Position numbers and translations under genes: made by a program
Part shown: piece after piece, positions 1 through 26,300 of the stretch
Layout: each line of letters starts with the position of its first letter
How positions within the stretch are numbered: the first letter of the stretch is position 1
Origin: a virus
Length of the DNA stretch: 26,300 nucleotides
Strand: one strand, 5' to 3'
Virus record (IMG/VR): IMGVR_UViG_3300025759_000594
Coordinates: 1 to 26,300 of that record
Notes under the pieces: generated by a model
Seen by the model: the letters and a program-made list of their open reading frames with translations, nothing else
Database searches by the model: none
What the model was told of the DNA's origin: nothing

Positions 1-208
1 AAGAAGGTGCTTGCGGCATACTCATACCGTCTTGAAGAGCTGATATTTGCTCGGCAGCCATCATAGGATTGCCGCCTGTCTGCATTGGAAGTACACCCCG
101 ACCTATCAGGATGTCTTTCCGTGTCACATTACCGTCTCCACTCAGGTCAGGAAATCCAGCGGCACCACCGTTCCTAAACATCTGACGATCCATTACACTT
201 CTATTCAT
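1..208 (-). CDS. Partial hypothetical virion-associated protein with EF-hand-like loop (C-terminus off the window)
   Basis: The first 69 residues are readable from an ATG at 208 to the window edge; the rest is cut off. Residues about 20-32 read DLSGDGNVTRKD, which fits the DxSxDGxxTxxD spacing of an EF-hand or dockerin-type calcium loop. The flanks are Gly/Met-rich and no signal peptide is seen. The start shares one base with the stop of the upstream gene (TAATG), so it is translationally coupled to the two internal virion proteins before it. A second in-frame ATG at 193 is possible. I recall similar short proteins at this place in uncultured marine phages, always of unknown function. The calcium-loop reading is inferred from one motif. 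Confidence 0.6.
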   Translation of the reverse strand, partial: MNRSVMDRQMFRNGGAAGFPDLSGDGNVTRKDILIGRGVLPMQTGGNPMMAAEQISALQDGMSMPQAPS

Positions 209-1773
209 TAAAATAACCCCGCTTTGCTTACGCCTGTCGCTGCGGACAGACCTGCTATGCCCAAACCTAGTATAGATTGAGCTGGTGAAACAGATGGTGC
301 AGTTGAACCCGTGATAGTTTGTTGAGACGACGGAGCGCCCTTATAAATATCAGACAAGAAACCCACACGCTGATATGGTTCATAAAGCTGCTGTATTTCG
401 GTTTGACGTTTTGCTTCTATTTCAGCCTGTTGTTGAGCTTGCTGCTGTTTGCCCATGTCAAACAGGAAACCAGCTTCTTTCTGACCCAAACTCTGACCCA
501 GTTCGCTAAGGGCACTCTGACGTAAACCAAGAGCGCCCAGAGCTTCGCCCTGTGCTAAACCGAGCTGACCATATTGGGCACCAAGAGAACCAACCCCCTG
601 ACCTAATCTGCCGACAGCTTCCTGACCGGCTACACCCAATTGACCCGACTGACCGGCAAGTTGACCCATTAACTGGGCGGCATCCATACCGGTAGAAGCT
701 GCTAACTGCTGTATATTCATGCCAGTTTGCGCCAAAGCCTGAGCATTGGCAGACGCCAATTGCTCACTAGATAATCCAAGCTGACCTGCAACCTGTGACG
801 CTTCAATGCCTTGCCTACCAGCAGCTTGGGCAGCCTGAATACCAGCCTGAGCGCCTTGAGCGCCAAGTGTCCCGGTAAGTTTCGCGGCTTCCTGTCCTCT
901 CGCCTGTTCAGCCTCAAAAGCCTGTTGTGCGCGTTGTGCTGCGGTTTCAAAACCAGCTTGACGCATTTGAGCGGCAGTACGGCCTTGCTGTTCCATCACG
1001 TTGCGAGACAATTCGGCTTCCGCAACCGCTTGGCGAGACCCGCCAAACGCGCCAGCGCCAACGGCTTGGGCACCAAGCTGCTGTCGTTGGATTTGACCTG
1101 CACGAGCCACGTCTGCCAGCGCCTGCTGGACTGCCGCATCTTCATAAGCGCTCATAAACGGGCTAATTTGACCGGGTTCAAAGCGTCCAGTGGTGCCTGC
1201 TAGACCAGTAATACCCTGCTGCGCTGATTGTGTTCCAAGAGCGCCAGCCTGCTGCAAAGATTGCGCGGCATTCGCAGCACTTTCAAGCGCCCCTTGTCCA
1301 AGCGCCCCGTATGTACGTGCGCCTTCTGTAGCTGTTCCAAGCTGACCCGCAAGCGTCTCACCGACACCTGCCGCACCAGTAGCTGCGCGATCCGCGACTT
1401 GTTGTCCAATGCCAGCGGCACGACCCATACCGGCTTGTGCCTGACTAACCTGACCCGGAATACCTGCAATCCCAGATTGCATGGCTTCTAGTGCTTGAGT
1501 CTGGTAAGGGGCGGCTTGTTCCATAACACTACCGAGGGAGGTTTGAGCATCACCAAGCGTGTATCCAGCTTGTTCTAGGTATGGCTGATATCCACCAATC
1601 CCCTCGGCTGCAAGTTCCCCGGCAGTAATCTGTAATTGCGACATCTCCGCCACGAGCTGTGGAGGAATGGTTATGCCTTGATCTGCCAATTCCTTTGCAG
1701 ATTGTAAAAGCCCTATTTTATAGGCTTCAATCTCAGGTGATTCGCGGACTATTTGTTCTGTTATTTCAGCCAT
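208..1773 (-). CDS. Putative internal virion (ejected) protein, Ala/Gln/Gly-rich, 521 aa
   Basis: A low-complexity, mostly helical protein rich in Ala, Gln and Gly. Many GQLG-type repeats occupy roughly residues 100-440. A conserved-looking block around residues 205-270 includes PFMSAYEDAAVQQALADVAR and QAVGAGAFGGSRQAV, and a second near 470 reads YEPYQRVGFLSDIYKGAPSSQ. Both blocks recur in proteins of uncultured marine podovirus-like phages, placed next to a large hydrophobic protein as here. The start codon overlaps the previous stop (TAATG) and follows an AGGAGA ribosome site. Position at the end of the tail genes suggests a protein packed in the head and ejected with the DNA, like P22 gp7/gp16/gp20 or T7 gp14-16. 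That role is inference; no lytic transglycosylase domain is visible. Confidence 0.65.
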   Translation of the reverse strand: MAEITEQIVRESPEIEAYKIGLLQSAKELADQGITIPPQLVAEMSQLQITAGELAAEGIGGYQPYLEQAGYTLGDAQTSLGSVMEQAAPYQTQALEAMQSGIAGIPGQVSQAQAGMGRAAGIGQQVADRAATGAAGVGETLAGQLGTATEGARTYGALGQGALESAANAAQSLQQAGALGTQSAQQGITGLAGTTGRFEPGQISPFMSAYEDAAVQQALADVARAGQIQRQQLGAQAVGAGAFGGSRQAVAEAELSRNVMEQQGRTAAQMRQAGFETAAQRAQQAFEAEQARGQEAAKLTGTLGAQGAQAGIQAAQAAGRQGIEASQVAGQLGLSSEQLASANAQALAQTGMNIQQLAASTGMDAAQLMGQLAGQSGQLGVAGQEAVGRLGQGVGSLGAQYGQLGLAQGEALGALGLRQSALSELGQSLGQKEAGFLFDMGKQQQAQQQAEIEAKRQTEIQQLYEPYQRVGFLSDIYKGAPSSQQTITGSTAPSVSPAQSILGLGIAGLSAATGVSKAGLF

Positions 1774-3593
1774 TATGCTGTTCTCCTCGTGCGGCTCTCA
1801 AGATTACGCATGACCGAATACATGTTCTTGATGCCTTTATTAAGGTTCCCATTTCCAGCGCCTCTTACTGCGTCGGTTGTCATTACAAACTCACCCGGCA
1901 TTAACATGGCACGGACACTGTCCTGTCCGGGAATACCTTCATCCGGCATGATCCCACCGTTTCGGCGAGGGAAAATTGCTCCGCCGTCAGCCGCAGTCAC
2001 GTAAGGACGTGCAAATGGGCCACCGGGGGTGCTTTGTTGCAAGTAGGTCGTATTTGGATTGTAGGCGTACCGGGTCGGAACCGAGTAGTTGTTGTAGTCC
2101 GCTGCCCGAATGGTCAAATCGCCTACAGGGCCTACTGAATTATACGAACGTGGGACATAAGTGCCTGTTTCAGGGTCCAAAACTTGGCTACCAAGGTTGC
2201 CTACTAGATACTTACTCGGATCGGCGGCTACAAGGTCTTCGCCAGTGACGGTGTTGCCCTCTTCATCGCGCATTGCGATGTCCAAAGGCTCGGCGGCTAC
2301 TGGTTTAAATGCCCCGGAAGCTGCTGCTATACCTGTACCTAGGGCCGCGACTGGTCCATAAGTACGCAAGAATCCCGGAGCTGCGCTGCTTACAGTGTTC
2401 TGCGCGGCAGTTTGCTGCGCAGTCGTTGCTGCAAGCGGGTTAATACCAGAGGCTTCTAGATACTGCGTCGCGGAGGGGTTTGTGAGTGTTTGACCCGCTT
2501 CTAATGAGCCACCAGACAAGGTGGTTCTTGGGAAGAAGGCGTCGCCCATCGATTCAGTAAAGGTACGACCGCCCGGAGTAAACGCATCTTTGATGCTTTC
2601 AACAAAGGTTGGCGGCTGGGAAAGCGTTGGAGCCGTTTGAACAGCTTCTGTCGCGGCCTGATCCGAAGTTATTGCCGGAGCATTGGCTGCGCCGGATACT
2701 TCTCCTGAAACGGTGCCGTCGGCACCTGTTGCTTGGACAGTCTGCCCTGTCTCGGCTGCAACGTCGGATGCCATCTGTTGGCCTGCCGCGCTTTGACCTT
2801 CGACGCCTGTCGGCGTGTATTTACCGAAGAATCCGGGCTGACCGGCATTTGCTGCACGAGCAGCCTCGCCACCAACCAAGTTGGAGACAGAAGTTTTTGC
2901 GCCAGAAACGGTTTGTCCGAAACGACCCATCGGGTCAGCCAGACCAGCCTTAACGTTCTCAGTAAAACTTCCACTTCCTGTAAACCCTTGGAAAGCTGCG
3001 CCTGTTGCACCTGCTACCAACGCTGACTTCAAAGCGTCCTTGATTGATCCGCCTTTGATCAACGTTCCTATACCAGAACCAAGCGCCGCACCGTAAATAG
3101 GTCCGAGAGGCGTGAACGACAAGGCAATAGGAAGGACCACAGGAGCCACTTTTTTGACCACTTTAACAACTGTTTTAGCGACACTGCTGACGGCTTTAGC
3201 AATGCCTCCAAGTAGCTTCTTTAAGAAAAACTCAGGGAGACCTGTTGTAGGGTTAATATCGTTGGCGTCAGTTCCAACCACGTAAGCTTCTGGGTCTTCT
3301 ACTCCGGCTTCCGTAAGAATATCGTATATACGTTGCTTAATTACTTCATCTTGAAGAAATTGTCGCGGGATGACTAATTCACCCTTGGAAACATGCGCCA
3401 GCATATTATCTTCATTTCGTCCGTATTTAGCCATGCGCTCCGCAAGCGCTGGAAATTGAGCTATCCCCTCATCCCCGTAATCGGTAGGTTTTTCGCCGTA
3501 AACCTCTTCGATTTCGTCATCTTCCATGACAAAATTACCAATACCGCCGTCTGGGACGGTTAATTCATCAATTTTTTGAGTTTCTTCTTCCAT
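1773..3593 (-). CDS. Putative internal virion / DNA-ejection protein with membrane-active segment, 606 aa
   Basis: The N-terminus is acidic (residues 1-45). Residues 65-80 contain LAHVSKGELVIPRQFL. Residues about 122-206 form a long Gly/Ala/Val-rich hydrophobic stretch (KKVAPVVLPIALSFTPLG and onward) able to insert into or cross a membrane. The middle is Ala/Thr/Gln-rich. The C-terminus has DSVRAMLMPGEFVMTTDAVR at about 558-577, which echoes the N-terminal KGELVIPRQF motif. This arrangement recurs in marine phage contigs beside an Ala/Gln-rich partner, as seen here downstream. The best guess is a protein ejected with the genome to form a trans-envelope conduit. A tape-measure role is less likely because tube and chaperone genes are absent. 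Start is TAATG-coupled to the zinc-ribbon gene with GGAG upstream. Confidence 0.65.
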   Translation of the reverse strand: MEEETQKIDELTVPDGGIGNFVMEDDEIEEVYGEKPTDYGDEGIAQFPALAERMAKYGRNEDNMLAHVSKGELVIPRQFLQDEVIKQRIYDILTEAGVEDPEAYVVGTDANDINPTTGLPEFFLKKLLGGIAKAVSSVAKTVVKVVKKVAPVVLPIALSFTPLGPIYGAALGSGIGTLIKGGSIKDALKSALVAGATGAAFQGFTGSGSFTENVKAGLADPMGRFGQTVSGAKTSVSNLVGGEAARAANAGQPGFFGKYTPTGVEGQSAAGQQMASDVAAETGQTVQATGADGTVSGEVSGAANAPAITSDQAATEAVQTAPTLSQPPTFVESIKDAFTPGGRTFTESMGDAFFPRTTLSGGSLEAGQTLTNPSATQYLEASGINPLAATTAQQTAAQNTVSSAAPGFLRTYGPVAALGTGIAAASGAFKPVAAEPLDIAMRDEEGNTVTGEDLVAADPSKYLVGNLGSQVLDPETGTYVPRSYNSVGPVGDLTIRAADYNNYSVPTRYAYNPNTTYLQQSTPGGPFARPYVTAADGGAIFPRRNGGIMPDEGIPGQDSVRAMLMPGEFVMTTDAVRGAGNGNLNKGIKNMYSVMRNLESRTRRTA

Positions 3594-3826
3594 TATCCCG
3601 CTCCACCATTGATACCTTGCGGCATGGTTACGTTAATAATTGTACTTCTCTTTTCCCCGCCAGTCCATAAAGAACCGCACTGTGGGCAGTTCCCGTCCGG
3701 ATAAGAGGCTATTTCTTCCGGTGTATCCACCGCGTTACTACAATTAACGCAATGAACAATGTCCGTGCTAGTCGACGGCAGCCATTTGCTTCCATTCGGC
3801 ATTGTAATGATAGTTTGATTAGTCAT
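3593..3826 (-). CDS. Small zinc-ribbon protein, 77 aa
   Basis: Two CxxC pairs, CVNC at residues 26-29 and CPQC at 48-51, are spaced like a zinc ribbon, so one structural Zn is likely bound. The remaining sequence is polar with no membrane segment. ATG at 3826 follows GAGGAAAAGCT, and that SD overlaps the stop of the fibre gene upstream; the stop is fused TAATG to the ejection-protein gene. Function is unknown. Embedded among tail and internal-protein genes, it may be a minor virion part, or an early-acting factor if it is packaged. The call rests on the cysteine pattern. Confidence 0.7.
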   Translation of the reverse strand: MTNQTIITMPNGSKWLPSTSTDIVHCVNCSNAVDTPEEIASYPDGNCPQCGSLWTGGEKRSTIINVTMPQGINGGAG

Positions 3827-3835
3827 AGCTTTTCC

Positions 3836-4933
3836 TCACAACTGGAGCTGAGATATATTTAATAGCACCGAGGGTGCCGACGGCGCAAAGGCTGATGCCG
3901 TTAATGCGTCCAACAAAACGTTTGTATCGTTCGCCGCCCAATACAGCTCAACGTAATCGGTGGCGGCGAGAGAAATCGTGTAGTTCAACGATATGGGCAA
4001 ATATGCGTTGTTAGTGCTTATTGTCACAGCTCGGGTAGAATCCCCAACATTGGTGCCGTTCTTTCGAAGCCAGAAAAATATGTTTTTAGCACTGGCGCTT
4101 GTCGAAGTTAACTGGATCGTTGCGTCGATCTGGTAATAACCCGCTTCCACCACGTTTAACCGCGACCCGCTGCTCAAGGTAACGCCGTTGGTGACAAGCG
4201 TACTTGTCAGGGCAATTGCGGTTGCCGTGTTGATAGCCCCTAGCGTTTGATCGACTGTAGCGACAAAACTTCCGTAGTCCAAACCAATTGGAACGGTAGG
4301 CCGCACCATGATTTCGCCGTTTGTGGCGTCTACCGTAAGCACCGCAGCGATAACAATCACACCGTTTGGTGCCGTTGGGCGCACGTTAGTAAGCAAACCG
4401 GCTGTTGTGGGGGATGCGTACAAAATATCGCCCACACTCCACGTCTCTGCCCCGGGGCCCGTGGTGTCTATGCCGCGGACTTTCCCATACACAGTTATCG
4501 GGCCAATATCTTGATCCGGCATGTCGTGCGTGGATACACCCACAAAATACAGCTCGTTTGCCGTGTTGTTGGCAATATAGGGCGCAACCTTGATTTCGCC
4601 GTCTACCCCAACAAAACCTACGACTTCGCCATTGTTGATTTGGCTTCCGGTGTCGTTTTTGACCCGCATGTAAGTCTCAAAACCCACCTGCTGAATAACG
4701 CCGTCGCCCATCGTAATGTCGACAGTCTCTTCGTTGAGGTTCCAAGCCATCTGGCCGCGGTCCACGTTCCCCGTGGCTTCCGTCAACGTGATTTCAGTGG
4801 CGCGTAGCGGACCGGGGTTGATGGATTGCTGGAGGTAGACAGAAAACGAGCGAACAACCTCGGTCAAATACCGCTGGTCGTATTGAGCTGGAGGAAGTGG
4901 GAAGTAAGGAACCGGTTGACCGCGGGATGCCAT
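3836..4933 (-). CDS. Tail fibre/spike-like protein with C-terminal C1q-like jelly roll, 365 aa
   Basis: Three parts can be seen. An N-terminal helix-containing segment (residues 1-45, YLTEVVRSFSVYLQQSI) probably docks to the virion. A beta-rich central region (about 70-220) follows, with MRVKNDTGSQINNGEVVGF and GDILYASPTTAGLL, similar to segments seen in cyanophage and other marine phage structural proteins. The last ~140 residues look like a trimeric C1q/TNF-type jelly roll, with GYYQIDATIQL, NIFFWLRKNGT and DYVELYW marking the strands. Such domains usually bind receptors or trimerise fibres. The start is coupled to the gp10-like gene by TGATG with GGAGG upstream. Fibre function is inferred from fold signatures and position. 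Confidence 0.65.
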   Translation of the reverse strand: MASRGQPVPYFPLPPAQYDQRYLTEVVRSFSVYLQQSINPGPLRATEITLTEATGNVDRGQMAWNLNEETVDITMGDGVIQQVGFETYMRVKNDTGSQINNGEVVGFVGVDGEIKVAPYIANNTANELYFVGVSTHDMPDQDIGPITVYGKVRGIDTTGPGAETWSVGDILYASPTTAGLLTNVRPTAPNGVIVIAAVLTVDATNGEIMVRPTVPIGLDYGSFVATVDQTLGAINTATAIALTSTLVTNGVTLSSGSRLNVVEAGYYQIDATIQLTSTSASAKNIFFWLRKNGTNVGDSTRAVTISTNNAYLPISLNYTISLAATDYVELYWAANDTNVLLDALTASAFAPSAPSVLLNISQLQL

Positions 4934-7023
4934 CAGCGCCTCCCATCGGGTCGCATGTCATACCGCAAACTACCCAATCGCCACGCAACGCCAGTTTCGT
5001 CGGATTGCACCTGAATGCTAAACTGACGACCCCGCAAACGCAGGTTGATCTGTTCAGTGGTATCGTTGACCTGATTAGTTACGGTTTTGAGATAGTTACC
5101 GTTGCTGTAATTCCGTACACGCGTCGTAATATCAAGCAAAGGCACCGGTGCGCTGGAGTTCCTGAACCCAACATCCGGGATCAAGCGGCTCAAGAAAGTG
5201 AATTGTTGCCCGTCGCCCATGTCCATCGGACTGGAGCTGACATACGCCGTAATGGCTGCCGCCGGAGACACACTGCCATCATCAAAACCAAACTCTTGGT
5301 TGTACAAGAAGTTGTCCGGCGATGCTGCAATCGGATATTGCTCAATACCGCGGTCAATCCAGCAAGTACGCGACAGGGTGCCGTAATACCAAACCTGCTC
5401 CAGCGTGTTGTAAATCACATAACGGTCGTTTTCACTGCTGCTTGCAGACGGATAGAACCACCAAATCTCATTGTTTTCAGAGTTTACAGCGGCAGTAACC
5501 TTTTCAAGTTGGCCGACATTGATGTCGTCAAAGACGTAATCCCGTACCGAACACGGGATTTTCTGCACCGCGCCGTTATACATGTAGAACTCGGAGATAC
5601 CCATCCAAAATACCTGATCCTCGACAGGAACCGCGGTCAGCGGCCCTGCAATCGTGGTGTTTTCAGAAATAAGCTGAATACCAAACGTAAATGGGGCTCC
5701 CAAATACTGCATCGCGTACATTGATTCATCAGTAAAGACGATAATCTGTTGGCGTGTCTCTACCGCAGTTATAATCTCAGAACCTGATCCAAGGCGTAAA
5801 TCACCTGCCGTGGTCAGCGCGGTGCTTTCCCACTCTGTCAGGCTTTCTTGGTCGGAAAACCGGATCAAAAGAGGGTCTTGTACGCCGGGATTGTTTTGCG
5901 GATCGCAACCAAACGCAATGACGTGACGGTCACGATCAGATACCAAAAGCTGCTTGGCAACCGTGGGTGTGTAGTTGGCACCAGCCAAACTGTCTAAACT
6001 GACACCGCGAGTACTTGTTCCACCGGTTTTGTCCCAATAGTACAAACCTCCGTCGCGGACGTTAAATAACAAGTCTTCCCCGAAATTGTCGTGGCTCCAA
6101 ATACGAAGCGTCGCCCCTTGTGCCAAAAGACTCGATGCCGAACCCCATGCGCCTCGAGACCATGATCCCGCGCCCCAGCCCGTACCAAAAACCGTGGTGT
6201 CAAGACCTGTGTTAATTTGATACGCGCCGACAACGGATGCTCCTCCGTTGCCGCTATCACTAGACGTAGCAAAAACGGGTGTTTCATCTAAACCACCGGA
6301 TACGGTAATAGATGCAATAGTAGAAACAGTGCGAGCCGTAATGTAGTAAGTGTTGGTATCCTGAACATGAACGACTTGGTATTGTTGGTTTAATATGTCG
6401 GCAGTAATTTGGTCACCCAGCGTGACTGCCCCGGAAAAAGTTACAAAGTCGTTTTCGTTACAACCGTGGGCTGTGTCATTTACCGTAATAGTGGCGCAGG
6501 TTACTGTATCGCCGCTAGTGTGCGCAGCAGCGGTCGTGTCATATTGTGCGCGTTCGCAACCTATTAAGTCGTTGCCAGATACACTTGCGTAAAGGATAAT
6601 CTCCGAATTAATCTTTACATAGCCGGTGCTTGGAAAGCCAGTCGTCGAGGACAGCGTGATGGTTGTATCGTCAACGGCAACGTTGGCACCCAATGTGTTG
6701 GCAGATGCGGAAAAAGTAATAGCCCCCGCAGAAGTCGTATCGCGAATAGGTGTAATGTCAAAATAAGCTCCACCCTCGTTAATGTAGTATTTTAAATGCG
6801 TTCCAACACCAAGGTATTGATTACCTTCTAGCGCAACCCAAGGATGAAGGGCGCGGCAAGTACCTAAAAAATTAGTAGATGACATTTTTTGCCACCCACC
6901 AATTTTTTCAGGGAATCCGTAACGGAAACGTATTTTGTCTCCATCATACCAACCGCCTTCGTTGGTGTACGAGGTTATCTCTCGGTTAATTCCCGGCCTG
7001 AACTGTAACTTGGTAAGTGGCAT
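4933..7023 (-). CDS. Putative tail hub/nozzle protein (P22 gp10-like 'packaged DNA stabilisation' type), 696 aa
   Basis: The N-terminus reads LQFRPGINREITSYTNEGG and then GDKIRFRYGFPEKIGGWQK, a signature of a large family in podovirus-like marine phages that I associate with gp10-type stabilisation/nozzle proteins. The rest is beta-rich with a possible propeller: DRHVIAFGCDPQ, SEIITAVETRQQIIVFTD, DQVFWMGISEFYMYNG, NNEIWWFYPS and RYVIYNTLEQVWYYG look like repeated blade strands between residues 360 and 560. An inserted Ig-like or irregular section lies around 95-250. Length fits a tail hub rather than a capsid protein. AAAGGA precedes the ATG. It would close the tail end of the portal channel. 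The exact family assignment is tentative. Confidence 0.6.
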   Translation of the reverse strand: MPLTKLQFRPGINREITSYTNEGGWYDGDKIRFRYGFPEKIGGWQKMSSTNFLGTCRALHPWVALEGNQYLGVGTHLKYYINEGGAYFDITPIRDTTSAGAITFSASANTLGANVAVDDTTITLSSTTGFPSTGYVKINSEIILYASVSGNDLIGCERAQYDTTAAAHTSGDTVTCATITVNDTAHGCNENDFVTFSGAVTLGDQITADILNQQYQVVHVQDTNTYYITARTVSTIASITVSGGLDETPVFATSSDSGNGGASVVGAYQINTGLDTTVFGTGWGAGSWSRGAWGSASSLLAQGATLRIWSHDNFGEDLLFNVRDGGLYYWDKTGGTSTRGVSLDSLAGANYTPTVAKQLLVSDRDRHVIAFGCDPQNNPGVQDPLLIRFSDQESLTEWESTALTTAGDLRLGSGSEIITAVETRQQIIVFTDESMYAMQYLGAPFTFGIQLISENTTIAGPLTAVPVEDQVFWMGISEFYMYNGAVQKIPCSVRDYVFDDINVGQLEKVTAAVNSENNEIWWFYPSASSSENDRYVIYNTLEQVWYYGTLSRTCWIDRGIEQYPIAASPDNFLYNQEFGFDDGSVSPAAAITAYVSSSPMDMGDGQQFTFLSRLIPDVGFRNSSAPVPLLDITTRVRNYSNGNYLKTVTNQVNDTTEQINLRLRGRQFSIQVQSDETGVAWRLGSLRYDMRPDGRR

Positions 7024-7052
7024 ATCATCCTTTCGGAACTAATGATTTATAT

Positions 7053-7256
7053 TTATTTCTCTTTTAGAGTTGAGTTCAGAGCATTCATAAATGCCTCTCT
7101 TCCAACAGAAAGTTGCTCAATATTAAATCTCATGCTGGACAGTTTCCTGTCAAGATCTTGTATATGATTAACCATAACAACCTGCTGCTCGGTTAAATCT
7201 TCAACAAAATAATCTTTGTCATTAATTTTAATAGGTGTTTTTTTATCTTTTCCCAT
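7053..7256 (-). CDS. DUF6447-like small coiled-coil protein, 67 aa
   Basis: A short basic stretch is followed by a beta-hairpin-like segment (IKINDKDYFVEDLTEQQ), then one long amphipathic helix to the C-terminus (about residues 25-65). This is the pattern of the DUF6447 family of small phage proteins: an I-x-I-x-(G/D)K-x-Y start, then a helix with Q/L/R heptads. AAGGA sits 8 bases before the ATG. It lies between a 91-aa membrane-associated candidate and the hub gene, in an AT-rich patch. Function is unknown; the helix suggests oligomerisation or binding to a virion partner. Confidence 0.65.
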   Translation of the reverse strand: MGKDKKTPIKINDKDYFVEDLTEQQVVMVNHIQDLDRKLSSMRFNIEQLSVGREAFMNALNSTLKEK

Positions 7257-7271
7257 TTCAATTTTCCTTAG

Positions 7272-7547
7272 TTATTTCCACTTCCATATTTCATAAAGTG
7301 GATAGTTTTTGGTGGACCACTCGTCACAGTGGTTTGCGTCAATCTTTTCTAGGTATTTCTTAATAAAGTTTGCCAGAGGACTGTTTGCTCGGCTTAGTCT
7401 TCCAGACACGGTTTCGGCAGGACTACCGCCAAGAATTGTATTTGCTAGTTGGTCAATAACTAAAAACGGATACAGAACGGTTAGGTTGAGTATGTACTGA
7501 CCCACAGGGTGTTTGGTGTAAATCTTGTACAGTTTATCACTAATCAT
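7272..7547 (-). CDS. Hypothetical phage protein with hydrophobic N-terminal half, 91 aa
   Basis: Residues 15-40 are strongly hydrophobic (YILNLTVLYPFLVIDQLANT) and run into the motif DQLANTILGGSPAETVSGR. The C-terminal part is polar and aromatic, ending in a CDEW...YEIWKWK tail. I recall small phage proteins carrying DQ-x-N-x-LLGG-x-PDETIS-x-R in many tailed phages, with no assigned function. It may associate with the membrane through the first half, but one hydrophobic segment near a conserved soluble motif is ambiguous. Translation would start from ATG at 7547 with AAGAG upstream. It lies downstream of the tail fibre genes in the AT-rich patch. Confidence 0.6.
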   Translation of the reverse strand: MISDKLYKIYTKHPVGQYILNLTVLYPFLVIDQLANTILGGSPAETVSGRLSRANSPLANFIKKYLEKIDANHCDEWSTKNYPLYEIWKWK

Positions 7548-7558
7548 CTTCTATACTC

Positions 7559-7651
7559 TTAATCAAGGCTAGTAAATTCAGGATTGCCGTCAATGTTTTC
7601 GGTTTTCTTGATAGGGTTTTCATCATTAACCGAATTAAGGTGCAGTTTCAT
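7559..7651 (-). CDS. Possible 30-aa overlapping small protein
   Basis: An ATG inside the end of the 206-aa gene opens a 30-codon frame ending in TAA at 7559; the genes overlap by 17 bases. The peptide starts MKLHLNSVNDENPIKK and ends in an acidic, polar tail (DGNPEFTSLD). It fills most of the 87-bp gap between the two larger genes. No clear Shine-Dalgarno sequence precedes the ATG, which weakens the call. Alternatively, a +1 shift near the end of the upstream gene would append this hydrophilic tail to it, or the stretch is simply non-coding. Confidence 0.35.
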   Translation of the reverse strand: MKLHLNSVNDENPIKKTENIDGNPEFTSLD

Positions 7652-8255
7652 ATACTGGCACTTTGTGCATTACAGGTTCTTGTTTTTCTGGTTCAACTTC
7701 ATTCCCTTCATAGTCAAATACTGCGGGAATGGTTTTGAATACTGGATTGCCTGATTGATCGACCACTTGAATATGATCAAAAACAGGTTCTTTTATTTCC
7801 TGCCTTTCTTTAATCAATGTCGGTTGACCATCAATCATTTCAATTCGTTCAACTTCCTTTGTGACGCTTTCAGTTTTTTGAACTGGCGGCAACGATTTTT
7901 TATATTCTGTTTTGATTTCTGGCGTGTGAACAATCGAGCATATATTCTCTATGCCATTTTTTTCTGGACAAACTGTTGCCGGATCACAGCATGGCGTGAT
8001 CTCTCTACCATCAATGAATTTTATGGTGTTTGTTTTTGGGCATAAATCCATGATGCCAAGATCAATTAGTTGTTCTTGATCGATTCCCAAACCCAACAAG
8101 GAATTAAACCCTTTGCCAGTTTTGCCTTGACAAGCCTCAAGATAACAGTCAATTGCATCCTGTTCAGTTCCACCTTTTTTTGTAAAAACATCATGTGGTC
8201 TTCCTGAATAATCAGTAACAATAAAATGATTTTCTTTTATGTGTTCAGTCTTCAT
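7635..8255 (-). CDS. Hypothetical protein downstream of tail fibre, 206 aa
   Basis: I do not recognise a family with certainty. The first ~75 residues look globular (HFIVTDYSGRPHDVF; AIDCYLEACQGKTGKGFNSLLGLG). A cysteine-rich loop follows at about 88-107 (CCDPATVCPEKNGIENIC, plus an earlier C), which could bind metal or form disulfides. From about 115 on, the sequence is charged and repetitive, with many VxKExxx and PVFxxIxVxDxxGNPVF units. Those resemble the Glu/Val-rich C-terminal arms of phage fibre-associated proteins. Position directly after the main tail fibre suggests a fibre chaperone or accessory part, but no assembly-protein signature is visible. The gene is clearly more AT-rich than its neighbours. 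Confidence 0.55.
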   Translation of the reverse strand: MKTEHIKENHFIVTDYSGRPHDVFTKKGGTEQDAIDCYLEACQGKTGKGFNSLLGLGIDQEQLIDLGIMDLCPKTNTIKFIDGREITPCCDPATVCPEKNGIENICSIVHTPEIKTEYKKSLPPVQKTESVTKEVERIEMIDGQPTLIKERQEIKEPVFDHIQVVDQSGNPVFKTIPAVFDYEGNEVEPEKQEPVMHKVPVYETAP

Positions 8256-8265
8256 ATTTCATGAC

Positions 8266-10236
8266 CTATAAAAATGTAATTTGAATGTTTTTTGTTAAAC
8301 CAACACGATTCTCAAAATGTATTACACCTGATTGAATCCCGATATTCATAGACCCGTTAGGACCATCTGTGCCAGTTCTCGCTGCGTTGGCAATGGTGAC
8401 GTTTGTGCTTATTGATGTTTGAATGCTTCCGGCTAATGAAGTGCCAACGTCATAATAGAATAATGCTGATGATGTGTTTCCGGGGGTCGTGCTGTCACCG
8501 CCAAATGTAAAGATGCAAAATCCACCGTTTCGGGGAGGTGTGACGGGAGAATAGGAATCATCAGCAATTGTTACCTGTTTTGTTTCAAACCGATTTGATA
8601 CAGTGATATCGCCTGAAAGTACATTTACATCTCCAGTAGAATCATCAATTTGAAATAAAACCGGATTTCCTGCGCCTAAATTACCATAGAAATTTATACT
8701 TCCATTGTCTGAGCCTAAATCAAAGCCACCTTCTGAATTTTGAAACCTTATTCTTATCGATGCTGTTGAATTTGTGTCTGATATTGTAAGTTGATTTGAT
8801 AGTGTGCCTGTGTTGGATGTATCGCCAATATGGGTTTGCCCTAGATAGTTAGTAGCACCGTCGGCGTAAAGCCCTCCGGTTACTAAATCCAGATCGCCAT
8901 TAGGTATGTCTACGTTTTGTGATGAGTCGACTACTAGCCCTTGCGTCATTGTTCCGCTGGAGTTTGCAGTCCATAGTTCTAGTGTCCCCGGTATTTGATT
9001 TGTCGCAATCGTGCCTTCTGTGCCACTTTTTATATAAGCAACTTGGGTGTTTAAGTCAGTTCCATCATCACCTGCAAAAATTAAAAAGCCTATAGCATCT
9101 CCGCTAGTGATGGCTGAGTACGAGCCAATCGAAGCACTTCGACTTTTACCCAGTACCACACTCGTACCTGATGAATCGGCACTAAACCTAGTAGTCGCTA
9201 AACCACTGCTTGCGTCCGTTCCGTGATTTTGTATCTCCTTAATAGCACCACCCACCCCAATGCTTGAGGCGTTTCCTACTAAAATACTGCCACCAGTATT
9301 TATTATATCACCAGCCGATAAAGTGAGATCGCCACTCGATACAGTGAGATCGCCTGTGGATAGAGTTACATCGCCATCTTTGAGTAAAACGCTTTCAACT
9401 GTTACACCAGTGTCTGCGGTGGTTTCGTTTATTGTGTTGGATGTCAAAGCCTGTCCGTTGTCAATAATCAGGTTGTTAGCACCGGAGGTGTTACCATTAG
9501 CTAAAATTTCTGACAGCGTATCAATTGTTCCAACTTGGCTATCTACATAAGCCTTAATAGATTGTTGCGTAGCCAGTTTTGTGGCGCTATCTGACGCCAT
9601 GTTGTCTTCATCTAGTATGCCATCAACAGTTGTGGTGGCATTAATTGTCAAGTTTGTGTTACCAGTAAGCGTAGTAAATGTGCCTGCCTTTGGTGTAGTG
9701 CCGCCAATGACCGCTTCGACCGTACCATCATTAATGTCGGCTGTGCCTGCGCCAAGGGTTGGGGTGTAGAGTTCGGTAACTCTAAGTTTGGTAAATACGT
9801 CAGTGACCGTGGCACTTGCGCCACCGCCATCAAATTTTAGGACAACGTCGTAACCAGCCGGAATTTCAAAATCGTTGCTGGCGCTGTAAGTGCCTTGGAA
9901 AACAAAGACGGAGCGACTGCCTGACAGGCTGTTTCGGAAGAAAACAATCTTTTCAGCGTCATTCGGGACAAGCTGGACATACGCGTTAGCGCCTAGATCG
10001 CCACCATCAACAAACTCAATCCACTTATTTCGGCCATCTGATGTCGCACCGTCATCAATAGATAAACTGTTAGGAGAACCTGAAGTTCCTGCCGAGGACA
10101 GCGTTAAGCTGAGAACTCCGTTGATGGCTTGATCCAGAATATCAAAGTTTATGTTTGTGGTATCCCCCCAAGTACCCGACTGTTCACCGGTCGCGGGTTT
10201 TTCAATACCTAAATTAACTGTATAAGTGCTTGGCAT
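8266..10236 (-). CDS. Tail fibre protein, 656 aa
   Basis: The N-terminus TYTVNLGIEKPATGEQSGTW followed by GDTTNINFDILDQAI is a widespread virion-attachment module in marine phages. Residues 60-155 form a beta-rich block ending in YDVVLKFDGGGASATVTDVF. Residues about 160-235 carry fibre-like repeats and DEDNMASDSATKLATQQSIK, a common coiled-coil or triple-helix linker motif. Then come GDLTLS-type repeats (about 290-320) and a long Ser/Thr/Gly-rich beta shaft. The C-terminal ~90 residues (from RNGGFCIFTFGGDS) look like a separate globular tip. This protein probably recognises the host surface as a trimer. GAGGA lies upstream of ATG. The distal half is more AT-rich than the N-terminal half, consistent with exchange of the receptor-binding end. 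Confidence 0.8.
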   Translation of the reverse strand: MPSTYTVNLGIEKPATGEQSGTWGDTTNINFDILDQAINGVLSLTLSSAGTSGSPNSLSIDDGATSDGRNKWIEFVDGGDLGANAYVQLVPNDAEKIVFFRNSLSGSRSVFVFQGTYSASNDFEIPAGYDVVLKFDGGGASATVTDVFTKLRVTELYTPTLGAGTADINDGTVEAVIGGTTPKAGTFTTLTGNTNLTINATTTVDGILDEDNMASDSATKLATQQSIKAYVDSQVGTIDTLSEILANGNTSGANNLIIDNGQALTSNTINETTADTGVTVESVLLKDGDVTLSTGDLTVSSGDLTLSAGDIINTGGSILVGNASSIGVGGAIKEIQNHGTDASSGLATTRFSADSSGTSVVLGKSRSASIGSYSAITSGDAIGFLIFAGDDGTDLNTQVAYIKSGTEGTIATNQIPGTLELWTANSSGTMTQGLVVDSSQNVDIPNGDLDLVTGGLYADGATNYLGQTHIGDTSNTGTLSNQLTISDTNSTASIRIRFQNSEGGFDLGSDNGSINFYGNLGAGNPVLFQIDDSTGDVNVLSGDITVSNRFETKQVTIADDSYSPVTPPRNGGFCIFTFGGDSTTPGNTSSALFYYDVGTSLAGSIQTSISTNVTIANAARTGTDGPNGSMNIGIQSGVIHFENRVGLTKNIQITFL

Positions 10237-10248
10237 TTCTCTATTCCT

Positions 10249-11412
10249 CTACGCTGCAATTCGCGCCCAATTAGCATTCTGTTCTGGCGCCGCCTCTGCC
10301 CATGAAGGGCTTTGACTGGGTGCTTCCTCAGACCACGAAGGGCTTTGGTTTGGTACTTCCTCCGACCATGTTGCTTCTTGACTTGGGTCAACGTTAATAT
10401 AGCCCGGATTTTGATCCGGGGCAATTCTTCCGTAAACCAGTACTTTTCCAACCTGACCGGCGGCGCTTACGCCTATTATATTTATGATAGCGCCTGCATT
10501 TGCAGTAACACTACCAACTTGTCCTTCTCCAGCGACACCACTTACGCTTATAGTTTGACCGTTAGTGACCACTACAGAACCGACATTACCTGTTGCCGCA
10601 ATACCTGTTACGGGTATATTAGCTTCCCCGTAGACAGATACATCGCCAACTTGCCCACTTGCCGCAATACCCGTCGGGCTCACGTCAGCAGCAGCAGCAA
10701 CCGTAACAGATCCTACATTTGTAGTGCCCGAAAGTCCTGTGACCGGTACATTCGCCGAGGTTTCAATACTAACGCTGCCAACTTCGCCTGTTCCAGCCAA
10801 TCCGTTGGGGTAGACATTGGCACCAGCGTTAATGCTGACGGAATCGACTTGGCCAGTGCCCGAAAGTCCTGTGACCGATACATTCGCCGAGGTTTCAATA
10901 CTAACGCTGCCAACTTCGCCTGTTCCAGCATTTCCAGTAAGATTGACGTTTGCATCTGCGGTGACCGTAGCAGAGCCAACTTCGCCTGTTCCAGCATTTC
11001 CAGTAAGATTGACGTTTGCATCTGCGGTGACCGTAGCAGAGCCAACTTCGCCTGTTCCAGCCAATCCGTTGGGGTAGACATTGGCGCCAGCGTTAATGCT
11101 GACGGAATCGACTTGGCCAGTACCGGAAACACCGGTAACGTCTACATTGGCGTTGCCTATGATGCTGGCTTCGCCTATTTGGCCGGTGCCAGCAATACCT
11201 GTAACCGAAACGTTGGCTTCTGCAACTATTGTTACACTACCAACGCTACCTGTCGCTGCAATCCCAGTAACCGGCGCATTTGCTTCCGCAACAACCGTTA
11301 CAGAGCCTACGTCGCCTGTCGCACCAGCAGTAGGAACGGAGCCTTCGCCCCAACCAAGCTGGCCCCACGTCCCACGGCCCCAGCCGGTTAATGGGACGAC
11401 GACGTCGGTCAT
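10249..11412 (-). CDS. Tandem-repeat virion structural protein with W-rich ends, 387 aa
   Basis: Residues 10-24 (GWGRGTWGQLGWGEG) form a tryptophan/glycine-rich head that I have seen at the start of marine phage structural proteins. Residues 35-320 are thirteen consecutive 22-residue repeats with the consensus VGSVxVxAxANVxVTGxAGTGQ, predicted to be all beta and possibly a beta-roll or solenoid. A degenerate fourteenth follows. The last 44 residues are four 11-residue units, each with one Trp (PSWSEEAP type). The start is fused to the upstream stop (TAATG). It sits between a 150-aa structural protein and the tail fibre, so a tail appendage, whisker or surface fibre is likely. Function is not established. 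Confidence 0.7.
   Translation of the reverse strand: MTDVVVPLTGWGRGTWGQLGWGEGSVPTAGATGDVGSVTVVAEANAPVTGIAATGSVGSVTIVAEANVSVTGIAGTGQIGEASIIGNANVDVTGVSGTGQVDSVSINAGANVYPNGLAGTGEVGSATVTADANVNLTGNAGTGEVGSATVTADANVNLTGNAGTGEVGSVSIETSANVSVTGLSGTGQVDSVSINAGANVYPNGLAGTGEVGSVSIETSANVPVTGLSGTTNVGSVTVAAAADVSPTGIAASGQVGDVSVYGEANIPVTGIAATGNVGSVVVTNGQTISVSGVAGEGQVGSVTANAGAIINIIGVSAAGQVGKVLVYGRIAPDQNPGYINVDPSQEATWSEEVPNQSPSWSEEAPSQSPSWAEAAPEQNANWARIAA
10252..10383 (-). repeat. 4 x 33-bp tandem repeat encoding 11-aa Trp units
   Basis: Four 33-bp units at the 3' end of the repeat-protein gene encode 11-residue blocks of the form xQSPSWSEEAP. Tryptophan recurs exactly every 11 residues. The middle two units are the most alike at DNA level (gaagggcttt shared on the + strand); the outer two are diverged. 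Confidence 0.85.
10453..11310 (-). repeat. 13 x 66-bp in-frame tandem repeat array
   Basis: Thirteen 66-bp units encode the 22-residue repeats of the 387-aa protein. Units at 10981-11046 and 10915-10980 are identical base for base. Units at 11047-11112 and 10783-10848 differ at one base, and units at 10849-10914 and 10717-10782 differ only at a few. This points to recent duplication or gene conversion inside the array rather than selection on protein sequence alone. Outer units are more diverged. Confidence 0.9.
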
Positions 11413-11864
11413 TACGCTATCCGAATAATTGCGTTACTTGCGTCAGCAGTCGGAAAAACGATAGTGAAGTCACCGGCGGTGGAGGTCTTGTCTCCACCGA
11501 AATCCAAAACCACAACAGACGGGTTGGTTACCGAAATAGAGGTGGTGTTTGGGGTAGTGTTATAAATCAACGCGCCGCGAGCAGTAATGGTTGCAGTCGT
11601 GAAAGTTTCGTCTGCAAAATCAGTGAAAGCCGTCGTACCAGATGTCGTCGGGTTTACGTTAGTCAGAGCCTGACCGCCCGCCGAATAACCTGTACCGCTG
11701 GTTTCGTCCGTTGCTGAATACGCAGTCGTCGACGCATCTAGCGTCGCAGAACTCGTATAAAGAGCAATGTTAAAAGTGTCGCCTGTAGAGGCATCAAAAT
11801 CGTGTACACCATAAAGAAGCTCGTTCTTAAAGGATGTACACATGTAGTTTCCTGAAAAAGCCAT
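11412..11864 (-). CDS. Small virion structural protein, beta-rich, 150 aa
   Basis: The N-terminus is SGNYMCTSFKNELLYGVHDF, followed by FNIALYTSSATLDASTTAYS. It is a beta-rich, Thr/Ser-rich, almost Lys-free protein ending in TIVFPTADASNAIIRIA. I recall the FKxELLxGxHxF start followed by an ALYTSSATL strand from short structural proteins next to tail genes in many environmental phages, where the role is not known. SD GGAGA precedes the ATG, and its stop overlaps the start of the repeat protein. It is probably a tail or baseplate component made together with the repeat protein. Confidence 0.65.
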   Translation of the reverse strand: MAFSGNYMCTSFKNELLYGVHDFDASTGDTFNIALYTSSATLDASTTAYSATDETSGTGYSAGGQALTNVNPTTSGTTAFTDFADETFTTATITARGALIYNTTPNTTSISVTNPSVVVLDFGGDKTSTAGDFTIVFPTADASNAIIRIA

Positions 11865-11865
11865 G

Positions 11866-12165
11866 TCACAGTCTCCTTATTTGTTCAGCAAGCTCCTTGT
11901 GGCCTGCAAGGGTTAATGCGTTGTACACCGTTGTTCTATCACATTTTATCGCTTCACGCATGTAAAATTCCAAAATATTAACTAGTCGTTTACGAAAGGC
12001 ATGTGCTTGCGCCTTAATAGCAGGGTCTGCGTCGTCGCTGATTGAAATAATTTTGTTAGCAGCTCTTTCCGCGAGTTCCTCTGGAGTAAACCCACGGCCA
12101 CTGGTGGTATGTACTTCCACCTGAAATCCGTGGTTAATTTTCATATCTAATGCCGGAAAACTCAT
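11866..12165 (-). CDS. Hypothetical small helical protein, 99 aa
   Basis: A short beta segment (GFQVEVHTTSGRGFTPEELA) leads into a helical body (AERAANKIISISDDADPAIK and FRKRLVNILEFYMREAIKCD) and ends TVYNALTLAGHKELAEQIRR. This layout, with the HTT-x-x-RG-x-TPEELAERA motif, recurs in marine phages near head-tail connector genes; function unknown. The start is ATGA-coupled to the SU10-like adaptor gene. Position suggests a connector- or tail-assembly factor, but nothing in the sequence proves it. Confidence 0.6.
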   Translation of the reverse strand: MSFPALDMKINHGFQVEVHTTSGRGFTPEELAERAANKIISISDDADPAIKAQAHAFRKRLVNILEFYMREAIKCDRTTVYNALTLAGHKELAEQIRRL

Positions 12166-12812
12166 TGTTTTGGCCTAATTACCATTCCGGTGCGATATTC
12201 GTCAGTCACTTCCTTCGATTCGCCGAACATCTTCATACCGGCGATTGCTTCCGCAAAACGCTTCTCGTATTGTTGCAATATATCTGGCTCACCCTTCATG
12301 TAGATGTATGCTTCGATCAAGCTTCCGTACAAAAGAGCTATTTGAGCATTTTCACTCAGCCAAGTCGTCCCGCTACCGCCAGACTCAGTCAAACTGAGAG
12401 GACGATAGAAGTAATGAAGCTCAACGGCGTAGTTATCGTTCGGAGTAGGCCCCAAAATAAAGTTATCAATGTCGAAAACGGCATAATACCGTGGATTTCC
12501 AGTCGTAGACGCGTTTGGGTTAAAAGATTGGACAAAATCTGGATCTTTAAAATCCAAAAACACTTGATTTGACGAGGAATCCGTAAAACTTAACGAAAAA
12601 GGGGCTAAAAAGTCGCTAGGGCAAGCTAAATATTTGTTCGATGATGACATCGTACCACTTACGTTCTTACGGAACAGGCTTAACTGAACATTTTTGAGGA
12701 TACGCTCCTCTGCCTGAACGATAAACACCGGGATATTAGTCACAAAAGACGTTTCGTCGTACTGCGTATAGTCTTCAATGGCCTGAGTTAGCTGATCGTA
12801 TGTAAAGCTCAT
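12162..12812 (-). CDS. Putative head-tail adaptor (SU10 adaptor-like), 216 aa
   Basis: The helical N-terminus contains FVTNIPVFIVQAEERILKNV, followed by a beta domain with FRKNVSGTMSS, YLACPSDFLAPFSLSF, FLDFKDPDFVQSFNP and PRYYAVFDIDNFILGPTPND. A C-terminal helix pair includes ENAQIALLYGSLIEAYIYMK. This helix/beta/helix order and the PSDFL and PRYYAxFD motifs match the adaptor family I associate with podovirus SU10 and many marine phages. Such proteins form a ring below the portal. Coupled by ATGA on both sides, to the 100-aa gene before it and the 99-aa gene after it. Family named from memory, not by search. Confidence 0.6.
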   Translation of the reverse strand: MSFTYDQLTQAIEDYTQYDETSFVTNIPVFIVQAEERILKNVQLSLFRKNVSGTMSSSNKYLACPSDFLAPFSLSFTDSSSNQVFLDFKDPDFVQSFNPNASTTGNPRYYAVFDIDNFILGPTPNDNYAVELHYFYRPLSLTESGGSGTTWLSENAQIALLYGSLIEAYIYMKGEPDILQQYEKRFAEAIAGMKMFGESKEVTDEYRTGMVIRPKQ

Positions 12813-13111
12813 GTCACCACCGTAACGTTACCAACCTTACCAAACGCCTGAAGGGGCAAAAGGTTTGGGTTTTCGACCAGAGGCACACCAACAAACACAT
12901 CTAGCGGCTCGACACGGTCTGGTCTTGCATTCTCAAGGGCTTCTGGGTCAACAACTTTGCGGAAAGGCCCCAACTGAGGATGTTTTGGTTCATACTCGTC
13001 AGGTCCAACAAGCGCACCAGTCCATTCCCGCTTCATCAGTCGGTATGGGTATCGGAACCCGGAACGGTCCGAGATTGCCCATGAGTCTTTACCTACAGCA
13101 AATTTCGCCAT
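12809..13111 (-). CDS. Hypothetical structural protein, 100 aa
   Basis: The sequence contains WAISDRSGFRYPYRLMKREW, then GPDEYEPKHPQLGP and a Pro-rich C-terminal half (LENARPDRVEPLDVF, LLPLQAFG). The SDRSGFRYPY start with EPKHPQ recurs in small proteins between head-tail adaptor genes of environmental phages; no function is known. It starts immediately after the gp4-like gene stop (TAA then ATG) and overlaps the SU10-like gene by ATGA. Context suggests a connector or tail accessory part. Confidence 0.6.
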   Translation of the reverse strand: MAKFAVGKDSWAISDRSGFRYPYRLMKREWTGALVGPDEYEPKHPQLGPFRKVVDPEALENARPDRVEPLDVFVGVPLVENPNLLPLQAFGKVGNVTVVT

Positions 13112-13780
13112 TTACCCCGCCCTATAGTATTCGTATCTCGGAACAACATTGAATGACGCCCGATCACGGTCTTCCGTAGCTGCCCGTTCAAATTCCTCTT
13201 CATACACTGCTTTTAGCATCTGAACACGGTTTGGGGAGCGTTTCAACGCAATATAATAGGCTAAACCGGCTGCTAAACAAGGGTAAAACCTGAACGGCAT
13301 GTCCATGGTGTTGGTGTAAATATCCGCATCATCCATGCGAGTAAGCGCATCGTAAATGATAACGTCCGTGGTATTCTCTGGAACTGGCCAAATCTTTAAA
13401 TTTGGAGTTACTTGGCGGTCAAGAAAGAACTGATTTGGACGTCCTTGTGTTGTTTTGTTCGGAATATTAATGTAATCATCGCGGCTCAGGCGCAATAATG
13501 CGTAATCCGTTCCGTCTCGCCGACAAACAACCGACAAAATGTCGATCACATCATTACCCAGATCGTATTCTCCATCGCCAACTACCAGTGTTACCGTGCG
13601 TTGCTTGATGGTCCATTGATTTAAGCCTCGATTTGCCCAGTCTGCCAATAATAAGTTAAGCGAACGCTTTGCAGTTTTTAAATCGTAGCCAGTACGCACC
13701 TCAAGACCACACCGTTCAAAAGCTTCCTCGATGTATTCAGCGACATCTAAATCAAAATCTTTGCTTCCGGAAGTGGCCAT
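13112..13780 (-). CDS. Putative head-tail adaptor, P22 gp4-like, 222 aa
   Basis: Residues about 12-60 read EYIEEAFERCGLEVRTGYDL, then AKRSLNLLLADWANRGLNQW, then a beta stretch (TVTLVVGDGEYDLGNDVIDI). This helix, helix, beta pattern resembles the gp4-type tail accessory factor that attaches to a P22-type portal. The C-terminal half has NLKIWPVPENTTDVIIYDAL and MPFRFYPCLAAGLAYYIALK. I chose ATG at 13780, with AAAGGA eight bases upstream, over the GTG one codon earlier. It is the first gene after the small-protein cluster and precedes the other connector genes. Confidence in a connector role is moderate. Confidence 0.6.
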   Translation of the reverse strand: MATSGSKDFDLDVAEYIEEAFERCGLEVRTGYDLKTAKRSLNLLLADWANRGLNQWTIKQRTVTLVVGDGEYDLGNDVIDILSVVCRRDGTDYALLRLSRDDYINIPNKTTQGRPNQFFLDRQVTPNLKIWPVPENTTDVIIYDALTRMDDADIYTNTMDMPFRFYPCLAAGLAYYIALKRSPNRVQMLKAVYEEEFERAATEDRDRASFNVVPRYEYYRAG

Positions 13781-13791
13781 CACTTTATCCT

Positions 13792-13971
13792 TTACGCATT
13801 ACGAACGGCACATTTTTTCTTACCACCCGATTTACGGCTAGCAGCACCAACAGAACCCCCGGTTTTCATTTTTTTCACCATACCGCCGCCGCGCATTTTC
13901 TTAACCATACCGCCGCCGCGCATTTTCTTAACCATACCGCCGCCGCGCATTTTCTTAGGTTTCATCGCCAT
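13792..13971 (-). CDS. Small basic repeat protein (MRGGGMVKK repeats), 59 aa
   Basis: Start MAMKPKK, then three 9-residue repeats MRGGGMVKK, and a Lys/Gly-rich end (MKTGGSVGAASRKSGGKKK) with one Cys. The ATG at 13971 has a good ribosome site (AGGAGA, 7 bases away) and overlaps the previous gene by 17 bases. Net charge is very positive, with no acidic residues. Such peptides probably bind DNA or RNA or another virion protein, but I know no tested function. Reading frame and SD support the gene. Confidence 0.7.
   Translation of the reverse strand: MAMKPKKMRGGGMVKKMRGGGMVKKMRGGGMVKKMKTGGSVGAASRKSGGKKKCAVRNA
13870..13950 (-). repeat. 3 x 27-bp tandem repeat
   Basis: Three adjacent 27-bp units encode MRGGGMVKK. 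The units at 13897-13923 and 13924-13950 are identical; the third at 13870-13896 differs only near one end, where the sequence passes into the unique tail of the gene. Confidence 0.9.
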
Positions 13972-14539
13972 TTTTTAGTCTCCTATAAAGGGTTTCCCGC
14001 AAATCATATATTTCTTGGGCATTATATAGGCCATCATATTTATCATAATAGCCTTTTTTCTTCAATTTGTCTGCTGCTTCTTGAAGTTTTGATAGTCGTT
14101 GAACAAAAATCATTGAATATTCGTGTTCTATTAGGGGATCAAAGTTCACCGTTTCTTCGAAATCGGTAGGCTCATCGTCAGGGTGAAAGCCCATTAACCA
14201 TATATCTTTATCGATAAATACGCCGTCTGAAATGACTTTATTTAGACCGTTCAAATAATCGTGAAACTGTTCAGAAGTCTGCTTGTTGTTCAGATCAATA
14301 ATAATCGCTATATCAAATTGTTCTTGCCACATAGAGATAGTCGAATAAAGAAGCTGAAAGCTATCTTCATGCTTGAAAAGTATAGCAACCTTATCGTCAA
14401 GCCAAGCTTGCCTTGCATACGGACACGGAGGAAGGTTATTAAAAAAAGGATGTGGTTTCTCTAAAGCAGAATCAGACCACTGCATAATCTCCTCGACTAT
14501 GGCGGACTCTAGTGGTTGACCAAAGAAAGCTAAATTCAT
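13955..14539 (-). CDS. Conserved hypothetical protein with PPCPYA motif, 194 aa
   Basis: A well-structured, soluble-looking protein. It starts NLAFFGQPLESAIVEEIMQW, has PPCPYARQAW at residues 37-46, alternating beta and helix (DKVAILFKHED; FDIAIIIDLNN), then DIWLMGFHPDDEP at about 113-125 and a helical C-terminus (MIFVQRLSKLQEAADKLKKK). Closely similar proteins occur in cyanophages and other marine phages, in my memory always hypothetical. The CPYA motif recalls the CPFA motif of DUF1415 proteins, a weak link. It starts ATGA-coupled to the Lys-rich 127-aa gene. It is unlike a virion protein in composition, so an infection-stage factor is possible. Confidence 0.65.
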   Translation of the reverse strand: MNLAFFGQPLESAIVEEIMQWSDSALEKPHPFFNNLPPCPYARQAWLDDKVAILFKHEDSFQLLYSTISMWQEQFDIAIIIDLNNKQTSEQFHDYLNGLNKVISDGVFIDKDIWLMGFHPDDEPTDFEETVNFDPLIEHEYSMIFVQRLSKLQEAADKLKKKGYYDKYDGLYNAQEIYDLRETLYRRLKNGDET

Positions 14540-14919
14540 GACTGAGTCACAGATCCTTTAGTTCTTTTTCTCCTGCCACTCATAACAGCACCGCAACCGC
14601 GAGCAATAGCAGTTCCGGGTATAGGTTTACCGTTGAACTTTCGTTTCGGTTTTGTGTCATGTACAACACCACCGTGTTTCATCCCAGTCACTTTTGCAGC
14701 TTTTGTATTAGAAACAACTTGCTTTCCTTTTTTACCTTCGCGTTTCTTTTTTGCAGCAGTCGCTTTCCTTTCTGACTTGGAAAGGCTTTGTGCTTTGCTT
14801 CTAGGTAAACATCTATCTGGATTTTTCTTGTTTTTTGAGGTACCGCACTCCCCGGCAATGTTTCCACTACTGTCTATCCGGACCCAATCTTGGTCACGCC
14901 ATTTCTTTAATTCACCCAT
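14536..14919 (-). CDS. Lys/Arg-rich conserved small phage protein, 127 aa
   Basis: I chose ATG at 14919, inside an 8-base overlap with the previous stop (ATGGGTGA), instead of the longer frame upstream, because residues before it only mirror the preceding gene in another frame. The N-terminal domain holds WRDQDWVRIDSSGNIAGECG, then KNPDRCLPRSKAQSLSKSER and a very basic helix; the C-terminus has TGMKHGGVVHD and GTAIARGCGAVM, ending in a basic tail. The W..DW..IDS.G...G.CG...NPDRCLP pattern is common to small proteins from diverse phages and bacteria. Function unknown; the high charge suggests nucleic-acid binding. Confidence 0.65.
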   Translation of the reverse strand: MGELKKWRDQDWVRIDSSGNIAGECGTSKNKKNPDRCLPRSKAQSLSKSERKATAAKKKREGKKGKQVVSNTKAAKVTGMKHGGVVHDTKPKRKFNGKPIPGTAIARGCGAVMSGRRKRTKGSVTQS

Positions 14920-15148
14920 CTTTACGTTTATTTTTTGATTTTTTGGCGTAATTAGGATCTTTACAATATTTTGAAGCCGCCATGTTAGCGTAAGCGGAAG
15001 GGTAAGTGTCAAAAGTTCGTTCAGCCCAAGCTTTTCCAGCAGGGCATATCTTACTGCCTTTTGACTTACTTGATACAGCTCCACCTTTACGGTAGTACGT
15101 TACTCCGCAAGGTTTTGGGTCTAAACCGGTCTTGACCCTTGCTCCCAT
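14912..15148 (-). CDS. Small basic phage protein (SKICPAGKAWAERTF motif), 78 aa
   Basis: The core GSKICPAGKAWAERTFDTYP and YANMAASKYCKDPNYAKK is highly conserved in small proteins of marine and soil phages as I recall them; the two Cys are conserved. The first 30 residues are flexible and contain CGVTYYRKGGAVSSK. ATG at 15148 follows GGGGATAGACT. The gene overlaps the next by 8 bases. Charge is strongly positive. Function is unknown. Confidence 0.65.
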   Translation of the reverse strand: MGARVKTGLDPKPCGVTYYRKGGAVSSKSKGSKICPAGKAWAERTFDTYPSAYANMAASKYCKDPNYAKKSKNKRKDG

Positions 15149-15151
15149 AGT

Positions 15152-15334
15152 CTATCCCCATAATTTATGAACTAAAGGGGCTAAAATAACCAAAACAGCC
15201 AAACCCCATAGTTTCAGGTCAAGATTCTTTAGCGCTGTCTTATGTTCTTCTAGCTTCTCGTCAATACGTGCATAACGTAGATTACACTCTACTTCATGTT
15301 TCTCGAGCTTGGTTAGCATATCTTCGACTTTCAT
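15152..15334 (-). CDS. Coiled-coil/TM small protein (XhlA- or spanin-like topology), 60 aa
   Basis: I start the gene at ATG 15334 (MKVEDMLTKLEKHEVECN), 7 bases after the stop of the upstream gene, with GGTGA as ribosome site; the longer frame running to 15562 is a shadow of that upstream gene. Residues 1-40 form an amphipathic coiled coil (LRYARIDEKLEEHKTALKNL) and residues 42-58 one hydrophobic helix (LWGLAVLVILAPLVHKL), so it is a tail-anchored membrane protein. Topology resembles hemolysin XhlA-type phage proteins that work with holins. It is far from the lysis cassette, so a lysis role is only a guess. Confidence 0.65.
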   Translation of the reverse strand: MKVEDMLTKLEKHEVECNLRYARIDEKLEEHKTALKNLDLKLWGLAVLVILAPLVHKLWG

Positions 15335-15341
15335 CTCATTT

Positions 15342-15626
15342 TCACCAAGCTTTACAAGACCAGTAACGGGCGCTAAATTTGTCTTTGGCTGTGTCACAGG
15401 AGTGACGCGCTCTAAAATTCTTTCTACGTCCCGGTTGATCCTTTTTAATTTCCATGTTTGGATCGCCGAAGCGAACGAGCTTAACGTCAGAGCCTTTCTT
15501 AGCGAGGACAGCACTTTTCTTTGATTTACCGGGAGTCCGTTTTGGCTTGTTGTACCCTGCAAAAGTCTCTCCTCGATAGCTCAACCGCCCAGATGGCAAA
15601 CGTTTTACATCTTTTGTCGATGCCAT
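15342..15626 (-). CDS. Small basic phage protein with conserved RHSCDTAKDK...YWSCKAW C-terminus, 94 aa
   Basis: The N-terminal half is basic and flexible (SGRLSYRGETFAGYNKPKR; KSKKSAVLAKKGSDVK). The C-terminal half KLVRFGDPNMEIKKDQPGRR and FRARHSCDTAKDKFSARYW then SCKAW is one of the best conserved small-protein signatures in marine phages: an R-H-x-C and a YWSCKxW end with two Cys and one His that could bind metal. Function is unknown to me. AGGTGA precedes ATG at 15626, overlapping the stop of the 91-aa gene. High positive charge and sharp C-terminal conservation suggest a binding role, perhaps to DNA or capsid. Confidence 0.7.
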   Translation of the reverse strand: MASTKDVKRLPSGRLSYRGETFAGYNKPKRTPGKSKKSAVLAKKGSDVKLVRFGDPNMEIKKDQPGRRKNFRARHSCDTAKDKFSARYWSCKAW

Positions 15627-15637
15627 CTCGACATCAC

Positions 15638-15913
15638 CTAGCTGTAAAAAAACGTCATTGCCGTGATATTTGTTGCTGTTGCAACGTAAATATCGTCAGT
15701 AAACAAAAGGCCCTCGTCTGGTATATTTACAGAGTGTGAATCTGACGCCAAGAAATCTAGGTCAACTATTGTTGATCCGCCGTTTCCGTCGGTTAGTGTT
15801 AGACGACCTGCGCCAGCACCAGTAAGTGCCTGTATCTGACGAAGACGAGCGCGACCAACAGTGGCCGCACCCGTACCTGTCAGACGTTTAGCTTTTACGT
15901 CTGAATTTGCCAT
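15638..15913 (-). CDS. Small beta-rich decoration-like protein, 91 aa
   Basis: After a basic start (ANSDVKAKRLTGTGAATVG) the protein is a run of beta strands: RLRQIQALTGAGAGRLTLTD, TIVDLDFLASDSHSVNIPDE and GLLFTDDIYVATATNITAMT. The last two blocks, with the IP-x-x-GLLFxDDIYV motif, recur in small structural proteins of marine phages. Size, composition and position after the 159-aa decoration-like gene fit a second capsid decoration or spike-base protein. The start is TAATG-coupled to the preceding 34-aa gene. Confidence 0.6.
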   Translation of the reverse strand: MANSDVKAKRLTGTGAATVGRARLRQIQALTGAGAGRLTLTDGNGGSTIVDLDFLASDSHSVNIPDEGLLFTDDIYVATATNITAMTFFYS

Positions 15914-16017
15914 TATTTAGCTCCTGCTTCTTTATCCACCTCTTTTTTAGCGGACTCTTTTGGAGTAGCTTTTTTAGACGGCTTCTTAGCCCCGGACTTG
16001 TTGTTAAGTTTTCCCAT
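15913..16017 (-). CDS. Lys-rich small peptide, 34 aa
   Basis: ATG at 16017 opens a 34-codon frame ending in a TAA that overlaps the next ATG (TAATG). AGGGG lies 8 bases upstream. The peptide is over one third Lys, with Ala, Ser and Glu (starts MGKLNNKSGAKKPSKKA), and so is probably unstructured. Coupling on one side and a clean SD on the other support real translation. It could be a nucleic-acid-binding or condensing peptide, or a leader ensuring translation of the 91-aa gene. Confidence 0.6.
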   Translation of the reverse strand: MGKLNNKSGAKKPSKKATPKESAKKEVDKEAGAK

Positions 16018-16029
16018 TATAAACCCCTA

Positions 16030-16509
16030 TTATACAGCGGCTGAGAATGGTGTAGCTTCTGTGCCGGTAGCAGCTTGGCGAATGACCACAGAAAACTTAC
16101 CGGAATAAACGTCCTGAAGTTCAATTTGGCCGCCAAGAATACCGCCTTTTGTCGAACCATTAAGCGTAATCGTGTCGGAAGCAGCTACAGTTTCAAAAAT
16201 GGAAGCTGTGTCTCCGCCATCATTTGCAACGATAGCCACACCAGCCATGCTGTCATCAGAGCTTGCTACCTGAATAACATAATTATTCGAGGTTACAGTG
16301 GTTTTTACAAAAAACTTGTAGATGTTACCTGTTCCTGTCGCAGCAGGAAGAGTAACAGTAGCTCCACTAGCAACGTCCAGAAGCAGTGTGCGACCAGCGT
16401 GGTTAGCAGAAGTGAGCGTTACGTTAGCGTCTACAGTTACGATAGAGCCGGAACCAGAAATAAATCCGTTTGTGGAAGTAACTGGACCTGAAAAAGTTGT
16501 TGATGACAT
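16030..16509 (-). CDS. Putative capsid decoration / head structural protein, 159 aa
   Basis: A Thr/Ser/Val-rich, almost Lys-free beta protein: TSTNGFISGSGSIVTVDANV, RTLLLDVASGATVTLPAATG and TGNIYKFFVKTTVTSNNYVI. The GxxxxLLLD-x-x-x-GxxxTLP pattern recurs in small structural proteins immediately downstream of the major capsid gene in marine phages. It is separated from the capsid gene by a terminator and a 5' leader with its own likely promoter, so its dose can be set independently. Decoration function is inferred from composition and position. Confidence 0.6.
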   Translation of the reverse strand: MSSTTFSGPVTSTNGFISGSGSIVTVDANVTLTSANHAGRTLLLDVASGATVTLPAATGTGNIYKFFVKTTVTSNNYVIQVASSDDSMAGVAIVANDGGDTASIFETVAASDTITLNGSTKGGILGGQIELQDVYSGKFSVVIRQAATGTEATPFSAAV

Positions 16510-16590
16510 ATCAATACCCCTTGCACAAGGTTTGGCTCCGCAGTCTGTGCAACGTCAGGAGGGCAGATACCTGTCTGCAAAGCTAAATTT
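16510..16590 (-). promoter_or_regulatory. Structured 5' leader with two hairpins, one touching the ribosome site
   Basis: In the leader of the 159-aa gene, GCAGA/TCTGC (16563-16578) makes a 5-bp hairpin with a 6-nt loop, and TTGCACA (16521-16527) pairs with TGTGCAA (16546-16552) to give a 7-bp stem with an 18-nt loop. The second stem includes the first two bases of the AAGGGG Shine-Dalgarno site, which ends 7 bases before the ATG. This could damp or gate translation or stabilise the message. The pairing is seen; the role is inferred. Confidence 0.5.
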
Positions 16591-16595
16591 TGCCC

Positions 16596-16623
16596 TATAT
16601 AAATAATACCAGAGCTTCTACAA
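16596..16623 (-). promoter_or_regulatory. Candidate sigma70-type promoter
   Basis: On the minus strand TTGTAG (16623-16618) and TATATA (16601-16596) are 16 bases apart, in an AT-rich setting directly after the capsid terminator. Transcription would start near 16590 and run into the 159-aa gene. The match is good but such hexamers are common in AT-rich DNA; location between terminator and gene is the main support. Confidence 0.45.
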
Positions 16624-16644
16624 AAATACAAAATAAAACTCTTG

Positions 16645-16675
16645 CAAAAAGAAAGGGGCTCTTTCGAGCCCCTTC
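16645..16675 (-). terminator. Rho-independent terminator after the capsid gene
   Basis: A perfect 9-bp GC-rich stem AAGGGGCTC/GAGCCCCTT (arms 16666-16674 and 16653-16661 on this strand) with a 4-nt loop is followed on the minus strand by TTTCTTTTT. It lies 40 bases past the stop of the major capsid gene. A weaker hairpin (16688-16703, GGGAG/CTCCC with an AAAA loop on the + strand) lies just before it. Confidence 0.9.
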
Positions 16676-16714
16676 AAAGTACTTAGTGGGGAGAAAACTC
16701 CCTTATAACATACT

Positions 16715-17626
16715 TTAGGCTGCGCCGGGAGTCCCAAAAACACTACGCCAGTCGGATACACCGAATGAGTAGCGCTCACGAGCTTTGAAGCGCATATTTC
16801 CGGTATCAAAGTCTCCTTCCATTGCCGTTTTGATAGGCGAACGGTTGAAGTATTTGAAGCCATTAGGTGCGTCAGTCTTGATGAAGAACGCATCCGTGTC
16901 GGTGAGGAAGTGGTTAACCACCGCACCATCAGGAAGCATCCCCATAGACTTCATAGCGTTCAGATCGTTGTCTGCGGTTCCAGAACGCAGGTTTGAGTTA
17001 ATAACTCGCTCTGCAATGAACTGAAGCTCTTTAGGAATGATGAGCTTCATGCCGCGTACAGCAATCTTCAGACCACGCTCGTCAGTCAGACCAGCAATGT
17101 CAATCAACATCTGCTCAAGCGAAGTCTCGTTGAGGTCCGCAGCAGTTGCCAAAATATTTGACTGGTTGCCTGAAAGGCTTGGGTGCGCATTGGAGCAAAG
17201 AGCTGCACCATCGCCAATCGCATAAGATCCTGTGCTGAACGCATTGTTCAGAATGGAAGCTGCTTTGATTTGCTTAGTCTGGGCCATAGAGCGGGCCAGA
17301 GCTTTGGTGTAGCGCGATGCAAGACGATCATAAAGATTGTCTTCAACAGCTTCCTCAGTAATTGAGAAAGCAAGCGCAATGGTTTCATGGGTGTAACGAG
17401 CGGTGTAGGTTTCCTGAGCATCGTCAAAAGTAATGGCGCCGCCTTCACTTTTAACAGGTGCTGTTGAAAATCCACCAAGCATCACTTCCTCTTCAAAGGC
17501 TCGGTCAGAAGACTCTTCCTCAAAGATTTCACTATGCTCATTCTCGTAACGGTTATATTCGAGCCCGAACAAGGCATTAAGGCCGGGTTCTAGCTCTTTC
17601 GCTAGTTGTGCGCGAGAGATAGCCAT
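16715..17626 (-). CDS. Major capsid protein, HK97-fold type, 303 aa
   Basis: A compact capsid protein with an N-terminal helix (ISRAQLAKELEPGLNALFGL), an E-rich segment (residues 28-50), the E-loop/P-domain region (TARYTHETIALAFSITEEAV) and NLYDRLASRYTKALARSMAQ. The A-domain has KIAVRGMKLIIPKELQFIAE and the C-terminus has KTDAPNGFKYFNRSPIKTAM and RERYSFGVSDWRSVFGTPG. Order after scaffold and before decoration genes, length near 300 and a perfect TAAGGAGG ribosome site support high-level production as the main shell subunit. Similar capsid proteins occur in uncultured marine phages. No capsid protease gene is visible, so maturation without prohead proteolysis, as in P22 or T7, is likely. Confidence 0.85.
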   Translation of the reverse strand: MAISRAQLAKELEPGLNALFGLEYNRYENEHSEIFEEESSDRAFEEEVMLGGFSTAPVKSEGGAITFDDAQETYTARYTHETIALAFSITEEAVEDNLYDRLASRYTKALARSMAQTKQIKAASILNNAFSTGSYAIGDGAALCSNAHPSLSGNQSNILATAADLNETSLEQMLIDIAGLTDERGLKIAVRGMKLIIPKELQFIAERVINSNLRSGTADNDLNAMKSMGMLPDGAVVNHFLTDTDAFFIKTDAPNGFKYFNRSPIKTAMEGDFDTGNMRFKARERYSFGVSDWRSVFGTPGAA

Positions 17627-17634
17627 TTATTGTG

Positions 17635-17643
17635 CCCTCCTTA
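17635..17643 (-). promoter_or_regulatory. Very strong Shine-Dalgarno site for the capsid gene
   Basis: TAAGGAGGG lies 9 bases upstream of the capsid ATG and its TAA is the stop codon of the preceding gene. It is the longest anti-SD match I saw in the window, which fits the need for hundreds of capsid copies. Confidence 0.8.
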
Positions 17644-18291
17644 AATGCCGGTGGAATCCGCAGTGGTTTGAGAATCAAACCTACGGGTTCCAGCGTTAAA
17701 GTGTGCGTTCAGACGAACGATAAGCGGAATACCAGCAGCGGTATAATCGCTATTAGCTTCGTCGTCCATGATGCCTACGATACGAAGCGGCAGAGTAGCC
17801 GTCGTAGCGACAGACGATACACTCAAAGCAGAGTTTGACGAACCTGTACTGGTTGAACCAGTACGAGCTGACGTACCCAGCGAAGCGTTTGCAAACACAG
17901 TTGCAAGAGCAGTAGCTCGGTCAGTCAAAGTTGCGTCAGAAGCCACTTTGAAAAGTTGGTTCGGGTTGTCTGCTACGAAGGCTTTAACCGGATGGTTAGT
18001 GTCAACGCTTACAGAGCCCGATCCGGGCCAATAATTTATCCATACAGGCTTTTTCTGTACGGAGTCCACATACTCCACACCCATCAGAACACCAAGTGCT
18101 TGCGTTGTACCACCGGCTGTATCGCCAGCTTGATCGATTACGCCCGCTGCAAGCGGAACAACAATCGAATATTGGTAAATCGCATTGGTATTGTCAGAAG
18201 CGATCTCATACTGGGTTACACCAGTAGAGTTAACACCGCTACCAACAAGCCCGATAGGGCGGAGACCATAGGCTGTTTCTTGATTTGCCAT
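17641..18291 (-). CDS. Head-associated (decoration or head-completion) protein, 216 aa
   Basis: It starts ANQETAYGLRPIGLVGSGVN, a signature I recall from capsid-adjacent proteins of marine phages and cyanophages. The rest is beta-rich (IYQYSIVVPLAAGVI, TQALGVLMGVEYVDSVQKK, VWINYWPGSGSV) with a Ser/Thr/Ala-rich loop around 140-165 and a C-terminal segment PLRIVGIMDDEANSDYTAAG. SD AGGAGA precedes ATG. It sits directly before the capsid gene, sharing that gene's SD with its stop. Likely a capsid accessory protein, either decorating the shell or plugging hexamers. Assignment rests on position and composition. Confidence 0.6.
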   Translation of the reverse strand: MANQETAYGLRPIGLVGSGVNSTGVTQYEIASDNTNAIYQYSIVVPLAAGVIDQAGDTAGGTTQALGVLMGVEYVDSVQKKPVWINYWPGSGSVSVDTNHPVKAFVADNPNQLFKVASDATLTDRATALATVFANASLGTSARTGSTSTGSSNSALSVSSVATTATLPLRIVGIMDDEANSDYTAAGIPLIVRLNAHFNAGTRRFDSQTTADSTGI

Positions 18292-18321
18292 TTTAGTACT
18301 CTCCTATTGGGGCAGTCCACA

Positions 18322-18807
18322 TTATCTCTTGGGACCGCCGAAGGTTACACGAGATTGACGATCAGCATTGCCGATCCTCATTGTTGAGTGTGCATTCTCT
18401 CTCATCATATCTTGATCAACAGCTTGCATTTGGTCACGACTACGTTTATTAAAGTATTCAGTACGTTCCGCAACTGTCTCTTCTGGAATTCGAGCGAGAA
18501 GCAGTCCACCAACCCCAAACACACCTTCATATTTACCTGATTGGACAACCGGCGCTTCAAAATCGGGATATTCGTCTTTACGGACTAATACCCAACCTTC
18601 GCGCATTTTTGCACTGACGTTCTTTGTATCATCAAAACCACGCGTTTCGGCGCGAATCCAACGATGCTTAAAACCAGCGGGTGCAGGTGGTGCATCTAGC
18701 ATTGACGGGGGAGCCCAAGGCTTACGAATAGCCTGTTTTTCCCGAGTTTGGTTAGCGCGAGAAGCACGATTGATAGCTTTTCCATTTTCTTTAATTTGGT
18801 CATTCAT
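18322..18807 (-). CDS. Conserved hypothetical head-region protein, 161 aa
   Basis: A basic, disordered N-terminus (NRASRANQTREKQAIRKPW) and a Pro-rich link (PPSMLDAPPAPAGFKHRW) lead into a small domain: RAETRGFDDTKNVSAKMREG, WVLVRKDEYPDF, then KYEGVFGVGGLLLARIPEET and a helix with ERTEYFNKRSRDQMQAVDQD. The GGLLL-x-x-IPEE and REGW motifs recur in this position, between scaffold and capsid-accessory genes, in many environmental phages; function unknown. AAGGAG of its ribosome site overlaps the scaffold stop. It may be a minor head or assembly protein. Confidence 0.6.
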   Translation of the reverse strand: MNDQIKENGKAINRASRANQTREKQAIRKPWAPPSMLDAPPAPAGFKHRWIRAETRGFDDTKNVSAKMREGWVLVRKDEYPDFEAPVVQSGKYEGVFGVGGLLLARIPEETVAERTEYFNKRSRDQMQAVDQDMMRENAHSTMRIGNADRQSRVTFGGPKR

Positions 18808-18811
18808 CTTT

Positions 18812-19687
18812 CTACTCCTTCACGTATTTCGCATATTCTTCAAGCGGCACACCCAATTTCTTCGCTATCGCGACTTGGCTCTGGGTGAGTCGAACCTTTT
18901 TCCCACTGCGTCCAGTATTTGTGGTTCTCGAAGCGCCAACAACCGTCTGGGCGGCACGTTTGTTAGCCGGTCTTACGCCGTTTCCGAACTTTTCGGATAT
19001 ACGACGATCTAGTTCAGTATAGTAGTCATCGCTCTTCGGGTCAAATCCTTCCTCTTCGACTAATTTCTTATGTATCCCAAAGGCGGCATAAGTCATTGCG
19101 GTATCTTCACCAAACCACGAGTTTCGCAATGCCCACTGTTCTGCTTTTGGATCAGGCCGACGTTGCTGTTGAGCAGGCATCGGTTGCTGAATCTGTTGCT
19201 GTTGAGCAGCTTCTTGCTGCTTTAAATACCGTTCTTGCTGAATTTTCGCTTGCTGCGCACGATCTGCTTGGATAGCCAAATCCGTTAACTTTCGTTGTGC
19301 TGCAACAGTTTTAGCGGCGTCCCCAAATTCAATCGCACGTGCCAGCTCCTGCTCGGCTTGCTCAATTTGTGTATTAACGCGGCTGGTGTATTCAGTAACA
19401 TAATTGTTGTCCATCGAGTTCATACGCTCCTTGAGCGCATTTGTTTCAGATTGGACAGCTTGCGCATAACGAAGGGCTTCCTGCTCGCGTCGTTCAGCTT
19501 CACGCATTTTCTTTGTCAGGCGATCAATACGCTTTTGCGTAGCATTCTCCGCCTTACGGAAATTTTCATCAGAATCACCGTCATCTTTGTCATAGGCTTC
19601 CGCCTCTACTTCAACTTCAGTATCCTGCTCTTCAGTGTCGTTTTCTTCAAACTCCAAAACTTGTTGATCTTCGTCTTTTTCAGTCAT
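18812..19687 (-). CDS. Capsid assembly scaffolding protein, 291 aa
   Basis: The N-terminal ~45 residues are very acidic. Residues about 45-165 form a long charged coiled coil (KRIDRLTKKMREAERREQEA; TQIEQAEQELARAIEFGDAA). A Gln-rich linker follows (about 157-178), then the block WALRNSWFGEDTAMTYAAFG with EGFDPKSDDYYTELDRRISE. The C-terminus is a basic helix-turn-helix-like tail (KKVRLTQSQVAIAKKLGVPL, EEYAKYVKE), the usual capsid-binding end of T7/P22-type scaffolds. Position between portal-side genes and the capsid gene agrees. AAGGTG precedes ATG. Confidence 0.8.
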   Translation of the reverse strand: MTEKDEDQQVLEFEENDTEEQDTEVEVEAEAYDKDDGDSDENFRKAENATQKRIDRLTKKMREAERREQEALRYAQAVQSETNALKERMNSMDNNYVTEYTSRVNTQIEQAEQELARAIEFGDAAKTVAAQRKLTDLAIQADRAQQAKIQQERYLKQQEAAQQQQIQQPMPAQQQRRPDPKAEQWALRNSWFGEDTAMTYAAFGIHKKLVEEEGFDPKSDDYYTELDRRISEKFGNGVRPANKRAAQTVVGASRTTNTGRSGKKVRLTQSQVAIAKKLGVPLEEYAKYVKE

Positions 19688-19696
19688 ATTTCACCT

Positions 19697-20146
19697 TTAC
19701 ATATGATGGATGTCTTCAGGGTCAAGAATAGTCGCGAGTATCTCGTCATCATTGAGAATTCGGACTTCTCCGCCATCAATCTGGAAGCGAGATCCAGCAT
19801 AGCGAGCAAACATCACCCACTGCTTTTCTTCACACCACGGTCCGGACGGAAACTTTTCGGTATCCTTATATGCCAAGGGGCCTACTTTAAGTACATAACC
19901 TACCTGAGTAGAAATATTATTCTTCTCTTGGACTTCATTAGGTAGAAAAATGCCGCCAGCAGTTTTTGCTTTGCCTTGGTATGGTAGGATTAATATGCGC
20001 CAACCCGTAGGGGATGGCATTCTTTCAAGAAGACTCGCACCAATCGCTTCAGGATTAAGACGAGGTTTTTCGACATAAACGTCGGCGAGGTTAGGCTTTT
20101 TGCTCTTTTCCTCGGTATTTTCATTAACTTTTTCTGCTTCAGTCAT
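19697..20146 (-). CDS. groES-like: GroES-like co-chaperonin, 149 aa
   Basis: Residues 45-145 match the Cpn10 fold: PTGWRILILPYQGKAKTAGG then IFLPNEVQEK, TQVGYVLKVGPLAYKD, PWCEEKQWVMFARYAGSRFQ, and the closing strand GEVRILNDDEILATI. The mobile loop tripeptide IFL (66-68) takes the place of IVL in E. coli GroES and would bind GroEL. A 45-residue charged N-terminal extension is extra, and the protein is longer than the ~97 residues of bacterial GroES, as is phage T4 gp31. It probably replaces host GroES to fold the capsid protein, whose gene lies downstream after the scaffold and two head genes. SD AGGAG; the start overlaps the 65-aa gene by 8 bases. Confidence 0.85.
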   Translation of the reverse strand: MTEAEKVNENTEEKSKKPNLADVYVEKPRLNPEAIGASLLERMPSPTGWRILILPYQGKAKTAGGIFLPNEVQEKNNISTQVGYVLKVGPLAYKDTEKFPSGPWCEEKQWVMFARYAGSRFQIDGGEVRILNDDEILATILDPEDIHHM

Positions 20147-20336
20147 TAGATTGCTCCTGTTTATCTAGCAGGCTCTTGAGTTCCTGTTCTACGTGATTAA
20201 GGCACTCCATGTTGCCCATAAGCTCACGATAATGCTCCATAGACTTAATGTTTCCGTTTAACATAAAATCAACACAACTCTGTCTACGTTCCCGTATAAT
20301 CCGAAAAACAGCTTCGGAAAAATATATATCGTCCAT
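20139..20336 (-). CDS. Small helical phage protein, 65 aa
   Basis: The sequence is one or two helices: YFSEAVFRIIRERRQSCVDF and MEHYRELMGNMECLNHVEQE, ending LKSLLDKQEQSND. The FRIIRERR start with an L-x-x-LL end recurs in short genes next to head genes of podoviruses and environmental phages; no function is assigned. GAGGA lies upstream of ATG at 20336. It is the first gene after the 80-bp gap carrying the palindrome, so it probably opens the co-chaperonin/scaffold/capsid transcript. Confidence 0.6.
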   Translation of the reverse strand: MDDIYFSEAVFRIIRERRQSCVDFMLNGNIKSMEHYRELMGNMECLNHVEQELKSLLDKQEQSND

Positions 20337-20352
20337 CTAATCCTCGCATAAA

Positions 20353-20369
20353 ATCGAACAATGTTCGAT
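20353..20369. promoter_or_regulatory. 17-bp perfect inverted repeat, operator-like
   Basis: ATCGAACA-A-TGTTCGAT: two 8-base arms around one central base, 17-33 bases upstream of the 65-aa gene start. The CGAAC...GTTCG core resembles a LexA (Gram-positive DinR) box but with three central bases instead of four. As DNA it could be a repressor or activator site; as RNA the one-base gap is too tight for a hairpin without losing pairs, which favours a protein site. Confidence 0.5.
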
Positions 20370-20375
20370 AGTATC

Positions 20376-20403
20376 CTAGCATATCTTATATTAGGAATGC
20401 TAG
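20376..20403. other. 7-bp inverted repeat with 14-nt loop beside an A/T run
   Basis: CTAGCAT and ATGCTAG flank 14 AT-rich bases. An A8 run follows on the + strand, so on the minus strand a T run precedes the hairpin. It is therefore not a canonical terminator for the leftward genes. It may be a processing hairpin at the start of the head-gene transcript, or part of a promoter/operator with the 17-bp palindrome next to it. Confidence 0.4.
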
Positions 20404-20416
20404 AAAAAAAATAAAT

Positions 20417-20869
20417 TTATGTGAGTTCAAAATGAGGTGCGTCAATAAACGGGCGTTTTCCTTCATAACGCTTCAAATCAATATAATCATTCATAGCTTC
20501 TTCCATAGTGCCTGTCCAAGCACGTATATCAGGCAGGTTCCACGCTGCGCCCCAACGAATTGCTACTCCTTCCGAAGAAGCTCCTTTTTTCATTGCGTCT
20601 GCAATTTCATCATAAACACTCAGCTCCCACGATCCGCGAGAACCGATGTATGCCATCAGATCAACCGCACGGCCTTCAAGATGTTTTGAATTCATTGTCT
20701 TACTAACACCGGAGGATACCAATTCACGCTGCTCTTCTATCGTTCGTAGACCACATATGACGCCAAAATCAACTTTTGTTACGGAAATCGCGTAATCGAC
20801 AACGGCAATCAATCTCTCGTCCACGCCTTCAAGTTTATCTAGGCTACGTTGTGACAGTTTGAACGTCAT
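20417..20869 (-). CDS. Endolysin: M15-family peptidoglycan endopeptidase, 150 aa
   Basis: Motifs of the VanY/L-alanyl-D-glutamate peptidase group are clear: FGVICGLRTIEEQ (substrate-binding Arg42), SKHLEGRAVD (zinc ligands H63 and D70) and DAPHFEL (H146 as third ligand, D143 as likely base). Length is that of a single-domain enzyme. No signal peptide or SAR helix is seen, so it needs a holin to reach the wall. It cuts peptide bonds in murein and suits a Gram-negative host. ATG lies inside the upstream holin-like gene (26-base overlap) with AAGGA before it. Confidence 0.9.
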   Translation of the reverse strand: MTFKLSQRSLDKLEGVDERLIAVVDYAISVTKVDFGVICGLRTIEEQRELVSSGVSKTMNSKHLEGRAVDLMAYIGSRGSWELSVYDEIADAMKKGASSEGVAIRWGAAWNLPDIRAWTGTMEEAMNDYIDLKRYEGKRPFIDAPHFELT

Positions 20870-21197
20870 TATGTTTCCTTTCTATCAGATAGCACAGAAT
20901 GGCAGCGCCAAGTCCTGTACACGAAGCTTCGAGCCATTGAGGACCAAAATGCGTAGGATGGGCGACAATATCTGCCACCATCGTCAATAATCCTGTGAGC
21001 CACGCATTAGCCCATTTGTTGTTAATAGACGCAAACAAACTGGTAATTACAAAAGAAACTCCAGTAATCACTCCCGTCTTTGACGCGGTTAGGGCATGGT
21101 TTAGCGTGAGTACGGTGACATCACCCTGTACCATCATTAACATACAAGCTGTCCACGCTTCACCAAACTTTTCTACAAAAAGCCGCAGTTTATTCAC
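20844..21197 (-). CDS. Holin-like membrane protein, 117 aa
   Basis: Three hydrophobic segments are visible: about 38-56 (SKTGVITGVSFVITSLFASI), 64-80 (AWLTGLLTMVADIVA) and 90-106 (ASCTGLGAAILCYLI), followed by a short basic tail (ERKHNDV). An amphipathic N-terminus precedes them. It starts with GTG, overlapping the upstream stop by four bases (GTGA), and overlaps the endolysin at its end, so all three lysis genes are coupled. Function as holin or antiholin is inferred from topology and context. Confidence 0.7.
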   Translation of the reverse strand: MNKLRLFVEKFGEAWTACMLMMVQGDVTVLTLNHALTASKTGVITGVSFVITSLFASINNKWANAWLTGLLTMVADIVAHPTHFGPQWLEASCTGLGAAILCYLIERKHNDVQTVTT

Positions 21198-21589
21198 TTA
21201 GATACCCCTTTTGACTTCTCGTAGGTTCTAAGACCACCTAGACCTAGCATACCTAAAAGGACAGTCATTAAACTGTCCATATCAAAAGAAGGTAATTCTG
21301 GAATATCCAATCCGCATAATGCAACGATAAATATAGTCATTGGACTTAAAATGAAATGGTAAAAAAGAGATATGCCACAAGTCCATCCTATGAATGGTCG
21401 CCATCCGGCAACAAATATCGATTTATGACCTGCCTCAATTTTATTAACTTCCAACTGCGCCAAAGATGCTTCATGGGCGTGTTTCTCTGCCATAGTGGCA
21501 ATTTCATGAGCTAATTTAGCTTTTTCACTAGCGTCCGGAATAAATTTATCTAAGAGACCAGTAACAGGACCAATAAGTGCTTGTAGCAT
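21194..21589 (-). CDS. Holin, 3TM type (GTA holin family-like), 131 aa
   Basis: An N-terminal amphipathic start (LQALIGPVTGLLDKFIPDAS) and a helix (EIATMAEKHAHEASLAQLEV) are followed by the conserved block FVAGWRPFIGWTCGISLFYH and two further hydrophobic segments (PMTIFIVALCGL; MTVLLGMLGLGGLRTYEKSK). This order and the AGWRPFIGW motif match the 3TM holin superfamily first linked to gene-transfer-agent release in alphaproteobacteria. It would open the inner membrane for the M15 endopeptidase. Ribosome site is weak (GAAGA). Confidence 0.85.
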   Translation of the reverse strand: MLQALIGPVTGLLDKFIPDASEKAKLAHEIATMAEKHAHEASLAQLEVNKIEAGHKSIFVAGWRPFIGWTCGISLFYHFILSPMTIFIVALCGLDIPELPSFDMDSLMTVLLGMLGLGGLRTYEKSKGVSK

Positions 21590-21612
21590 AGGTTTTCTTC
21601 GAAATTATCCTA

Positions 21613-21693
21613 CTAAACCAACTGAAAATAAGAGGTTGGGTCTTTCTGTTTAGCTGCTTCCCAGCATGTCCGAACCATTTCGTTAAAATCCAT
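21613..21693 (-). CDS. Very small protein, 26 aa
   Basis: ATG at 21693 opens MDFNEMVRTCWEAAKQKDPT and ends in SYFQLV, closed by two stops in tandem (21613 and 21610). AGGGG lies 8 bases upstream, overlapping the end of the previous gene. It fills most of the 105-bp gap between the 71-aa gene and the holin. One helix ending in an aromatic/hydrophobic tail is predicted. Size leaves doubt, but SD, position and non-random composition favour it. Confidence 0.5.
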   Translation of the reverse strand: MDFNEMVRTCWEAAKQKDPTSYFQLV

Positions 21694-21694
21694 A

Positions 21695-21910
21695 TTATAA
21701 TACCCCTAGAAAACGTTGTGGACGAGCAATCGGGCTAAATCCCCGGACAACTCCTCCCTTTGCCTTCCTCACTACCTTCTTTTTAGGTTTTGTTTTACCA
21801 GCTTTAGAAAGTGCGATAGCCACTGACTGATCTTGAGGATAGCCTTCACCCCTCAACTTTCGGATGTTGCTACTGATGGTTTTCTTACTCTTACCTCTTT
21901 TTAACGGCAT
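21695..21910 (-). CDS. Small basic phage protein ([16 protein letters not shown] type), 71 aa
   Basis: I chose ATG at 21910, one base past the previous stop, over an ATG 39 bases upstream, because the protein then begins [19 protein letters not shown], a very common start of small phage proteins, followed by [19 protein letters not shown]. The C-terminus is basic and glycine-rich. The [11 protein letters not shown] helix is the conserved core. Function is unknown; charge suggests DNA or RNA contact. It lies between portal and lysis genes. Confidence 0.65.
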
Positions 21911-21911
21911 A

Positions 21912-22127
21912 TCAGTAACCGATGTATTTTGTTCCTTTAATGGCAGCACCCGCGCCGCGCATCGTCATCTTACGGGGCTTATCACCTGCCATTGGGGCAG
22001 GAGCAGTCTTACCATAGGGTACACGACCCTGACCTTTTATTTCCTCATAATCAACGGCCTTCGGCGGATCTTTTGGTGCAGAGCCATTCACTTTTACTGT
22101 TCTATTTTTCATCACGGAGTTCCTCAT
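21912..22127 (-). CDS. Small basic hypothetical protein after portal, 71 aa
   Basis: Pro/Gly/Lys-rich and probably disordered ([40 protein letters not shown]), ending in [15 protein letters not shown], where the RGAGAAxKGxK motif recurs in small marine phage proteins. The first ATG overlaps the portal stop (ATGA). A second ATG at 22112 has GAGGA at a better distance and may be the true start, giving 66 residues. Function unknown. Confidence 0.6.
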
Positions 22128-24571
22128 TTATTAGTTTGTTTTAATACCTCACGCTGCATAGCGGCTTCGATACGTGCCTGCGTTTGGCGCTCTTGAGCTG
22201 CAATACGCTCCTTGAACTGATTTGACCTCATTTGCTGGTTTTGTGAATCCAATTGAACCTTGGCTTGATCGATCTGATTGTCCGCCTGATCTGACTGTTC
22301 CCTGAGCTGTAGCTCCTTTTCCTTGAGCTGCACAAGTGGGTCCGGGGCCCCCGCGCCAGATAGTTCAGCAGACATCTGTTTGACCTGCTGCAATCCTTCA
22401 GCGACAAACTGCGCCGTGAGCTGCTCAATTTCGAGCATTTGCTGGTCGTCGGCAGGTTTACCGCCTTGTTGCTGAACCATTTGCAAATATTGCTGCGCTG
22501 CTTGCTCGCGAGCCGCAATCTGAACATGCTCCATAACGTGTTTCTGTAAATTAATGGCCACCATAGGCATCTGTCCAACTATTGGTGTTGTACCAAAAGT
22601 TAGATGAGCCATGATGTGGGCTTGATGATTCTGGCCCTCAAATGCTGTCATTGGTAATTGGTCTAAAGCATTTATGTTCTCTTGCGCAGGATCCATAGGT
22701 GTCGGTATTTCAGCAGGCGTTGCCTTCATCAAACGTTCAACCTCGTTCACACCTAAAGCCTCATACATATCACGGTATACTTCGTGCATGTTGTGAATTT
22801 CAGGTGCTTGTGACGCGAGCTGTAATTTTGTTTGCGCAAGCATAATACGTTGTGCTTGGCTAAAAACGTTTGGATTACTGACTGGAATAACGTCTACACG
22901 GTCGTCAAAATCCTGCGCCATAATTGTCTGATCGCCGCCCGGAACAGAATACGGATATTCCTGCGGTAAGCTTTCAGACATCACGCGGGCTAAAATCCTA
23001 AACTCCTGACGCATCGAGTAGTGCAGGCGCTTATGTACTGCGCTCATGACCCTCGAACCCTGTTCCATCATTGCAATTGTTGTGCCAACAGGAGCTTGCT
23101 GATTGCCATCACCAACTTTCAAGTCAGTAATAGTTGCAAACCGCTGACCAGCTTGAACAACAAAACCAAGCAGGTTGAATAATGTTTGATCCGGACCCTT
23201 GAAAGGAAGAGGCATGAGGCTGTCGCGTATAGCCCCACCGGGAGCGTCTACGTCTCTAAATTCACCCGGCTGCAATGGATTGTCATCATCACGGATACGC
23301 AGCCCACGGGCCTTGAAGCCTGCCGGAAGATTAGATAACGTACCAGCATCGATTAATTGTCGCAGCGCCGCTGTGGCAGTACGTGACAAACCACCAATCG
23401 TATGTATCAAACCTAAACCATAAAAACCAAAGCCCGGAAGGAATTTGTAATGAGTGAAGTAAGCAATCTTCTTTTTAAGCTCGTCTTCTTCGAGGTAGTT
23501 GCGACGGATAGACAGAACCTGTCCGTTATCCATAGACATTGTGACAATATAGGGAACTCTGATACCGGTTGGTTCGCCATCTTCGTCTACGTCTTCATAA
23601 CCCTCGAGGTCTAAATCAACGTGGCACTCAAGGATTGTGCAATCATAATCAATCTGAGAAGGCTCAACTCCCTCAATACTATCCATTGTATCTTGAACTT
23701 GGTTTATCTCTTTTTGTGCAGGGATAACCTCAACGTCCAAATATAAACCAGCAAGCTGGCGCTTACGCAAATCGTTGAGCGGCATACGAACAACTTGAGT
23801 AATATTGGGACAAGTTTCAAGGTCCGCAGTCTCATATGGAACAACCAAGTTTTCAGCAGGCACAAACTTGGATACCGCACGACCTAGTGTTTCATCGTAG
23901 TAAGTTTTCTTAAAAGTAGAACCAGCCAGAGGTAAATAGAAAAGCATCTGGTCCATATCTGGAGTATATTCTTCCATAACATTCATGATGTAGTAGTTCA
24001 TGAATGTCTTAACACGCTGCGCCTGAGCTACCTTTTCGTTCGATTCATCGCCCATCACGATTGTGCGAACAGGTCCAGAAGGAGGTAAAAGTTCATTAAA
24101 TGCCTGCGCCTGAAATTGCGTTGCAGCTTCGGCTAATAACGGATGAGTTACGCCGGTTGCGCCACGGAAAGGCTGTGTCCTCTCTTCGTAAGTAAATCCA
24201 AGAAGATCCAAACCATCCTTATAAGCGTCTTCCCAATCCTGACGACTTGCCTTGTTGGCATCGTATTCGCCCAAAAGTTCGCTGGCGATGCGCTGTAACT
24301 CGCGGTCAGGCATCTCTTCAGCTAAGTTGGCATAAAAATCTTCGTTCTCGCCACGCTGATCTTGCGGCTCAAAGTCAATCTCAACCCCGCCGTCTTCCGT
24401 TGGACTAATCTCAATTTCACCAACACCGGAAGCATCAATCATTGCCATAACTTCGCCTTGACTATCGGGAATCTCAAGCTCAAGCTCCGCTCTCAAGTCG
24501 TCTTCTTCAAGCTGCGAAGGAACTCTGGTGTCTATCAAGCTGCTTTTATAACCATCGCGTATTTCTGCCAT
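22124..24571 (-). CDS. Portal protein, P22-type, 815 aa
   Basis: The ring-forming DNA gate of the head. The first ~75 residues are an acidic extension (PDSQGEVMAMIDASGVGEIE). The core starts near residue 95 (LLGEYDANKASRQDWEDAYK, then GLDLLGFTYEERTQPFRGAT) and continues with HPLLAEAATQFQAQAFNELL, VRTIVMGDESNEKVAQAQR and FLPGFGFYGLGLIHTIGGLS, typical of large P22/podovirus portals. The C-terminal ~120 residues are a Gln-rich coiled coil (QLKEKELQLREQSDQADNQI) like the portal barrel of P22. Length is above P22 gp1 (725). GGAGAG precedes ATG. It lies two genes after TerL, the expected order apart from the inserted 295-aa gene. Confidence 0.85.
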   Translation of the reverse strand: MAEIRDGYKSSLIDTRVPSQLEEDDLRAELELEIPDSQGEVMAMIDASGVGEIEISPTEDGGVEIDFEPQDQRGENEDFYANLAEEMPDRELQRIASELLGEYDANKASRQDWEDAYKDGLDLLGFTYEERTQPFRGATGVTHPLLAEAATQFQAQAFNELLPPSGPVRTIVMGDESNEKVAQAQRVKTFMNYYIMNVMEEYTPDMDQMLFYLPLAGSTFKKTYYDETLGRAVSKFVPAENLVVPYETADLETCPNITQVVRMPLNDLRKRQLAGLYLDVEVIPAQKEINQVQDTMDSIEGVEPSQIDYDCTILECHVDLDLEGYEDVDEDGEPTGIRVPYIVTMSMDNGQVLSIRRNYLEEDELKKKIAYFTHYKFLPGFGFYGLGLIHTIGGLSRTATAALRQLIDAGTLSNLPAGFKARGLRIRDDDNPLQPGEFRDVDAPGGAIRDSLMPLPFKGPDQTLFNLLGFVVQAGQRFATITDLKVGDGNQQAPVGTTIAMMEQGSRVMSAVHKRLHYSMRQEFRILARVMSESLPQEYPYSVPGGDQTIMAQDFDDRVDVIPVSNPNVFSQAQRIMLAQTKLQLASQAPEIHNMHEVYRDMYEALGVNEVERLMKATPAEIPTPMDPAQENINALDQLPMTAFEGQNHQAHIMAHLTFGTTPIVGQMPMVAINLQKHVMEHVQIAAREQAAQQYLQMVQQQGGKPADDQQMLEIEQLTAQFVAEGLQQVKQMSAELSGAGAPDPLVQLKEKELQLREQSDQADNQIDQAKVQLDSQNQQMRSNQFKERIAAQERQTQARIEAAMQREVLKQTNK

Positions 24572-24590
24572 TTAACTCTCCATAATACGA

Positions 24591-25478
24591 CTATTGATAA
24601 TCAGGATACTTTCCTCTCGAAAAGTAAAGTATATTACGTGTCGTATCAAAATACCCCTTTTCATTTCTGGGGAAATAAACATCTGGGCCAGTCTTTGGAG
24701 ACATAAAGTTCCGTGGTGCGCGAGGCTGCCCCGGAGCTGGTGTAGACCTCTCTTCGAGAGAACGACCCATAATCACATCAAGTTGATTGAATATCTCTGC
24801 CTCGACCATTCTTGTCAACTGTTGAGGCGTCGCGTTAATGCCAGCTTTCATAAATATTTGACGACCAACAGCGTTGTTTCGTTTATCCATTGCAGCATCT
24901 CGCTCATTCTGACCACCGCTAGGAAATGGAGCAAAACGATCTAAAAACTCCTTGAAATCACCTGCTTTCTTAGCAGTTTCTAAGCCATACTTTTGTGCCA
25001 ACATAGCAGAACCCAACATATGGGCACGAGCATCTTCTAACTCAGGATACGTTGGCAAATCACGACGACCCAGCGGTCGCGCCATACGAACCTCTTCCGG
25101 CCCACGATCTGTTGGAATAACCATTTCGCCTGTTTCTTTATCCATAACAGCCGGATATTTGTAATCCTCAATAAGCTGCTGCATAAAGCTTGGGTCAGAA
25201 CCATAAAGTTCCGTTGTCATAGAATCGCCGACACGACCGCTCTCACGGAGTCCCTTAGTTATGTCACCTTCACCCAATAATTTGTCATACAATAGGGTTG
25301 ACAAGCCCAATTCTTCCGGGGCCCCTTGAGAAAATTCTTCTGGCAGGTATTCTAAATAATCCGGATTAGAACCGGGAGCCGTGGTCTGTAAATCCATAAG
25401 CGTGACGTCGCCGCCATCCTGCATGTTTCGTACAGAATCGTGGCCCGCTGCACCTAAATTAACCGCAGACTTGTACAT
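24591..25478 (-). CDS. Unrecognised protein between TerL and portal, 295 aa
   Basis: No family is recognised with confidence. Residues 1-90 are polar with a Gly/Asp-rich start (DSVRNMQDGGDVTLMDLQ). Residues about 140-210 look like a compact helical domain: YPELEDARAHMLGSAMLAQK, GLETAKKAGDFKEF, and AAMDKRNNAVGRQIF. The spacing D149-x-R-x-H153 ... M-D198-x-x-NN-x-x-GR206 recalls domains (for example DUF6973-like) in secreted or toxin-type proteins, where the His/Asp/Asn could be catalytic or metal-binding. The C-terminal part is Pro-rich. ATG follows AAAGG. It might be a packaged effector, a terminase/portal accessory, or unrelated; the motif link is memory-based and weak. Confidence 0.55.
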   Translation of the reverse strand: MYKSAVNLGAAGHDSVRNMQDGGDVTLMDLQTTAPGSNPDYLEYLPEEFSQGAPEELGLSTLLYDKLLGEGDITKGLRESGRVGDSMTTELYGSDPSFMQQLIEDYKYPAVMDKETGEMVIPTDRGPEEVRMARPLGRRDLPTYPELEDARAHMLGSAMLAQKYGLETAKKAGDFKEFLDRFAPFPSGGQNERDAAMDKRNNAVGRQIFMKAGINATPQQLTRMVEAEIFNQLDVIMGRSLEERSTPAPGQPRAPRNFMSPKTGPDVYFPRNEKGYFDTTRNILYFSRGKYPDYQ

Positions 25479-25495
25479 GTGTTGGCCTTTTTGGT

Positions 25496-26300
25496 TTAAT
25501 AATACATTCGCACTTTAACAGAGTTTTCTGCATCTTCCCAGTCATCCGTTGGTAGTTGAACAAAATTTCCTTGACGATAGCGCATAAGTGCCTGCGTCAT
25601 ACTATCAACCAAGTCATCATGCTCACCATTCGGGAATGCCGCAACCTCCTCTATCAGCTCTTCTGCCCAAGTCTCCTCAGGCGCCCATACCATGCCCGCC
25701 TCAAACAAAGGTGAAACACTATGAACTCGAGATACCTTATCGTTTCCTCGGCTAGGTGTAAAGTTAACAACCGGTATGCCAATGTTCCGCAATTCATGAG
25801 TCAGTGGCATCCCAGACGCCTTCGCCTCCACAATTACTGTATCCGGCTCCCAAAATTTGTACAGGTCTAAAGCAACTTGCTTTAATTCTGGAAAATCCCA
25901 TCTACCCTTCTTACTATCCAACAATATTAAATTGGGCCCCGAACCTCCCTCGTTCGGATAAAATACACCCCACGTCGTAATCGCACTATAGTCAGACGTC
26001 TCGCGTTTCGAAAACGCCGTATCGTAACTCTGGATCACATATTCCAATTGCGGAACCTTGTCCCGCTCCCAACGACGCCACCACTCCCGCTTTATAATCG
26101 CGCTCTCTTCACCTGTGGGATTTTGTTGATACTGCGCGTTCCATTTACTCACAGGGATAGATGCGCGGACCGCGGTCAAATCGTCAATAGACCAAAATTC
26201 TGGCCAGCACGGAGTCCCATCCTCAAAAATAGCGGGCAACTCCACAACTTCCCATTGATCGGCAAGCGGGTCTTTAGCCATCGCTTTCAATAACTGACCG
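25496..26300 (-). CDS. terL: Terminase large subunit, C-terminal nuclease part (5' end off window)
   Basis: The frame stays open to the window edge (GQLLKAMAKDP ahead of the first possible TTG), so the ATPase half lies outside. Seen here are the end of the ATPase domain (PVSKWNAQYQQNPTGEE) and the RNase H-like nuclease: YVIQSYDTAFSKRETSDYSA gives the first catalytic Asp, DTVIVEAKASGMPLTHELR the Glu, and FPNGEHDDLVDSMTQAL the last Asp pair. This cuts the concatemer during headful or site-specific packaging and docks on the portal encoded two genes on. The C-terminus is Asp/Tyr-rich and complete. No small subunit is visible in the window. Confidence 0.9.
   Translation of the reverse strand, partial: GQLLKAMAKDPLADQWEVVELPAIFEDGTPCWPEFWSIDDLTAVRASIPVSKWNAQYQQNPTGEESAIIKREWWRRWERDKVPQLEYVIQSYDTAFSKRETSDYSAITTWGVFYPNEGGSGPNLILLDSKKGRWDFPELKQVALDLYKFWEPDTVIVEAKASGMPLTHELRNIGIPVVNFTPSRGNDKVSRVHSVSPLFEAGMVWAPEETWAEELIEEVAAFPNGEHDDLVDSMTQALMRYRQGNFVQLPTDDWEDAENSVKVRMYY

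What the first reader, a model, noticed from the sequence alone, without database searches (positions are those of the whole stretch)
10249..11412. Virion protein built from thirteen 22-aa repeats, with signs of recent array change
Adjacent 66-bp units are identical and distant units differ at one or few bases while the outer ones are diverged, the sign of recent duplication or gene conversion. Repeat number may vary between strains and change the length of a virion appendage. The consensus VGSVxVxAxANVxVTGxAGTGQ has a regular beta pattern and could form a solenoid shaft.
Basis: partly seen in the sequence, partly recalled or inferred. Interest (0 to 1): 0.55.

Follow-up and report, generated by a model that had tools for sequence, protein, structure and literature searches.

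The report
Variable-length repeat arm of phage tails
A virus of aquatic bacteria encodes a protein that is probably a stackable arm on its short tail, whose number of building blocks differs widely between related viruses, and two other small tail proteins of these viruses usually end in half a building block, as if made to clip onto it.

Summary
In detail: window 10249-11412 (-) encodes 387 aa with thirteen gap-free 22-aa units (aa 35-320). Units 5/6 are identical in DNA, 4/8 98%, 7/9 90%. Close relatives have ten units in matching order, so the window shows a net gain of three (units 6-8). In viruses chosen by their nozzle gene, arrays of 3 to 32 units were found (fewer than 3 were not counted); pairs with nozzles at least 97% identical agree (7 of 7), pairs at 80-90% differ by up to 25. 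AlphaFold2 suggests a beta-solenoid; no Pfam, PHROGs or PDB sequence match.

New: (1) the N-terminal cap is a three-fold hydrophobic motif (W-x4-W-x4-W, or F/L/I at that spacing). The nozzle carries W-x4-W-x4-W in a low-confidence loop; phage SU10's nozzle docks a trimeric fibre with three Trp. (2) Two small proteins, encoded beside the adaptors (A) and the nozzle (C), usually end in a lone half-unit (strict pattern 96 of 128 A, 52 of 61 C, 6 of 14,128 other ORFs). The window's A has it; its C homologue does not.

Best reading: a tail-attached solenoid arm of adjustable length. Virion location and docking are inferred.

The parts
10249..11412 (-). repeat protein B, 387 aa: cap, 13 x 22-aa units, C-tail
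10453..11310 (-). array of 13 units (aa 35-320)
   Evidence: AF2 pLDDT 77-94 by 10-residue block here
10783..10980 (-). units 6-8, the net gain relative to ten-unit relatives (6 = copy of 5, 8 = copy of 4, 7 = near copy of 9)
11350..11382 (-). N-cap motif W11-x4-W16-x4-W21
   Evidence: mostly inside the pLDDT<50 stretch 10-18
10252..10452 (-). C-tail (aa 321-387): half unit VGKVLVYG then 11-aa aromatic repeats, end NWARIAA
12809..13111 (-). protein A, 100 aa (phrog_28581; zinc-ribbon-like by eye from homologues, Cys lost here), between two adaptor genes
12812..12835 (-). lone half-unit VGNVTVVT at the C-terminus of A
13112..13783 (-). SU10_adaptor family protein 1
   Evidence: E 2.5e-15
12162..12812 (-). 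SU10_adaptor family protein 2
   Evidence: E 1.6e-22
11412..11864 (-). phrog_644 protein directly upstream of B
   Evidence: E 2e-19
8266..10236 (-). fibre-like gene with STYT..GTWGDTTNINF N-domain, directly downstream of B
   Evidence: the motif follows B in 140 of 199 cases; 16 more carry a variant by eye
4933..7023 (-). nozzle protein
   Evidence: PDB hits 9nwi_Y 2.7e-15 and 8zkk_O; model vs SU10 nozzle 7z47_G E 1.7e-20
6145..6177 (-). nozzle W283-x4-W288-x4-W293 loop
   Evidence: the three Trp columns are invariant in 37 aligned nozzles; residues 275-304 pLDDT<50 between two strands
3836..4933 (-). protein C homologue, 365 aa, long form without the lone half-unit

Best explanation
The gene encodes a structural protein of a short-tailed phage: a beta-solenoid arm of 22 residues per coil, attached at the tail near the adaptor and nozzle. 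Shown: strict 22-aa periodicity, unit gain in whole coils, wide unit-number differences among relatives, a conserved place among tail genes, a three-fold hydrophobic cap like that of the nozzle loop, lone half-units at the ends of two small tail protein families. Predicted: the solenoid fold. Inferred: presence in the virion; that the cap is a docking star for a trimeric fibre, as in SU10's nozzle; that the lone half-units of A and C pair with open edges of the solenoid; that the number of coils sets the arm's length (about 0.48 nm per coil, recalled, so about 6 nm for 13 coils and 15 nm for 32); that copies change by recombination between in-phase units.
For: Phase: no linker between 1809 of 1966 successive recognised units. 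Fold: AF2 array blocks at pLDDT 77-94, two long strands and often a short third per unit. Tail context: adaptors, nozzle, fibre-like gene right after B; repeat protein near the adaptor also in CRP-901 and DSL-LC04. Cap: of 196 distinct complete repeat proteins 89 have W-x4-W-x4-W, 18 W-x6-W-x4-W, 80 F/L/I at the same spacing, 1 (CRP-901 gp53) has the Trp motif elsewhere, 8 were left over, 7 of them near variants by eye and 1 an A protein. Same rule for both groups: F-type in the first 60 residues in 80 of 89 repeat proteins without a Trp cap against 8 of 1719 other ORFs; anchored at the first Met 48 of 89 against 1 of 1719. Of 89 other ORFs with W-x4-W-x4-W, 85 are nozzle homologues. In the window the motif occurs only in B and the nozzle among 36 CDS, 8439 aa. 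67 of 73 distinct nozzles have it; 4 more have F or Y at one position. Half-unit tags: 96 of 128 A, 52 of 61 C, 6 of 14,128 others, 2 of these 6 C-like; on the plus strand 5 of 5995 others. Natural fusion: CRP-901 gp53 = A domain + repeats + W-x4-W-x4-W. Length differences.
Against: No virion proteomics or image was found for any member. The window's own C homologue lacks the half-unit. ct7L0027 has a six-unit B but an A without the half-unit; HTVC027P's A also lacks it. SU10's three Trp are spaced 8 and 10, not 5 and 5, and lie late in the chain (839-857 of 1006). HTVC023P's A and B genes lie about 10 kb apart. 26 of 80 nozzle-selected loci showed no repeat ORF of 3 or more units; whether contig ends explain this was not checked. 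No complex could be modelled. Foldseek gave no PDB match for the solenoid at E<=0.001.
Confidence: 0.5

Rival explanations
1. B is a head fibre or head decoration, not a tail part.
For: B lies in one block with capsid genes; phrog_644 next to it has no known function.
Against: Near neighbours are adaptors, nozzle and fibre-like genes; in the window the cap motif is shared with the nozzle only; in CRP-901 the A domain and repeats are one protein directly after the tail adaptor.
Confidence: 0.15
2. B is a curli-like or other non-virion adhesin made in the infected cell.
For: The curli subunit CsgA (8c50) is the best VIA-align match, Z 27.5, rmsd 8.5, 325 aligned; HTVC023P-type phages carry curli genes (PMC9599517, passages).
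Against: No Pfam match at E<=1, so none to a curlin family (HMMER's filters drop many weak matches); the paper's curli genes are clusters with CsgF and CsgG, while B sits among structural genes; the Foldseek match to CsgA is only E 0.21.
Confidence: 0.08
3. The Trp-rich cap is a glycan-binding patch and B is a receptor-binding protein.
For: Trp patches commonly bind sugars (recalled); B precedes a fibre-like gene.
Against: In 80 of 196 proteins the same spacing is held by F/L/I, which suits hydrophobic docking better; the same motif is nearly invariant in the nozzle, whereas receptor-binding sites usually vary (recalled).
Confidence: 0.12
4. Array length is neutral: units are gained and lost by recombination without effect on function, and the lone half-units are only remnants of such arrays.
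For: Most arrays show old, diverged units and counts differ freely; some A proteins carry extra units.
Against: The lone half-unit ends the protein in most members of two separate families and almost nowhere else; ten units are held by 61 of 81 loci in the first scan (a sample biased to close relatives and with repeated contigs).
Confidence: 0.2
5. The near-identical units are an assembly artefact.
For: The array is known here only from assembled virus contigs.
Against: A second contig carries the same 13 units, 99.99% over 10,208 bp; the identical tracts are only 75-87 bp. The two contigs may stem from one sample, so this is not fully independent.
Confidence: 0.05

Closest known systems
SU10 nozzle gp17 fibre dock loop (PMC9509320)
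   Same: A nozzle beta-propeller protein with three Trp in a loop that docks a trimeric short tail fibre; the window's nozzle has a matching fold and an invariant three-Trp loop.
   Different: Spacing 5/5 instead of 8/10, other position in the chain; in this group the motif also caps a separate repeat protein.
HTVC023P/HTVC027P, CRP-901 and DSL-LC04 phages
   Same: Related portal and nozzle genes and repeat proteins annotated as hypothetical (gp68, gp68, gp53, WJZ48131.1).
   Different: Fewer or more divergent units; CRP-901 joins the A domain and the repeats; HTVC027P has three Trp modules and two recognised units.
CsgA curli beta-solenoid
   Same: Predicted coil architecture; best Z among the 78 chains compared.
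   Different: No curlin sequence match; B sits among tail genes.
Phage tailspike and fibre beta-helices (P22 tailspike among the structural matches)
   Same: Beta-helical virion appendage, if B is in the virion.
   Different: Short regular 22-aa coils with whole-unit copy change; no PDB sequence match.

Membership tests
beta-solenoid repeat protein | constant coil length with alternating conserved hydrophobic positions | tested here: met
   22 aa, no linker in 1809 of 1966 steps; column profile
beta-solenoid repeat protein | stacked coils in three dimensions | tested here: inconclusive
   AF2 model only, pLDDT 77.6, pTM 0.68; PDB matches are largely solenoids but Foldseek E>=0.19
curli subunit CsgA/B | curlin repeat sequence family | tested here: not met
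   no Pfam family at E<=1
curli subunit CsgA/B | csgG/csgF secretion genes nearby | not tested
   20 window proteins and isolates' proteins were scanned with Pfam, not all
SU10-type trimeric-fibre dock | nozzle beta-propeller fold | tested here: met
   window 4933-7023:
SU10-type trimeric-fibre dock | three Trp in a loop | tested here: met
   nozzle W283/288/293, loop 275-304; spacing differs from SU10
SU10-type trimeric-fibre dock | binds the N-termini of a trimeric fibre | not testable with these tools
   no multimer modelling
trimeric fibre shaft | three chains per shaft | not testable with these tools
   monomer prediction only
HTVC023P-type short-tailed phage structural module | related portal and adaptor | tested here: met
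   portal 49-51% identical to HTVC027P, DSL-LC04, HTVC023P; SU10_adaptor Pfam in the window

The most novel reading that the evidence does not exclude
Phages of this group build a snap-on tail arm: one protein is a beta-solenoid of freely variable coil number with a three-fold hydrophobic docking cap, and two other tail proteins (one encoded at the adaptors, one at the nozzle) each end in half a coil that completes the solenoid's open edge, so that arms of any length fit the same sockets and length can change by unit recombination without redesign of the interface.
Probability: 0.3. Interest if true: 0.78.

Novelty: new variant of a known kind. Interest (0 to 1): 0.6.

Why it matters
If true, phages in this lineage tune the reach of a tail appendage by adding or removing whole coils while the sockets stay fixed. 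That would link a simple recombination process to adsorption geometry, give a function to a family annotated as hypothetical in the isolates seen here, and offer a natural design for modular, length-adjustable protein arms. It also gives specific peptides (the half-coil ends of A and C, the three-fold caps) whose binding can be tested directly.

Tried and rejected
Sequence families: no Pfam or PHROGs match for the repeat protein; no PDB sequence match with the protein or its alignment. Foldseek and VIA-align list many solenoids, no convincing homologue; in the viral model library one uncharacterised phage protein at E 1.7e-8. Host: one genome hit, a contig of an Oceanicoccus MAG, too little to name a host. 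Curli was considered and set aside (see rivals). A strict A-B co-occurrence rule was rejected: ct7L0027 breaks it. Whether lone half-units match the flavour of their own B array was tested: A tags with L or A before the G (6 of 123) come from loci with more L/A-starting units (148 of 20,000 permutations reach the difference), but the sequences are related and two of the six do not fit; for C only one of 42 tags is of that kind. For the C-tail I suspected a fixed count of three aromatics; counts vary. My first control for the F-type cap (5 of 1740) was anchored at the first Met while the test was not; it was redone with equal rules, and those figures are used.

Literature: 10 searches. Passages of PMC9599517, PMC10149686 and PMC10611076, and passages plus sections 12-13 of PMC9509320, were seen; of the rest only the listings. 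What I saw does not describe the repeat protein, but no search was made for lone half-unit tags, so I do not claim they are unpublished.

Sampling limits: one search kept 80 of 222 relatives, 80 of 284, 68 of 68, 80 of 115, 80 of at least 600. Several contigs were fetched twice under different locus ids, so repeat proteins, A, C and caps are counted as distinct proteins; the 53 loci of the length comparison may repeat a contig. ORFs with fewer than 3 recognised units were not counted as repeat ORFs. ORFs cut by contig ends were dropped where 'complete' is said. Motif patterns were chosen after seeing the data, and statistics treat related sequences as separate. Structure alignments: 48 repeat proteins and 37 of the 73 distinct nozzles found plus variants.

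Full report
What is there. The window is a 26.3-kb virus record with its structural genes on the minus strand. ORF 10249-11412 encodes 387 aa: a 34-aa N-terminal part with GWGRGTWGQLGWGEG, thirteen 22-aa units, and a 67-aa tail that starts like another unit (VGKVLVYG) and goes on with 11-aa aromatic repeats. Units 5 and 6 are identical in DNA, 4 and 8 98%, 7 and 9 90%.

History of the array. In ten-unit relatives L041 and L044 the window's units match in order: units 1-5 to 1-5, 10 to 7, 11 to 8, 13 to 10, and more weakly 12 to 9 (59-63%) and 9 to 6 (62%); units 4 and 8 both match position 4, and 5 and 6 both match position 5. The simplest reading is a net gain of three units (6, 7, 8) in the middle by events that join units in phase. 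Longer aligned blocks around the gene are about 72-83% identical to L041, L043 and L044, while the copied tracts are 98.7-100% identical to each other, so the gain looks much younger than the split. Such young copies are rare: 3 of 217 distinct arrays, this one included.

Unit number in relatives. Scans of IMG/VR with four repeat-protein queries plus three isolate loci gave 217 distinct repeat ORFs with at least 3 recognised units; complete ones have 3-32 units, with 1809 of 1966 steps between units free of any linker. To avoid selecting by the repeats, I fetched 80 loci by the nozzle protein; 54 hold a repeat ORF, with 3-32 units. Among 53 loci with nozzle and complete repeat protein, pairs with nozzles at least 97% identical agree in 7 of 7 cases, at 90-97% in 2 of 9 (largest difference 3), at 80-90% in 18 of 40 (largest 25: L302 with 7 and L306 with 32 at 83.6%).

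Fold. AlphaFold2 with 48 sequences: mean pLDDT 77.6, pTM 0.68, array blocks 77-94, two long strands and often a short third per unit; residues 10-18 of the cap and most of the C-tail are below 50. Structural matches are mostly beta-solenoids and beta-helices: CsgA Z 27.5 at rmsd 8.5, P22 tailspike Z 18.3, an antifreeze beta-helix Z 18.1, but no Foldseek PDB match reaches E 0.001. So a solenoid is likely; a known relative is not shown.

Place in the tail. Upstream in transcription lie two SU10_adaptor proteins with the 100-aa protein A between them, a 99-aa protein and a phrog_644 protein. Of 199 repeat ORFs with a gene called right after them, 140 are followed by a gene with the fibre-like N-domain motif; of the other 59, by eye, 16 have a variant of that domain, 41 a short zinc-ribbon gene, and 2 are A-type proteins followed by an adaptor-like gene. 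The 696-aa protein at 4933-7023 is a nozzle: PDB sequence hits 9nwi_Y (Pa223 tail) and 8zkk_O (VP1 nozzle), and its model matches the SU10 nozzle at E 1.7e-20, Z 23.4. The portal is 49-51% identical to those of HTVC027P, DSL-LC04 and HTVC023P.

The three-fold cap. With equal rules the F-type is in the first 60 residues of 80 of 89 repeat proteins lacking a Trp cap and of 8 of 1719 other ORFs; anchored at the first Met, 48 of 89 and 1 of 1719. Shuffles of the 37 distinct F caps match 0.68 times on average against 37 observed, of the 31 distinct W caps 0.24 against 31 (patterns were chosen after seeing the data). In the window the motif occurs twice in 36 CDS: in the repeat protein and in the nozzle. 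Among other ORFs of the repeat loci it occurs in 89, of which 85 are nozzle homologues. It is in 67 of 73 distinct nozzles; of the six without it, four have F or Y at one of the three positions and two an insertion. In an alignment of 37 nozzles the three Trp columns are invariant. The nozzle model places the motif in residues 275-304, pLDDT below 50, between two strands. In SU10 the nozzle's Trp839, 847 and 857 form a three-fold star that holds a trimeric short tail fibre (PMC9509320, sections 12-13; residues checked). The analogy suggests docking of a trimer; spacing and position differ, so homology of the loop is not claimed.

Lone half-units. Protein A (12809-13111) ends VGNVTVVT, the first strand of a unit. 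By a loose pattern 114 of 126 distinct complete A proteins end so, 29 of 34 from nozzle-selected loci. The gene right after the nozzle, C, mostly about 98 aa, ends in a half-unit such as ATGSVGTVTV in 59 of 61 by a loose pattern. With one strict pattern over 14,317 distinct complete ORFs of both strands: 96 of 128 A, 52 of 61 C, 6 of 14,128 others, of which two look like longer C proteins; on the plus strand alone 5 of 5995 others. The window's own C homologue is a 365-aa form without it, as are L292 and L359. In CRP-901 one protein joins the A domain, repeats and a terminal W-x4-W-x4-W. Against a fixed pairing: ct7L0027 has a six-unit repeat protein and an A without the tag, and HTVC027P's A lacks it. 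Pag-Yong1 has an A without the tag and no repeat ORF in the stretch read; Octadecabacter virus DB2 and the stretch read of Caulobacter phage RW show no repeat ORF.

Interpretation. The likeliest function is a tail-attached beta-solenoid arm whose coil number varies. The three-fold cap would dock a trimeric fibre, and the half-units of A and C would seat the solenoid by strand pairing. The first sentence rests on several lines of evidence; the docking parts are inference. Whether length matters to the phage is untested.

Noticed in passing
window 13792-13971 (-), tandem repeat 13867-13957: A 59-aa ORF with RGGGMVKKM repeats, encoded by a 27-bp tandem repeat (3.4 copies, 96% matches), lies between the first adaptor gene and the next gene.
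   Followed up: partly
window 13112-13783 and 12162-12812: Two genes of the SU10 adaptor family flank protein A; short-tailed phages are usually described with one adaptor (recalled).
   Followed up: no
L370 19419-20384 (HTVC027P gp68): Repeat protein with three W-x4-W-x4-W modules and two recognised units.
   Followed up: partly
loci such as L225, L226, L259: A short zinc-ribbon gene overlaps the end of the repeat gene by a few bases in 41 of the 199 cases examined, in place of the fibre-like gene.
   Followed up: no
window 10252-10452 and homologues: C-tail aromatics are mostly spaced 11: (11,11) in 84 of 196, (11) in 65, four steps of 11 in 18.
   Followed up: partly
window 11412-11864: The phrog_644 protein ends SNAIIRIA, loosely like the repeat protein's end NWARIAA.
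   Followed up: no
window 1773-3593: 606-aa protein with segments MLAHVSKGELVIP and MLMPGEFVM and weak matches to tape-measure and endolysin families.
   Followed up: no
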